Source of the DNA: Lawsonibacter sp.
Lineage (GTDB): Bacteria; Bacillota; Clostridia; Oscillospirales; Oscillospiraceae
Assembly (NCBI GenBank): GCA_022796195.1
Contig: JAAWIE010000001.1
Coordinates: forward strand, 62,001-126,000
Length of the DNA stretch: 64,000 nucleotides
Direction: 5' to 3'
Shown: in pieces, positions 1 through 64,000 of the stretch
Numbering within the stretch: the first letter of the stretch is position 1
Layout of the letters: each line of letters opens with the position of its first letter
Program-made: the position numbers and the translations under genes
The notes under the pieces: model-generated
What the model was told of the DNA's origin: nothing
The model's input: the letters and a program-made list of their open reading frames with translations, nothing else
Database searches by the model: none

Positions 1-951
1 CTTGTGGATCATCATGCCGTTCTCAATGGGGCGAAGACCGGCAATGGCCTCACAAAGTTCCTTCTGTCCGCAACCAGCAATGCCGGCCACGCCAAGGATC
101 TCGCCGCCGCGAATATAGAAGTTCACATGGTCAATGGCGGCCGCACCCTCATCGTTTCGGATGGAGAGGTCCCGAATTTCCAAAAGGGGCCGGGTCTTTT
201 CCACAACCGGACGCTCAATGTCCAGATCAACTTTCCGGCCTACCATAAATTCGGTAAGTTGCTGCTCGCTGGTGCTGGCGGTGTCCACTGTGCAGATGTA
301 CTCCCCCTTGCGGAGGATGGCTACCCGGTCGGAAAGTTCCAGAACCTCATTGAGCTTGTGGGTGATGATAATGATGGCGTGGCCTGACTCCTTCATCCGG
401 CGCAGAACGTCGAAAAGTTTCTGCGTCTCCTGAACGGTCAACACAGCGGTGGGCTCATCCAGAATGATAATATGGGCGCCATAGTAAAGTACTTTTACGA
501 TCTCTAGGGTCTGTTTCTCGGATACCGCCATATTGTGGACTTTTTTTCTGGGATCGATGTCAAAACCAAACTTCTTTGCCATTTCCCCGATGACAGTGTA
601 CCGATCCTTTTTCAATACCGGCCCCGACTTGTCATCACCCAGCCAAATGTTGTCGGCGGCGGAGAAGACGTCCACCAGTTTAAAATGCTGATGAACCATG
701 CCAATGCCCAATTTCTTGGAGTCCTCGGGGGAGTTGATTGCCGCTTCCTGTCCGTCCACCAGAATGGAGCCGCTGTCCGGTTTGTAGATGCCTGACAGCA
801 TGTTCATAAGTGTGGTTTTTCCCGAACCGTTTTCCCCCAGCAGGGCCAGAATCTCTCCCGGTCTTACATTCAGATTGATGTTTTTGTTGGCTGCGACACT
901 TCCAAAATTTTTGCAGATGCCCCGCATTTCTATGGCGTATCGTTCTTCCAT
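1..951 (-). CDS. Sugar/nucleoside-type ABC transporter ATP-binding protein (truncated by the left window edge)
   Basis: Reverse translation from 951 gives MEERYAIEMRGICKNFGSVAANKNINLNVRPGEILALLGENGSGKTTLMNML (Walker A GENGSGKTT), then a second-domain start; no stop inside the window. It follows a BMP-family lipoprotein gene on the same strand. Confidence 0.9.
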   Translation of the reverse strand, partial: MEERYAIEMRGICKNFGSVAANKNINLNVRPGEILALLGENGSGKTTLMNMLSGIYKPDSGSILVDGQEAAINSPEDSKKLGIGMVHQHFKLVDVFSAADNIWLGDDKSGPVLKKDRYTVIGEMAKKFGFDIDPRKKVHNMAVSEKQTLEIVKVLYYGAHIIILDEPTAVLTVQETQKLFDVLRRMKESGHAIIIITHKLNEVLELSDRVAILRKGEYICTVDTASTSEQQLTEFMVGRKVDLDIERPVVEKTRPLLEIRDLSIRNDEGAAAIDHVNFYIRGGEILGVAGIAGCGQKELCEAIAGLRPIENGMMIHK

Positions 952-985
952 ACTCAACTCTCCTCTCCGCCCTCGCCGGGCAGGC

Positions 986-1140
986 ATTCCTTTTTCTTTC
1001 AAGAAAAAGGAATCAAAAAGAACTGCTGCGCAAAACTTCGTTTTGCTTCCAATTTAATCGAAGCCGGTATGCCAATGGTCAAGCTGGGAGCAAAACGCAG
1101 TTTTGCGGGGAAGTTCCTTCTCTTTGAAAAGAAAAGGAAT
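986..1140. repeat. Composite intergenic inverted-repeat element made of four small hairpins in A-B-B'-A' order
   Basis: ATTCCTTTTTCTT-TC-AAGAAAAAGGAAT (986-1013); GCAAAAC-ttc-GTTTTGC (1030-1046); GCAAAAC-gca-GTTTTGC (1090-1106); TTCCTTCTCTTT...AGAAAAGGAA (1114-1139). Confidence 0.6.
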
Positions 1141-1150
1141 AAAAACCTCT

Positions 1151-1193
1151 AAAAAAGTCCGGGCCAGCCGGTTCATTTATCCGGCCGGCCCGG
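1151..1193 (-). terminator. Rho-independent terminator of the BMP-family lipoprotein gene
   Basis: AAAAAAGT + CCGGGCCAGCCGG-ttcattta-tCCGGCCGGCCCGG; the A-run is the U-tract on the minus strand. Confidence 0.7.
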
Positions 1194-1212
1194 TGCGGGT
1201 CTGCGTCTTGGT

Positions 1213-2523
1213 TTAGCCTTCGATTACGCCTGCTACATTATAGTTCATGGAGCCCTTGATCACGCCGTCGTCCACGGAAGGGCCACCGGCGGGGACAATC
1301 TCAAAGTCCCGATCCACCAGTGCGCCGTCTTTCAGCTCAACGCCGTCGCACTGCAAGGGGGCGTCGGTCTTGACGATCTCCACGGAGCCGTCTTCTCCGA
1401 TGTTGTAGGACAGTCTCACTCCAGAGAACACGTCCCACTCGCCGGAGATCATCAGATCCCGGACAGCGGTCATGACGGCCTGGGTGTTGGGAGCAGCGAT
1501 GGACTCATTCAGGGGGGAAGCGTCCACAAAGCCTTCCTTCAGACCGGCGTAGTAGGCATTGCCGCCCATGTTCTCCACGAACTTGGAGGCGTCGCCGTTA
1601 CAATCCATAGCGGCCTTGATGGCGGTCTCATAGTACACGTTCCAGTGCCAGATGGCGGAGGTCAGGTGGGCGTTGGGGGCCTGCTCGGTCATGTCGGAGT
1701 TGTAACCGCAGCCGAAGGCGTTATTTTCCTGAGCCACCAGCTGGGGCTGGGCGGAGTCACAGTGCTGGGAGATGACGCCGCAGCTGTAGGTGTCGATGAG
1801 GGCCTGCGCGGCCTGACGCTCCAGGGCCTCGTCGCCCCAAGTATTGATCTTGTTCACATAGACGACCGCATCGGGGTTGGCGGACTGAGCACCCAGAGCA
1901 AAGGCGTTGATGCCGGAACAGGTCTCAGCATACTCCCGGTTATAGGCGGCTACATAGCCAAGATTATTGTTGCCCAGTTCCAGGGACTTCATGCCAGCGG
2001 CGATACCGGCCAGGTAGCGGGCCTGATAGATCCGGCCAAAATAGTTATTAAAGTTGGTGTCGTTGCCCATATAGCCGGTGCCGTGGGAAAAGATCACGTC
2101 AGGGTACGCCTCAGACTTATCGTTCATGGCGTTAATATAGCCGAAGGAGATGCCAAAGACGACGTCGGCGCCCTGGTTGACCACAGTGTCGATGGCATTG
2201 GCCACGGCGGTATCGTCGGTATCAGGCACGTTGTCCACAACAATCAGGCTGGCAGGGTCCAGACCCAGGGCCTTCATGGCGGTGGTGATGCCGTTATGGT
2301 GCTGGAAGGTATAACCGGCGGTGTCGTTCTGGCTGGTGATATAGATTGCTCCCACCTTAAAATCGGATGTGTTTTCCACAGGGGTGGAGACGGAGCTGCC
2401 ATTACCGGTGGAGCTGGTTTCGGCAGAGCTGGGGGGGGTAGGAGAGGTGCTGCCGTTATTGCCGCAAGCGGCCAGGGACAGGCTCATGGCCGCAGCCAAG
2501 GCCAGTGCAAAGAGCTTCTTCAT
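1213..2523 (-). CDS. BMP/Med family ABC transporter substrate-binding lipoprotein
   Basis: MKKLFALALAAAMSLSLAACGNN lipobox signal; VGAIYITSQNDTAGYTFQHHNGI and DVVFGISFGYINAM are typical of the BMP family; next to an ABC ATPase and xpt. Confidence 0.85.
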   Translation of the reverse strand: MKKLFALALAAAMSLSLAACGNNGSTSPTPPSSAETSSTGNGSSVSTPVENTSDFKVGAIYITSQNDTAGYTFQHHNGITTAMKALGLDPASLIVVDNVPDTDDTAVANAIDTVVNQGADVVFGISFGYINAMNDKSEAYPDVIFSHGTGYMGNDTNFNNYFGRIYQARYLAGIAAGMKSLELGNNNLGYVAAYNREYAETCSGINAFALGAQSANPDAVVYVNKINTWGDEALERQAAQALIDTYSCGVISQHCDSAQPQLVAQENNAFGCGYNSDMTEQAPNAHLTSAIWHWNVYYETAIKAAMDCNGDASKFVENMGGNAYYAGLKEGFVDASPLNESIAAPNTQAVMTAVRDLMISGEWDVFSGVRLSYNIGEDGSVEIVKTDAPLQCDGVELKDGALVDRDFEIVPAGGPSVDDGVIKGSMNYNVAGVIEG

Positions 2524-2589
2524 TCTGTTTCCTCCTTTGTTTCTTGGGGTTCGTTTCATTCAAAATATATTAAAACCGAGAAACCGGCT

Positions 2590-3192
2590 TTAATCGAGTG
2601 TAACACAGCGGCGGCATTCGTCCACAAACTCCACGCCGGTCTGCTCATTCATTCCCTTGATCCGGGCCAGCGATTCCACCCGAATGCCCTTGGCTCGGAT
2701 GCGGTCACCGCCGGGCTGAAAGGCTTTCTCAATGACAATCCCCGCCCCGGCTAGTTTGGCCCCGGACTGGGCAGTTAACTCCATCAGGCCCTCCAGAGCC
2801 GCGCCATTGGCAAGGAAATCGTCAATAATGAGCACGGTATCCTGGGGACCCAAGAATTTTTTAGAGACAATGACGTCGTAAATCCGTCCGTGGGTAAAGG
2901 ATTCCACCCGGGTGGAGTAGACCTCCCCAGCAATATTTTTCGTTTGGCTCTTTTTGGCAAAAACCACCGGACAATGAAAAGACTGCGCCGTGACACAAGC
3001 GATCCCGATGCCGGAGGCTTCGATGGTCAAAATCTTGTTCACGCCGCAGCCGTCAAACCGGCGCAGAAATTCTTTTCCAATTTCTTCAAAAAGAGCAACA
3101 TCCATCTGGTGGTTCAGAAAACTGTCCACCTTCAGTACATCGTTTCCCTTTACGGTACCATCCCGCCGGATGCGCTCCTTCAGCAGTTCCAT
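2590..3192 (-). CDS. xpt: Xanthine phosphoribosyltransferase
   Basis: MELLKERIRRDGTVKGNDVLKVDSFLNHQMDV..., PRPP-binding VLIIDDFLANGAA; strong match to Xpt as remembered. Confidence 0.92.
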   Translation of the reverse strand: MELLKERIRRDGTVKGNDVLKVDSFLNHQMDVALFEEIGKEFLRRFDGCGVNKILTIEASGIGIACVTAQSFHCPVVFAKKSQTKNIAGEVYSTRVESFTHGRIYDVIVSKKFLGPQDTVLIIDDFLANGAALEGLMELTAQSGAKLAGAGIVIEKAFQPGGDRIRAKGIRVESLARIKGMNEQTGVEFVDECRRCVTLD

Positions 3193-3380
3193 AGGTCAGT
3201 CCGCCTCTCTGACAAAAATGACGGCGGTCCGAGTTTGGGGACACACCGCGTATGCCGAAAAGAATACATGTTTATTTTACAGGAAAACCTCGCCGGTTTC
3301 AATCCCTATTTTCGAATATCTTCCACAATTTTTGACGGAAATTCTTGGCTCATTCGGCAAATTTTTCACAGAAAAGACAT

Positions 3381-3411
3381 CTGGCGGACCGCCTGGAAAA
3401 CGGTCCGCCAG
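3381..3411 (-). terminator. Terminator-like hairpin downstream of the symporter gene
   Basis: Perfect 11-bp stem CTGGCGGACCG...CGGTCCGCCAG. Confidence 0.65.
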
Positions 3412-3430
3412 GTTATGCCGGACGGGCGCT

Positions 3431-4687
3431 TCAGCTTCTGGCGCGGCTGGTGCGCTTGGCTTTGCGGTCTTCCATTTTGGAGACGATTACTGCGCAGGCC
3501 GCGTCGCCAGTGATGTTCACGGTGGTACGGCCCATATCGAAGACGCGGTCAATACCGGCCACCAGGGCGATACCCTCAATGGGGACGTTGACGCTTTGGA
3601 GCACCATGGTCAGCATTACCATGCCTGCGCCGGGGACGCCGGCTGTGCCGATGGAGGCCAGAGTAGCGGTGAGTACAATGGTGAGCATTTGGCCCAAGGT
3701 CAGGTCGATGCCGTAAGCGGAGGCGATAAATACGGCGCAAACGCCCTGATAGATGGCGGTGCCGTCCATATTGATGGTTGCGCCTAGGGGCAGGACGAAG
3801 GAGGCCACCTCACGCCGGGCGCCCAGCCGCTCCGAGGCTTCCAGAGTGAACGGCAGGGTACCTACAGAAGAGGCGGAGGAGAAGGCCATCAGCATAGCGG
3901 GGGACATCTGGCGGAAGAACTCGATGGGGGAGACCCCGGCCAATGCGCCGATAGTAGAGGAGTAGACCAGTACCGCATGAAGGGCGTAACCCACGTAGGC
4001 CACGGCCAGTACCGCCATCAGGTTCCCCAGAATCTTGGGGCCGTTTTCCGCCACTACCGGGCAGATGAGGCAAGCCACGCCGATGGGAGACAGCTTGATA
4101 ATCAGGTCCATAATTTTCATGAACACTTCGTTAAAGCTGTCGACAATCTGGGTTGCAACAAGGCCCTTTTCTCCAGCCATCAGAATGCCGAAGCCCACCA
4201 GCAAAGCAATGACGATTACTTGGAGCATAGTGGCGTTGAGCAGGGGGGCGATGGGGTTGGAGGGGAAGATATCGACAATGACGGACATAATTCCCTTGCC
4301 CTCCGGGGGTTCATAGGACAGATCAGAGGTGCTCAGGGTGGAGAAGATGCCAGTTTCCTTGGCCACAGTGGCCAGAATCAGCGCCAGAACAACGGCAAAG
4401 GCGGTCGTACACATGTAATAGACCACGGTCTTGCCGCCGACAGCTCCTACCTTGCGGATATCCTGCATAGAGATCACACCGGAAGTAATGGAAAACAGAA
4501 CAATGGGGACAACAATGAATTTCAACAGGTTTAAGAAGATATCTCCCCAGGGTTTGATGTAGGCTTTTGCGAAATCTTTGCCTGCCATACCGGCGATGTT
4601 GGCCGGAATGAGTGCCATACCGACCAGGATGCCCACGGCCAATCCAATAAAAATCCAAAATGCCAGGGGCAGTTTTTTGCTGTTCAT
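3431..4687 (-). CDS. Dicarboxylate/amino acid:cation symporter (DAACS family)
   Basis: MNSKKLPLAFWIFIGLAVGILVGM...; SSASSVGTLPFTLEASERLG, LPLGATINMDGTAIYQGV and AGIDRVFDMGRTTVNITGDAACAVIVSK signatures. Confidence 0.93.
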   Translation of the reverse strand: MNSKKLPLAFWIFIGLAVGILVGMALIPANIAGMAGKDFAKAYIKPWGDIFLNLLKFIVVPIVLFSITSGVISMQDIRKVGAVGGKTVVYYMCTTAFAVVLALILATVAKETGIFSTLSTSDLSYEPPEGKGIMSVIVDIFPSNPIAPLLNATMLQVIVIALLVGFGILMAGEKGLVATQIVDSFNEVFMKIMDLIIKLSPIGVACLICPVVAENGPKILGNLMAVLAVAYVGYALHAVLVYSSTIGALAGVSPIEFFRQMSPAMLMAFSSASSVGTLPFTLEASERLGARREVASFVLPLGATINMDGTAIYQGVCAVFIASAYGIDLTLGQMLTIVLTATLASIGTAGVPGAGMVMLTMVLQSVNVPIEGIALVAGIDRVFDMGRTTVNITGDAACAVIVSKMEDRKAKRTSRARS

Positions 4688-4930
4688 AGAATACTCTCCT
4701 TTCAAGTGCCCTAAACTCTTTCCAACCTCCATTATAGCCGGGTAAATATTTTTTACAAGTCTAAAGAATATAAAAGTAAATTTTTTAGTTAAAACATCCA
4801 AAACGGAACGGTTTTTTTGTGAGCTTTGCCCTTAGATGGGAAATTTTTCCTTTTGCCACGGTTCGACAAACAATTTACCAAATTATGGTAAACTATAGAC
4901 AGTACTTGACTTAGGAAAGGTGTGACCGCC

Positions 4931-5758
4931 ATGTGGCCGCAACGAAAAAAAGGACTGTTTGAGAGCGGGCGGGTGCTATTCCTCCCCTTGGACGCCATCC
5001 AGCCCAACCCGGACCAGCCCCGGCGGTCTTTCGACCAGCCGGCATTGGAGGAACTGGCCGAGTCAATACGAGCGCTGGGGGTTTTACAGCCCCTGACGGT
5101 GCGCCGCCGGGAGGGTGCCTGGGAGTTGGTGGCGGGGGAACGCCGCCTTCGAGCAGCCCGCCTGGCCGGACTGGAGACCATCCCCTGCCTGTCCATCCAG
5201 ACAGACGGACAGACTTCTTCTCTGCTGGCATTGGTGGAGAACCTTCAGCGCAGAGACCTGGATTTCTGGGAAGAGGCGCTGGCCCTGCGCCAGTTGGTAG
5301 ACACCTATCGGATCTCCCAAGAGGAGGTGGCACGGCGGGTGGGCAAGAGCCAATCGGCGGTGGCGAATAAACTGCGTCTGCTCAAGTTGGCCCCAGAGAC
5401 GCTGGCTCTGCTCCGGGACGGGGGGGCGGGGGAGCGGCACGCACGGGCGCTGCTGCGTCTGGAAGACCCAGCGCAGCAGCTGGAAGCGGCCCGGCAGGTG
5501 GTGGAACGAGGGCTGACCGTGGCCCAGACCGAGGGGCTGGTGGAGGCGCTGTTAACCGCCCAGCCCGCACCCGTCCCCCGGAGGAAACCGACCTATCTTT
5601 TCAAGGACGTTCGCCTGTTTTTGAACACGGTTACCCGAAGTATCGACATTATGCGTTCCGCCGGGGTGGACGCTCAGTGCCGCCGTCAGGACACCGAAGA
5701 CGAAATTCTGCTGACCATCCACATTCCCAGACGAGAAGGAAAAGGCGTCCGGACATAA
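4931..5758 (+). CDS. ParB/RepB/Spo0J (Noc-like) family partition protein, orphan
   Basis: LDAIQPNPDQPRRSFDQPALEELAESIRALGVLQPLTVRRREGAWELVAGERRLRAARLAG and an HTH region RISQEEVARRVGKSQSAVANKLRLLKL. RBS aggaaagg at 4913-4920 favours the ATG at 4931. No ParA adjacent. Confidence 0.9.
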   Translation: MWPQRKKGLFESGRVLFLPLDAIQPNPDQPRRSFDQPALEELAESIRALGVLQPLTVRRREGAWELVAGERRLRAARLAGLETIPCLSIQTDGQTSSLLALVENLQRRDLDFWEEALALRQLVDTYRISQEEVARRVGKSQSAVANKLRLLKLAPETLALLRDGGAGERHARALLRLEDPAQQLEAARQVVERGLTVAQTEGLVEALLTAQPAPVPRRKPTYLFKDVRLFLNTVTRSIDIMRSAGVDAQCRRQDTEDEILLTIHIPRREGKGVRT

Positions 5759-5771
5759 GCCGGACGCCTTT
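5741..5771. terminator. Bidirectional terminator between parB-like (+) and divIVA (-)
   Basis: AAAGGCGTCCG-gacataagc-CGGACGCCTTT; overlaps the end of the parB-like ORF. Confidence 0.75.
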
Positions 5772-5778
5772 CGTATAT

Positions 5779-6540
5779 TCAAGTAATCTCGTAATCTCTG
5801 CCAAATTGCAGCGACCCGAAGTCGATGCGGCTAGCTCCGCCGGAAGGGGGCGCCTCCCGGATGTCGTCATCCTCGTCGTCGCCGTCCAATTCGTCCTCCG
5901 GTTCTGTGCCGGGGGTAAATTCAGCAGTATCGGCCAGATCCCGTTTTGCTTCCTCCGCCGCTCTGGTGCGCAGATTTTCTGCGGTAGCGGCCTCCATGGC
6001 CTGGGCCAGGAGACGCTGGACATTGTCATCAATCTCGGCAGCTTTTTCTTCCACCGGGTCCTGCGCTGCTCGGGCGGAGGGGGGGGCCAGATCCTCCAGC
6101 CGTGCCAGATACTCCGCCTCCTGGGCATGGAGAGCCCGCACCTTTTCCACATAGGCGGCGGTCTCCCGCTGAGCCTGCTTTAGGCGGTACTCCTCTGCCT
6201 CTAGGGCCTTGTTGATCTCGGCCCGGCGGGCGCGAAGCTCATCCTCGGTCTGGCTGAGGAGCTGGGACTTCTTCTGTTCCGCCTCCTTGACCAGATCGTC
6301 GGCCATCCGCTGGGCGGCCATCAGGGCCTTGCGCATGGCTTCCTCGGTAGAGCGGTATTCTTCCACCTTGTCTACCAGCACCTTCATTTTGTTTTTCAGC
6401 ACCGCATTTTCATTAAACAGCGCAGAGTAGTCCCCGGTGAGAATGTCCAGAAATTCGTCCACCTGGCCCATGTTGTAGCCGCCGAATGACGCCTTTTGAA
6501 AGGCGCGCTCGGAGACTTCCTGAGGTGTGAGCATAAGCAA
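5779..6540 (-). CDS. divIVA: DivIVA domain-containing protein
   Basis: LTPQEVSERAFQKASFGGYNMGQVDEFLDIL N-terminal DivIVA motif followed by coiled coil; next to sepF. Confidence 0.9.
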   Translation of the reverse strand: MLMLTPQEVSERAFQKASFGGYNMGQVDEFLDILTGDYSALFNENAVLKNKMKVLVDKVEEYRSTEEAMRKALMAAQRMADDLVKEAEQKKSQLLSQTEDELRARRAEINKALEAEEYRLKQAQRETAAYVEKVRALHAQEAEYLARLEDLAPPSARAAQDPVEEKAAEIDDNVQRLLAQAMEAATAENLRTRAAEEAKRDLADTAEFTPGTEPEDELDGDDEDDDIREAPPSGGASRIDFGSLQFGRDYEIT

Positions 6541-6612
6541 TTCCTCCTGCTCTGTGATCTAATCAGAATTTGATCCCAAATAACGAAAGCGTCTAATCTG
6601 CAATATGTTCCA

Positions 6613-7119
6613 TTAAAAATACAGTCCGTTATTCTCCAGTTCGTCGATGAGGTCGCCCAGAATATCCACATTATAGGGGGTAATGATGTAAGTGGAGATA
6701 GCAACCTTTTTAATCTTGCCCTCGTTGGCGTAGGACACTCCGGCCAGAAAGTCCAGCAGACGGCGGGCAATTTCACCATTAGTGGACTCCAGATTCAAAA
6801 CTACGGTGCGTTTTTCACGCAGGTGGTCGGCGATGGAGGAAGCATCTTCAAACCGCTCCGGCTTTACCAGTACCACCTGGAGCTGGGTGGCGGCACGAAT
6901 GTTAACCACCTTATTTCCCCGGCGTTCGTCCTCAGGGGCAGAGATATTGTAGCTGCTTTCGCTGCTGCGGGAGGGCCGTTCATAGCGGTCCCGGTCCCGT
7001 TCGCGCTCCCGGTCCCGGCGGTCTACAGGGCGGGGGGAGACGTCAAAATCATCATAGTCATCCTCTTCTTCATCCTCGTAGGGGTGGGCAAGACGCTTAA
7101 ACTCATCAAAAATTCCCAT
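6613..7119 (-). CDS. sepF: Cell division protein SepF
   Basis: MGIFDEFKRLAHPYEDEEED... and VVLNLESTNGEIARRLLDFLAGVSYANEGKIKKVAISTYIITPYNVDI. Confidence 0.92.
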   Translation of the reverse strand: MGIFDEFKRLAHPYEDEEEDDYDDFDVSPRPVDRRDRERERDRDRYERPSRSSESSYNISAPEDERRGNKVVNIRAATQLQVVLVKPERFEDASSIADHLREKRTVVLNLESTNGEIARRLLDFLAGVSYANEGKIKKVAISTYIITPYNVDILGDLIDELENNGLYF

Positions 7120-7267
7120 CAGTATATCCTCTTTTCTTCCAAGTAAAAATAATTCCACGAGCCTGTATTCAGAACCGGGGAATGATAATTTTCCCGGTCA
7201 GATGGTATTCACAGGTTGTGAATACAGGTTCAAAAGCAGTCCGCCCGCCGGTTAAAATGAAATCCGT

Positions 7268-7972
7268 TCATCCATGTATGGGAGGACGGGCCCCGAACAG
7301 GGCCGTACCCACCCGAACTAGGGTGGCGCCCTCAGCGATGGCGTCCTCATAGTCGGCGCTCATGCCCATAGACAGACAGTCTACAACACTGTGATTATCC
7401 GCTATTTTCCCAATTATGTCAACAAGAAAATGGCGAATTTGAGCAAAATATTTTCGGTTGGAGCCGGAAAGCGTTGATACAGGCGGAATTGCCATCAATC
7501 CGCGCAGCCGGACGTGGGGGCATTTCATCGCCTGTTCAGCCAGAGCGGGCAGGTTTTCCGGCATACATCCGCCCTTGCTCTCCTCTCGGGCTGTGTTGAC
7601 CTCCAGCAAAATGTCCTGAACAATTCCCAGCTTGTCCGCTTGGAGCTCTACCGCCTGAAGGAGCCGGGTGGAATCGACTGAGTGGATGAGGGACACGTTT
7701 CCCACCACCTGCTTTACCTTGTTGGTCTGAAGGTGGCCGATGAAGTGGACCTCAGCCCCAGCATAGGCGTCCGCCCCCAGGTGGGCAGTCAGTTCCTGTA
7801 CCCGGTTTTCTCCGCACAGCCGGATACCTGCGGCAATTGCGGCGCGGATGGTCTCGTCCGTTTGTACCTTGGTAGCGGCGCATAAAGCGATTTCCCCCGG
7901 TTCCCGCCCTGCCGCCCGGGCGGCGGCGGCAATCTTTTCCTGAACAGCTCTCACATTTTGGGTCAGGTCCAT
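7268..7972 (-). CDS. YggS family pyridoxal phosphate homeostasis protein
   Basis: AVQEKIAAAARAAGREPGEIALCAATK...; HFIGHLQTNKVKQVV; LSMGMSADYEDAIAEGATLVRVGTALFG. Confidence 0.93.
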   Translation of the reverse strand: MDLTQNVRAVQEKIAAAARAAGREPGEIALCAATKVQTDETIRAAIAAGIRLCGENRVQELTAHLGADAYAGAEVHFIGHLQTNKVKQVVGNVSLIHSVDSTRLLQAVELQADKLGIVQDILLEVNTAREESKGGCMPENLPALAEQAMKCPHVRLRGLMAIPPVSTLSGSNRKYFAQIRHFLVDIIGKIADNHSVVDCLSMGMSADYEDAIAEGATLVRVGTALFGARPPIHG

Positions 7973-8054
7973 CCTGTTTCCTTCTCTCTGTCTTAAAATT
8001 TGTCCTCCCCCGGAGGAAGAGGGTGTGAACGGGCCCAAACGCCTAGCACTTCGC

Positions 8055-9326
8055 TTATGTTTCCAGCGTCAGGCCGTCGATCAGGCCGGTCGCATGGGTG
8101 ATGATCACGTCTCCGTCCCGGAGGACTTTTTTTCCGGTCCCCAGGGGACGAACCACATAGTAATCCTCGTCCTCGTGGACAATCGATACCTCCCGCATCT
8201 CGGCGTGGCCGTTAACGCTGGCGTACACCACCAGCTTTTTCACCACTACAGGGGGGGCGCTGGAGTCAGGGTCCTCCTCGGTTACCTCCTCCAGATGGAG
8301 GGCTGCCTTGGGGATGCGCAGGCCGGACCAGCGGGAGAAAATCAGCTCCACCGTTTGGTGTCTCAGCAAGGTGGTGAGCGTCAGGTAGCGGTTGGAGGAG
8401 AAGACCACCAAAGTTTGTTCCTGTTCGGTGGGGCCAATCAATTCCACTGTCATTTCCACCTCACGGTTCAGCTCACCGGAGAAGCGCAGAGTGGCGGAAT
8501 ATCCCTCCTCCAGCCGGCTGGCGGCCGTTTTGGGCAGGTTGGCAGCGAAATACCAGGTGTTGGAGGTAAGGAGTTTGCCCATGGCTTCACTGTCCTCCCC
8601 GGCGGGGTGGTTGATCAGCTCCTGAAGGGCGGAGGGAGTGAGCTGAAGCACACTTTCCGGGGTGAGCAGGGCCTCGTAGCCGTCCACCAGATTGGAGAAC
8701 ACCCCCGGTTCTGGAGCGGTGACCCGGGTGGTGGCCCGGGCGGACTGGCTGGTGAGGACCTTCAGCTCTCCGCCCAGCTGCTGACGCCGGGCGGTCAGGT
8801 CAGCGGAGGTCAGATTCTCGCCATAGGTGTAGCCCCGTTTGAGCACACTGCTCTTTACCTCCATCACCTGATCCCGCAGCTGGGTATACTCCCCCATGGC
8901 GTAGGAGGCCCGCAGGTCCACCACAGCCTCCAACACATCCTCATCCAGCCGGGCGGCAGAATCCAGGTCGGTTCCTTGGGAGATGGCGTAATCCAGCAGT
9001 TGAATCTCCATTTCCAGCTCCTCAATCTGGACCTGGCTGGCCTGGGCCTGACTGTCCCGGTAGACCAGGGCGATTTCTTGGCCGGAACCAACCTTCTCAC
9101 CCTCAGCCCGGGTGATTTCCAAAATACCGGGCTGAGCGGGGAGGACGCGGGCCTCCCGGACCACCAGGCCCTCCACCGTGACGCTGTCGTAGGCGGTATA
9201 GGAGTAGACCTGGGTGGTCCGGTAGGGGTCGTCCATGGCGTTGAAAATGTAGGCCGCGAAGTAGAGGGCGACAACTGCCGCCATGGCCAGAATGACAAAG
9301 GTAATCAGAGGTTTGCCTTGTTTCAT
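8055..9326 (-). CDS. HlyD-like efflux/membrane-fusion periplasmic adaptor protein
   Basis: N-terminal TM, biotinyl-lipoyl-like segment GLVVREARVLPAQPGILEITRAEGEKVGSGQEIALVY, coiled-coil region. Confidence 0.7.
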   Translation of the reverse strand: MKQGKPLITFVILAMAAVVALYFAAYIFNAMDDPYRTTQVYSYTAYDSVTVEGLVVREARVLPAQPGILEITRAEGEKVGSGQEIALVYRDSQAQASQVQIEELEMEIQLLDYAISQGTDLDSAARLDEDVLEAVVDLRASYAMGEYTQLRDQVMEVKSSVLKRGYTYGENLTSADLTARRQQLGGELKVLTSQSARATTRVTAPEPGVFSNLVDGYEALLTPESVLQLTPSALQELINHPAGEDSEAMGKLLTSNTWYFAANLPKTAASRLEEGYSATLRFSGELNREVEMTVELIGPTEQEQTLVVFSSNRYLTLTTLLRHQTVELIFSRWSGLRIPKAALHLEEVTEEDPDSSAPPVVVKKLVVYASVNGHAEMREVSIVHEDEDYYVVRPLGTGKKVLRDGDVIITHATGLIDGLTLET

Positions 9327-9368
9327 GGGAATTCTCTCTTTCTTGGCATCCCCAGAGGGAGGAGCGGG

Positions 9369-9608
9369 TTACAGCTCGCCTTCCCGGGCATCAGCCAGCG
9401 GCACGGGCCGCTCAGGGACAATGGTGGAAATGGCGTGCTTATAGATAATCTGTTGTTTGCCGTCGCTGGTGAGTACGACGATGAAGGCATCGAAGCCGGT
9501 GATGTATCCCCGCATCTGGAAGCCGTTCATCAGGAACATCGTAACCGGCCGGCGTTCCCGGCGGGCCTGGGTGAGGAAAATCTCCTGAAGGTTGTTGGTC
9601 TTTGTCAT
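9369..9608 (-). CDS. hfq: RNA chaperone Hfq
   Basis: [60 protein letters not shown] (Sm1/Sm2 motifs). Confidence 0.96.
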
Positions 9609-9663
9609 AATATGTAACACTCCTTTTTTCTATAGACAGGGCGGGCCTGTCCGAGTGCTACCA

Positions 9664-10647
9664 CTATATACCATTTTCTTCCAGAAATGCTGTCGAACGC
9701 TGGAGGACCTCCCCAAAATCCGGGACAGGCCCCCAAAGCACAGTTTTGGCCGCTGTGTTACGCTTAAACCAGGTGCGCTGGCGTTTGGCATACTGCCGGG
9801 AACGCAGCTTGATTTGGCTGGCGGCCTCCGGAATGGAATACGCGCCGCGAAAGGCGGCGGCCAGCTCCTTATAGCCGATGGCCTGCATGGCAGTACACCG
9901 CTCCGGTACGCCGCTGGCCAGCAGCGCGCGTACCTCGGCCTCCAAACCATCCGCCATCATCTGGTCCACCCGGCGGTCAATCCGTTCCCACATATCCTCC
10001 CGCCGCTGAAAGTCCAGGGTGAGGGTGAGCGCGTCATAACGGGGCGGGAGCTGCTTGGTCGCTTGGTTGTGAGCGGTAATTGTGCTTCCTGTGGTGAGCC
10101 AGACCTCCAGAGCCCGGACGATTCGCTTGGCGTCGTTGGGGTGGAGCCGGGCGGCAGCTTCCGGGTCCGCCCCGGCCAGCTCGTCCAGAAGAGCCTGCCC
10201 GCCCTCTCGGGCGTACCGCTCCTCCAGTTTCCGGCGAAGGGGGCTTTCCCCGTCGAAGGGAGCAAAGGTCCGTCCGGACAGCAGCGAATCAATATACAGT
10301 CCCGTTCCCCCGGCCAGGATGGGCAGGTTTCCCCGGGAGAGTACCTCCTCGACACAGCGGCAGGCCATGTCCACATATCGGGAGACAGAGAAGTCTTCCG
10401 CTGGGCTGGCCACGTCCAGCATGTGGTGGGGGATGCCCTGCATTTCCGCCTGTGTGGGCTTGGCCGTGCCGATGTCCATGCGGCGGTAGATTTGCATGGA
10501 GTCTGCCGACACCACTTCGCCGCGGTACCGCTTTGCCAGCTCCACCGCAAGCCAGGTTTTGCCTGAGGCGGTCGGGCCGGTAATCACCAATATTTTTGCG
10601 GGCACGGACAGCACCTCCTCACGAATGTTGTCGTAATATGGTAACAT
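9664..10647 (-). CDS. miaA: tRNA dimethylallyltransferase MiaA
   Basis: ILVITGPTASGKTWLAVELAKRYRGEVVSADSMQIYRRMDIGTAKPT. Confidence 0.96.
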   Translation of the reverse strand: MLPYYDNIREEVLSVPAKILVITGPTASGKTWLAVELAKRYRGEVVSADSMQIYRRMDIGTAKPTQAEMQGIPHHMLDVASPAEDFSVSRYVDMACRCVEEVLSRGNLPILAGGTGLYIDSLLSGRTFAPFDGESPLRRKLEERYAREGGQALLDELAGADPEAAARLHPNDAKRIVRALEVWLTTGSTITAHNQATKQLPPRYDALTLTLDFQRREDMWERIDRRVDQMMADGLEAEVRALLASGVPERCTAMQAIGYKELAAAFRGAYSIPEAASQIKLRSRQYAKRQRTWFKRNTAAKTVLWGPVPDFGEVLQRSTAFLEENGI

Positions 10648-10803
10648 AAAATGCCGTCTTCCATCCTGGTCCTGTTACGAAGGGGAAGAAGGTGAGTTCC
10701 CTTGAAGATTCCGATCAATCTGATTGCGCCCATCCGCTAATGCTATTGGTTCTTTGATTCCCAAATGGCTGAATGGGCGCACAGGGAAGCGGTAGGTATG
10801 AAT

Positions 10804-10836
10804 AACCCCCGGAGAGACACCACCTCTCCGGGGGTT
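10804..10836. terminator. Strong intergenic hairpin, terminator-like
   Basis: AACCCCCGGAGAG-acaccac-CTCTCCGGGGGTTT. Confidence 0.6.
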
Positions 10837-11014
10837 TGCCTTTTGTGAGTCCCCTTGGATATATTTCATGTTACTGACGGTGTTCATTATAACACAGCCA
10901 TTACACAATATGCAAGGGGGCCGGAGAGTTTTTTAAGTTTTCACGCCCTATTTATGGGTCTTTTTTGCCGCAGAAAGGGTTTTCACTTAAGGGGAAGACT
11001 CGTGCCAGAGGCTT

Positions 11015-11677
11015 TTACATCCGCCACTGTGTCACTGCGGAATAAGCGGCCTTGCAGAGTCCTAAAAACCGGTCCATGCGCGGAAAAAAGGATTCGGCAA
11101 TGCGCTGTGCCATCTGGGCGTCATTGCACGCACAGTCAATGCCGTCAAACTCGCCCAGATGCCAGTTCCCATCGCCGGAGAGGGAATCTACAGAGTGATC
11201 GGTGATCACGGTAATCAGGTGCCGGCCCTCATCCCCAGGGCCGGGGTGGAGCTCTACCCGGTCCTCTGGACAGGCGGCCAGTGCGCTGCGCAGGTCCAGA
11301 CTTCCCAAAGTCAGCTTGGTGAAGTTGTGGTCATTGGAGCGGATCAACCGCTTTTTTGTGATCTCGGGATAACCAAAATCGGCTGGAAGTGCGGCAGAGA
11401 CGGGCAGACCGGGCAACGCCCGTAAAAGCATGTTTACCCCGCCGGATGTCGCTTTTTCCGACCCAATGGTCAGCGTGTAGGGCCGAGCCAGGGTGACGGG
11501 GATACGAGCCCGAACAAAATTAACTGTAAAAGACTTCCCTGTATCGGCGTTGGATAAATCCACAATGAGAGGCTGATCCTTCCAGGTAAAAACCAGCAGT
11601 CCATCCCGGGCCTCCCCGGCCAGGAGCTGTCCGCCGTGCGTTTGGTGATATGCGTAAAGGCACTTGTTCCAGGACAT
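11015..11677 (-). CDS. Conserved hypothetical protein
   Basis: 220-aa ORF on the coding strand of the mutL-miaA block; no recognised motif. Confidence 0.6.
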   Translation of the reverse strand: MSWNKCLYAYHQTHGGQLLAGEARDGLLVFTWKDQPLIVDLSNADTGKSFTVNFVRARIPVTLARPYTLTIGSEKATSGGVNMLLRALPGLPVSAALPADFGYPEITKKRLIRSNDHNFTKLTLGSLDLRSALAACPEDRVELHPGPGDEGRHLITVITDHSVDSLSGDGNWHLGEFDGIDCACNDAQMAQRIAESFFPRMDRFLGLCKAAYSAVTQWRM

Positions 11678-11723
11678 GAAGCCCCCTCCCTTCCGCTGCC
11701 CTCTTTGGGAAAGAGGGCGCTTT

Positions 11724-13712
11724 TTATGCCCGTTTAAACTGTTTTTCCAGCTCCTTTTTGGTCAGCTCAATGGCTACCGGCCTGCCGTGGGGACAGTACT
11801 TCACCTGTCCCGACATGACCGCCTGAGCTACCCGCTCCAGCTCCTGCGGGGCGCTGTGCCAGCCGCCCTTAATTGCCGCCTTGCAGGCCATCGTGTGAAG
11901 CAGTTCGTCCCGGGCTGCAGCGGGGTCAGCCCCGCCGCTGGTGAGCAGGGTGCGGGCCAGTTCCTCCAGGGCGGCAGGGATGTCTTCCACGTCCACATCA
12001 AAGGGGGCCTGACGGACGGCCAAATCGGCGCCCAGCTCATCCACCTCAAAGCCGAACTCCTCTAAAAGGGTCCGGTGGTCCAGCAGGATCTCCCGTTCCT
12101 GGGGGGACATCCGGCACACCGCCGGGGCGAGCAGGGTCTGAGCCATGGGGTCGTAACCCTCTGCCTTCATCCGGTCGAAATTCATCCGTTCGTGGGCGGC
12201 GTGCTTGTCGATCAAATAGACCATATTGCCCTGTTCCACAATGATATAGGTGTTGAGGACCTCTCCGGCAATCCGCCAGGGAAGTTCCTCCGCCTCAGCG
12301 GAAAAGGGCTGCTGCTGAACGGAGGGGCCGGCTGCGGGCGGACGGTGGATTGTCTCCCCCGCCCCGGCGGGTTCCGCTGGCTCATCCGGGGCAGGTAGGC
12401 CGCGGAGAATGTCTTCCGGTCCGGCGGGGAAAGGTTCCCTTTGAACGGCGGGAGGGGCCGCCTGCGGCCGCAGGATGGCGTCGCACTCCTCAGGGGGTTC
12501 CGGTTCCTCATCCGCTTTGCCAGCTGGTCGGGAAGCGGGTTTTGCGGGGGAAGGGGGGACATAACTGCTGTCGTGAACGCGAACCACGGTGGAGGAGGGA
12601 AGCGGTGGCCTGCCCGCCGCCGGGAGGGCGCTGCCCATAGAAATCCGCATCTGATTTTCGGTCTGCGTGTACTGCCGCCGTACCTCGGCAAGTTCAGTGT
12701 TTTTCAGCACGGCCCGGGGGTGGGAGGACCCTTCCAGGGTGGAGAGAACCGCGTGGTACACCGCCGAGTAAACCGCCCGCTCCGCTCCGAACTTTACCTC
12801 GGTCTTGGCGGGGTGGACGTTCACATCCACCGCATTGAGCTTGGTTCGCAAATGGAGGACACAGCCGGGGTACTTGCCCACCATTTTCTGGTTTTTATAG
12901 GCTTCCTCCAGGGCGGCGGTCATCAGGGGCGATTTCACCTGTCTCCCGTTGACAAAGAAGAACTGCCAACTGCGGCTGTTCCGGCAGCAGGCGGGCTGGG
13001 AGGCGAAGCCGGTGACGGACAGGCTCTCACCGGTGGACTTGATTTCCAAAAAGCCCAGAGCGATATCCCGGCCCAGCACAGCGTAGACGGCGGATTTCAG
13101 CTGGCCGTCCCCTGGGGTGAGCAGTTCCTGGCGGCCGTCCCGAATAAATTTTACACTCAGCTCCGGGTGGGACAGCGCGGCCCTTTGTACCACGGAGAAG
13201 ACAGCAGCGCCTTCGGCGGCGTCTTTTTTCATAAATTTCAGCCGGGCCGGAGTGTTGAAGAACAGATCCCGTACCACCAAAGTGGTGCCTCTGGGACAGC
13301 CCGCCTCCTCCACCGCCCCTGGGACGCCTCCTTCCAGAGCCAGCGAGGCCCCCAGTTCCGCGCCGTCTGTTCGGGTAAGAATCTCAATGCGGGACACCGC
13401 GGCGATCGCGGCCAGGGCCTCCCCCCGAAAGCCTAGGGTGCCGATGGCCTCCAGGTCGTATTCGGTGCGCAGCTTGCTGGTGGCGTGGCGGAGAAAGGCG
13501 GTTTTCAGTTCGTTGGCCGGGATGCCCTTGCCATCGTCGGTCACCCGGAGAAAGGTCAGCCCGCCGTGGGAAATCTCCACCGTCACTGTGGAGGCACCGG
13601 CATCAATGGCGTTTTCCATCAGCTCCTTGGCTACGCTGGCCGGACGTTCCACCACCTCGCCAGCCGCAATCAAGTCGGCTATGTGGGGTTCTAATACTTG
13701 GATGTTTGGCAT
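11724..13712 (-). CDS. mutL: DNA mismatch repair protein MutL
   Basis: IAAGEVVERPASVAKELMENAIDAGA, DDGKGI, GFRGEAL; C-terminal CPHGRP. Confidence 0.97.
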   Translation of the reverse strand: MPNIQVLEPHIADLIAAGEVVERPASVAKELMENAIDAGASTVTVEISHGGLTFLRVTDDGKGIPANELKTAFLRHATSKLRTEYDLEAIGTLGFRGEALAAIAAVSRIEILTRTDGAELGASLALEGGVPGAVEEAGCPRGTTLVVRDLFFNTPARLKFMKKDAAEGAAVFSVVQRAALSHPELSVKFIRDGRQELLTPGDGQLKSAVYAVLGRDIALGFLEIKSTGESLSVTGFASQPACCRNSRSWQFFFVNGRQVKSPLMTAALEEAYKNQKMVGKYPGCVLHLRTKLNAVDVNVHPAKTEVKFGAERAVYSAVYHAVLSTLEGSSHPRAVLKNTELAEVRRQYTQTENQMRISMGSALPAAGRPPLPSSTVVRVHDSSYVPPSPAKPASRPAGKADEEPEPPEECDAILRPQAAPPAVQREPFPAGPEDILRGLPAPDEPAEPAGAGETIHRPPAAGPSVQQQPFSAEAEELPWRIAGEVLNTYIIVEQGNMVYLIDKHAAHERMNFDRMKAEGYDPMAQTLLAPAVCRMSPQEREILLDHRTLLEEFGFEVDELGADLAVRQAPFDVDVEDIPAALEELARTLLTSGGADPAAARDELLHTMACKAAIKGGWHSAPQELERVAQAVMSGQVKYCPHGRPVAIELTKKELEKQFKRA

Positions 13713-13824
13713 AGATGCTCTCTCTTTCTGTTCGGGAATGGCGCACCCCGGGAAAAGATTTTCTGTGTGTAGGGCGGGACGGTCTCGGCCCGCCGCAGCC
13801 GAGTTTGTGACAGGCGGGCGTAAA

Positions 13825-16443
13825 CTATACTCCTCCGTTCAGGTCCTGTTTTAGTTCGGCCAGCAGGTTGAGCGCCTCAATGGGGGAAAGCGTGTTGACG
13901 TCGGTCATGCGCAACCTGTCCAGGACAGCTTTGCCGCCCAGGTCGTCCAGGGACACCTGCTCCGCAGAAGCGGCCTGGGGCTGTCCGCCGTTCACAGGGA
14001 CGTTCCCCGACTCCAGTTCCTCCAGAATCTCCCTGGCGCGCCGGACTACCCGGTCGGGAACCCCAGCCAGCTTGGCCACCTCCACGCCGTAGCTTTGGTC
14101 GGCCCCGCCCCGGACAATTTTGCGCAGGAAGATCAGGTCGCCGCCCCGCTTTTTGGCGGCGATGTTGTAGTTTTTCACGCCGGGGATTTCCCCTTCCAGG
14201 GCAGTGAGTTCGTGGTAGTGGGTGGCGAAGAGGGTTTTGGCGCCCAGCCGCTTTCGGTCGGCGCACTGCTCCAGCACCGCCCGGGCGATGGCCATGCCGT
14301 CATAGGTGGAGGTGCCCCGGCCAATCTCGTCCAGAATAAGCAGGGATTTGGCGGTGGCATTTTGAAGCAGAGCGGCTACCTCGGTCATCTCCACCATAAA
14401 GGTGGACTGCCCCGAAGCCAGATCGTCGCTGGCCCCGATACGGGTAAACACCCGGTCCACCACCCCCACCCGGGCGGAGCGGGCGGGGACAAAGGAACCC
14501 ATCTGAGCCATAAGTACGATGAGGGCTACCTGCCGCATGTAAGTGGATTTGCCCGCCATATTCGGACCGGTGATAATTGCGGCCAGATCGTCCCCGCCAT
14601 CCATGTGGGTGTCGTTGGGGACAAATGGGGTCTGCTTCAGCATCTTTTCCACCACCGGATGCCGCCCCTCGACAATGGTAAGGGTGTCGGAGCTGTCCAC
14701 CTGAGGCATGCAGTAGCCATTAGCGGCAGCGACGGAGGCAAAGGAGCACAGCACGTCCACCTGGGCCAGGGCGGCGGCGGTTTTCTGAATCTGGTCCACC
14801 TGTTCACACACCGCCTGCTTCAGCTCACAGAACAGCTGGTACTCCAGGGCGGTTACCTGGTCCTGGGCGGAGAGAATGGCGTGTTCCAGTTCCTTCAGCT
14901 CAGGAGAAATGTACCGCTCGGCGTTAACCGTGGTCTGCTTCCGGGTCCAGTGGGCGGGAACCAGCCCAGACTGGGACTTTGCCACCTCGATGTAGTAGCC
15001 GAACACCTTGTTGGAGGATATCTTCATGTTTTTGATGCCGGTCTGCTCCTTGGTTTTCACTTCCATGTCGATGATATGGCCGTTGGCGTTGGTGAGCAGA
15101 TCCCGCAGTTCATCCACCTTGGGGCTGTAGCCGGGGCGGATGAAGCCTCCTTCCCGGACGGAGAAGGGCAGAGGCTTTTCTTCTTCATCCCGCAGGCTGC
15201 GCTCCAGAAGGTCCCGCAGCTGGGGCAGGTCGTCCAGGCTCTCCCGCAGTTCCTGGAGCAGGGGGGAGGAGACGTGCTCCAGCAGTCCCCGAATACGGGG
15301 CAGCTTGCCCAGCCCGGCGGCCAGGGCGGCCAGGTCCCGGGCCCCAGCGGAGCCGTAGACCACCCGCCCGGCCAGCCGCTCCAGATCGGTGACCTCCCGC
15401 AGGGCAAGGGAGAGCTCCTCCCGGGTAATGGCGTCCTCCACCAGGTTGGACACCCCCTGCTGGCGGCGGGCAATCCGTGCCGGGGAGAGCAGAGGCCGCT
15501 CCATCCAGCCCCGCAGGAGCCGTCCGCCCATGGCGGTTTTGGTCTTGTCCAGCACCCACAGCAGGGAACCCTTTTTCTCCTTGCCCCGCATGGTTGAGGT
15601 CAGCTCCAGGGTCTGCCGGGCGGTGAGGTCCAGCTCCATAAACTGTCCCGCAGTGTAGTAGGTGAGGGTGGAGATGTGGCTCAAATCGGTTTTCTGGGTC
15701 TCATACAGGTAGGCCAGCAGTCCCCCTGCGGCCTGGACGGCCGTCTCGCTCTGCGCAGGAATGCCGCAGGTCTTAAACTGCTTTTCGACCAGAGGACGGG
15801 CGGCGTCCAGGCGGAAGCGGGCCTCACCCCCGTTTTCACACAGACAGCCCAACCGGTCTTTTAAAAAGGAGGCCAGCCCTGTGGTGTTCCAGGCCCCGGA
15901 AGAGAGCACTGCCTCGGCGGGGTGGAATCGGCCCAGCTCGTTTTTTAGGTGGCCCAAACCCTCTTCGCCGGTGGGGAAGGCGGCGGCGTACACCTCGCCG
16001 GTAGAGATGTCGCACAGGCACAAGCCGTAGGCGGCGGGGCCGGCACAGACGGAGCAGATGTAGTTGTTTTTGCTGTCCTCCAGCATGGAGGAGGCGATTA
16101 CCGTGCCAGGGGTGACCACCCGGATGATGTCCCGGTCCACCAGACCTTTGGCCTGAGCCGGGTCTTCAGTCTGCTCGCAGATAGCCACCTTGTAGCCCTT
16201 GGCGATGAGCCGGGCGATGTAGCTGTCGCAGGAGTGGTAGGGCACCCCGCACATGGGGGTGCGCTCCTCCGGCGGTTTGTTCCGGTCCCGGGTGGTGAGG
16301 GTCAGGTCCAGCTCTTTGGACACCAGCTTGGCGTCCTCGTTAAACATTTCATAAAAATCTCCCAGCCGGAAAAAGAGGATGGAATCCGGGTTCTGGGCTT
16401 TGATGTCCAGGTATTGCTGCATCATAGGGGTGACTTCCGGCAT
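13825..16443 (-). CDS. mutS: DNA mismatch repair protein MutS
   Basis: TPMMQQYLDIKAQNPDSILFFRLGDFYEMF; ITGPNMAGKSTYMRQVALIVLMAQ; LILDEIGRGTSTYDG. Confidence 0.97.
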   Translation of the reverse strand: MPEVTPMMQQYLDIKAQNPDSILFFRLGDFYEMFNEDAKLVSKELDLTLTTRDRNKPPEERTPMCGVPYHSCDSYIARLIAKGYKVAICEQTEDPAQAKGLVDRDIIRVVTPGTVIASSMLEDSKNNYICSVCAGPAAYGLCLCDISTGEVYAAAFPTGEEGLGHLKNELGRFHPAEAVLSSGAWNTTGLASFLKDRLGCLCENGGEARFRLDAARPLVEKQFKTCGIPAQSETAVQAAGGLLAYLYETQKTDLSHISTLTYYTAGQFMELDLTARQTLELTSTMRGKEKKGSLLWVLDKTKTAMGGRLLRGWMERPLLSPARIARRQQGVSNLVEDAITREELSLALREVTDLERLAGRVVYGSAGARDLAALAAGLGKLPRIRGLLEHVSSPLLQELRESLDDLPQLRDLLERSLRDEEEKPLPFSVREGGFIRPGYSPKVDELRDLLTNANGHIIDMEVKTKEQTGIKNMKISSNKVFGYYIEVAKSQSGLVPAHWTRKQTTVNAERYISPELKELEHAILSAQDQVTALEYQLFCELKQAVCEQVDQIQKTAAALAQVDVLCSFASVAAANGYCMPQVDSSDTLTIVEGRHPVVEKMLKQTPFVPNDTHMDGGDDLAAIITGPNMAGKSTYMRQVALIVLMAQMGSFVPARSARVGVVDRVFTRIGASDDLASGQSTFMVEMTEVAALLQNATAKSLLILDEIGRGTSTYDGMAIARAVLEQCADRKRLGAKTLFATHYHELTALEGEIPGVKNYNIAAKKRGGDLIFLRKIVRGGADQSYGVEVAKLAGVPDRVVRRAREILEELESGNVPVNGGQPQAASAEQVSLDDLGGKAVLDRLRMTDVNTLSPIEALNLLAELKQDLNGGV

Positions 16444-16573
16444 GGAGATACCTTCTTTCTCTCAGTTATGTCCCGCCCGCGGACGGAAACGCCTCCTTCT
16501 GAAAGGAGAGAAGTGCAATGCAAACCTTGCGGATCGACACAGGAACAGCTGCTGCAGCCGCGTTCGGGCGGGG

Positions 16574-17986
16574 TTAAACCGGTTCCCCCAGCAGGGACCA
16601 CTTGGTCGCGCCGGTGACGCGCACATTCAGGAACTGCCCCAGGGCGGAGCTGTCTCCAGCCACCCGGATGAGGCGGTTGCCTGGGGTGCGGGCGAGGAGA
16701 TTGTACGGGCCGATGCCGGAAAGGCCGTCGATCAGGCAGCGCATGGTTTTCCCCACATAGGCGGAGTGCTTTTCCTCGGAGATGGAATCCTGAAGGGTAA
16801 TCAGGCGGTTAAAGTTGATCAGCTTCTGCTTGCGGGGCATTGGGTCGTCCATTTGGGCGGCGGGGGTGCCCTGACGGGGGGAGTAGATGAAGGTGAACAG
16901 AGCGTCGAAACGGACCTCCTCCAGCACCTTCAAGGTGTCCTCGAATTCTTCGGTGGTCTCGCCCGGAAAACCGACGATAATGTCGGAGGTGAGGACGATG
17001 TCAGGAATCAGCGCCCGGAGGGCTCTGATTTTTTCCAAATATTCCGCTTGGGTGTGGCGGCGGTTCATCACCTGAAGGACCCGGTCGTTTCCGGACTGGA
17101 AGGGCAGATGGAGCACCGGGGCCACCTTTTCGCACCGGGCCATGGTCTTGAAGAGCTTTTGGGTGGTGTCTTTGGGGTGGGATGTCATGAAGCGGATGAG
17201 AAAATCACCTGGGACGGCGTTGACCGCCTCCAGCAGGTCGGAGAAGTCCATGGGCTTTTCCAGGTCCTTGCCGTAGGAGTTGACGTTCTGACCCAGCAGG
17301 GTGATGTCCTTATAGCCCTCCTCCACCAGCTGGCGGACCTCGGCCAAAATGTCCTCTGGATTCCGGGAACGCTCACGGCCCCGGACGTAGGGGACAATGC
17401 AGTAGGAACAGAAGTTGTTGCAGCCGTACATAATGGACACCCAGGCTTTAATCTTGTCCTGACGCACTACCGGAATCCCCTCGGCGATGGAACCAGGCTC
17501 CTCCTCCACGGAGAAGACCCGGCCCCGCTGGGTGAGCAGGGTGTGGACCATCTCCGGGAATTTCCACAGCGCCTGGGGGCCGAAGACCAGATCCACGTGG
17601 CGGTAAGATTCCCGCAGCTTTTGGGCCGCGTGCGGCTGCTGGGCCATGCACCCGCACAGGCAGATAAGCTGCTCTGGGTGCCGCCGCTTTACGTGGACCA
17701 GGGCGCCCACATTGCCGAAAACCCGCTGTTCGGCGTGTTCCCGGATGGCACAGGTGTTGATAACGATGATTGCGGCCTCCTCCTCGCTGCCGGTGAAGCC
17801 GTAGCCCATTTGGGCCAGCCAGCCCCGGAGCCGTTCGGAGTCGGCCTCGTTCTGCTGGCACCCATAGGTGTCCACAAAGGCCAGGGGCGGCTGGGTCTGC
17901 CTGGCGTTGAGCTCGGCTACGGCCTGACAGTGGTCCAGCTGTGCCTGGATTTGGGCGGGGGGAATAAGTGTGGCGTCCCGTTTCAT
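16574..17986 (-). CDS. miaB: tRNA-2-methylthio-N6-dimethylallyladenosine synthase MiaB
   Basis: VDTYGCQQNEADSE; radical-SAM CNNFCSYCIVPYVRGRERSR; C-terminal TRAM-like region. Confidence 0.95.
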   Translation of the reverse strand: MKRDATLIPPAQIQAQLDHCQAVAELNARQTQPPLAFVDTYGCQQNEADSERLRGWLAQMGYGFTGSEEEAAIIVINTCAIREHAEQRVFGNVGALVHVKRRHPEQLICLCGCMAQQPHAAQKLRESYRHVDLVFGPQALWKFPEMVHTLLTQRGRVFSVEEEPGSIAEGIPVVRQDKIKAWVSIMYGCNNFCSYCIVPYVRGRERSRNPEDILAEVRQLVEEGYKDITLLGQNVNSYGKDLEKPMDFSDLLEAVNAVPGDFLIRFMTSHPKDTTQKLFKTMARCEKVAPVLHLPFQSGNDRVLQVMNRRHTQAEYLEKIRALRALIPDIVLTSDIIVGFPGETTEEFEDTLKVLEEVRFDALFTFIYSPRQGTPAAQMDDPMPRKQKLINFNRLITLQDSISEEKHSAYVGKTMRCLIDGLSGIGPYNLLARTPGNRLIRVAGDSSALGQFLNVRVTGATKWSLLGEPV

Positions 17987-18328
17987 AAATACCTCCAGAA
18001 TTGACTCGGTCACCGGATTCAAAATACCTGATTCCGGCTGTGCGGCGGCGGGGATTCCCCACCCGTTGGAGCGGCAATTTCGTATCGATTCTCTGGACGG
18101 AGGAGCTCCGTCTCTACAGTCTGCCGCAAATTGTGTGGATTGCTGTAAATAGACATTATACTATTTTTTTGATCCCAGCACAAGAGTCTGGCCGGTGATT
18201 GAAAAAAGTTTGAAAAATACAAAAAAGGGATTTGAAGAATGGACATTCAATGATATAATACAAATGATGCTGGAGAACAAGGGCATCTCCGGCTGGCTGT
18301 GTATCACTTGAAACGGAGGGACCGAAAG

Positions 18329-20008
18329 ATGAAAAAAACTGAAAATTCAGGCGGAAACGCGGGAAAGACCAAGCGGATTGGAAAAAAAGTGGGCAATATG
18401 GTAGTTATTATGATTGCGGCGTCCATCTTCTGCGTGGTGGCGCTTTGCACATGGATGTTCCACTCGCTGGTTATGGAGACACTGGAGTCTGAGTGTGTGG
18501 CCGGAAACAACGTGTTGGCCTATGAGATGAACCGGGTCAGGGACGATGACGACCTGGAGGCCACCTTAGATAATCTGAAGCAGTACATGGGGATGGAATT
18601 TACCATCTGTGAGGGGACAACCCGGGCCTATACCACCGTATTGCAGGACAATGGCCAGCGGGCGGTGGGTACCTCTATGCCCAGCCATATTGCGGATATT
18701 GTGGTTCGGCAGGGCAAATCCTATGTGGGCCGGGCCGAAATTCTTGGGGTAGAACATGTCTGTTCCTACACGCCCCTGCGGGACAGTAACGGGAATGTGA
18801 CTGGTGCGATTTTCGCCGGTGTCTCTGCACAGCAGACAGATTTTCGCTTCATCATGGTAATGGCGCTGGCAGCTTTGGTCAGTGTGACGGCGATTACAGT
18901 TTGTGTGCTGATTTTGCTGGTATATCTCCGGAAAAACGTGAGCGATCCTCTGCGGGAAATCTCGCAGGTGGCCCAGCGCCTGGAACAGGGCGACCTGGGA
19001 TTGAAGAGCGGGGAAGAAATTAAGGTCGACTACCACTCCAACGATGAAATCGGACTGCTGGGCGGAATCTTTACCAATACCATCCACCGTCTGCGCAGCT
19101 ACATTGGGGAGATCTCCGGCGTGTTGTCATCGGTGGCCGAGGGCGATCTGACGAAAGGGGCCAATCAGCAGTACATAGGAGATTTCCAGTCCATCCGGAA
19201 GTCTCTGGACGACATCCGAGATAAGCTCAACAGCACCATGGGGCAGATTGTGGACAGCGCTGAGCAGGTAAACGGCGGGTCAGACCAGGTATCCAACAGC
19301 GCCCAGGCCCTGGCACAGGGCGCCACCGAGCAGGCCAGCTCGGTGGAAGAGCTGTCCGCCACCATCAGCGATATTTCGGAGAATGCCAAACGTACTACCT
19401 CCGCCGCCGAACAGGCGGGAGATTCCCTGCACCAGGCCGGCAATCAGCTGGGCATCAGCCTTGAGTATGTCAAGCAGCTGAACGTGGCCATGGATAACAT
19501 CTCCAACAGCTCCGAGGAGATTGGAAAGATTATCGACACCATTGAAAATATCGCCTTCCAGACCAATATTCTGGCCCTCAACGCCGCGGTAGAAGCCGCG
19601 CGGGCCGGCACCGCCGGAAAAGGCTTTGCCGTGGTAGCTGACGAGGTGCGCAATCTGGCGACCAAGTCGGACGAGGCCGCCAAGGCCACGAAGGACCTGA
19701 TTGACCACTCCCTGACTGCGGTGCAGGAGGGCGGCGAGGCTGTGAGTAAAGTCACAACCTCCCTGGGGGAAACCAATCAGCTGACCGAACAGGCTGTGAG
19801 TATGATGGAACATGTGGTTCAGGCGGTAGAGAGCCAGACCACCGCCATTACCCAGGTAACGGAAGGAATCGACCAGATATCCGCCGTAGTTCAGACCAAC
19901 TCCGCCACCAGCGAGGAGTGCGCCGCGGCCAGCGAAGAGCTGTCCTCCCAGGCAAGCATTCTCAAGAGCCTGATGCAGGCGTTCAAGCTGGAGCGGGGCC
20001 GCTGGTAA
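18329..20008 (+). CDS. Methyl-accepting chemotaxis protein with single-Cache-type sensor
   Basis: Two TM segments, extracellular Cache-like region, HAMP, and signalling tip [43 protein letters not shown]. Confidence 0.93.
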
Positions 20009-20022
20009 CCCCCCGTTTTCCC

Positions 20023-20053
20023 AGACCCGGAGGCTTTGCCTCCGGGTCTTTTT
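20023..20053 (+). terminator. Rho-independent terminator after the MCP gene
   Basis: AGACCCGGAGGC-ttt-GCCTCCGGGTCTTTTT. Confidence 0.85.
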
Positions 20054-20122
20054 GGGTTCTGCCGCCTCCCCTGCCCGCATAGGATGGAAGTATCCATTTG
20101 ACACAGGATAAGGAGTGATACC

Positions 20123-21313
20123 ATGCGGGACAACGGGACAGGCCGGGTGGGCCGCGCCGTGCGCCGGGGGGTGGCGCTGGGACTGGGAGCGGCGGCGATC
20201 TGGGGAATCAGCCTGACAGCAGAGTTCGGCAGCATCGGGGACCGGCTGGCCGCCCTGGGGGAGGAGCCTGCCCTGGCGGTCTGGCTGATGACCGCTCAGC
20301 TGGGAGAACTGCCCGGCAAGGAAAGTGGTTTGACAGGCTGGAGCCGGCTGCTGCTGGACAGTTCCCCCATGCTGAGGCTGGGAGAGGACGCGGTGTTGGA
20401 GCGCCAAAAGGTGGAGGGGGCGGCAGAAGGACCGAGTCCGGACTTTTCAGAGCTTCCAGACGGAGAGGATATGGAGGAGCCCGACCTGCGCCCCTCCGGA
20501 CATGGAGAGAAGATTGTGGAGATGACCGGTCAGGGGAAGGAGGGGAGCAATTATCTGTCGGACGGTGGACTCTATGTCTATAACCGCACCGACTGGGAGC
20601 TGGATGCTTCCTTGCTGCGGGAGGGGAATGTGGATGTGTCCCTGGGGGAAGGCCCTCAAATCCTGATTGTCCACACCCATGGCAGCGAGTCCTATTCCAT
20701 GACCGACGGCGATCTCTATGAGGAGAGCGACCCCTACCGCACCACCGACTGTGCCCATAACGTGGTCCGGGTGGGAGAGGAGATGGCTACGGTCTTTCGG
20801 GCCTACGGCTTTCAAGTGGTTCATGATACCACCTTGTTCGACTATCCCTCCTACAACGGGGCTTATGACCGGTCTAAGGCGGCGGTGGAGCGGTGGCTGG
20901 AGGAGTACCCCACCATACGGGTTATTCTGGACGTACACCGGGACGCCCTGGTGGGTAGTGAGGGGGAGATATACAAAATGGTCTCTCAAGAGGCGGGAAC
21001 TCAGGTGGCCCAGGTGATGATGGTGCTGGGCACCGACGCGGGCGGGGCCGCCCATCCGGGCTGGAAAGACAACCTGGCCTTTGCCCTGCGCCTGCAAAAA
21101 AATCTGGTGAAGGGTTACTCCAGTTTGGTGCGCCCCACAGTCCTGCGCAAGAGCCGGTATAACCAGCACCTCTCCCCGGGGTCGATTCTGGTGGAGGTGG
21201 GGGGACACGGAAACTCACTCACCGAGGCGCTCGCCGGCGGCCGTCTATGGGCGGACAATGCGGCCCGGACCCTGCTGGAACTGAAGGAGCCGGAACAGAC
21301 AGAGACAGCTTAA
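20123..21313 (+). CDS. spoIIP: Stage II sporulation protein P (SpoIIP)
   Basis: ILIVHTHGSESYSMTDGDLYEESDPYRTTDCAHNVVRVGEEMATVFRAYGFQVVHDTTLFDYPSYNGAYDRS; LDVHRDAL; ILVEVGGHGNSLTEA. Confidence 0.93.
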   Translation: MRDNGTGRVGRAVRRGVALGLGAAAIWGISLTAEFGSIGDRLAALGEEPALAVWLMTAQLGELPGKESGLTGWSRLLLDSSPMLRLGEDAVLERQKVEGAAEGPSPDFSELPDGEDMEEPDLRPSGHGEKIVEMTGQGKEGSNYLSDGGLYVYNRTDWELDASLLREGNVDVSLGEGPQILIVHTHGSESYSMTDGDLYEESDPYRTTDCAHNVVRVGEEMATVFRAYGFQVVHDTTLFDYPSYNGAYDRSKAAVERWLEEYPTIRVILDVHRDALVGSEGEIYKMVSQEAGTQVAQVMMVLGTDAGGAAHPGWKDNLAFALRLQKNLVKGYSSLVRPTVLRKSRYNQHLSPGSILVEVGGHGNSLTEALAGGRLWADNAARTLLELKEPEQTETA

Positions 21314-21327
21314 ACCAGAAAGAGACA

Positions 21328-21345
21328 GCGGGGAGCAATCCCCGC
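21328..21345 (+). terminator. Short hairpin after spoIIP
   Basis: GCGGGGA-GCAA-TCCCCGC followed by TTCT. Confidence 0.5.
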
Positions 21346-21438
21346 TTCTATTGTTCGGTGGGGCGGGGAGGATGTCGCCCTTGCCAACCGCTCTACCCTG
21401 TGCTAGAATAGAGAAAATCTGGCGGAAGGGGGGATGGT

Positions 21439-22332
21439 ATGAACAAAAGAATCAGGCTTCGGGACCTTCTGCGGCTGATGCGGCCCCGGCATTATATCAA
21501 AAATTTCCTGATTTTTGTCTCTATCACCTTTGACCGGAACCTGTTTAACCCCTCTGTAATGCGCCAGGGACTGCTGGGCTTTGCCGCCTTCTGCCTGCTG
21601 GCCTCGGCGGTATATGTACTCAATGATATCCGAGATGTGGAGGCTGACCGGCTTCATGAGGTGAAGCGGAACCGTCCTGTGGCCTCCGGCGCGGTGCCTA
21701 TCCCGGCGGCTTGGGCGTTGAGCGGGACGTTGTTCGCAGCTGCTCTAGCGATTCAGCTGGCGGCTTTCGGACTGCGGGGGAGCGGACTGCTGCTGGCCTA
21801 CTTCGCTGTCAATTTAGGCTACAGCCTGGGGCTGAAGCATGTCCCGTTTCTGGACATAGTACTGCTGGTGAGCGGCTTCGTTCTCCGGGTGGTGTACGGC
21901 GCAGCGATTGTAGGGTCCAGCACCTCCGCCTGGGTGTATTTGACGGTATTTGCTCTGTCCTTTTATCTGGGGCTGGGCAAACGGCGCAATGAACTGGTTA
22001 AGCTCCCACCAGGGGGAGGAAGCACCCGCAAGGTGCTTCAATACTACTCCTACGAATTTTTGGACAAGTTCATGTACCTGTGTCTCACGCTGGCGGTCAC
22101 ATTTTACGCCCTGTGGAGCGCAGATAGCGAGGTGGCCAGCAAGTACGGCACTGATAAGCTGGTTTGGACGGTACCGCTGCTCATCATCATTCTGATGAAG
22201 TACAGTGCGGATATTGAATCCAGTTCTTACGGCGACCCGGTGGACGTGATTCTTCAGGACAAGGTCCTGTTGCTGCTGGGGGTGCTCTTCGGTTTGATGA
22301 TTGTAGGGCTGATCTATGTGCCCGGACTGTGA
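21439..22332 (+). CDS. UbiA-family prenyltransferase, decaprenyl-phosphate phosphoribosyltransferase-like
   Basis: LRLMRPRHYIKNFLIF...; YVLNDIRDVEADRLHEVKRNRPVASGAV (NDxxDxxxD-type motif); many TM helices. Confidence 0.85.
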   Translation: MNKRIRLRDLLRLMRPRHYIKNFLIFVSITFDRNLFNPSVMRQGLLGFAAFCLLASAVYVLNDIRDVEADRLHEVKRNRPVASGAVPIPAAWALSGTLFAAALAIQLAAFGLRGSGLLLAYFAVNLGYSLGLKHVPFLDIVLLVSGFVLRVVYGAAIVGSSTSAWVYLTVFALSFYLGLGKRRNELVKLPPGGGSTRKVLQYYSYEFLDKFMYLCLTLAVTFYALWSADSEVASKYGTDKLVWTVPLLIIILMKYSADIESSSYGDPVDVILQDKVLLLLGVLFGLMIVGLIYVPGL

Positions 22333-22353
22333 TTGCTAGGAAATGAGGCTGCT

Positions 22354-22704
22354 ATGAGAGAGAAGAAAAAACGGCTGTCCAAGGGGATTGCGCGGATGCT
22401 GGCTTCCGCCCTGCTCACCTGCTGCGGCCAGCTGTGCTGGAAGCTGTCTGCCGGAGGTCCAGTCCTGTATCTGCTGGCCGGGTTTGGCCTATACGGCTTG
22501 GGTGCGCTGCTGATGATGGACGCGATGCGGTTTGGGGAGCTGTCTATACTCCACCCCATGCTGGGCGCGGGCTATGCCCTGTCCGTTGTTCTGGGTGCGC
22601 TGGTGCTGGACGAGAAAATGAGCGGCACTAAGCTGGCCGGCATTGCGGTGATAACCGCAGGACTGGTGTGTCTGGGGTCTTCAAAGGGGGCGGATGGGCA
22701 ATGA
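22354..22704 (+). CDS. Small EamA/SMR-like membrane transporter subunit 1
   Basis: 4-TM protein with ALLMMDAMRFGELSILHPMLGAGYALSVVLGALVLDEKMSGTKLAGIAVITAGLVCLG. Confidence 0.75.
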   Translation: MREKKKRLSKGIARMLASALLTCCGQLCWKLSAGGPVLYLLAGFGLYGLGALLMMDAMRFGELSILHPMLGAGYALSVVLGALVLDEKMSGTKLAGIAVITAGLVCLGSSKGADGQ

Positions 22705-23027
22705 TCTGGCTGGGTGTGCTGGCGATGACGCTCATCGGTGCGCTGGGAGCCTTTTTGCTCAAATCAGGGATGGACCGGGTGAACGGCCTGGAAGATCTCG
22801 TTAAAAATCCCAGGCTGTATTTGGGCGGATGCTGTTATCTGGCGGGAGCGGGACTCAATATCCTATTGCTGCATAAACTGGACTACTCGGTACTCTACCC
22901 CATGACCGCACTGACCTATGTGTGGTCGATGGGGCTGTCCGCCGTCTTTCTGGGGGAGCGGGTCACCAGGCGGAAACTGGTTGGAGTGGCCGCCATCCTG
23001 GCAGGGACGCTGATTTTGTTTCAATAG
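22701..23027 (+). CDS. Small EamA/SMR-like membrane transporter subunit 2
   Basis: ATGA overlap with the previous ORF; 4-TM with LDYSVLYPMTALTYVWSMGLSAVFLGERVTRRKLVGVAAILAGTLIL. Confidence 0.75.
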   Translation: MIWLGVLAMTLIGALGAFLLKSGMDRVNGLEDLVKNPRLYLGGCCYLAGAGLNILLLHKLDYSVLYPMTALTYVWSMGLSAVFLGERVTRRKLVGVAAILAGTLILFQ

Positions 23028-23079
23028 GGCCAATTTAAATTGCCCCATAGGCTCCAGCGGGAAAATTTGCGAAAACCCA

Positions 23080-23108
23080 TTGACAGACGGAAAAAAATGT
23101 GGTAATAT
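23080..23108 (+). promoter_or_regulatory. Sigma-A-type promoter for the tRNA cluster
   Basis: TTGACA - 17 bp - TAATAT, about 30 bp upstream of tRNA-Gly. Confidence 0.85.
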
Positions 23109-23140
23109 CTCTAAGCTGATGTGAGAGAAAACTTGTCCAT

Positions 23141-23214
23141 GCGGGTGTAGTTCAATGGTAGAATCCCAGCCTTCCAAGCTGGTCGCGTGGGTTCGATTCC
23201 CATCACCCGCTCCA
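23141..23214 (+). tRNA. tRNA-Gly (anticodon TCC), CCA encoded
   Basis: Cloverleaf with anticodon arm CCAGC-CTTCCAA-GCTGG, GGTTCGATTCC T-arm, CCA end. Confidence 0.95.
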
Positions 23215-23347
23215 ACGTCGCCGCAAGCTCCTGATTCCCCGCTTCCGCCTGGCGGCGAAAGCTCGCTCGCTCGTTCTCCTGCGGCACCCCTTTCAAATAC
23301 GGTCCGCAGGGATTGGGCTATGGGTCGGGAACAGGAGTGCGTAATAC

Positions 23348-23424
<77 letters not shown>

Positions 23425-23539
23425 CATCGGAGCAAGGTCCGGAACACCAGCGTTCCTCACACTGGGTTCCTGTGCATCCGCTGCAAATTGAGTCCGCTTT
23501 GCTGAGGTTCAGTTTGCCAGAAGAAAGAATCGTAATATG

Positions 23540-23616
23540 GTGGGTATAGCTCAGTTGGTTAGAGCACCGGATTGTGGTTCCGGGTGTCGAGGGTTCGAAT
23601 CCCTTTACCCACCCCA
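23540..23616 (+). tRNA. tRNA-His (anticodon GTG), CCA encoded
   Basis: Acceptor GTGGGTA/TACCCAC; anticodon arm CCGGA-TTGTGGT-TCCGG. Confidence 0.95.
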
Positions 23617-23672
23617 CATGAAGGCGGAAGGGCCGGGGCTTCTGTTCCGGCCCAAAGTCTTTCCCCAGAGAC

Positions 23673-23747
23673 AGGGGTGTAGCCAAGTGGTAAGGCAAGG
23701 GACTTTGACTCCCTCACTCGCTGGTTCGAGTCCAGCCATCCCTGCCA
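23673..23747 (+). tRNA. tRNA-Gln (anticodon TTG), CCA encoded
   Basis: Acceptor AGGGGTG/CATCCCT; anticodon arm AGGGA-CTTTGAC-TCCCT. Confidence 0.94.
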
Positions 23748-23788
23748 AACCGCCTTGCGCGGTATCATTTATCTGCGCCGTATTGTTT

Positions 23789-23864
23789 GACCCGTTAGCT
23801 CAGCCGGTAGAGCAACTGCCTTTTAAGCCGTGGGTCCGGGGTTCGAATCCCCGACGGGTCACCA
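23789..23864 (+). tRNA. tRNA-Lys (anticodon TTT), CCA encoded, with an anticodon-stem mismatch
   Basis: Acceptor GACCCGT/ACGGGTC; anticodon arm ACTGC-CTTTTAA-GCCGT (T:C mismatch in the third pair). Confidence 0.9.
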
Positions 23865-23894
23865 CGCCGGAGCAAAGTCCGCTTTGCTCCGGCG
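23865..23894 (+). terminator. Terminator of the five-tRNA operon
   Basis: CGCCGGAGCAAAG-TCCG-CTTTGCTCCGGCG followed by ATTTTAT. Confidence 0.85.
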
Positions 23895-23948
23895 ATTTTA
23901 TCCCATAAATCTGTATCTCGGTTCATAGCCGGCTTCTTAAAATTCTTC

Positions 23949-23977
23949 TTGCAAAGTGCTCCGGAATGTGATACAAT
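23949..23977 (+). promoter_or_regulatory. Promoter for the solitary tRNA-Gly (CCC)
   Basis: TTGCAA - 17 bp - TACAAT, about 18 bp upstream of the tRNA. Confidence 0.75.
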
Positions 23978-23995
23978 AGTCAAAGATAGACGTGT

Positions 23996-24069
23996 GCAGG
24001 TGTAGTTCAATGGCAGAATGTCAGCTTCCCAAGCTGAACACGAGGGTTCGATTCCCTTCACCTGCTCCA
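23996..24069 (+). tRNA. tRNA-Gly (anticodon CCC), CCA encoded
   Basis: Anticodon arm TCAGC-TTCCCAA-GCTGA; acceptor GCAGGTG/CACCTGC. Confidence 0.94.
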
Positions 24070-24075
24070 ATTTAT

Positions 24076-24104
24076 AGACAGACCGCCAAGAGGGTGGTCT
24101 GTCT
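24076..24104 (+). terminator. Terminator after tRNA-Gly (CCC)
   Basis: AGACAGACCGCC-aagag-GGTGGTCTGTCT then AGTTTTTC. Confidence 0.8.
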
Positions 24105-24244
24105 AGTTTTTCATTTTTCAGCTGGATGAACACAATTGTACAACTTTATCTGGTTTGATTCCAGGCAAAAGGTGAATATTGAAAGTGGGCCATTACTCCA
24201 CGTCGGAGTAAAGTTAACCTTTGCGGCCGATCTTTTTGCAGGTA

Positions 24245-24275
24245 AAACCGCCTTCCCTGTTGGGGAAGGCGGTTT
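24245..24275 (-). terminator. Terminator downstream of the activase/dehydratase operon
   Basis: AAACCGCCTTCCC...GGGAAGGCGGTTT just beyond the minus-strand stop at 24280. Confidence 0.75.
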
Positions 24276-24279
24276 CTTG

Positions 24280-25614
24280 TTATATATTGGCGTGAGCCAG
24301 CTGGGGCTGGCGTTCCACATGGGGCTCCTCCCGGGGGCGAACAGGTTCTTGGTGGATCAGGCCCCGAGCGTTGGCCAGCATCAGTTTGATACGGTTTTCC
24401 TGATTGATGCGGGTCGCGCCGGGGTCGTAGTCGATTGCTACGATATTGCTGTAGGGGTAATCGTCTTTCAACTTGCGGATCATGCCTTTGCCCACAATAT
24501 GGTTGGGCAGGCAGCCGAAGGGTTGGGCACAAACGATGTTGTTGGTGCCTGTGTGAATCAGTTCCAGCATCTCGGCGGTAAGTAGCCAGCCCTCTCCCAT
24601 TTTGTTGCCATCCCCTAGGTAGCCTTGGACCATGCTGTGCAGGTCCTGGAAGGTGCCCGGGGCGCGGAAACGGCCCGACTGCTCCAAGGCGGCGATCATA
24701 TCCCTCTGACAGGCTTCCACGTACTTCATAAACAAGGAACACCCGGCTTTTTTGATCCATTTACCGCCATAAAGCTCTACATCGGCCACCCGGTTGTAGA
24801 TTTTGAAGATGATAAAGTCGGTGAGACCGGGAACCACCGGTTCAACCCCTTCGGACAAGAGAAATTGCTCTAAATTGTTGTTGCCCAAGGGGGCGAACTT
24901 GACATAGATCTCCCCCACCACGCCCACACGGATCTTGGGATCTCCCGCCACAGGGATAGCGGCGAAGCTGGAACAAATCTCATCAAAATTGGCCCGCATC
25001 TGCCTGCGGTTCATACCTTTCCCAGCCTGGAAACCGTCCACCAGCTTTTGGGACCAGCGGTCGGTCATGGCGTCGGCGGAGCCGGGCTGTACTTCATAGG
25101 GCCGGACTTGGTTGGCCACGTTGACGATGATATCGCCATACATCATGGCGTACACCGCCTTGCGGACAAAGGGCAGGGAGAGAGAAAAACCGGGGTTTTT
25201 CTCCAGTCCGGACAGGTTCACCGACACCACGGGAATGTAGGCCATGTCCGCTTTCTCCAGTGCCTTGCGCAGAAGGTGGATGTAGTTGGAGGCCCGGCAC
25301 CCGCCCCCGGTTTGGGTGATGAGCAGGCCAACCTTGTGAGGGTCATAGCCCCCGTGCTTCACGGCATCGATGAGCTGGCCGATAACCAGCAGGGCGGGGT
25401 AACAGGTGTCGTTGTGGACATATTTCAGCCCCTCGTCCACGATGCCCCGGTGATTTGTGGTGAGCATATCCACCTTGTATCCCTCGCACTCCAGCAGTTT
25501 TTTCATCATGCCGAAGTGGACAGGGAGCATCTGGGGCATGAGAAGGGTATACTCCTCCTTCATTTCCTTTGTGAACAGCAGGCGTCCGGTATTGTCATAG
25601 ACCAGTTTTGCCAT
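24280..25614 (-). CDS. 2-hydroxyacyl-CoA dehydratase family / acyl-CoA dehydratase activase-related protein (C-terminal-type component)
   Basis: YTLLMPQMLPVHFGMMKKLLECEGYKVDML, VHNDTCYPALLVIGQLIDAV, TQTGGGCRASNYIHLL, PFGCLPNHIVGKGMIRKLK. Confidence 0.85.
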   Translation of the reverse strand: MAKLVYDNTGRLLFTKEMKEEYTLLMPQMLPVHFGMMKKLLECEGYKVDMLTTNHRGIVDEGLKYVHNDTCYPALLVIGQLIDAVKHGGYDPHKVGLLITQTGGGCRASNYIHLLRKALEKADMAYIPVVSVNLSGLEKNPGFSLSLPFVRKAVYAMMYGDIIVNVANQVRPYEVQPGSADAMTDRWSQKLVDGFQAGKGMNRRQMRANFDEICSSFAAIPVAGDPKIRVGVVGEIYVKFAPLGNNNLEQFLLSEGVEPVVPGLTDFIIFKIYNRVADVELYGGKWIKKAGCSLFMKYVEACQRDMIAALEQSGRFRAPGTFQDLHSMVQGYLGDGNKMGEGWLLTAEMLELIHTGTNNIVCAQPFGCLPNHIVGKGMIRKLKDDYPYSNIVAIDYDPGATRINQENRIKLMLANARGLIHQEPVRPREEPHVERQPQLAHANI

Positions 25615-25630
25615 AATGGAACAGCTCCTT

Positions 25631-26527
25631 TCAGTCCCCGTCCGGGGTCAGGCGCAGGACCCGCCGGCGCCAGCGTTTTGCCATCTCCCGCTCCAAGTCC
25701 CTGCCAGTGGTCCAGGAAAAGCGGGGCAGGCCGTACCGGAAATAGGGGGAGTAGGGAAACGCCGCCCGGTCTCCCTCGCCGCCGCAGAGGGCGCAGCCAC
25801 CGTCGTCCCCTTTCAGCAGCCAGGGATCACTGGACACCCGCTCCGCCCGGCAGGCGTGGCCGATGACCAGGCCGAAAGCGTTTTTTGCGTCTTTGTCAAT
25901 TGTCTCGTTACAGACCAGCTCCAGTTCCAGGGTGTCCCCCCAGGGGAACAGGGTGTGGACCCCGCCGGAGCAGAGATACTCCCACTCATCCTCGGTGGGC
26001 AGGCCGAAGGGCGGCTCAACCTCCTCCGGCGTATTCCAGGACCACCGTTCGGCCAGCATAGGCGGGATGTCCACGGTACGCAGCGGAGAGGTGGAGGCAT
26101 CCAGCTCAGCCAGCAGCTCCCGCAAATAGTCCTCCCAGGACCGGGAGAGCTGGTTTTGAAGCTCTTCCTCCGTCTCCTTCAGACAGCTTTCATATTCCTG
26201 GCGGAGCTCCTCCTCCGGACCGGCGGCCAGCTGTTCCTGGTAGTATTCAAGCTCCTCCTCACAACGTTCCCGGTGGTAGTCCAGGCCGTCCAGGTAGTAC
26301 TGGCGGAACGCCTGCTGTACCTTGGGGGGCAGGAGACACTGGGCGGTATCCCACCCCAGAGTCATGCCCCTTTTGCCGGGGACGTAAATGAAATCCCGGA
26401 GGGGCAGCTCCCGGCAGGAGAATACAAGGATGTCCTCTCCCCGGCCGTTCTGTTCAGCGTAAGCAAATTCATAGGTGAGGGGAAACTGCTTCAGCTTCTC
26501 CAGAATGTTCGAAACCATATCATTCAT
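25631..26527 (-). CDS. Hypothetical protein with formylglycine-generating-enzyme (SUMF1)-like C-terminal region
   Basis: GLPTEDEWEYLCSGGVHTLFPWGD, NAFGL and LKGDDGGCALCGGEGDRAAFPYSPYFR resemble FGE-family RLPTEAEWEYAARGG...PWGD / NAFGL / RGGS...R motifs. 4-nt overlap with the upstream activase gene. Confidence 0.6.
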   Translation of the reverse strand: MNDMVSNILEKLKQFPLTYEFAYAEQNGRGEDILVFSCRELPLRDFIYVPGKRGMTLGWDTAQCLLPPKVQQAFRQYYLDGLDYHRERCEEELEYYQEQLAAGPEEELRQEYESCLKETEEELQNQLSRSWEDYLRELLAELDASTSPLRTVDIPPMLAERWSWNTPEEVEPPFGLPTEDEWEYLCSGGVHTLFPWGDTLELELVCNETIDKDAKNAFGLVIGHACRAERVSSDPWLLKGDDGGCALCGGEGDRAAFPYSPYFRYGLPRFSWTTGRDLEREMAKRWRRRVLRLTPDGD

Positions 26528-29457
26528 TGTGTTTTCCTCGCCTCAATGGCGGCCATCAGGGAGCGGATGCGGATTTTCACCGCCCCAAGGTTGTTGATAT
26601 CGTCAATTTTTAGCTGGGTGTACAGCTTGCCGCCCTCCTCCAAAATGGAGCGCATCTCGTCGCCGGTGATGGCGTCGATGCCGCAGCCGAAGGAGACCAG
26701 CTGGATGACCTCCATGTCCGGTTGCGTGCAGGCGTACCGGGCGGCGTTGTACATCCGGGCGTGGTAGGTCCACTGGTTGAGGACGCGGCGGGGCGCCTTG
26801 TCCTCCAGATGAGCCACTGCGTCCTCCGTGACCAGAACGAAGCCGTAGGAGGTAATCAGGTCATTGATACCGTGGTTAATCTCCGGGTCCATGTGGTAGG
26901 GCCGGCCAGCCACCATCAGGATGGGCCGGCCTTCCGCCCGGGCGCGGTCGATGTAGCTCCGGCCTGTGTTTCGCAGGTCGTTTTTGTAGGCGTTGTAGGC
27001 GATGTAAGCGGACTTGACGGCTGCTGCGGTCTCACGTTTGGAAATCTGAAACTCGTTGAAGAACCACTCCCCCGCCTTGCGCTCCATATCCTTGGGGCGG
27101 TGAAGGCCAAAGTAAGGAGTGAGGTAACGGGTCTGTTTCAGCTCCGGCACATTGGCCGCCAGCAGCTCGGGGTAGTAAGCCACCACAGGACAGTTATAGT
27201 GGTTGTCCCCCGCCCCCTCGTCGAAGTTGTAGGGCATACAGGGGTAGAAAATGGCATCCACGCCCGCCTCTGCCAGGGCGGCTGCATGGCCGTGGAGGAG
27301 TTTGGCAGGGTAGCATACCGTGTCCGAGGGGATGGTGCGCTGTCCCTTCAGATACAGCTTCCGGGAGGACTCGGGAGAGAGGAGCACCTCAAAGTTGAGT
27401 TTTGTAAACAGTTCAAACCAGAAGGGCAGATTTTCGTACATATTCAGCCCAAAGGGAAGGCCGATTTTCCCCCGAGAGCCGTCGCCGCTTCCCCTGCCCT
27501 GGAGGGTGCGAAGTTTGTCGTACTTGTAGCGCATCAGATCAGGCAGACGGCTGGGCTCCTCCCCCAGGGGACGGGAACAGCGGTTGCCTGAGACAAACCG
27601 CCGCCCGCCGTCGAAGGAGTTCACCGTCAGAGAGCAGTGGTTGGTACACAGCCCGCAGGTAGCGGGGCGGGCCGTGTGGACGAAGCTGTCCAGCGCCTGG
27701 GGGGAGAGCAGAGCGGACTGCTCCAGTCCCAAGTCCCGAGCGGCCAAAGCGGCACCGAAAGCCCCCATCAGGCCGGAAATTACTGGACGGGTGACCTCCC
27801 GGCCCAACTCCTGTTCAAAAGCCCGAAGGACCGCGTCGTTGAGGAAAGTTCCCCCCTGGACCACGATATGCTGGCCCAGGTCGTCGGCGGAGGCGGCGCG
27901 AATCACCTTATAGATGGCGTTTTTTACAATGGAGGTGGACAGTCCCGCAGAGATGTCCTCCACGCTGGCCCCATCCTTCTGGGCCTGTTTTACGCTGGAA
28001 TTCATGAACACTGTACACCGGGAACCCAGGTTTACCGGCTTCTGGGTGAACAGACCCAGTTTGGAAAAGCTGGCAATCTCATAGCCCAGCGCCTTGGCAA
28101 AAGTCTCAATAAAGGAGCCGCACCCGGAAGAACAGGCTTCGTTCAGCATGATGGAGTCCACCGCACCATTGCGGATCTTGAAACATTTCATATCCTGCCC
28201 CCCGATATCAATGATGAAGTCTACATCGGGGGCAAAGTGAGCGGCGGCTTTGTAGTGGGCCATGGTCTCCACCAGACCTAAGTCGCAGGAAAAGGCGTTT
28301 TTAATCAGGTCCTCCCCGTAGCCGGTGACCGCCGCCCCTCTAATTTGGATGCGGTCCCCGCAAAGCCGGTAAATTTCCTTCAACTGTTCCAGCACGATAG
28401 ACACCGGATTGCCCAGATTGGAGTGGTAGTAAGTGTACAAAAGCCCGCCGTCCGGGGCAATGAGAGCCAGCTTGGTGGTGGTGGACCCGGCGTCCATGCC
28501 CAGGTAAGCAGGGCCGGAGTATGTATCTATGTCCGCTTCGGGGGGGCGGCTGGCGTTGTGCCGGGCGGAGAAAATCTGATACTCCTCCTGGCTGGTGAAC
28601 AGCGGCGGCATAGTGTCTACCAGGGTGGCAGTTCCGGCGCTGTCCTCCAGTTTTTTCATGACCGTCTCAAAGGGGGCGGGGGCATAGTCGGTGGCGCACA
28701 AAGCGGCCCCCATAGCGGCAAAGCAGTCCCCGTCCTCGGGAAAGACCGCGTGGCTGGCGTCCAGTTTCAGGGTATCCACAAAACGTTCCCTAAGGCCCAT
28801 CAGAAAGTGGAGCGGGCCGCCCAGGAAGACAAGTTTCCCTTTCAGTTCCCGGCCCTGGGTCAGGCCGGCTACCGTCTGGTCCACCACCGCCTGGAAAATG
28901 GAGGCGGCTACATCCTCCTTCCGGCCCCCCTGGTTTAGGATGGGCTGAATGTCGCTTTTGGCAAACACCCCGCAGCGGGAGGCAATGGGGTAAATTTTCT
29001 CGTGCCGGAGACTCAGCGCATCCAGTTCCCCGACGGTTACGTTCATCAGCGTCGCCATCTGGTCGATAAACGCTCCAGTACCTCCAGCGCAGGACCCGTT
29101 CATCCGTTCCTCTAAAGCCCCGCCGAAAAAGATAATTTTGGCGTCCTCTCCCCCCAGCTCAATTACCGCATCGGCGTCGGAGATGTAGGTGTTGACGGCA
29201 GCGGCGGTGGCGTAGACCTCCTGCACAAAGTCGATCCCGGCGGCAGAGGCCACGCCCAGTCCGGCAGACCCCGTGATGGCCGTTTTGATCTCTTGGCCCG
29301 CCAGCATATCCCGAATGGCATTCAGGGTCTCCAGCGCCCGCTCCCGGGTCTTGGAGTAGTGCCGCTCGTAGGAGCGGAACAGCAGCTTGTCCTGTTCATT
29401 TAGAACCACCACCTTTACTGTGGTGGAACCGATATCGATGCCGACGCGCAAACTCAT
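26524..29457 (-). CDS. Double BadF/BadG/BcrA/BcrD-type acyl-CoA dehydratase activase ATPase with DUF2229-like C-terminus
   Basis: Two ASKHA ATPase domains (GIDIGSTTVKVVVLNEQ...; YLGMDAGSTTTKLALIAPDGG...), SCAGGTGAFIDQMA and CSSGCGSFIETFA cluster-ligand motifs, and a GLPFGLNMYENLPFWFELFTKLNFEVLLS region. Confidence 0.9.
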   Translation of the reverse strand: MSLRVGIDIGSTTVKVVVLNEQDKLLFRSYERHYSKTRERALETLNAIRDMLAGQEIKTAITGSAGLGVASAAGIDFVQEVYATAAAVNTYISDADAVIELGGEDAKIIFFGGALEERMNGSCAGGTGAFIDQMATLMNVTVGELDALSLRHEKIYPIASRCGVFAKSDIQPILNQGGRKEDVAASIFQAVVDQTVAGLTQGRELKGKLVFLGGPLHFLMGLRERFVDTLKLDASHAVFPEDGDCFAAMGAALCATDYAPAPFETVMKKLEDSAGTATLVDTMPPLFTSQEEYQIFSARHNASRPPEADIDTYSGPAYLGMDAGSTTTKLALIAPDGGLLYTYYHSNLGNPVSIVLEQLKEIYRLCGDRIQIRGAAVTGYGEDLIKNAFSCDLGLVETMAHYKAAAHFAPDVDFIIDIGGQDMKCFKIRNGAVDSIMLNEACSSGCGSFIETFAKALGYEIASFSKLGLFTQKPVNLGSRCTVFMNSSVKQAQKDGASVEDISAGLSTSIVKNAIYKVIRAASADDLGQHIVVQGGTFLNDAVLRAFEQELGREVTRPVISGLMGAFGAALAARDLGLEQSALLSPQALDSFVHTARPATCGLCTNHCSLTVNSFDGGRRFVSGNRCSRPLGEEPSRLPDLMRYKYDKLRTLQGRGSGDGSRGKIGLPFGLNMYENLPFWFELFTKLNFEVLLSPESSRKLYLKGQRTIPSDTVCYPAKLLHGHAAALAEAGVDAIFYPCMPYNFDEGAGDNHYNCPVVAYYPELLAANVPELKQTRYLTPYFGLHRPKDMERKAGEWFFNEFQISKRETAAAVKSAYIAYNAYKNDLRNTGRSYIDRARAEGRPILMVAGRPYHMDPEINHGINDLITSYGFVLVTEDAVAHLEDKAPRRVLNQWTYHARMYNAARYACTQPDMEVIQLVSFGCGIDAITGDEMRSILEEGGKLYTQLKIDDINNLGAVKIRIRSLMAAIEARKTQ

Positions 29458-29775
29458 AGGGGTACCTTGCCTTTCCAGTGCAAAATGAAAGAGTGGGCCG
29501 GCAATTTGGTCAAAAACTGCCCATGCCCCTTGTAATGATAATATGATACTTACTTTTTGTCGGAAAAACAACGGAATTAACAGCTTTTTAACGGGTCAAA
29601 ACAGAAGAAAAGCGGGAAATTAACGGCAGAAAGCTGAGCAGAAATCACAAAACGCAGACAAAAACCTGGATTAGCGGCGGGGGACGGCGTTCCCATCTGC
29701 GCACCGTTTTCCCGGCGCACGGTTCGAGCGGGTTTGCTTTAGATGTTGCAGCTTTCTCTATTTTTCGCGGCTGTA

Positions 29776-29804
29776 TTGACTTTTCCGGGAGCAGCTGATA
29801 TACT
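29776..29804 (+). promoter_or_regulatory. Promoter of the dnd operon
   Basis: TTGACT - 17 bp - TATACT, about 35 bp upstream of the dndB start. Confidence 0.8.
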
Positions 29805-29819
29805 TACGTATATATAAGT
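29802..29819. promoter_or_regulatory. Palindromic putative operator overlapping the dnd -10 element
   Basis: ACTTACGTA-TATATAAGT (7 of 9 positions symmetric), overlapping the -10 hexamer and start-site region. Confidence 0.45.
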
Positions 29820-29838
29820 TCCGATGGGAGGGGAGAGT

Positions 29839-30894
29839 ATGTTTTATCGTTTTCCTGCCATGAAAGGTGTGCAGGCAAACAGAGAGTATTTTGTCTGCAT
29901 GATCCCTCTGGGTGTGCTTTCCAAAATTTTCGTGGATGAACCTTCGGACACACTGCCAGAATTTCGCGCCCAAAGAAAGCTGAATGAAAAAAGAATCCCG
30001 GAAATCGAACGCTACATCTTAGACAATCGAAACTCCTATGTCTTTTCAGCCCTTACCGCATCTGTAGATGGACAGATTTTCTTTTCCCCTATGGGCAAGT
30101 CGGGGGACATTGGAGAGCTGGAAATTGACATCAGCGCGACGTTTTTAATCAACGACGGCCAGCACCGAAAAGCCGCCATTCTCGAAGCGATTGAGTCAGA
30201 CGAGAGTTTGAAGGAGGAGACAATTTCCGTTGTACTGTACCGGGACCAGGGGCTGGCGAATAGCCAGCAGATGTTTACGGACCTGAACAAACACGCAATC
30301 AACGCCTCAAAATCGCTGAACACCCTGTATGACTCCAAAGACCCAATGGCCGTCATGACTAAGCACGTTGTCTCCCAAGTACCTTTTTTACGGAAGTATA
30401 CCGACAAAGAAAAGGATAACCTTGCCCAATACGCGGCTAAGCTCTTTACGCTGAATGTGCTTTACGATGTGAACAAGCGTATTATCAAAAGCCCAGTGGA
30501 CATCAAGGGGGAAACCGAGTATCTGGTTTTCTTTTGGACGCTGGTTACGGCCAATATGCGGGAATGGAACGACATGGACCGGGGGGAACTGAGCAAAAAA
30601 GAGCTGCGAGAGGCGTACATTTCTCTGCGCGGCATCACGCTGCACGCCTTTGGAAAGCTGGGGAACTATCTCTTCCGGCACCCGGAACTGGAGCTCGGAA
30701 AATGTCTGGCCGGACTGGCGGATATTGATTGGTCCCGGAGCAATCTGGAGTGCTGGCAGAACCGCGCGATCACGGACAAGGGCCGGATTAACCGCAACGA
30801 GAAAGGAATTTTTTTGACCTATGTTCAAATCAAGCGGCTGCTTCAGCTAACAATTGAACCGGAAGAAGCTGCAAGGGAGAAGCAATTACTATGA
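29839..30894 (+). CDS. dndB: DNA sulfur modification protein DndB
   Basis: DGQHR motif (FLINDGQHRKAAILEAI), FTDLNKHA, first gene of a dndBCDE array. Confidence 0.93.
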   Translation: MFYRFPAMKGVQANREYFVCMIPLGVLSKIFVDEPSDTLPEFRAQRKLNEKRIPEIERYILDNRNSYVFSALTASVDGQIFFSPMGKSGDIGELEIDISATFLINDGQHRKAAILEAIESDESLKEETISVVLYRDQGLANSQQMFTDLNKHAINASKSLNTLYDSKDPMAVMTKHVVSQVPFLRKYTDKEKDNLAQYAAKLFTLNVLYDVNKRIIKSPVDIKGETEYLVFFWTLVTANMREWNDMDRGELSKKELREAYISLRGITLHAFGKLGNYLFRHPELELGKCLAGLADIDWSRSNLECWQNRAITDKGRINRNEKGIFLTYVQIKRLLQLTIEPEEAAREKQLL

Positions 30895-32258
30895 ACGAAA
30901 TAGAGCGCCAGATCTTTGAAAATATCATCCAGGAAATTATGATGGTTTACCGCCACGACAGCCGGCCGTGGCTGATTGGCTACAGCGGGGGAAAAGATTC
31001 CACCCTTCTGGTATCGCTGGTCTTTCAGGCGGTTGCCAGGATTCCCGCGGAACAGCGGAGCAAAAAGGTGTATGTTATTACCTCGGACACCATGGTGGAA
31101 AATCCCATCGTAAAAAAGTATATGCACGAATCCTCAGAAAAAATCTCGGAAGCTTCAGAGCGGCAGAAACTAAACATTCAGGCGAAAATTATATACCCCG
31201 ACATTCAGCAGACGTTTTGGGCCAGAGTGATCGGACTGGGCTACCCTACGCCTGAGGCGCCAGGGTTCCGGTGGTGTACCGAGCGGCTGAAAATAAATCC
31301 GATGAACAAGTTTGTGGACGAATGTATCAAAACAAACGGCGAAATTATCATCCTGCTTGGCGTGCGAAAGGCGGAGAGCGCCGCTCGTTCGCGCAGTATC
31401 TCGGAAAAAGAAATCGCGGGTTATCTCTTAAACCCCCACAACAATATCAGCAACGCCTATGTATACAATCCTTTAACTGAAATCGAAAACAGCTTGGTCT
31501 GGGAGTATCTCCTTGAGGATGATGGAATCAGTCCCTGGGGAACCAACATGCGGCAGCTCTTTTCCCTGTATCAAGGTGAGAATTTAAGCGAAGAACAGAG
31601 CGTACTGGGGGAAATTGATGAAAAGAAGATTCCCATTACCGGAAATTCACGCTTTGGCTGCTGGTGCTGTACGCTGGTGAAAAAGGACAAGTCGCTGCAA
31701 AGTTTCATCGATAAAGGGGCGAAAGAACTGCGCCCCCTCCAAGAGTTCCGGGATTGGCTGGTCAGTATCCGCCAGGACCCGGAATTCCGGGATGTAAAGC
31801 GGCGAAACGGGACCGTATATACTAAGGCCAATGGGGAGACCGGCTTCGGCCCGTTCACACTGGAGGCCCGCCGGACCATTTTGAGAAATCTGCTGGAGCT
31901 GCAAAAAAAGACCAAGATGACCCTCATTACCATCGATGAGCTGAAGGTAATTGACGAGATGTGGGACAACGACGGCGATTTGGAACGGCGGCACCTGGTT
32001 GACCTGTATTATGAGGTGACCGGAGAGCGGCTGCCTTGGGATGCGTATAAGGTTCCCATGTATCATTCGGAAATTGTTGGGGAAATTGATCAGATCGCGG
32101 GCAAATACAATTTAGAGCCGGAATTGATGAAAAAGTTGATCGTATCTGTGGATAAAAACAAGCATTTTACCCGCAGCAACACGATCAAAAAAGAGGTCGC
32201 ACGGATTATCAATCAGGAGTGGCTCCATCAAGACCATCTGCCAGAGGGAATAAAATGA
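30891..32258 (+). CDS. dndC: DNA phosphorothioation system sulfurtransferase DndC
   Basis: PP-loop GYSGGKDSTLLVSLV; FRWCTERLKINPMNKF; SRFGCWCCTLVKKDKSL cysteine cluster. Confidence 0.95.
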   Translation: MNEIERQIFENIIQEIMMVYRHDSRPWLIGYSGGKDSTLLVSLVFQAVARIPAEQRSKKVYVITSDTMVENPIVKKYMHESSEKISEASERQKLNIQAKIIYPDIQQTFWARVIGLGYPTPEAPGFRWCTERLKINPMNKFVDECIKTNGEIIILLGVRKAESAARSRSISEKEIAGYLLNPHNNISNAYVYNPLTEIENSLVWEYLLEDDGISPWGTNMRQLFSLYQGENLSEEQSVLGEIDEKKIPITGNSRFGCWCCTLVKKDKSLQSFIDKGAKELRPLQEFRDWLVSIRQDPEFRDVKRRNGTVYTKANGETGFGPFTLEARRTILRNLLELQKKTKMTLITIDELKVIDEMWDNDGDLERRHLVDLYYEVTGERLPWDAYKVPMYHSEIVGEIDQIAGKYNLEPELMKKLIVSVDKNKHFTRSNTIKKEVARIINQEWLHQDHLPEGIK

Positions 32259-34360
32259 GAATCAAACAACTAAAGCTGCACAATATCGGTCCCTTTGCCG
32301 GTGAGCACAGTTTTTCGTTTCATACGGAAGATCCTCAGAAACAGATTGTGATTATCGGCGGGCGCAACGGGGCGGGGAAAACCACACTGTTTGAGGCCAT
32401 TCGCTTATGTCTGTATGGGTATAAGCTCTATGGCTACCGCCAGAACAGCCAGACCTACACCAGTAAAATCAAGCGGCTGATCAATGATCGAGCCAAGCAG
32501 ACTCTCCCCGCCGCTGCCGGGGTCTCCATGGAAATCTTAATCGAAGACGGCTACGCGAACAGCGTCTTTGACATCCGCCGGCAGTGGGGGCTGGAGGGAA
32601 AGGCCCTTCAGGAGGGATGGTTTATCCATAAGGACGGAATTCCTCTCACAGCAGATGAGGTTCAGGACTTTGACAGCTATCTGATGCAGACCTTCCCCCC
32701 TGCCCTGTTTAACTTTCACTTTCTGGATGGGGAGAAAATCTCCGAGTTTATCTTTGACCGCACAAACGCAGAACCGTTTCGCAAAGCGTTTTTACAGATC
32801 TGCGGTCTGGATACCTTTGACTTGATTGAAGAGCAGCTCAGTTCCCGTACCACCAGGAAAAGCGCAAAAGGCAGTGCCCAGGAGGATTACGAGGCGGCGC
32901 GGGCGCAGATGGCGCAGGCGGAAGAGCGGCACAACCGCGCCGCCGCTCAGGTGCAGACCATTCAAACGGACATTGACTCCCTCCGCGATCAAATCGCCGT
33001 ATTGGACGATGCGATGCAGCAGTACGGGGGGATTGCGCACGATGAGTGGACCGCCTTTGAAGAAAGCATGCTGGAGGAGGAACGCAGACGGAACGAGATG
33101 CGCTATGCCTTGAAAACAGCGGCGAACGATGTTGTGCCGTTTATCATTTTGGACCGTCAGCTGGAGGGACTGAAACAGCAGCTCATCCACGAGGAACAGC
33201 TGAAGCGAAACCGGCTGTTTCACGAAAAGCTCTTCGACTCCACCGCCAGAGAAAAATTGGAACGGGAATTGGCGCCCCTGCTCCTGCTGCCGGAAACCGG
33301 CATCTCCGACGCATTGGTGAACGCCCTCTATCAGGCGCTGAGTGAAGAAGTTCCCTGCGGCGGGGCAGAAATCCTAAAACTGTCTGAACATGAAACGGTG
33401 GATTTGCTCGCCAAAATCCGTTATTACCAGGGCTATCCGATACAAAACCTGATTGATGCAGAACGTTCCGTTGAGGACTCTCTCAACCGCACTAAAGAGC
33501 TTCGCGTCAAGATGGAGGCAAAGGAAAGAATTGGTTCCGACCACTATTTGGGGAAGAAAAATGAGCTTCTGATGCAGTTGGATACTCTTCAGCAGCAGCT
33601 AATCGAGGCGCGGGAGCGGCTGTTACACTGCATCGAGGAGCTGAAAACCGCGCAAAAGAACTTCCAGACGGCGTTTGAGGGCTACAAAGCCCTTTTGAAA
33701 GAAAAATCCGTTCTGGATATGTCGGCCAGGGCTCTGCTGGCATTTGGCGAGCTGAAACAGAATTTGTTTGCGAAATATGTCTCCATGGTGGAACAATCCT
33801 TTTCTCACAACTTTCATCAGCTTATCAGCAAGACCGGCTTAATCGATGGAATATACATCAGCTCTTCCTTTGAAATTATTGCCTATAAACAGTCGGAGGT
33901 CAATATATCAGATTTGTTCCGGCAGATTCAGGAGTACGGCGAAGACTATGTTTCAGCCGCAGTCGGCGAGCGGGCATATCAGGCGGTGAAAAACAGCGGA
34001 CGCACCAGTGGGATCCTCTCCCTGCCAGTCAAAGTGGAGCAGCATTTCTCCGCCGGGGAACAGCAAATTTTTGTCATGGCGCTCTATCAATCTCTGGCCG
34101 GGCTCCGGACCTTTGAGCTTCCCTTTGTGATGGACACCCCCCTTGCGCGGATCGACAGTGAGCATCGAAAAAATATTCTTACCGCTTTCTTCTCCCAGCT
34201 CTCGGGTCAGGTTATTATTTTGTCGACAGACGAAGAGATTAACACAGACGGACTGGCCCTTCTGGACGGTAAAATCTCTGATGTATATTTGCTGGAGCAT
34301 AAAGAAAACGGAGTCAGTTCTGTCCGCAAAGATTTTTATTTCGAGGGGGTGGTCCTTTGA
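32255..34360 (+). CDS. dndD: DNA sulfur modification protein DndD (SMC/RecF-like ATPase)
   Basis: MRIKQLKLHNIGPFAG...IVIIGGRNGAGKTTLFEAIRLCLYG; FLDGEKISEFIFD; C-terminal PFVMDTPLARIDSEHRKNI. Confidence 0.95.
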   Translation: MRIKQLKLHNIGPFAGEHSFSFHTEDPQKQIVIIGGRNGAGKTTLFEAIRLCLYGYKLYGYRQNSQTYTSKIKRLINDRAKQTLPAAAGVSMEILIEDGYANSVFDIRRQWGLEGKALQEGWFIHKDGIPLTADEVQDFDSYLMQTFPPALFNFHFLDGEKISEFIFDRTNAEPFRKAFLQICGLDTFDLIEEQLSSRTTRKSAKGSAQEDYEAARAQMAQAEERHNRAAAQVQTIQTDIDSLRDQIAVLDDAMQQYGGIAHDEWTAFEESMLEEERRRNEMRYALKTAANDVVPFIILDRQLEGLKQQLIHEEQLKRNRLFHEKLFDSTAREKLERELAPLLLLPETGISDALVNALYQALSEEVPCGGAEILKLSEHETVDLLAKIRYYQGYPIQNLIDAERSVEDSLNRTKELRVKMEAKERIGSDHYLGKKNELLMQLDTLQQQLIEARERLLHCIEELKTAQKNFQTAFEGYKALLKEKSVLDMSARALLAFGELKQNLFAKYVSMVEQSFSHNFHQLISKTGLIDGIYISSSFEIIAYKQSEVNISDLFRQIQEYGEDYVSAAVGERAYQAVKNSGRTSGILSLPVKVEQHFSAGEQQIFVMALYQSLAGLRTFELPFVMDTPLARIDSEHRKNILTAFFSQLSGQVIILSTDEEINTDGLALLDGKISDVYLLEHKENGVSSVRKDFYFEGVVL

Positions 34361-34731
34361 TTTTCAGACTGAGAACCTCAAAAGAAACGATGAAAATCTT
34401 TGATACCATTCGGGTTTCCCAAGGATTGCAGCCGTTTTCCTTGTCGAAAATCGCAATCGCCCTGTCCATCCGGACCGGCGGACTCACGGATGAGGATTTC
34501 CGGACGGATACCGAAGGGCTGGAGCTGAACCGGCAGACGATATTTGGAGAATATGAGACCTTGTTCAAAGCTCTGCTTACGATGGAAAAAGGGACTACGC
34601 TGTCGAATGAGGAGTTTTTTCCAGCTTTGGTAAAGGCTCATTTAGATCGGGGCGCAAAGTTATTGCAGAATGAGTGCCGGTACGGAATGCGCTTTTATTC
34701 CAACCTTCTTAGTTTGGACAAAAACTTATAG
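34357..34731 (+). CDS. dndE: DNA sulfur modification protein DndE
   Basis: 124-aa RLRTSKETMKIFDTIRVSQGLQPFSLSKIAIALSIRTG...; TTG start with 4-nt overlap with dndD. Confidence 0.92.
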   Translation: MIFRLRTSKETMKIFDTIRVSQGLQPFSLSKIAIALSIRTGGLTDEDFRTDTEGLELNRQTIFGEYETLFKALLTMEKGTTLSNEEFFPALVKAHLDRGAKLLQNECRYGMRFYSNLLSLDKNL

Positions 34732-34804
34732 CTCAGAATCATAGGTATAGCGGCTGTCCCAACAAATGGAGGGCGGCACAGGACAAGAGAGGGAGGGCGC
34801 ATCT

Positions 34805-35605
34805 GTGAACAAAAAGGATCTGTTGGACCGCTGTGCCAGAGACGGAGAAGAGCGGATCCTTCTGGCCCGGGTACTGGACAAGCTGGAGCTCACCCAACAG
34901 CGGGATATTCCGGCCCACACGGTTTTTCTCTCTCCGGGAGAGCAGGGGGCGGTACGCGATCTGCTCTCCGCCTGGGGGCGGCCCCGGCATTTATTCTGGG
35001 GCGGCTATCCGGACAGTGAGCGGAATATTTGCTTTTTTCCCGCCGGCTGGCAGGAGGAGGACGCCCTGTGTTCCGACCCAGAGGGACCTCTGACCGCGTT
35101 GGAGGCCCAATTTTCCCCAAATGCTTCGCTTACCCACCGGGATATTCTGGGGTCCCTAATGGGCCTGGGCATCACCCGGGAGGTGCTGGGAGATATCCTT
35201 CTGCCCCGGCCGGACCTGTGCCAGGTGGTGGTCCTGCGGGACGCGGCCCCCATCCTCCTCTCCCAATGGGAGAGCGCCGGACGCTGGAAGGCCGGCTTGC
35301 AGGAGGTTTCCCTCACCCGCCTTACCCCCCGGCCCGCCCAGGTGAAGACCATTCGGGACACGGTGGCGACCCTCCGGCTGGACGCAGTAACCGCCTGCGG
35401 GTTTTCCCTGTCCCGGAGTAAGGCCGCGGCGCTGATCGCCTCGGGCAAGGTGGCGCTTAACCACCGGGAGTGCCTGAAAGCAGACCGCCCAGTAGCAGAG
35501 GGCGATGTGCTCACCTGCCGGGGGCTGGGGAAATGCGTGGTGAAGGAGGTGCCGGGACAGTCGAAAAAAGGGCGGACTATGCTGGTCATGGAGCGGTATC
35601 AATAG
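34805..35605 (+). CDS. YlmH family RNA-binding S4 domain protein
   Basis: C-terminal S4 domain LDAVTACGFSLSRSKAAALIASGKVALNHRECLKADRPVAEGDVLTCRGLGK; GTG start after a GGGAGGG RBS. Confidence 0.88.
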   Translation: MNKKDLLDRCARDGEERILLARVLDKLELTQQRDIPAHTVFLSPGEQGAVRDLLSAWGRPRHLFWGGYPDSERNICFFPAGWQEEDALCSDPEGPLTALEAQFSPNASLTHRDILGSLMGLGITREVLGDILLPRPDLCQVVVLRDAAPILLSQWESAGRWKAGLQEVSLTRLTPRPAQVKTIRDTVATLRLDAVTACGFSLSRSKAAALIASGKVALNHRECLKADRPVAEGDVLTCRGLGKCVVKEVPGQSKKGRTMLVMERYQ

Positions 35606-35751
35606 GGTGAGCTCAGGCGGCCATATTGGCTGCGCCAAACGGCGGCGCTCCTGTGTATTTTTACGCTTCCTGAGCGCAATTTTAATTGACAGCGGGGCTG
35701 TCATCCGTCATAATCAGGGGTGTCACCCGAGACAATAAAGGAGGCCACACT

Positions 35752-36633
35752 ATGGCGCGCATTAAATTTACCACCGACTCCGCCGCCGATATCCCTGCCG
35801 CGCTGCGGGAGGAGCTGAACATCCAGGTACTGCCCTTCCCCATTGCTATGGAAGACAAGGAGTATGAGGACGGCTTTGACTTCACTCCCGAGGAATTTTA
35901 CGATATGCTTCTGGCCGCGCCCAAAATCCCGACCCATGCTCAGCTCAACCCCTATGTGTTTACCGAGGTCTTTGAAGCGGCCTGGAAGGAAGGGTATACC
36001 GACCTCATCCACACCTCAATCAACTCCAAGGGGTCTGCCACCTGCGCCAATGCGGTGCAGGCTAGGGAGGAATTCTATCAGGACCACCCCGAGGCGCGGG
36101 ACGTCTTTCAAATTTATGTCATCGACACCCTGAACTACACGATGGGTTACGGCTGGGCCGTTGTCCAGGCCGCCCGAATGGCCGCCGAAGGCGCCGGTGC
36201 GCAGACCCTGGTGGACCGTATTCAGGACTGGGTAGACCATGTCCATGTGGTTTTCGCACCGCTGGACCTGCGTTTTGCCAAAAAGTCCGGGCGTATTTCC
36301 GCCGCCGCCGCCTTTGTAGGGGAGGCGCTGGGCCTCAAGCCCGTTATGACCTTCCTCCACGGAGAGTCCAAAATTCTTTCCAAGGTCCGGGGGGAGAAAG
36401 CTGTCATCGCCAAGCTGGTGGAGCTGTGCAAAACCGGGCGCAAGGCCGGCACCCCCTATCTTCTGATTCAGGGGAACAACGTGGAACAGTCGAGCAAGCT
36501 GGCCGAACTCTGCCGCCAGGAGTTGGGCGAAGAACCCGCTCTCAGCTACCACATCGGCGGCGTCATCTCCATCAATGCCGGCCCCAACCTGATTGGTTTA
36601 ATTTATTGGGACGAGGGCTTATGTGATCAATAG
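35752..36633 (+). CDS. DegV family fatty-acid-binding protein
   Basis: KFTTDSAADIPAALREELNIQVLPFPI; VIDTLNYTMGYGWAVVQAA; LDLRFAKKSGRISAAAAFVGEALGLKPVM. Confidence 0.92.
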   Translation: MARIKFTTDSAADIPAALREELNIQVLPFPIAMEDKEYEDGFDFTPEEFYDMLLAAPKIPTHAQLNPYVFTEVFEAAWKEGYTDLIHTSINSKGSATCANAVQAREEFYQDHPEARDVFQIYVIDTLNYTMGYGWAVVQAARMAAEGAGAQTLVDRIQDWVDHVHVVFAPLDLRFAKKSGRISAAAAFVGEALGLKPVMTFLHGESKILSKVRGEKAVIAKLVELCKTGRKAGTPYLLIQGNNVEQSSKLAELCRQELGEEPALSYHIGGVISINAGPNLIGLIYWDEGLCDQ

Positions 36634-36664
36634 TGGAATGCCCGCAGGCACCTCACCCTTCCAC

Positions 36665-36686
36665 TCCAGCCGTCTTTACGGCTGGA
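36665..36686 (+). terminator. Terminator after the degV-like gene
   Basis: TCCAGCCGT-CTTT-ACGGCTGGA then CTTTTTATTTT. Confidence 0.85.
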
Positions 36687-36770
36687 CTTTTTATTTTACA
36701 GATTATTCACATGGTTTGTGGTAAGATAATGGCAGTTCGCTTCCCAAACTTGACAAAGGAGGTCTGTGCC

Positions 36771-37925
36771 ATGACCAACAAACAGCTCACCTGGAAACAG
36801 CGGGGAGAACTGTGGCTTCGGTTGAGCATCCGGCTGGTTCTTTCGATTTTGGCGGTCTGGCTGACGGCAAAATTCGGCCGGCCGCTTGCCGCGCTGTTTG
36901 CCCCCTTTCTCTTTGCCTTGGCCGCAGCCGCCGTGCTGAACCCTCTGGTCAAACGGCTGCAAAAGTTTCTGGGCTGGAACCGGCAGGTTTTATCTGCGCT
37001 TTTGCTCCTGCTGGTTTTCGGCCTGCTCGGCGGCGGGCTGGCCCTGCTGGCTTATGCCGCAGCAGGGCAGCTGCTCTCCCTGGTTCAGAACTGGAGCGGC
37101 CTGCTGGACAGTCTCCAGGCTGTTTTGGACCAACTAGAGCTGTTTTTCGCCCACATCCTCACCCTGGCTCCACCTCCGGTAACGGAGATCGTGGAGAGCG
37201 CCGGGGACAGTTTGTTTCAGTGGCTCAGCGAAGCGGTGCCCTCTGCCCTGGGCAGTCTGGGACTGGAGGCCGGGGAGAAGGCCATGGCTCTGCCCTCTTT
37301 TCTGGTTGCGCTGGTCATCTTTGTTATGGCCACCTTTCTGCTCACAGCGGACTACCCCTATCTGCGCAGCCGGTATGTCCAGCACCTGGACGAGGGCGTG
37401 CTCCGGTTTTTGAGCCAGCTTCGCGCCACGGCTCTGGGGGCCTTCGGCGGCTATGTAAAGGCGGAATTTCTGCTGTCGGTGGGGGTGTTTTTTATTCTGC
37501 TGGGGGGCTTTCTCCTAATCCGTCAGCCATACGGCCTCCTGCTGGCCCTGGGCCTGGCGGTAATGGACTTTATTCCCATCATCGGGGCAGGAACCGTGAT
37601 GGTTCCTTGGGCGTTTGCGGCCCTGTTTACCGGCGATCTGCCCTCGGCCGTGGAACTGATGGCTATTTGGGGGGTCATTGCTCTGTTCCGGCGGGTGATG
37701 GAACCTAAATTTGTGGGCGACCAGACTGGGCTGTCCCCCATCCTGTCCCTGGTGTCCATCTATGTGGGGATGAAGCTGGCCGGAGTGCTGGGCATGGTCT
37801 TTGGCCCGGTGATTCTGCTGGTTATGCTCAATCTGGCCGGGATGGGTATGTTCCGGGGCGTGCGGCTGGACCTGGAAGCTGCCGCCAGAGATACCGCAGC
37901 TATTCTCAGCCGGCGGCCGGAGTAG
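36771..37925 (+). CDS. AI-2E family transporter
   Basis: Multi-TM protein with LRATALGAFGGYVKAEFLLSVGVFFILLGGFLLIRQPYGLLLALGLAVMDFIPIIGAGTVMVPWA. Confidence 0.9.
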   Translation: MTNKQLTWKQRGELWLRLSIRLVLSILAVWLTAKFGRPLAALFAPFLFALAAAAVLNPLVKRLQKFLGWNRQVLSALLLLLVFGLLGGGLALLAYAAAGQLLSLVQNWSGLLDSLQAVLDQLELFFAHILTLAPPPVTEIVESAGDSLFQWLSEAVPSALGSLGLEAGEKAMALPSFLVALVIFVMATFLLTADYPYLRSRYVQHLDEGVLRFLSQLRATALGAFGGYVKAEFLLSVGVFFILLGGFLLIRQPYGLLLALGLAVMDFIPIIGAGTVMVPWAFAALFTGDLPSAVELMAIWGVIALFRRVMEPKFVGDQTGLSPILSLVSIYVGMKLAGVLGMVFGPVILLVMLNLAGMGMFRGVRLDLEAAARDTAAILSRRPE

Positions 37926-38113
37926 AAAACTGCCGCCGTCCTGACCGGCGGCGGGGCGGGATCATATAGACTGCCGTGTTCACAATTTCCCCAAATTCTC
38001 TCCGGTAAAATTCAAAAAGATATTCTTTTTTCTTCATGCTTTTTTCATATTTTGGAGTTATGATAGCCTCAGTTCAAGGGAAAACTTGACCCGTTTCGAA
38101 AGGAGCGTTTATC

Positions 38114-39481
38114 ATGGAAGAATTCAACTTTTACAACAACGAAAACGACGGCTACCGAGGCGGCTTCGGCGGCTATGTGGACCCGGCCCCGGTTGTGCCC
38201 GGCACCCCCTTCGGCGCCGGTGGTCCCCCCAAAAAGAAAAAGGGCGGCGCGGCCAAAATTGTAGCTCTGGTATTGGCCTGCACCATTGCCGGGGGCGGAG
38301 CTGGTGTAGGCGGGGCCTACCTCTATAACCGCATGGCAGAACCCAAGCACGCCACCACCATCTATGAGGAGGAGCGGCCCAAGGTACAGACTGTGGTCAA
38401 CACCAACAACGGCCAGCCTATGACGCCGGAACAGCTCTACGCCGCGAACCTTCCCTCCTGTGTGGGCATTACAGTCAACACAACGGTCAATATTTTCGGT
38501 CAGACCACCACCTCCGCCGCCTCCGGTTCCGGCTTTGTCCTCACGCAGGACGGCTATATTGCCACCAACTACCATGTGATTGAGAGCGCCGACAATGACC
38601 CCTCCGTCACCATTCAGGTGGCCTTCGCCAATGGCGACAAGTACGATGCCAAGCTCATCGGCGGAGAGAAGGATAACGATGTGGCCGTGCTGAAAATCGA
38701 GGCCGACGGCCTCACTCCGGTCACCCTGGGCGACAGCTCCAAGCTGGTGGTGGGCGAGGCGGTGTACGCCATCGGCAACCCCCTGGGTGAGCTGACCTAC
38801 TCCCTGACCGACGGCCTCGTCTCTGCCCTGGACCGGCTCATCTCCACCGGAAACGGCAATGACAGCACAACCCTCAATGTGCTTCAGACCAACTGTGCGA
38901 TTAACCCGGGCAACTCCGGCGGACCCCTCTTTGACAGTTACGGCAATGTCATCGGCATCACCACCGCCAAGTATACCCAGTCTTCCTCCGGCGTCAATGC
39001 CGAAGGTCTGGGCTTCGCTCTCCCCATCAACGATGTGAAGGACATTTTGGCTGACCTCATCGCCCATGGCTACGTCACTGGCAAGCCTTACATGGGGGTT
39101 CAGGTGATGGACGTTTCCTCCGAGGCCCAGCGGTACGGTATCACAGCCGGCGCGGCGGTGTCCTATGTGGCGGAGAACTCCTGCGCACAGAAAGCGGGGC
39201 TCCAAATCAACGACATCATCACCGCGATTGACGAAACTGCAATCGACTCTTCCACCGCGCTGACCGCCGCGCTGTCCACCGGCTATAAGGCGGGGGACAC
39301 CGCTACCCTCACCGTCATCCGCAACCAACAGGAGCTGAAGCTCACCATTACGTTTGACGAGAAGAACGCCGAGACCACAGCCAACAACCAGATTCAGCAG
39401 AACAACCAGCAGCAGCCCTCCCAGGGCGGCAGCTACTACGGCGGCTACCAGTGGCCCTTTGGCAATATGTTCCCCTGGTAA
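38114..39481 (+). CDS. HtrA/DegP-like trypsin-like serine protease with PDZ domain
   Basis: TM anchor; YIATNYHVIE, NDVAVLKIEADGL, NPGNSGGPLFDSYGNVIGI; PDZ region YMGVQVMDVSSEAQRYGITAGAAVSYV. Confidence 0.93.
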   Translation: MEEFNFYNNENDGYRGGFGGYVDPAPVVPGTPFGAGGPPKKKKGGAAKIVALVLACTIAGGGAGVGGAYLYNRMAEPKHATTIYEEERPKVQTVVNTNNGQPMTPEQLYAANLPSCVGITVNTTVNIFGQTTTSAASGSGFVLTQDGYIATNYHVIESADNDPSVTIQVAFANGDKYDAKLIGGEKDNDVAVLKIEADGLTPVTLGDSSKLVVGEAVYAIGNPLGELTYSLTDGLVSALDRLISTGNGNDSTTLNVLQTNCAINPGNSGGPLFDSYGNVIGITTAKYTQSSSGVNAEGLGFALPINDVKDILADLIAHGYVTGKPYMGVQVMDVSSEAQRYGITAGAAVSYVAENSCAQKAGLQINDIITAIDETAIDSSTALTAALSTGYKAGDTATLTVIRNQQELKLTITFDEKNAETTANNQIQQNNQQQPSQGGSYYGGYQWPFGNMFPW

Positions 39482-39506
39482 CCCCCCTCCTGGAAACACA
39501 GTTCAT

Positions 39507-39532
39507 GCCCAAAGAGCGTCCGCTCTTTGGGC
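39507..39532 (+). terminator. Terminator after the HtrA-like gene
   Basis: GCCCAAAGAGCG-TC-CGCTCTTTGGGC then ACTTTTTT. Confidence 0.85.
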
Positions 39533-39613
39533 ACTTTTTTACAAAACCATGGACAATCCCGAAAAAACAGGTATAATATAAAATGACAGATCATACAGAA
39601 GAGGGATATTACT

Positions 39614-40792
39614 ATGGAAATCAACGGACAAACCGTCAGCGGAACCACCCGCTACGATCAAATGGGGCTCTCCCCGGAACTGATACGGGCTGTGGAAAAG
39701 AAGGGCTACGTGGAGGCCACCCCCATTCAGACCGGGGCCGTCCCCCACTTTATGGAGTGGAAGGACGTCATTGCCAAGGCCCCGACCGGAACAGGAAAAA
39801 CCTTTGCGTTCGGCATTCCGATGGTGGAACACACCGACCCCGCCGGAAGTGACATTACCGGCCTGGTGCTGGCCCCCACCCGAGAACTGGCCATTCAAAT
39901 CCGGGACGAGCTGCGGGACCTGTGCGCGTTCAAGGAGGGAGTGCGGGTGGTCTGTCTCTACGGTGGACAGCCCATCAACAGCCAGATTACCCAGCTGAAG
40001 AAACGGCCACAGATTGTGGTTGCCACCCCGGGCCGGCTGATGGATCACATGAAGCGGCGCACCATCCGGCTGGACCAGGTGGAGACAGTGGTGCTGGACG
40101 AGGCGGACCGGATGCTGGACATGGGGTTCGTCCGGGATGTGACCCATATTCTGGATACTATGCCCCAGCGGAAAAATTTGGGCATGTTTTCCGCCACTAT
40201 CTCCCGGGAGGTGCTGGACATCTCCTGGGTCTATCAGCGGGAACCGGTGGAAATCACGGTACAGGCTGATCAAGAGAACCGGCCCGACATTGCCCAGTAC
40301 CGGCTGGATGTGGACCGGGGGGACAAGGCGGACACGATGGCTTGTCTGTTGGAGATGGGGGACTACGAGCGGGTCATTGCCTTCTGCAACACCAAAAATA
40401 TGGCAGACCGGCTGGCTGGTCTGCTGGTTATGCGGGGAATGAACTGCGAGGCAATCCATGGAGATATCAGCCAATCCCTCCGAGAGCGCACCCTGCAAAA
40501 ATTCCGGGACGGCAAGCTGCGTGTGCTGGCTGCCACCGACGTGGCCGCCCGGGGGCTGGATATTGATGACGTGGATGCGGTGTTCAACTACGACATTCCG
40601 GATGAAAACGAATATTACATCCACCGTATTGGCCGGACAGGCAGAGCCAAGCGGCACGGAGTAGCGTTTTCCCTGGTGTCCACTGTCACTGAGGGCCTGC
40701 GGCTGGACGAGATTGCAAAGTCCACTGGAAGTCAGATTAGGGCAGTCCATTTTAATGAGAAGGGCGACCTTGTGGCCGCTGTGCCCCAGTGA
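39614..40792 (+). CDS. DEAD/DEAH box RNA helicase
   Basis: APTGTGKTFAFGIPM, VLDEADRMLDMGF, FSATISREVL, HRIGRTGRAKRHG. Confidence 0.95.
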   Translation: MEINGQTVSGTTRYDQMGLSPELIRAVEKKGYVEATPIQTGAVPHFMEWKDVIAKAPTGTGKTFAFGIPMVEHTDPAGSDITGLVLAPTRELAIQIRDELRDLCAFKEGVRVVCLYGGQPINSQITQLKKRPQIVVATPGRLMDHMKRRTIRLDQVETVVLDEADRMLDMGFVRDVTHILDTMPQRKNLGMFSATISREVLDISWVYQREPVEITVQADQENRPDIAQYRLDVDRGDKADTMACLLEMGDYERVIAFCNTKNMADRLAGLLVMRGMNCEAIHGDISQSLRERTLQKFRDGKLRVLAATDVAARGLDIDDVDAVFNYDIPDENEYYIHRIGRTGRAKRHGVAFSLVSTVTEGLRLDEIAKSTGSQIRAVHFNEKGDLVAAVPQ

Positions 40793-41367
40793 TGAAGGGA
40801 AAAAGAGGCCATTTCTGGCTGGATTTCGTCGCCTGCTTTCTGATTCCGGCCTACACCCTGCTCTTTGCAGGGAGCGTGCAGTGGTTTGGCACCAACTTTT
40901 CGGTCATCGCCGTCACCGGGCCGGACCACTACCGGGGCTTCGTCTACTGGGGGCTTTTGGCCGGAGGATACTTCTTTGTTGTGTTGAACAAGCTGGCTTT
41001 CGTCCTGTCTGGTCTCTGGGCGCGGGTGTGTGTGCGCCTGCTGGCCGCCGGGGCCGCGCTGTCCCTGGCCTACGCGCTGGCGATTCCCTACCTGCCCCAG
41101 TATTTCCCTAAATATGCCGCCCTCCATGTGGTTCTGGCCGCTGGGGCTAGCGTTCTGCTGATGCTGGCCCTCCTGCTTATCATCCTGCTGCTGCGCCGCC
41201 GGGACCCCGCCCGCTGGACGATGCCTATGCGGAGCTGGTGGTTGATTGCGGCCGGCTGCGCCGTCCTCTTCCTCATTCCCAGAATGGTGTCCACCGCTTT
41301 GGAGGTCTTTTTTACCATCTCCGCCGCCCTGCTGGCCCGGAGACTCTGGCTGCTGGCCGAGGGTTAA
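40789..41367 (+). CDS. Hypothetical membrane protein
   Basis: 192-aa multi-TM ORF with ATGA overlap with the helicase gene. Confidence 0.6.
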   Translation: MMKGKRGHFWLDFVACFLIPAYTLLFAGSVQWFGTNFSVIAVTGPDHYRGFVYWGLLAGGYFFVVLNKLAFVLSGLWARVCVRLLAAGAALSLAYALAIPYLPQYFPKYAALHVVLAAGASVLLMLALLLIILLLRRRDPARWTMPMRSWWLIAAGCAVLFLIPRMVSTALEVFFTISAALLARRLWLLAEG

Positions 41368-41455
41368 AATCTTTGGCCTGCCTCTTGCAAACACGATTCT
41401 GAATGTGGTACAATAATCTGCCAAACAGGAAATAAAGGATAGGGAGTGGACCCTT

Positions 41456-43063
41456 TTGTCAACTTACGAAGCTGAGATTAAGCGCCGCCGCACCTTTGCC
41501 ATCATCTCTCACCCGGACGCGGGCAAGACCACCCTGACGGAAAAATTTCTGCTCTATGGTGGGGCCATTGCCCAAGCGGGACAGGTGAAAGGAAAGAAAA
41601 ATACCCGGGCGGCCACCTCCGACTGGATGGAGATTGAAAAACAGAGGGGGATCTCGGTGACCTCCTCGGTGATGCAGTTTCAATACGAAGGTTTCTGCAT
41701 CAACATTTTGGATACCCCCGGCCACCAGGACTTCTCTGAGGACACCTATCGTACGCTCATGGCGGCGGACAGCGCGGTTATGGTTATCGATGGGGCCAAG
41801 GGTGTGGAGGCCCAGACTCGAAAGCTGTTCAAGGTGTGCGCCATGCGGGATATCCCCATCTTTACGTTTATCAACAAGATGGACCGAGAGGCGCGGGACC
41901 CCTTTGAGCTGTGTGAGGAACTGGAGCATGAGCTTGGCATTGACACCTATGCCATAAATTGGCCCATCGGCTGCGGCAAGGAGTTCAAGGGAGTCTACGA
42001 CCGGCAGAACCGGAAGGTGATCCACTTTACCTCCAACACCAACGCCCGGGCGGCTACCGCCACCCAGATTGAGCCCGACGACCCCGCGCTGGCGGAGCTC
42101 ATCGGGGAAGGGAGGCGGGACCAGCTGGTGGACGAGATTGAACTGCTGGATGGGGCCTCCTGCGACTTCGACCTGGACCGGGTGCGCCATGGCAAACTGT
42201 CGCCGGTATTCTTCGGTTCCGCCCTCACCAATTTTGGTGTGGAGCCTTTTTTGGAAGAATTTCTCCGTATGACCACCGCTCCCCTGCCCCGGAAGGCCGG
42301 GGAGGAAGTGATTGACTCCTTTGACAAGGATTTTTCTGCCTTCGTTTTTAAGATTCAGGCTAATATGAATAAGGCCCACCGGGACCGCATTGCTTTTATG
42401 CGGGTGGTGTCCGGCAAGTTTGAGGCGGACAAGGAGGTCTACCACCTCCAGGGGAATAAAAAAATCCGCCTGTCCCGGCCCCAGCAGCTCATGGCGGCGG
42501 AACGCGAGATGATTGAGGAAGCCTACGCCGGAGACATCATTGGTGTGTTTGACCCCGGTATTTTCTCCATCGGCGATACGCTGTGTGCCCCTGGGAAGAA
42601 ATTCCGGTTTGACCCGATTCCAACCTTTGCCCCGGAACACTTTGAACGCATCCGCTCGGTGGATACCATGAAGCGCAAACAGTTTTTGAAAGGCGTGGAA
42701 CAGATTGCCCAAGAGGGCGCCATCCAAATTTTTAAGACCCCATACTCCGGCATGGAAGAAGTGATTGTGGGGGTGGTGGGCACCCTGCAATTTGATGTAC
42801 TAGAGTATCGTCTGCGGGCGGAGTACAATGTGGAGCTGTACAAGGAGGGACTTCCCTTTGAATATCTGCGGTGGATTGTCAAGGAAGATGAGGACGCCCC
42901 GCCGCGGAAGGAAGAGGACCTGCTGCTCCCCAACGACGCCAAGCTGGTGGAGGATTACAAGGGAAATCAGCTTCTTCTGTTTGCCTCCCAGTGGTCCATT
43001 CAATGGGTCACCGACCGGAACAAGGGCCTGAAGCTGGCTGAGTTCGGCGGAGCGAAGTTTTAG
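41456..43063 (+). CDS. prfC: Peptide chain release factor 3
   Basis: TTG start; RRRTFAIISHPDAGKTTLTEKFLLYGGAIAQAGQVKGKK; SDWMEIEKQRGISVTSSVMQF; DTPGHQDFSEDTYR; FINKMDREARDPFEL. Confidence 0.96.
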   Translation: MSTYEAEIKRRRTFAIISHPDAGKTTLTEKFLLYGGAIAQAGQVKGKKNTRAATSDWMEIEKQRGISVTSSVMQFQYEGFCINILDTPGHQDFSEDTYRTLMAADSAVMVIDGAKGVEAQTRKLFKVCAMRDIPIFTFINKMDREARDPFELCEELEHELGIDTYAINWPIGCGKEFKGVYDRQNRKVIHFTSNTNARAATATQIEPDDPALAELIGEGRRDQLVDEIELLDGASCDFDLDRVRHGKLSPVFFGSALTNFGVEPFLEEFLRMTTAPLPRKAGEEVIDSFDKDFSAFVFKIQANMNKAHRDRIAFMRVVSGKFEADKEVYHLQGNKKIRLSRPQQLMAAEREMIEEAYAGDIIGVFDPGIFSIGDTLCAPGKKFRFDPIPTFAPEHFERIRSVDTMKRKQFLKGVEQIAQEGAIQIFKTPYSGMEEVIVGVVGTLQFDVLEYRLRAEYNVELYKEGLPFEYLRWIVKEDEDAPPRKEEDLLLPNDAKLVEDYKGNQLLLFASQWSIQWVTDRNKGLKLAEFGGAKF

Positions 43064-43192
43064 AAGGTGCGGCCATAGATGTGGCGTCGACGATGAATCA
43101 ATGGGATACTCTCCTGCGTCCTGGCGGATGAGGAGCTGTTCGAAGTACTCAAAAGAAAGAATTATCTTCTGTAATATAATTTCCAGCTTATA

Positions 43193-43221
43193 GGGGGATT
43201 TCACATCAGGTGAAATCCCCC
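43193..43221. terminator. Bidirectional terminator between prfC (+) and the Ter-locus HAD gene (-)
   Basis: GGGGGATTTCAC-atcag-GTGAAATCCCCC. Confidence 0.8.
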
Positions 43222-43245
43222 TTAACAAATGTTCGCGATATGTAT

Positions 43246-44016
43246 TCATAGCCGCTCAAATGCTCCGGCTGCATCCAAGACCGTCTCCAGTACAAAGTCT
43301 GGAAAGCGGCCTGCGCCCCTGTGGACCCGCAGGATTCCAGCGGCGGCACTCAGCAGAGCTCCGTCGGGCAGGAGCCCAAGGCCGGCCATAGGAAACATGG
43401 GGAGATCTATGACGCTGTCCCCGGCACAGATCACTTCATCCGGTCGGAATTTTTCCCGCAGACGGCGGACCGCAGTCCCCTTATTCAGGGGCGGCGGGAA
43501 GAAATAGACCTTCCGCCCGGATACCGCAATTTCCAGGCTGGTTTGTCCCGCAAAAAACGCGCCGCCTGCCTGGGCGCTCTCCCCGTCGTCGCAGGCCGCA
43601 AAAAGATAGAGCCCATCAACTATCCGGCTCCGCCGGAGCATGGGGGCCTCCGGCAGGCGGCGGGCCAGGTTGGACAATTCCTCGCGCCAAGGGGCGGTCA
43701 GTTCCAGCGTCTGGCTGTGCCAGGCCGGGTCCTCTGCCCCGTTGTCCAGTAAGATCCCGCCATTGGTGGTCACTGCGTACTGGGGCACACAGTCCGGCGG
43801 CCAGTGGATGCGCCGGTATTGGCTGACCGACCGGGTAGTCACCGGGACAAAGCGAGTTTTCCGGTTCACCTGGGCCAGCAGTTCCAGGGAACGCACCGTA
43901 CAAAAACTCTGTTCTTTGCCCTCCAAAAGCTCCACACACTGGTCCGTCTCCTGCCGGTGCCGGTAGGAGAACAACAGGGTGTTGTCCAAATCGCTGGCGA
44001 ACAGGATAGATCCCAT
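43246..44016 (-). CDS. HAD family hydrolase (Ter-locus associated)
   Basis: LFASDLDNTLLFSYRHR, TTRSVSQYRRIHWPPDCVPQYAVTTNGG, DEVICAGDSVIDLPMF. Confidence 0.85.
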   Translation of the reverse strand: MGSILFASDLDNTLLFSYRHRQETDQCVELLEGKEQSFCTVRSLELLAQVNRKTRFVPVTTRSVSQYRRIHWPPDCVPQYAVTTNGGILLDNGAEDPAWHSQTLELTAPWREELSNLARRLPEAPMLRRSRIVDGLYLFAACDDGESAQAGGAFFAGQTSLEIAVSGRKVYFFPPPLNKGTAVRRLREKFRPDEVICAGDSVIDLPMFPMAGLGLLPDGALLSAAAGILRVHRGAGRFPDFVLETVLDAAGAFERL

Positions 44017-44019
44017 GGC

Positions 44020-45072
44020 TCAATTATCTGCCAGAGCCTGGATAAGACCGCAGGCCCGGTAATGCTCCAGCGGGTATTCCACCAGACGGGCGCCCTTCTC
44101 CTTCGCCAGCTGGTAGAGATGCCCTAAATGTTCCGCGTCGTGCAGACTGCGCACCAGAATCATCCAAGGCATCCGCCGCAGCAGTACCCGGGTCGCCTCG
44201 CCAATGCCCGGCTTAACCAGGTTCCGATCCTGAAGCCCGAAGTGTGCGCAGATACTGGATACCTCCTCCGCCGCGCTTTGGGAGAAGGTCCGCTCCTCCT
44301 CCTGCCGGGGGCGGGTATCCGGGAAACGGTCCGCCACCGTATTCAGAAAGGCGTATGTCTGGTCCTGCTCCCTCCACTGGCTGTAAAAAGCTGCTCCATG
44401 GAACTCACCAGGGGCAATGATGTCTGAGCGGTAGAAGGTGCGGCTCAACAGTCCGGACACTGTCGCGTTCAGACAGGAGCTGGCGATCAAAAAATCGTCG
44501 CGTGTGCCCCATTTTCCGGCCAGACAGCCCGGGTCGGATAGTACGGCCAGCCCTCCGTCTACGCCGGGGTACTGCGCCGCCGCCTGTCTCAGCTCCTGCT
44601 GAATGGCGCCTTTGCCCGTCCAGCCGTCCACGAACTGGAGTTGTTCCGGACGGTGCCGCCCCAGGATATAGGACATGGCGGCATGGTCGATCCCTCTGCC
44701 TCGGATGATGGAAATGGTATAATGTTCCACGGCTGTGCCGTATCGGAACTTGAGATACCACTGAATCAGGATCCCGATGGGTGTACCTGCCCGGGCCAGC
44801 GAGACAAGGACTACATCCCGGCCCTTATCTCGCCAAATTTTCTCCGCCACGCAGGCCACCGCCTCCGCCGTCATGCCGGCGTACCGGTCCAAGGCGTCCT
44901 GGTATGCGGCCAGATAGGCGGAGGAAGGCTCATACTCTACTGGCAGCATTTCGGAGTAGTGGGTACCGCTCTGGATTTTTGCTTCCCGCTCTCGAGTTCC
45001 CATAGGCTCCACCAGACCGGTAATGTCCTTCAATAGGATGGTCACGTCACAGCTCTGATAGGTACCAAACAT
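44020..45072 (-). CDS. StiP / PRTase_1 family protein (Ter-locus associated)
   Basis: MFGTYQSCDVTILLKDITGLVEPMGTREREAKIQSGTHYSEMLPVEYEPS; VVLVSLARAGTPIGILIQW; position beside PRTase/TRSP, HAD and TerD genes. Confidence 0.8.
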   Translation of the reverse strand: MFGTYQSCDVTILLKDITGLVEPMGTREREAKIQSGTHYSEMLPVEYEPSSAYLAAYQDALDRYAGMTAEAVACVAEKIWRDKGRDVVLVSLARAGTPIGILIQWYLKFRYGTAVEHYTISIIRGRGIDHAAMSYILGRHRPEQLQFVDGWTGKGAIQQELRQAAAQYPGVDGGLAVLSDPGCLAGKWGTRDDFLIASSCLNATVSGLLSRTFYRSDIIAPGEFHGAAFYSQWREQDQTYAFLNTVADRFPDTRPRQEEERTFSQSAAEEVSSICAHFGLQDRNLVKPGIGEATRVLLRRMPWMILVRSLHDAEHLGHLYQLAKEKGARLVEYPLEHYRACGLIQALADN

Positions 45073-46213
45073 TGCGTCCTCCCTGTAACAAGTAAATCTG
45101 CCCGCACCCCCAAGGGGCCCAAGCGGCGGTCAATTCATTCAGCGCCTCTTGCCGGTAGGTTGGGGCGTCCGACACCACAATCAGCGCATCGCATGGGGCA
45201 AAGTTGTAGAGATAGGTGTCCCGCTCCGCTTCATAAAAGCTGCTAAGCTTTTTCCCCGAAGTGATGGGATAGCCAGGGGCAGCGCAGAGCCCGATGGGAC
45301 TCCGGGTAGTGGCGTGGCATTGGACGGAATATCCCCGGTGCTCCAGCTCCCTGCCCAGCACGAGGGCGGGATACATACACTCCTCGGTCCCCAGCACCAC
45401 AATGCGCTCCAGGCCGCGGAGAGCAGAAGCGGCGAACGTCCAAAAAGCGCCGGCCATCTTCTGGCAGTGTTCCTGATAGCGGTGGATGGGGGTCCCTCTT
45501 CGGGGGTCGGGCAGGGGCGGACTGTCCAGCTCACCGTGGGAGAACGTATTCTCTGCCCCCTTCGCCGGTTCCGCCTCCTCTACCTGGAATGCTGCTGCAG
45601 TTCCGGCGGGGTCCTCCCCGGTCACTTTGACCAGCCATTCGCTGTGCAGGCCCGCCTCCAGCATTCTCTGTTCATCCTCCGGCGAAACCCGGTTGAGCAG
45701 AGAGGCCGCAACCAGCCGCTTTTCCCCGAAACCGGGGTACTGCTCCCGGAGCTTGCGGACCATGTTTCGCAAGGTTTTGCCGGTGGAGATCTCATCATCC
45801 ACCAGAATTACCCACTCGGTCTCCTTGAGCCGTGCCTCCAGGCGGTCGCCGCAGAGCTTCTGCTCTACGGCATGGCTGTGCTCTTCGGAAAACAGCGCCC
45901 AGGTTTCCACTTCGGGCACCGGCTCCCGGGTTGTATGCAGATACAGGCATTCCGGCCCCAGCCGGCTGGCAGCCGCTGCGCCGATGGCCGTTGCTGTTTC
46001 GGCAAAACCGATGACCAATTTGGTCCCAGGGTACTTTTGAGCCAGCTGGCCGCCCAGCGTTTCCATCATCTCCAGCGCCTGGGTGGGAGATACTGGGATA
46101 TGCTTGGCCTGAAGGGGGTTTACCAGCAGATAGGACCGCTTGGTGTTGTTGACCCGCTTAGCGACGCGCAGGATGTCAGTTTGAACATAGCGCAAGCGAT
46201 TCCCTCCATTCAT
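45047..46213 (-). CDS. Phosphoribosyltransferase domain protein with TRSP-like C-terminus (Ter-locus associated)
   Basis: PRTase signature WVILVDDEISTGKTLRNMV; KLVIGFAETATAIG; C-terminal YQEHCQKMAGAFW...VLGTEECMYPALVLGRELE. Confidence 0.8.
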   Translation of the reverse strand: MNGGNRLRYVQTDILRVAKRVNNTKRSYLLVNPLQAKHIPVSPTQALEMMETLGGQLAQKYPGTKLVIGFAETATAIGAAAASRLGPECLYLHTTREPVPEVETWALFSEEHSHAVEQKLCGDRLEARLKETEWVILVDDEISTGKTLRNMVRKLREQYPGFGEKRLVAASLLNRVSPEDEQRMLEAGLHSEWLVKVTGEDPAGTAAAFQVEEAEPAKGAENTFSHGELDSPPLPDPRRGTPIHRYQEHCQKMAGAFWTFAASALRGLERIVVLGTEECMYPALVLGRELEHRGYSVQCHATTRSPIGLCAAPGYPITSGKKLSSFYEAERDTYLYNFAPCDALIVVSDAPTYRQEALNELTAAWAPWGCGQIYLLQGGRNVWYLSEL

Positions 46214-46773
46214 TTACGGCGTTTGGCCGATAAAAATCCAAAGGATGTACCGCAGGCCCCGCCTACGATGTGCATGAAATTGGCCACATTGTCCTGTACA
46301 AAGACGATGGCGTAGACCTCCTGCCCCAGATAGAGCAGGGCCGCAAGGACCATAGTCAAGGGAATTTTCCCGTCCTGCATGCCGGACAGAGAGGCCAGCA
46401 TAATCAACATAAATACGATTCCGCTGGCCCCCAGCAGGGCGGAACCGGGGAAGCACACGAACTGCAAAAGTCCAGAAATCAGGGCCGTAAGCGCGATGCC
46501 TGCCAGCAAAGCTGGACTGCCGTACTTTTCCTCCATGGGCGGGCCGACCACCAGCAGAAGAAGCATATTCCCTAAAAAGTGGCTGGCGCCGGCGTGGCCC
46601 AGCACGTGGCCGAACAGGCGCACATAAGTAAGGGGCTCTGACAGGGGCGACCGGTAGACGGAAAACAGGTGCCAGGTGGTCCAGTTTTTCGTCAGGTAAC
46701 CCAGGGCCAGAGCCAGCAGAGACAGAAGAAAAAAGCTGAGGATGACAGGAGAATTATACTGCAATTTTTTCAT
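46210..46773 (-). CDS. Rhomboid family intramembrane serine protease
   Basis: ASHFLGNMLLLLVVG, catalytic LLGASGIVFMLIM, NFMHIVGGACG; ATGA overlap with the PRTase gene. Confidence 0.85.
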   Translation of the reverse strand: MKKLQYNSPVILSFFLLSLLALALGYLTKNWTTWHLFSVYRSPLSEPLTYVRLFGHVLGHAGASHFLGNMLLLLVVGPPMEEKYGSPALLAGIALTALISGLLQFVCFPGSALLGASGIVFMLIMLASLSGMQDGKIPLTMVLAALLYLGQEVYAIVFVQDNVANFMHIVGGACGTSFGFLSAKRRK

Positions 46774-46804
46774 ATCGTTCCACCATCTAAGACTGTTTTA
46801 ACAA

Positions 46805-46831
46805 GGGGCTTCCCAGAACTTGGGAAGCCCC
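46805..46831 (-). terminator. Hairpin between the P-type ATPase and the rhomboid gene
   Basis: GGGGCTTCCCA-gaact-TGGGAAGCCCC. Confidence 0.65.
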
Positions 46832-46837
46832 CGGTCC

Positions 46838-49483
46838 TTATGCGCTGCGGGATAAAACCTTCCGAAGCAGGTCCACCGGGATCATGGTAACCGCTAGAAC
46901 GGCCACCACGCACCAGCCTGCTGGGCCGAAGGGTACGCAGCTGAACATACTGCCCACCCAACTTGTGGCGGGAATCAGCCCCGCATTGACAATCGCCGCC
47001 TGAACCAGGATGATGGTAGCAAACACCTTTAAGAATCCGGTATTTTCATTCAAACCCTTAAAAATTGCAAAGCCCTCATCCCGGACGTTGAAGCCGTTAA
47101 ACAGTGCGCACCAGATGAACAGAACGAAGTAGGCGGAGAGCTTCTGCTCCGTGGTGGCGAAGAACTGGTTGAAGAAGGGGAGCTTTAGGAAGGCGAAGCT
47201 CAAGGCCGTCAGCCATATGCCCATGGTGACGATCTGCACCATCATAGCCTTGCTGACAATACTCTCGTCTCTTCTCCGGGGTGTTTCCGCCATATAATGT
47301 TCCCGGGCGGGCTCATTGCCCAGCATGATGGCCCCCAGGCCGTCCATGACCAAGTTGACGAACAGCAGATGGGTCACCTTCAGCGGCTCTTCCACCCCGA
47401 AGAAGGGGGCAACCGCACTGACCACAACGGCGGCCACGTTAATCACCAGCTGGAATTTACAGAATTTCAGAATGTTGTGGTAAATAGTCCGGCCATACCA
47501 GATGGCGTCTTTGATGGACTTAAAGTTGTCGTCCAGAATGACAATCTTACCCGCCTCTTTGGCCGCCTCGGTGCCGCTGCCCATGGCAAACCCTACGTCT
47601 GCCCGTTTCAAGGCCGGAGAGTCGTTGACCCCGTCGCCAGTCATGCCCACCACCAGATTCATCTCCTGGCAGAGCCGGACCATGCGGGATTTGTCTGTGG
47701 GCAGAGCCCGGGCAATGACCCGGATGCGGGGGATGATTTTCTTTACTTCATCGTCAGACAGCTTGCTCAGCTGGCTGGAAGTCAGCGCCACATCATCCTG
47801 GTTTTTCAACAGTCCGGCATCCTTGGCGATGGCCACGGCAGTCTCCAGCCGGTCGCCGGTAATCATGACCACCTGAATGCCGGCGCTCTGCACTTCGGCG
47901 ATGGCCTCTCGGGCCTCGGGGCGGACGTCGTCCCGAATGCCGAAAAAGCCGATGACGGTGGTGTCCGAATTGATCTGGTCCTGGGTCATCTCTTTGTCGG
48001 AGTAGCCGAAGGCCAGCACACGCATAGACCGGCCCGCCAGCTCGTCAATTTTGGCGCTGAGCTGTTTGGCGTCGATCACATGAATATCACCGTTGAGGCT
48101 GAGATACTTGCCGGACACCGCCAGAAACTTTTCTGGTGCGCCTTTGTAGAAGGTTTTATCCAGTTCTCTCAGCTGGGCTTGACTAAACTTGTTGGCGGAG
48201 TTGAAACTCTGGGACTGGGTGACGGTGTAGGTTGCATCCAGCTTCTTCAAGATGTCCGCGCCCAGATACTTTACCAGAGCCTGGTCGGTGGCGTTGCCGC
48301 CGATCACCCGGCCCTCCGCGTCAAACATGGACTGGGTGTTTTTGCCGATAGCCAGGTCCAGCAGGCCCTTGATTTTCCCGTGGCTGGGCAGTTCTGACAG
48401 GGGGATGGAAATGCCGTCGGCGGTGAAGAACTCCACCACCTCCAAGTGGCCCTTGGTGATGGTACCTGTCTTATCACTGAACAGGATATTCAGAGAACCG
48501 GCGGTCTCAATGCCCTCCGCCTTGCGCACCAATACATTATGGTCCAGCATCTTGCTGGTGTTCTGCATCAGTACCAGGGAGATCATCAGCGGCAGGCCCT
48601 CGGGTACCGCGCAGACGATGATGACGATAGCAAGGGACACCGCCTCAATCACGTCCTTGATGACTTCTGTGGTTCCGGCCGCCAGGTAGGGTCCAACCCC
48701 ACCGGCGGACACCACAAAGTAGCCCATATACATCACCGCAATCACAACTGCGCCGATGTAGCCGAATGTGGAGATCATCCCTGCCAGCTTGGACAGCTTG
48801 ACCTTTAACGGGGAGTCGGGCTCCTCATCCTGCATCTCCTCGGCCATTCTGCCCATCATGGTGGATACGCCTACCTTCTGCACATCCATAACGCCCTCGC
48901 CGTCGAACAGGACTGCTCCACGAAACAGGGAGTGCTGGTCCACAAAGGTGTCCCCTGTGATCTCCCCGGCCAGCTGGAAGCCGTCTTCCGCTGCGGTCTT
49001 CCGGCACTCCTCCGCCTCTCCGTTGAGGGCGGAGTTGTCCACCTTCAGTGTGCCGAACACCAGCACGCCGTCCGCCGGAATCTTGTCGCCGGACTGGAGC
49101 AGCACCTTGTCCCCTACCACCACGTCGTCCACGTCGATGACAGAGATCACACCGTTCCGGTAGACCTTGCACTGATCCTTTTTGGTGCTGTCTTTCAGTT
49201 CGCGGTACTTGCTGTCGCTGGCTACTCCGGTTTTGGCAGAGACAAAGGCGACAATCAAAATGGCAGCGATGGTGCCCACCGGCTCATAGATATCCGCATA
49301 GCCAAGGGCCCACATAACAATCATCAGTACCGCGATTGCCAGCAGAATCCGGATCATAGGGTCGCCAAAGGTTTCTTTAAACTCCGCCCAAAAGGTAGTG
49401 GGCTCCGAGTCAGGGATCAGGTTACTGCCGTGTTGTTCCCGCGAGGCGGCAGCCTCTCGGTCAGATAATCCATTGAAGTGCAT
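46838..49483 (-). CDS. Calcium-type cation-translocating P-type ATPase
   Basis: LFSDKTGTITKGHLEV, MTGDGVNDSPALKRADVGFAMGSGTEAAKEAG, VPEGLPLMISLVL (PEGL motif). Confidence 0.95.
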   Translation of the reverse strand: MHFNGLSDREAAASREQHGSNLIPDSEPTTFWAEFKETFGDPMIRILLAIAVLMIVMWALGYADIYEPVGTIAAILIVAFVSAKTGVASDSKYRELKDSTKKDQCKVYRNGVISVIDVDDVVVGDKVLLQSGDKIPADGVLVFGTLKVDNSALNGEAEECRKTAAEDGFQLAGEITGDTFVDQHSLFRGAVLFDGEGVMDVQKVGVSTMMGRMAEEMQDEEPDSPLKVKLSKLAGMISTFGYIGAVVIAVMYMGYFVVSAGGVGPYLAAGTTEVIKDVIEAVSLAIVIIVCAVPEGLPLMISLVLMQNTSKMLDHNVLVRKAEGIETAGSLNILFSDKTGTITKGHLEVVEFFTADGISIPLSELPSHGKIKGLLDLAIGKNTQSMFDAEGRVIGGNATDQALVKYLGADILKKLDATYTVTQSQSFNSANKFSQAQLRELDKTFYKGAPEKFLAVSGKYLSLNGDIHVIDAKQLSAKIDELAGRSMRVLAFGYSDKEMTQDQINSDTTVIGFFGIRDDVRPEAREAIAEVQSAGIQVVMITGDRLETAVAIAKDAGLLKNQDDVALTSSQLSKLSDDEVKKIIPRIRVIARALPTDKSRMVRLCQEMNLVVGMTGDGVNDSPALKRADVGFAMGSGTEAAKEAGKIVILDDNFKSIKDAIWYGRTIYHNILKFCKFQLVINVAAVVVSAVAPFFGVEEPLKVTHLLFVNLVMDGLGAIMLGNEPAREHYMAETPRRRDESIVSKAMMVQIVTMGIWLTALSFAFLKLPFFNQFFATTEQKLSAYFVLFIWCALFNGFNVRDEGFAIFKGLNENTGFLKVFATIILVQAAIVNAGLIPATSWVGSMFSCVPFGPAGWCVVAVLAVTMIPVDLLRKVLSRSA

Positions 49484-49626
49484 GAGAAATTCTCCTTCGT
49501 ACATAGGAGAGAGGGGGGCGCAGAGGCCCTCCTCTCTTTCCGGTAATTTCGACCTCTTCTTCCTGCAGCGGAATGCAGGTTCTCAGACGCCGGCCTTTCT
49601 ATACATGGTAGCCATAAACGCGGCGC

Positions 49627-50223
49627 TTATACATACCGGCCAACCAGTTCTCCTAATCCGGGGTCGGTGGTGGCCTGTCCGATGGCGTTGAACTTCCACT
49701 CCCCATTGTAGCGGTATACCTCGCCAAAAATCATCGCCGTCATATTGGTGTAATTTTCGTTCAGGTTATACTTGCACAGTTCCTGGTTGGTGCGCGCGTC
49801 CACAATGCGGATAAAGGCGTTTTGAATCATGCCAAAATGTTGGCGGCGCTGAACTGCCTGATAAATATTGACCACCAGGACAATCCGGTCATATTCGGCG
49901 GGAACATGGGCCAGATCAATTACAATCTGCTCATCGTCTCCCTCCCCTGCGCCGGTAAGGTTGTCGCCCATATGGCGGACTGTACCCGACGGATGAGTCA
50001 GGTTTCCAAAGAAAACGATGTCCATTTTGTCGGTGATCTTGCCCCCGCGCAGCAGCAGTGCGGAGGCGTCGCAGTCAATCGCCTGCTGTCCGCCGCCCAA
50101 CAGGCCGCCCAGCAGCCCTTTTTTCTGGGCCTCGTCCCAGCCCAGGCCCACCACCACGGTGTCCAAGCCGGCGTTGTCTTTGGTCAAGCTGACCTTTTGC
50201 CCCTTCTGCAAACTGACAGACAT
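49627..50223 (-). CDS. TerD family protein (divergent metal site, IDCDASA)
   Basis: [30 protein letters not shown]...GDNLTGAGEGDDEQIVIDLAHVP...[11 protein letters not shown]. Confidence 0.9.
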   Translation of the reverse strand: MSVSLQKGQKVSLTKDNAGLDTVVVGLGWDEAQKKGLLGGLLGGGQQAIDCDASALLLRGGKITDKMDIVFFGNLTHPSGTVRHMGDNLTGAGEGDDEQIVIDLAHVPAEYDRIVLVVNIYQAVQRRQHFGMIQNAFIRIVDARTNQELCKYNLNENYTNMTAMIFGEVYRYNGEWKFNAIGQATTDPGLGELVGRYV

Positions 50224-50247
50224 AGTATGTTCCTCCTCAAATCGTGA

Positions 50248-50850
50248 TTACTTTCTTCCAGCCTGCCAGCGCAGCCCCCAGTGGAACGCGGCGTCCAGCG
50301 CCGGGTGGCCGGGGTAAAACTGGACAATTTTTTCCACGCTGAAAGTCTCGTCGTTAAGGTTCTCCAGCAGAACCAACCCGCACATAACGTCGTTGGAGTT
50401 GTAGGAATCCATTTTAACAATCAGGTCTTCGGCGCCCGGATACTTGATGGTGACCGTGGCGTCCGCCTGCTGCCAGTTGGCGACCCCCTCGTAGATAAAG
50501 GTATAGACTAAAATCCGCTTGAAGAGGGCGATTTGGTTTCCGTCGATGCGCAGGTTTTCCCCCGTGGTTACCGCGCCGGTGCGGTCGTCGCCGTCCAGCG
50601 CAATGTACGGCGGCTGACGCAGGGAGCCGAAGGCGTTGCCCAGCGCCTGGACTACCCCTTTCTGTCCGTTTTTGAACTCAAAGAGGCATCCAAGGTCCAG
50701 GTCAATCCCCTGTCCGCCGCTGAACATGCCAAACAGGCCCTTTTTGGCGGGCTTGGTATTCCAATTCAGATTGATGAGGATTTCTCCCAATCCTGCCGGA
50801 GTTCCTTTTTTCAGGCTGACTTTTTTTCCTTTTTCCAGACTGATTGCCAC
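50248..50850 (-). CDS. TerD family protein (divergent TerD-like paralog)
   Basis: MAISLEKGKKVSLKKGTPAGLGEILINLNWNTKP...GIDLDLGCLFEFKNGQKG...YIALDGDDRTGAVTTGENLRI. Confidence 0.85.
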   Translation of the reverse strand: MAISLEKGKKVSLKKGTPAGLGEILINLNWNTKPAKKGLFGMFSGGQGIDLDLGCLFEFKNGQKGVVQALGNAFGSLRQPPYIALDGDDRTGAVTTGENLRIDGNQIALFKRILVYTFIYEGVANWQQADATVTIKYPGAEDLIVKMDSYNSNDVMCGLVLLENLNDETFSVEKIVQFYPGHPALDAAFHWGLRWQAGRK

Positions 50851-50865
50851 AACAAATCCTCCTTG

Positions 50866-51447
50866 TTACTCAACATCGACGCCATAGTTGGCGCACAGGG
50901 CGGCAAGCCCGCCCTGATAGCCGCTTCCGATGGCGTTAAACTTCCACTCGCCGTTGTGCTTGTACAGCTCGCCGAACACCACGGCGGTCTCAATGGAGAA
51001 GTCCTCCCCCAGATCGTAGCGCAGCAGTTCTTCGCCGCTGGCCTCGTTGACAATTCGGATAAAGGCGTTGTTCACCATCCCGAAGTTCTGCCGGCGGGTC
51101 TCCGCCTCGTAAATAGTAGCAGTAAAGGCGATATGGGTGATTGTGTCGGGCAGCTTGGTCAGATCAACTTTAATCTGCTCGTCGTCTCCGTCGCCCTCGC
51201 CGGTGAGGTTGTCGCCTATGTGCTCCACCCCGCCGGAGCTGTGTTTCAGATTGCCATAGAAGACAAAGTCTCCAGACCCCGTGGTTTTCCCGCTGTCTCC
51301 CAGAAGAAACGCCGCGGCGTCCAAGTCGAAATCGCCGCCGGTGTCAAAACGGTTGACGTCCCAGCCCAGGCCCACCACGACCCTGGTCAAGCCCGGCGCG
51401 TCCTTGGTCAAGCTGACTTTCTGCCCCTTTTTCAAACTGATTGGCAT
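50866..51447 (-). CDS. TerD family protein
   Basis: [30 protein letters not shown]...[11 protein letters not shown]...[19 protein letters not shown]. Confidence 0.95.
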
Positions 51448-51459
51448 GCTGCATCCTCC

Positions 51460-52041
51460 TTACGCTACTTCAATTCCATAATGTCCGCACAGGGCCGCTA
51501 AGCCGCCCTGGAAGCCGCTCCCGATGGCGTTGAACTTCCACTCGCCGTTGTGGCGGTACAGCTCGCCTACCACGATGGCCGTCTCAATGGAAAAGTCCTC
51601 TCCCAGGTCATAGCGGATCAGGTCCGCGCCGGTGACGCTGTCCTGAATGTGGATATAGGCGTTGGACACCTGTCCGAAATTTTGCCGGCGGGTCTCCGCA
51701 TCATAAATGGTTACAGTGAAGGCCACCCGCTCTACAGAGGCGGGGACCTTAGCCAGGTCCACCACAATCTGCTCGTCGTCCCCGTCGCCCTCGCCGGTGA
51801 GATTGTCACCCATGTGCTTTACCGCGCCGCTGGGGTGCTCCAGATTTCCATAAAATACAAATTCTTTCTCGGTGGGGCATTTGCCGTTTCCGCCCACCAT
51901 GAAGGCGGCGGCGTCCAGGTCAAAGGCCGCGCCGGAGTCAAAGATGTTGACGTCCCAGCCCAGACCCACTACGATTTGAGACAGCCCCGGGTTCCCCTTG
52001 GTCAAATCTACCTTTTGTCCCTTGCTCAGATTGATCGCCAT
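51460..52041 (-). CDS. TerD family protein
   Basis: [30 protein letters not shown]...[11 protein letters not shown]...[19 protein letters not shown]. Confidence 0.95.
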
Positions 52042-52066
52042 AGTTGATTCCTCCGTTTTTCACATT

Positions 52067-53212
52067 TTATTGTTGATTGGGCACATGGTATCGATGGTTA
52101 AAGTCGGCTTTGATGGCCTCCAGCCGCTTCTGGTCCTCCACCCGCTGCTTGCGGGCGTTTTCCTGAATCTGCCGGGTTTCGTCAATACCGGACACGATGG
52201 TATGCCAGGTCTTTTCCAGCGTTTCAATTTTTATGGAACTGCCTGAAGCCAGACGGGCGGTCATCTTGGACTGCTCCGCGGTGTTTTGGGCGTTCCGGAT
52301 GAGCATCTCGTTGGTCTTGGCGTCCAGGGCGGACATGGCCTCGGCTTGAATCCGCTGGCGCTTGAGCATAATGGCCTGGGTCAGCGCCTGCTTGAAGACG
52401 GGCAGGGTGATGATAAAGGCGGAGTTGATTTTTCGGACCAGATTCATGTTGCTGAACTGCATGGTCTTGATCATGGGGATGGACTGCATCGCCACGTTCT
52501 CGGCAGTGCGCAGGTCTTGGGTACGCTGTTCCAGCATCATCAGCGCCTGTTCCAGTGTCGTCAGGTCAAATTGGATGGAGGCGTCTCCCGTGGCCTCCAT
52601 CTCTCCACGGCGCTGGGCAATGTAGTCCTCCAGCTCCCGGCACCCCTGTTCGCCGGCCAAAATATATTTTACCAGCTGGTGATAGTAGTCCACATTGGCC
52701 TGGAACATCTCTTCCAGCTTGCGGTTGGACTGCTTGATCTCCGATTCATACTGCTTTAGCTGCACATAGATCTTGTCCACCTCTTCGCCCATGGTGTGGT
52801 ATTTAGCCAAAATTTTGTCCAGCTGTTTGCGCAGATTGCCAAAGAGTTTTCCAAACAGGCCCGGATTGTCTTTGATCTCCTCAATGTCAAACTTATCCAT
52901 AATTTTGGCCAGAGTGGTAAGCATGGCGCTGGAGTTGTCCAGCTGGGACAGGTTCATGCTGTTGAGAATCACGTCCGAGCATTTGGAAATCTCCTCTGCC
53001 GCGCCGCTGCCAAAGGACACAATGCTCTCCAGATTGTACACCTCAATCTGGCTTGCCAGAGCGTCTACCTCCGGCGAGTTGACCAGGGCCAGAGTCATCT
53101 GGTCCCGGTCCGCCTGCACGTCGTACTGCTGGACCACCTCCGGTTCCTGGACCGGGGCAATTTCCAGAGACGGGGCCTGCCCGGGGGCCGGCCGGCCGAA
53201 ATCTAATCCCAT
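52067..53212 (-). CDS. Toxic anion resistance protein, TelA family
   Basis: EEISKCSDVILNSMNLSQLDNSSAMLTTLAKIMDKFDI...LFGKLFGNLRKQLDKILAKYHTMGEEVDKIY; TLEKTWHTIVSGIDETRQIQE. Confidence 0.93.
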   Translation of the reverse strand: MGLDFGRPAPGQAPSLEIAPVQEPEVVQQYDVQADRDQMTLALVNSPEVDALASQIEVYNLESIVSFGSGAAEEISKCSDVILNSMNLSQLDNSSAMLTTLAKIMDKFDIEEIKDNPGLFGKLFGNLRKQLDKILAKYHTMGEEVDKIYVQLKQYESEIKQSNRKLEEMFQANVDYYHQLVKYILAGEQGCRELEDYIAQRRGEMEATGDASIQFDLTTLEQALMMLEQRTQDLRTAENVAMQSIPMIKTMQFSNMNLVRKINSAFIITLPVFKQALTQAIMLKRQRIQAEAMSALDAKTNEMLIRNAQNTAEQSKMTARLASGSSIKIETLEKTWHTIVSGIDETRQIQENARKQRVEDQKRLEAIKADFNHRYHVPNQQ

Positions 53213-53218
53213 ACTTCA

Positions 53219-55483
53219 TTAACTCCTTCCAAACCATTTTCTGATAGAACCCCGCCCCCGCTCTGAAATCCGGGTGAAATCCGGGGGCGGCAGGTCATAA
53301 AGGTACTCGCCAATCTGCTGTTCATTGGCGAAGGGGGCGGTAAAGTACCGCTCGATGCACTGGTAGCCTGTGGGGACGAAGAACAAAATGTCAAACCCCA
53401 ACAGGTTTAGGAAGGCAAACAAGATGCCGTCTTCCAGGGATAGTATTTCCTCTGAGGTGTGAATCACAATCAGTTTCGGATTCTTTTTGGTAAAATCAAA
53501 CTTCTGGAGCAGGCGCAGCAGCTCCTTTTTCAAGTTCAGGGCCGCGGCAATGACGGTATACTCCGTGCCGTTTTGGTAGGTGCCTGCGATGGTCCGCCGG
53601 TCCAGCAGGAGCTGGAGCTTGTCCAGCAGATAATCCTGCATCTCCCCCCGCAAAATGCCATAGGGGTACGCCTTGTGGGCCTTAATCTTATCCTTGAGCA
53701 GTCTGCCGTTTCGCAAAAATTGGGTTGCGCCGGCTCGCATGGGATTTTCGTCCAGGGGACTGGTCCAGGGCAATTTGGGCACTACCAGGGTTTCCGGCGT
53801 CATCAGCTTCTTGATTTCCAGCCAGTACCGCCCGACATCCCCGTCCTTCACACCGCATATTTTTTCCAGCAGTACAGGCAGGGTTACCATACCGTTGTTC
53901 ACCTGAAAGGAGGGCCGGTATTTCAGTTCCTGGTCCCACAGAATGGCAATTTCTTCATACATCGTCCGCAGGGTGATGGCCTCTGCCTTGGCGTACTGCT
54001 GGTTTCGATAGAGTCCCGTGTCCTGATACATCATGCCGTCCAAGTCCCGTTCCGCCTGGTAGGCCGCCGTGCTCACCCGCAGCTGACCGCTCTCCGCCGG
54101 GAACGCCTCCATAGAGAGGGAATCTTCATAGCGCAGCTCCAGCAGGGCGGGGTCCCGCAGACAGCTCCCCTTGTCCAGGCTGGGCTGGAGCAGCGCCACG
54201 TCCACCGGGAGCTTTGCCAGCAGCCGCAGGAAACGGGCCTCATGTTCCGTCGTGCCTCCACCAAAGAGGAGGAAAACCGGCACCTCCGGCGGTTTCCAGC
54301 CCTCAAACAGTTCCTTTTGCCAACGTTTCAGCCAGCACAGGAGGTAAACCGCCTGGTTTGCCGCCCTGGACACATTCCGGTCCGGTCCCCCCTCTTCCAA
54401 TACAAGGTCGAGGAATCCTTTTACCATCAGACTTTGCAGTTCCGCGCTGGCGGGACAGCGGATGTTTTGGGCCAGATCGCCCGCCATCTGCTCAAGGTTC
54501 CGATAGTTTTTTCGCGGCACCGCGGCGACCTCCTCCGGGGTGGGAACTGGGATGCTGCCGTTGACCACACAGACCCGCCTCCCTTCGCTTTTCAGCCGCT
54601 GGTAAAACCCAAAGAGATCGGCGGAGAAGGTCAGCCGGTCAGGAACGCCGTACTGCGCCAGGAAGCTGTTATAAAAGAACCGCCCTTCGCCGCCTCGGAG
54701 GCTGGGACTGGTCAGCAATTGGTTCAGTTCCGGCCGTTCCATCCAGGCGTTTGTGCAGGGCTCCAGCTTGGGCGGCGCTCCATACAGCCTGCGCCGGTTG
54801 ACGTCCCGGGCAAGCTCCTCCCGGAGCCGCTGCAAGCTGAAATGCGGGGGGAAGGGGGACAGCCCTTCGGCCTGATAGAGCCGGGAGAGCTGGGAAGACG
54901 GGTCCAGCCTGCGATAGCCCTCGTCGCCCTCCCGCTCCAGCAGCGCCAGATCGGCCCCCGCTCTGGACAGCACAAGGAAAAGCTGAAGCTCATAGACGCT
55001 GATTGCCCCGTCATACAGAATTTTGGGGGGAACTTCCGTCCCCAGCCGGTTTACAATTCGTTCAAACCGGTAATAGAGCCAGCACATATACTTGATATAG
55101 GCATTTCGAAGCATATTTTCATTTTTCCCCTGGCGAAGCATGTCCTCCAGGGTAGAAGCCATGGCCGAAGCCACCGCTTCTCTCTGTCCGGGGGACATGC
55201 GGGGCAGCCATTTGGCAAGCCGCTGGGACAGAAAACCGCAGTCGCGCTGGAAGTCCGTTCCCATCATTTCGCCGAAATAGGCCAGCTGGCCGGGGTCTGG
55301 ATTGGGGAGCCGGCCGTCAATGATGACGCCGCCCTGCCTTGCCGCCTCGTAGTACCGGCGCAAAAAGGCGGTCACCTCCGGCGAATTTCCGGCAAAGCGG
55401 TAAAAATAGACAGACTTTTCCGGCCGCTCTGGGAGCGGGACAAAATAATCATCCAATTTTTTCAATGGAGCCTGTTGAAACAT
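53219..55483 (-). CDS. YceG-like protein of the Ter stress locus
   Basis: 754-aa protein with duplicated YceG-type segments (IKYMCWLYYRFERIV...PPKILYDGAISVYELQLFLVLSRAGADL; LFAFLNLLGFDILFFVPTGYQCIERYF). Confidence 0.7.
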   Translation of the reverse strand: MFQQAPLKKLDDYFVPLPERPEKSVYFYRFAGNSPEVTAFLRRYYEAARQGGVIIDGRLPNPDPGQLAYFGEMMGTDFQRDCGFLSQRLAKWLPRMSPGQREAVASAMASTLEDMLRQGKNENMLRNAYIKYMCWLYYRFERIVNRLGTEVPPKILYDGAISVYELQLFLVLSRAGADLALLEREGDEGYRRLDPSSQLSRLYQAEGLSPFPPHFSLQRLREELARDVNRRRLYGAPPKLEPCTNAWMERPELNQLLTSPSLRGGEGRFFYNSFLAQYGVPDRLTFSADLFGFYQRLKSEGRRVCVVNGSIPVPTPEEVAAVPRKNYRNLEQMAGDLAQNIRCPASAELQSLMVKGFLDLVLEEGGPDRNVSRAANQAVYLLCWLKRWQKELFEGWKPPEVPVFLLFGGGTTEHEARFLRLLAKLPVDVALLQPSLDKGSCLRDPALLELRYEDSLSMEAFPAESGQLRVSTAAYQAERDLDGMMYQDTGLYRNQQYAKAEAITLRTMYEEIAILWDQELKYRPSFQVNNGMVTLPVLLEKICGVKDGDVGRYWLEIKKLMTPETLVVPKLPWTSPLDENPMRAGATQFLRNGRLLKDKIKAHKAYPYGILRGEMQDYLLDKLQLLLDRRTIAGTYQNGTEYTVIAAALNLKKELLRLLQKFDFTKKNPKLIVIHTSEEILSLEDGILFAFLNLLGFDILFFVPTGYQCIERYFTAPFANEQQIGEYLYDLPPPDFTRISERGRGSIRKWFGRS

Positions 55484-55531
55484 AATCTTCAAAGTCCCTC
55501 TTTGCGATTGTGTCTGTAAGCCTTGCATAAG

Positions 55532-55560
55532 ATTGTACCACAAAACTCCCGCATTTTCAA
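55532..55560 (-). promoter_or_regulatory. Promoter of the leftward Ter operon
   Basis: Minus strand TTGAAA - 17 bp (ATGCGGGAGTTTTGTGG) - TACAAT. Confidence 0.75.
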
Positions 55561-55618
55561 CAAAATAATACACAACCCCTCTTTATGCACCTTTTTCCTC
55601 AAAACAGGAGATTGCCTG

Positions 55619-55647
55619 TTTCAAACTCTGGCTTTTTGTGCTATAAT
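55619..55647 (+). promoter_or_regulatory. Promoter of the rightward Ter arm
   Basis: TTTCAA - 17 bp - TATAAT; the -35 is weak. Confidence 0.5.
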
Positions 55648-55694
55648 CGCTTCAGTCCGAACCATCTGGATTCGGAGAAAATGAGGTGAGAAAG

Positions 55695-56723
55695 ATGGAC
55701 CAAAGCCCAACCGGCTATGACGTGGGTGCGCTGATGTACTCTCCCGCTAACGCCCACGGCACCATTGTGGACGCGCTGAAAAACGAGCGGATTCCCCATC
55801 CCTTTTCCCTGGCCTTCTGTCTGGAGGACACGGTACGGGAGGAGGCGGTGGCCGAGGCGGAACAGATGCTGCACCGCACCTTGGCGCAAATTGCAGCCGC
55901 CCGGAGGGAGACCCCATTTTACCTTCCGCTGATCTTCGTTCGGGTCCGCTCCCCGCAGCAGATGCGGAAGCTGGCCTCTGCGTTCAGCGGCTTTGCGGAA
56001 CTGCTCACCGGCTTTATCCTGCCGAAATTTTCCATCGAGAACTGCGGCGCCTATGTCGGGGCCATCCAGGACATCCGCCGCCATACCGGTCTGGACTACC
56101 GTTATATGCCCATTCTGGAGTCCCCCTCCATGCTTCCCCTCCACCAGAGGTACGCCCATTTGGCCCAGGTGAAGGACTGCTTGGAGGCGGTTTCACCGCA
56201 GATCCTGAATATCCGAGTGGGGGGAAACGACCTCTGCCACGCCTTTGGTCTGCGGCGGGATGCGGCGCATACCATTTATGATATCCGGCCTGTGGCCGGA
56301 CTGCTGACCGATCTGGTGACCACCTTTGCCCCTCAATATATCCTTTCCGGCCCGGTCTGGGAATATTACAGAGGGGAGGGCTGGGAGACCGGCCTGCGGC
56401 GGGAGCTGGAGCTGGACCGGTTATGCGGCTTGATTGGCAAGACGGTAATCCACCCCAACCAGATTCCCGTGGTCAACGACGGGCTGAAAGTCTCGGCCGC
56501 CGACTATCAAGATGCGCGCCAGATTTTGGCTTGGGACCCGACCAATCCCCGGCTGGTGTGTTCCAGCGCGGAGTCCACGCGCATGAACGAGTACAATACC
56601 CATTTCCGTTGGGCAGACCGCGTCCTGCGGCTGGCCCGGACTTATGGCGTGAAGGACAGCCTCAAAGACCCCAAAAGTCCATCGCTCCAGGATTTTCCGC
56701 ATGAACCACAAGGATCTGTTTGA
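55695..56723 (+). CDS. HpcH/HpaI aldolase/citrate-lyase-like C-C bond lyase (Ter-locus associated)
   Basis: ALMYSPANAHGTIVDALKNERIPHPFSLAFCLEDTVREEAV; LPLIFVRVRSPQQMRKLA; RVGGNDLCHAFGLRR; IGKTVIHPNQIPVVND. Confidence 0.85.
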   Translation: MDQSPTGYDVGALMYSPANAHGTIVDALKNERIPHPFSLAFCLEDTVREEAVAEAEQMLHRTLAQIAAARRETPFYLPLIFVRVRSPQQMRKLASAFSGFAELLTGFILPKFSIENCGAYVGAIQDIRRHTGLDYRYMPILESPSMLPLHQRYAHLAQVKDCLEAVSPQILNIRVGGNDLCHAFGLRRDAAHTIYDIRPVAGLLTDLVTTFAPQYILSGPVWEYYRGEGWETGLRRELELDRLCGLIGKTVIHPNQIPVVNDGLKVSAADYQDARQILAWDPTNPRLVCSSAESTRMNEYNTHFRWADRVLRLARTYGVKDSLKDPKSPSLQDFPHEPQGSV

Positions 56724-58108
56724 TGGAGGGGGCGTCATATATGAACCATTGGACCTTTCAGACTGCGCTGCGTACCCCGACCGGCGATGCGCTGGAAGAA
56801 TTTATGCTTCTGAACGGGCGGTACGCCAACTTTGTCAAAGAGACATTCTTTCTCCGATGGGCCAGCGGACAGAACTGGGAGCGGGATACGCAGCGGCTCC
56901 GCGCCTGGACGGAGCGGGGCGGAGCCCAGGGATATATCTTCATCCCCGCCCTGAGTCCCCAGCCTCCCGTGGCCCAGTCTAGCCAGTATGCCGCCCTGTA
57001 CCGGGAGGGTAGGATCGCATTCCCCTTCCGGTTTGAAAATCCCATCTGGCAGGCGGGGATGGAAACCGGCTTCGGACGGGTAGTGGAGCTGTTCAAGCAG
57101 ATACGGGGCCGCAGTGAGGACTCCATCGTCAAAAATTTTGCGGTCAAACTTCTGTACTGGATGGACACCTACTTTCCGCGGCTCTTTCTGGAGACTGGCA
57201 AGATGAACCATTTTCCCAAGTTCGCCTGTGGCGGAGGCATAAAGCTGGCAGAATACCTGTTTATGTATCTGCTGTTTCTCCTCGGCTGCGACGTACTCTA
57301 CATCAGTCCCGCCGGAGACCTGCCGGTAGACAGTCCTCAGCTGTTGGCGCTGTCCCTTCCCGTGCGGGAAGCGCCCCCCGCCGCCTCCGATGCCCCCCAG
57401 GCGCAGCGGCGTCCGGAACCTGCAGGACGGGTGGTCATCTCCAGAAACCAAATTCAGCGGCCCGAGCGGCACAGGCCCTCCCTTGCAAGCGCCCCGCCGC
57501 CCAATCCAGCCGCCCCTGTCCAGGGGGCGGTTCGGATGCCCCTGGAGTTTGAGGAGCTGGCAAAGTTTGCCTCCTCTGTCGTCATGCTGAAGGTGTTTGA
57601 CCAGAAGGATCAGTGCTTTAAAACTGGTTCCGGCGTTATCATCAGCGACAAGGGCTATGTACTCACCAACCTGCATGTGGTCAACGGCGGACGCTACTAC
57701 GGAATCCTTTTGGAGGAGGAGACGGATGTCTTTTACACCGATGAGCTGATCAAGTACCACCAGGATTATGATCTGGCTGTCCTCCGGATGCAGAAGCGGA
57801 GAGCACCCATCCCCATATCCGGCAGCGGGAGGGGGCTGGTGCGGGGACAGAAGGTTGTCGCTATTGGAAGTCCTTTGGGCCTGTTCAACTCGGTCTCAGA
57901 CGGCATCATCTCCGGATTCCGCCAGCTGGAGCGGGTCTCGATGATTCAGTTTACCGCCCCCGTGTCCCACGGCAGCAGCGGCGGAGCTCTTCTGGATCTG
58001 TATGGGGAACTGATCGGCCTGATTACCGCCGGGTACGACGACGGACAGAACCTGAATCTGGCCGTGGATTATCAGACAATCTCACAGTTCGTCCGCGGAC
58101 TGCTTTAA
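56720..58108 (+). CDS. YceG-like domain fused to an HtrA/trypsin-like serine protease
   Basis: N-terminal FAVKLLYWMDTYFPRLFLETGKMNHFPKFACGGGIKLAEYLFMYLLFLLGCDVLYISPAGD resembles the 53219-55483 protein. C-terminal triad context VLTNLHVVNGG (His), DYDLAVLRMQ (Asp), PVSHGSSGGALLDLYGELIGL (Ser). ATGA overlap with the HpcH gene. Confidence 0.8.
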   Translation: MMEGASYMNHWTFQTALRTPTGDALEEFMLLNGRYANFVKETFFLRWASGQNWERDTQRLRAWTERGGAQGYIFIPALSPQPPVAQSSQYAALYREGRIAFPFRFENPIWQAGMETGFGRVVELFKQIRGRSEDSIVKNFAVKLLYWMDTYFPRLFLETGKMNHFPKFACGGGIKLAEYLFMYLLFLLGCDVLYISPAGDLPVDSPQLLALSLPVREAPPAASDAPQAQRRPEPAGRVVISRNQIQRPERHRPSLASAPPPNPAAPVQGAVRMPLEFEELAKFASSVVMLKVFDQKDQCFKTGSGVIISDKGYVLTNLHVVNGGRYYGILLEEETDVFYTDELIKYHQDYDLAVLRMQKRRAPIPISGSGRGLVRGQKVVAIGSPLGLFNSVSDGIISGFRQLERVSMIQFTAPVSHGSSGGALLDLYGELIGLITAGYDDGQNLNLAVDYQTISQFVRGLL

Positions 58109-58113
58109 AGGAA

Positions 58114-58143
58114 CCGGACAGAAAGGAAAACCTTTCTGTCCGG
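58114..58143. terminator. Bidirectional terminator between the protease gene (+) and the GtrA-like gene (-)
   Basis: CCGGACAGAAAGG-AAAA-CCTTTCTGTCCGG then CATTTTA. Confidence 0.85.
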
Positions 58144-58157
58144 CATTTTACGTGAAG

Positions 58158-58706
58158 TTATTTGGCCTCTCCCTCGGGAAAGATGATTTTGTTGACAAAG
58201 AAGAAGATAATCATGGAGATCCCGCCGTTCAGAACGGTGGAGCCGATGTTATAAACGGCAGGAGGGACAAACTGGCCGGCCACCGCCACCCAAATGCAGT
58301 TGATGGAGTTGACGATACAGGTGATAACCAGAAACGCCGCCAGATACCAGCCGATCTGCCGGCCCAGATTGCCGTGGCTGCGGAACACAACGTTGCGCTG
58401 AATGGGGAAGTTGATAACCTCGCCAATGACCATGGCCACCATATAGGCGCAGAAGTAGGCCAAGCCGCCGTGGTCCTGGTCGTAGCCCAGGATGTTCCAC
58501 TGGAAGGTCTCCCCAAACAGCGTTACCGGAATGCCCGGCCAGCCAAAGGAGCGGTTTCCCAGTCCCGCAAAGGCGGCGGGCAGAAAGGTGAGCAGCAGAT
58601 ATTTGAACACCGTAATCACATTGCTGACGATGACGAACAGCCCGCCCTCCCGGATCCATTTGGCCGCTCCGGGGTGGTTTCGGGCGAAATCATTCCAAAA
58701 TTTCAT
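58158..58706 (-). CDS. GtrA-like membrane protein
   Basis: EGGLFVIVSNVITVFKYLLLTF...EVINFPIQRNVVFRSHGNLGRQIGWYLAAFLVITCIVNSI; 4-TM architecture. Confidence 0.65.
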   Translation of the reverse strand: MKFWNDFARNHPGAAKWIREGGLFVIVSNVITVFKYLLLTFLPAAFAGLGNRSFGWPGIPVTLFGETFQWNILGYDQDHGGLAYFCAYMVAMVIGEVINFPIQRNVVFRSHGNLGRQIGWYLAAFLVITCIVNSINCIWVAVAGQFVPPAVYNIGSTVLNGGISMIIFFFVNKIIFPEGEAK

Positions 58707-58732
58707 GGTTTATTCCTCCTTACCCGGCCCGT

Positions 58733-61700
58733 CTACCGGATGGCGTCGGCGGCTTTGTGTTTCTTGCCCGCATGGACAAAGCCGCTGATGATCTGGCCCA
58801 AGCCCTTGAAGAAATGACCGTTGACCATGGTGAGGATGCCCCCGGCCGACTCTGCGGTGCAGATCCCGCCGGTCATCTTGGCGATTCCCCGGAAGGGCAT
58901 ATTGTAGTTGAACATCAGGTTCAGGTTTGGAGTGCCCTTCTCCAGGCTCTTGTTCAGCATCCCGGTCAGCCGCCGGTAGACGAAGCGGGCCAGCCCGCTT
59001 TTGGCGTAGTACATCTGGCAGATGGCGTCGTTCATGGTGAGGGTGCCGCTCCAGCTCCCGTCGGGGATGGGGCGGCCCAGCAGAAGTTCAAACTGCCGGT
59101 CGGAAACCGCTTTGATTGTGCCGCTGTAGTAGTCCGCCAGTTCTCTGGCGTTGTAGGGGTTCTCTGCCCCGGTTCCCGCCACGGATACCGTTCCGGTGAG
59201 GCGGATGTCCGCTGCCGAAGCCCCGACCATAATTTGATATTCGCCGCCTCGGCTCCGTCTGCCGTGCCGGTGTTGGTCAGGGTGAAGACCACCTCGCTCT
59301 CCGACACCGTTAAGCCGCTGTAGACGAAGGTTGTGTAGCTCAAGCCAAATCCGAAGGGGAATAACACGGGGATTTTCGCCGTTTCGTAATAACGGTAGCC
59401 CACGAACGGGCCCTCTCGGTACTCGGCATTGCGCTGTTTGGCAGGAAAGTAAGGGGCTGAGGGGACGTCCTCATATTGGATGGGATAGCTCTCCGCCGGT
59501 TTGCCCGAGGGGTTGATCTCTCCCAAAATGGCCTGGAGCATGGCCCCGGCCCCCGCCTGCCCGCAGAGGTAGCCGTGGATGACAGCCCTGCACTGGTCTA
59601 GCCAAGGCATTTCCACCGCCGATCCGGCGGACATTACCGCTACGATGTTGGGGTTGACGGCGCTGACCGCCTGGAGCAGGCTGGTCTGGCTCTGGGGGAG
59701 ACGCATATGGGGACGGTCCAGGCCCTCGCTCTCGCTGATCTCATCCAATCCGATGTAGAGCAGGACCACGTCCGCCTGTTTTGCCAGCTCCACAGCCCTG
59801 GCCTGCATGGCCGGGTCGCCTTTGCCGGAACGGGGATAGCCGGGCGCAAATCCCACTACATTTAGTGGATAGTCCCCAATAATATCCATGGTGTTATCAA
59901 CTTTAGTGGCGTTGACCACCGAAGAGCCCGCCCCCTGATACCGGGCGCTCTGGGCAAACTCGCCGATCACCGCCACACGGGTCCCCTTCTCCAGGGGCAG
60001 AAGGCTCCCTTCGTTTTTCAACAGGACAATGGATGCCCCGGCGGCTTTCCGGGCCAGCGCATGGTGGGCGTCTGCGTCGAAGGGCCGGTCCTTCTGCGGT
60101 GCGATGGACTTGGTGACGGACAGTACTACGTCCAGCAGTTCGTCCACCCGGCGGTCAATCACATCCTCGCCGATGGTTCCGTCCTTCACCGCCTGGACCA
60201 GTTCCAGGTCGGAGTCCCCTCGGGTGGTGGGCATTTCCAGGTGGGAACCGGCCCGGACGCCCTCAATATGCTCGTTGGAGCCCCCCAGTCGGACACGACA
60301 AAGCCGTCGAAGCCCCACTCGTCCCGAAGGACGTTGTTCAGCAGCTGGGCGCAGCCGCCGGCCCAGCGGTTGCCGATGTGGTTGAAGGAGGACATAGCGG
60401 CCTCGCAGCCGGCATCCTTCACGCACATCTCGAAGGGCTTGAGGTAAATCTCGCGGATGGCCTGTTCGTTGGACCAGGTACACAGCATGGAGTTGCGGTT
60501 GCCCTCCTGGTCGTTCAGGGCGAAGTGCTTCATATAGGAGTATACGCCGTGGTTCTTGGCTCCGGCGACGGCGTTGGCAGCAATCGCGCCGGAAAGCAGG
60601 CCGTCCTCGGCAAAATGCTCGAAGTTCCGTCCGGCAAAGGCGGTGCGGTGGATGTTCATGGCGGGGGCGTACCAGCCGGAGGTGTTCATCTCGTCGGCCA
60701 TCTTGCCGATGCTCTCACCAAAGGACAGGGCCAGGTCCTTGCTCCAAGTGGCGGCGATCAGCACGCCTGCCGGGAAGCCCACCGAGCCCACGCCGGTGAA
60801 GTTGTTGTTGATGGAGGCGGGGCCGTCGTTGTCGTTGGTGCGCACCTTGCCGATGCTGCTGACGGAGTTGGTCTGGTAGCCGCCCAGAGAGATCAGGGCG
60901 TTCATGTCGTCCAGAGTCATCTGGTCCAGCAGCTGGTCCCACTTGGGGGCGTCGTAGGCCAGACTCCGCAGGTCCTTGAGCTGGAGGCCGTTCTTGGCCC
61001 CGGTGGTGACGGGCTGGGCGTTGGGGTCCTCGTCTGCTGCGGTGGCCTCGGCGGTGAGGTAGTTGTTCTTGTTGTAGAAGCCCGCCTTGTCCTCGGCGCT
61101 CATCTCATAGCTGGCGGGGGCGGCGGTGGCGGCGGCGTAGTTGGCGAAGCCACCGGCACGGGACAGATAGGTCACGTCGCCCTCGGCAAAGTCAAACTGG
61201 TTCACCGCAGCGGTCTGGTCGGAGGACCGGCCGGAGCTGTAATCCACGGCGGAGGAGACGGTGTAGGTCTCCGAATCCAGAACAGTGTGGGAATCGCGGT
61301 TGACGGAGATGACATAGTCCCCAGCCTCCAGCAGATAGCGGCCCTTTCCGCTCATGTCGTAGGAGGCCAGATCTTCCAGCTGGAAGGAGATGGCCACGCT
61401 GCCGGTGTTGGTGACAGTGACTTCGAAAGCAATGGTGCCATTGCTTTCGGAGATGGGTCCCATCTCCTGTTTGAAGCTGGTGTAGCTCAGGCTGTAACCG
61501 AAGGGGTACTGGACCACGTCGTCGTAGTTAATCAGGCCCTCCTCGGCGGCGGTTTCATAGAACTTATAGCCTACATAGATGCCTTCCACATAGTTGACAA
61601 AGGAGGCGGAGGAACCGGCAGGGTCAAAGCTGCTGGCGTCGCTGTCCATATCGCTCATGTTGGTGTATTTGAAGTCGCCGAAGTTGTTCCACTTCCGCCA

Positions 61701-61998
61701 TCTGGGTCACCAGTTCGGTGGCCTCAGCAGTCGTGGCCTCGGTGAGGTAAGAGGTCTCGCTGACCAGGTCCAGCATACTGGACATGGGGCCGGTGCAGAT
61801 CAGGTTGGCAATGATGACCACGGCCAGGAACAGGGCCAGGCCGGCCTGGGTGCGGACCAGGAATTTTTTGTCTTTCGGCAGCTTTCCACAAGCCACGATA
61901 GCGGCGATGGCAAGCACCGCAAACACTCCAAGGACAATCAGGTGGGTTTTGATCATGCCAAGTACGTTCATGACATCATCCATGTTGATAGCAAGCAT
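58733..61998 (-). pseudogene. Interrupted, chimeric glycoside hydrolase family 3 locus (remnants of about two GH3 genes)
   Basis: GH3 pieces lie in three reading frames (ORFs 61624-61998, 60186-61658, 59032-60483, 58733-59230). TIM-barrel piece LSLGGYQTNSVSSIGKVRTNDNDGPASINNN...GFDGFVVSDWG; C-terminal-domain piece AAGASIVLLKNEGSLLPLEKGTRVAVIGEFA; two FnIII starts PFGYSLSYTSF and PFGFGLSYTTF. Confidence 0.85.
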
Positions 61999-62174
61999 AC
62001 AGATTTCCTCCTTCTCTTTATCGCCAGGGCCGGCCGCGCCCCGGTCTTTTCAGAACGCATGATAGCATATTTTATTGTTCCCAGCACGACGAGCGCGTAA
62101 ACTGCTTGTTTTTCCGCACAAACTGCTTCTATTCATGTGCATTTTTACAAAAGAGACCCCGGTTGTTTGACAGT

Positions 62175-63020
62175 TCAAACAACCGGGGTCTTGACGGGAA
62201 TGACAATATTCATCTCAAACCAGCTGTTCTGGTTGTGGATGGTCACCGTGCCGCCGTACTTGCCCGCCGTGTAGCGGATGGATTTGACGCCGAAGCCATG
62301 GTAGGCCCCATCCCCCTTGGTGGATATGGGGATACCATCTTGAAACTCCAGAATTTGTTCACAGTAGTTGCCGCATTGGATGATTAAGAAGTCCTTTTTG
62401 GCGTATACCGCCAGATGGATCAGCTGCTTTTTCTTGTCCTGGATGTTCAGCTCGCACTCAATGGCGTTGTCCAGCAGGTTGCCAAAGATGGAGCAGATAT
62501 CCACAATGTCCATAAAGTCCAGCCGTGCCCCGTCGGCCACACAGGTCAGCTCAACGCCGTGGCGGGCGCAGTACAGGCTTTTGCCGGTAAGGACCGTATC
62601 CAACACCGAGTTTCCTGATTCATCCGCTGATCCCTCCCACATAGTCGGCCAGGGCGTCCAGAAAGGGGCCCCGCCGTCCGCGGCTAAGGAGAAATAGTTC
62701 AGCGGCTTCAAGATGTAGTCCAGCGCGTTAACCGAGTAGCCCTGGATGGCGTATTGGGCCAGATTGGTCACAAAGACGATGACCACTTCCGGGTCCACCC
62801 TGCGGATGTGTCCCGCCGCGGTCATGCCGTCCAAAAAGGGCATATCCACATCCAGCAGCAATAGGTCATACTCCGGCCGGTACTGCTCCACCAGGTCCTC
62901 CCCGTTGTCATAGCGGGTGATGTGGAAGGTCCTTCCGGTCTCACGGCTGTAGTCGCTCAAAAACTGCTCCAGCTGCCCGAAGCACTGGGGATCGTCCTCT
63001 GCAATTAAAACATGAATCAT
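62175..63020 (-). pseudogene. Chimeric ORF: LytTR-type response-regulator receiver domain joined to the GHKL ATPase domain of a histidine kinase
   Basis: REC: MIHVLIAEDDPQCFGQLEQFL...LLLLDVDMPFLDGM...FVTNLAQYAIQGYSVNALDYILKPLNYFS. An out-of-frame LytTR C-terminus SRGRRGPFLDALADYVGGISG* is embedded, followed by kinase SVLDTVLTGKSLYCARHGVELTC...SIFGNLLDNAIE. Confidence 0.8.
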
Positions 63021-63065
63021 CCTTCTGCCCCCTCTCCGTAAAAGCGCCGCCCGCATCCGGCAGAC

Positions 63066-63875
63066 TTACCGCCAGCCGCGCCGGAGCACTTCCATGTCTT
63101 CGTTCTTTTTCAGCAGAACCCCAAGATAGGGCACTTCCTTTCCAATGCGGCTGGCATCCACGCCCCCGTGCTGGAGGGCCTGTATCCAGTCGATGATTTC
63201 GCTGGTGGAGGGCTTCTTTTTGATTTGAGGCAGATTCCTGATTTTATAAAAGGCTTCCAACACCTGATCCAGCAATTTTTTGCTGATATCCGGGTAGTGA
63301 ACCCGGACAATCTCCCCCATCAGTTCCCGGTCCGGAAATTCGATGTAGTGGAAGACGCACCGGCGCAGAAAGGCGTCAGGCAGTTCCTTTTCTGCGTTGG
63401 AGGTGATGATAACCACCGGACGGTGGAGGGCCTTAACGGTCCGCCCCGTCTCCGGGATGTGGAATTCCATCCGGTCCAGTTCCCACAGCAGGTCGTTGGG
63501 GAACTCCAGGTCGGCTTTGTCAATCTCGTCAATGAGCAGGATGACCGGTTCCTCGCTGGTGAAGGCGTCCCCCAGCTTGCCCAGTTTGACATATTTCGCA
63601 ATGTCGTCTACCCCCTGACCGCCGAATTGGCTGTCATACAGGCGCTGGACCACATCGTAGACATAGAGGCCGTCCTGTGCCTTGGTGGTGGACTTGATGT
63701 TCCAGATGATGAGCTTTTTGCCCAAAGCCCGGGAAATGGCCTCCGCCAACATGGTTTTGCCGGTGCCCGGTTCGCCCTTGATGAGCAGGGGCTTCTGGAG
63801 CACCATGGCGATGTTGGCCGCCCGGAGCAGCTCCTCCGAGGCCACATAATTTTTACTTCCTCTGAATTCACCCAT
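63066..63875 (-). CDS. MoxR-type AAA family ATPase
   Basis: LLIKGEPGTGKTMLAEAISRALGK; VILLIDEIDKADLEFPNDLLWELDRMEFHIPETG; VVIITSNAEKELPDAFLRRCVFHYIEFP. Confidence 0.92.
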   Translation of the reverse strand: MGEFRGSKNYVASEELLRAANIAMVLQKPLLIKGEPGTGKTMLAEAISRALGKKLIIWNIKSTTKAQDGLYVYDVVQRLYDSQFGGQGVDDIAKYVKLGKLGDAFTSEEPVILLIDEIDKADLEFPNDLLWELDRMEFHIPETGRTVKALHRPVVIITSNAEKELPDAFLRRCVFHYIEFPDRELMGEIVRVHYPDISKKLLDQVLEAFYKIRNLPQIKKKPSTSEIIDWIQALQHGGVDASRIGKEVPYLGVLLKKNEDMEVLRRGWR

Positions 63876-64000
63876 TTTTCTTCCTCCCAGTGGTACCAAG
63901 GTGTTTTTCAACTTCCGGCCCATTATAGCATGAAAAACCCGCGCAGAAAAGGGGTAGAAGAAATTCAATTTAAGGTGAACCGGCCCGGCGCAGGCCAGCT

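Follow-up and report, generated by a model that had tools for sequence, protein, structure and literature searches.

How Ter systems act biochemically is an old open question. These systems have been described as producing a nucleoside-like signal (PRTase, HAD), which they sense via TerB and TerD, and as exerting their action at the membrane via TerC and TelA (PMC7824862). The window analysed here, a 64,000-nucleotide stretch of a fragmented draft Lawsonibacter genome (G000:C162:62001-126000), carries a Ter locus in which one gene, on the forward strand, joins a YceG domain to a serine protease, and it raises the question of what such a protein does there. A protease that is conserved, has an evident catalytic serine and sits on a Ter domain would offer a direct handle on the proteins on which the Ter system acts.

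The open reading frame at 56720-58108 is real, as the original prediction had it, but the TTG at 56720 with which it was listed is probably not the true start. The ATG at 56741 is favoured because GGAGGGGG lies just upstream of it and because the starts of the relatives align with it. Considering the ORF call, Pfam, the alignment of relatives and the upstream sequence together, the gene probably spans 56741-58108 and encodes 455 amino acids. It comprises a single N-terminal YceG_bac unit (56741-57355, residues 1-205), a Pro/Ala/Arg-rich linker (57356-57538, residues 206-266; its length is given here as 50-60 residues), which is mostly predicted to be disordered and is the fastest evolving part, and an S1C/HtrA-type protease domain without PDZ (57539-58105, residues 267-455). 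In the AlphaFold model, obtained with 18 sequences (mean pLDDT 77.9), the N-domain is composed of mixed helices and strands, the protease domain is mostly beta-strand, and residues 212-263 of the linker are of low confidence.

The Pfam model YceG_bac (PF14266) matched the protein with 51 bits (E 2e-13) over residues 106-200 counted from the TTG, corresponding to 57035-57319, and thus exceeded the curated gathering cut-off of 25 bits. The locus encodes its own YceG on the reverse strand (53219-55573), with three PF14266 stretches in Pfam. Using hhalign, the N-domain of the fusion was found to be related to repeat 1 (probability 99.3, 170 columns) and repeat 2 (99.7, 156 columns) of this protein and not to repeat 3 (probability 3.5), and the kinship reaches past the bounds of the Pfam match. 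The N-terminus is thus akin to the YceG of its own locus, as had been proposed; an N-terminus unrelated to YceG, the outcome that the original prediction had named as counting against it, did not occur with either method. However, the multi-repeat make-up of the full-length protein was not found, since the fusion has one unit, joined to a protease, and its neighbour three. By its sequence, the fusion holds a YceG_bac domain but is no orthologue of YceG. In a tree of YceG units, the fusions fall on one side of a branch with weak support (59/20), and a single origin is not proven. A fold search in the PDB with the model of the main YceG yielded only TM-scores of ~0.1 to UvrD-type helicases and KaiC. 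The term YceG-like is appropriate for the PF14266 protein of Ter loci and needs care: it refers here to the YceG that B. subtilis has in its Ter/stress loci and not to MltG, a transglycosylase of a separate family (PF02618) that has the name alone in common with it. An MltG identity was rejected, as the fusion protein has no PF02618 match and the single MltG copy of the genome lies on another contig.

The C-terminal half matched PF13365 (Trypsin_2) with 86.8 bits (E 3e-24), over the curated cut-off. Its model resembles DegS (including structures without PDZ), Deg1, DegP and DegQ (Foldseek, best E about 1e-15), and sequence searches also placed it with the HtrA-type proteases, whose chymotrypsin-type fold and His-Asp-Ser triad it has. 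Alignment assigned the catalytic residues to His312 (codon 57674-57676), Asp344 (57770-57772) and Ser413 (57977-57979, in GSSGGAL), numbered from the ATG at 56741. The triad, predicted to be intact, is so, and its three residues do not vary among the 18 aligned sequences, that is, among the window's protein and its 17 relatives, some of them on contigs labelled Clostridioides difficile. While the fold, the triad and the overall protease domain are shared with HtrA/Deg (S1C) proteases such as DegS, DegQ and Deg1, the fusion differs from them in lacking PDZ, signal peptide and membrane anchor, and all NCBIfam HtrA models score far under their cut-offs on it. No PDZ domain was matched by Pfam, and the chain ends just past the barrel. 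Position 189 of the S1 pocket is Pro407 in the 18 sequences, as assigned by inspection of the alignment to the HtrA serine motif. Asp at this position is the mark of an Arg/Lys-specific trypsin, and with Pro407 in its place such a specificity is not expected. The designation HtrA/trypsin-like therefore holds for the HtrA/S1C type, without PDZ, and not for trypsin-like specificity.

The three segments of lowest confidence in the modelled protease domain (380-383, 409-411 and 432-436), whose sequences are strongly conserved, were assigned by us to the presumed LD, L1 and L2 loops of HtrA proteases. Activation of HtrA proteases involves a reordering of these loops. Their low confidence hints at regulation of the protease, or may come merely from the small, shallow alignment used for the model.

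An HtrA-like fold could also serve cytosolic quality control, with the protease degrading proteins that metal, oxidants or drugs have damaged, while an adaptor role for these clients would fall to the YceG unit. Although the rise of TerD synthesis in C. difficile under metronidazole (PMC6262375) would agree with such a function, the fusion has neither a PDZ nor any other domain known to bind clients, and its co-occurrence with YceG, described below, suggests a narrower role, so that we consider this explanation rather improbable.

The original prediction also saw no signal peptide or transmembrane segment, and a hydropathy scan of the 18 sequences indicated none of the export signals or membrane anchors usual for bacterial HtrA. 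In the window's protein, the most hydrophobic 19-residue segment (residues 173-191, score 1.81) lies in the YceG domain as a predicted helix and strand, and the N-terminal maximum is only 0.3, which is why neither a signal peptide nor a membrane segment is indicated. Membrane anchoring by LFMYLLFLLGCDVLY was rejected, as this stretch belongs to the conserved fold of YceG, where an ordinary helix and strand are predicted. The fusion protein thus appears, from its sequence, to stay inside the cell as a cytosolic protein. A close unfused relative of the protease (L047 9156-10646) appears to be exported and has, by inspection, a signal-like stretch at its N-terminus and a region resembling copper-amine-oxidase-N.

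In the window, the fusion gene follows a C-C bond lyase gene (PF15617 by Pfam; 55686-56723, forward strand), from which 17 bases separate it, and the two form an apparent transcription unit of two genes. Consensus matches suggest a sigma-70-like promoter with a TG before the -10 for this unit (55620-55647, forward strand) and a terminator-like hairpin with a 13-pair stem directly 3' of the fusion (58114-58143, forward strand). A second sigma-70-like promoter, likewise a consensus match, may drive the divergent YceG/TelA/TerD operon (55532-55560, reverse strand). On the reverse strand, YceG is accompanied by TelA (52067-53212), four TerD-family genes (49627-52041), a P-type cation ATPase (46838-49504), a rhomboid-family membrane protease (46210-46773), PRTase_2 with TRSP (45047-46213), StiP with PELOTA_1 (44020-45072) and a HAD hydrolase (43246-44016), and all of these run divergently from the lyase-fusion unit. 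Among the relatives, the fusion adjoins the lyase, comes after HAD or StiP, or diverges from the Ter operon; its position varies and its company is constant. Three genes of the locus are annotated as peptidases, namely the rhomboid (46210-46773), which is retained by seven or more related Ter loci, StiP (44020-45072), a cysteine protease by its Pfam name, and the fusion (56741-58108).

The fusion is not peculiar to the window and forms, by sequence comparison, a family that is conserved among several Clostridia; the named contigs that carry it include Lawsonibacter MAGs and four records labelled Clostridioides difficile. PF14266 was detected in 11 of 251 genomes of the same family, eight of which have the fusion. 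A class sample gave a PF14266 match in 20 of 391 genomes (17 over the cut-off), with fusions in the window's own genome, in G550 and, as a broken copy, in G527, and among the 399 genomes of a phylum sample the full-length fusion was found in G000, G787 and G955. A full YceG is likewise encoded by each of the 11 sampled genomes in which the fusion is intact, and in 10 of them the fusion lies near Ter genes (YceG/TelA/TerD), which upholds the proposed link to the Ter locus, with the limit that one family supplies 8 of the 12 fusion genomes and the counts are not independent. A genome that had only the fusion would show up in these surveys, because PF14266 is part of the fusion. The exception is G787, whose Ter genes are scattered and distant from the fusion (L082, L083, L045): TerD, lyase and StiP lie together, YceG lies with TelA, and a different contig holds the fusion. 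The twelfth genome, G527, has TerD genes without a full YceG, and in-frame stops mark its copy of the fusion (L061 6708-8560) as a pseudogene. Such a decay is as expected if the fusion is useful only with YceG, and it is one case. Of 29 genomes with PF14266 that were considered jointly, 18 have no intact fusion, which makes the fusion an optional part of Ter systems.

Both domains are under purifying selection, with approximate Nei-Gojobori dN/dS values of 0.04-0.10 for the protease, 0.09-0.23 for the N-domain and 0.23-0.48 for the linker, which are rough for pairs with the window's sequence, where silent-site divergence is high. A functionless chance or recent gene fusion, or an assembly artefact, might be suspected in a fragmented draft with an estimated contamination of 7.9%, but it is refuted by this selection and by the same architecture in many more sequences from independent assemblies, and its probability is negligible. 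Cargo of a mobile element was rejected as well, as the plasmid and phage collections gave no full-length match to the fusion. The RF3 gene is kept in same-genus genomes without PF14266. Other genes of the window, used as queries against the RF3 regions of these genomes, gave no match except for a weak one to a response regulator, which leaves the insertion boundary of the locus undefined.

A protease with one YceG unit would fit as an output or control arm docked on the Ter apparatus. Our preferred reading, to which we give about even chances, is that the Ter stress system has here a serine protease of the HtrA type that resides in the cytosol, is active only conditionally, and is docked to or switched by the Ter apparatus via its single YceG unit. 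The unit, kin of repeats 1 and 2, would dock the protease to YceG/TelA/TerD or let this apparatus switch it, and the flexible linker would give it reach to its substrates. The apparatus would sense stress (metal, drug, envelope damage or phage), upon which the activation loops would become ordered and specific proteins would be cut, either Ter components, as a means of regulation, or damaged or foreign proteins. The domains and their homology, the intact and conserved active site, the lack of an export signal and the co-occurrence with YceG are direct observations; from there we infer docking, regulated activation and a stress function.

Alternatively, the strong genomic linkage and the co-occurrence with YceG could reflect a maturation or switching protease of the locus that cuts one of its partners, for instance YceG or TelA, within a flexible stretch, and the YceG model is indeed of low confidence at 496-524. 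However, the fusion is absent from most YceG-bearing genomes, so cleavage cannot be a general need, and no cleavage site was identified; we judge this quite improbable. Somewhat more plausible, though still unlikely, is an anti-phage or abortive-infection effector, freed by Ter signalling to cut essential host or phage proteins. Ter systems have been tied to phage inhibition (PMC7824862, PMC12054061), prokaryotic conflict systems repeatedly employ peptidases as effectors (PMC7159879), and the protease domain weakly matches the PADLOC models RT-Protease_XI and LmuA. As in LmuA, RT-Protease and the trypsin-like peptidases of vWA-MoxR systems, a trypsin-fold peptidase is coupled to a signalling or sensor module, either within one protein or as a co-encoded one. 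Nevertheless, the similarity to these proteases is weak and limited to the protease domain, and their partner domains are not shared with the fusion. No PADLOC model matched the fusion over its full length or any other locus protein tested, full-length copies are absent from phage and plasmid records, and the slow evolution of the protease gives no sign of an arms race. A viral fold search retrieved generic proteases only.

Returning to a conditionally active protease docked on the Ter apparatus, the joining of a Ter protein to an intact, apparently intracellular HtrA-type protease suggests that the Ter system uses targeted protein cutting. It is possible, if doubtful, that Clostridia have Ter systems with a proteolytic output, in which a signal from the PRTase, HAD and lyase enzymes (proposed to be nucleoside-like), or a metal-loaded YceG/TerD complex, would switch on the YceG-tethered HtrA protease, and this would cut a particular set of host or phage proteins in the cytosol.

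There is a precedent for the fusion of a Ter domain to a protease: a TerD-trypsin protein of Pseudomonas syringae (YP_273108.1) was listed in 2008 as uncharacterised (PMC2605481). There too, a trypsin-family protease is preceded by a domain of the Ter system, but the domain is TerD instead of YceG and the host is proteobacterial. As for the view that the fusion was undescribed, no mention of a YceG-protease fusion, PF14266 or YceG_bac was found in the literature searched; this literature did not extend to a 2012 survey of Ter systems, and the apparently new fusion may have been described there. Gut commensals carry it, as do contigs labelled C. difficile, the species in which the TerD rise under metronidazole was reported (PMC6262375). 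Finally, two other features were noted in the window. One ORF (62175-63056) joins response-regulator receiver and GHKL histidine-kinase ATPase domains and looks like a deletion or an assembly junction, and an apparent glycoside hydrolase 3 gene (family assigned by inspection) lies at 59032-61658 in two overlapping ORFs of different frames, probably owing to a frameshift.
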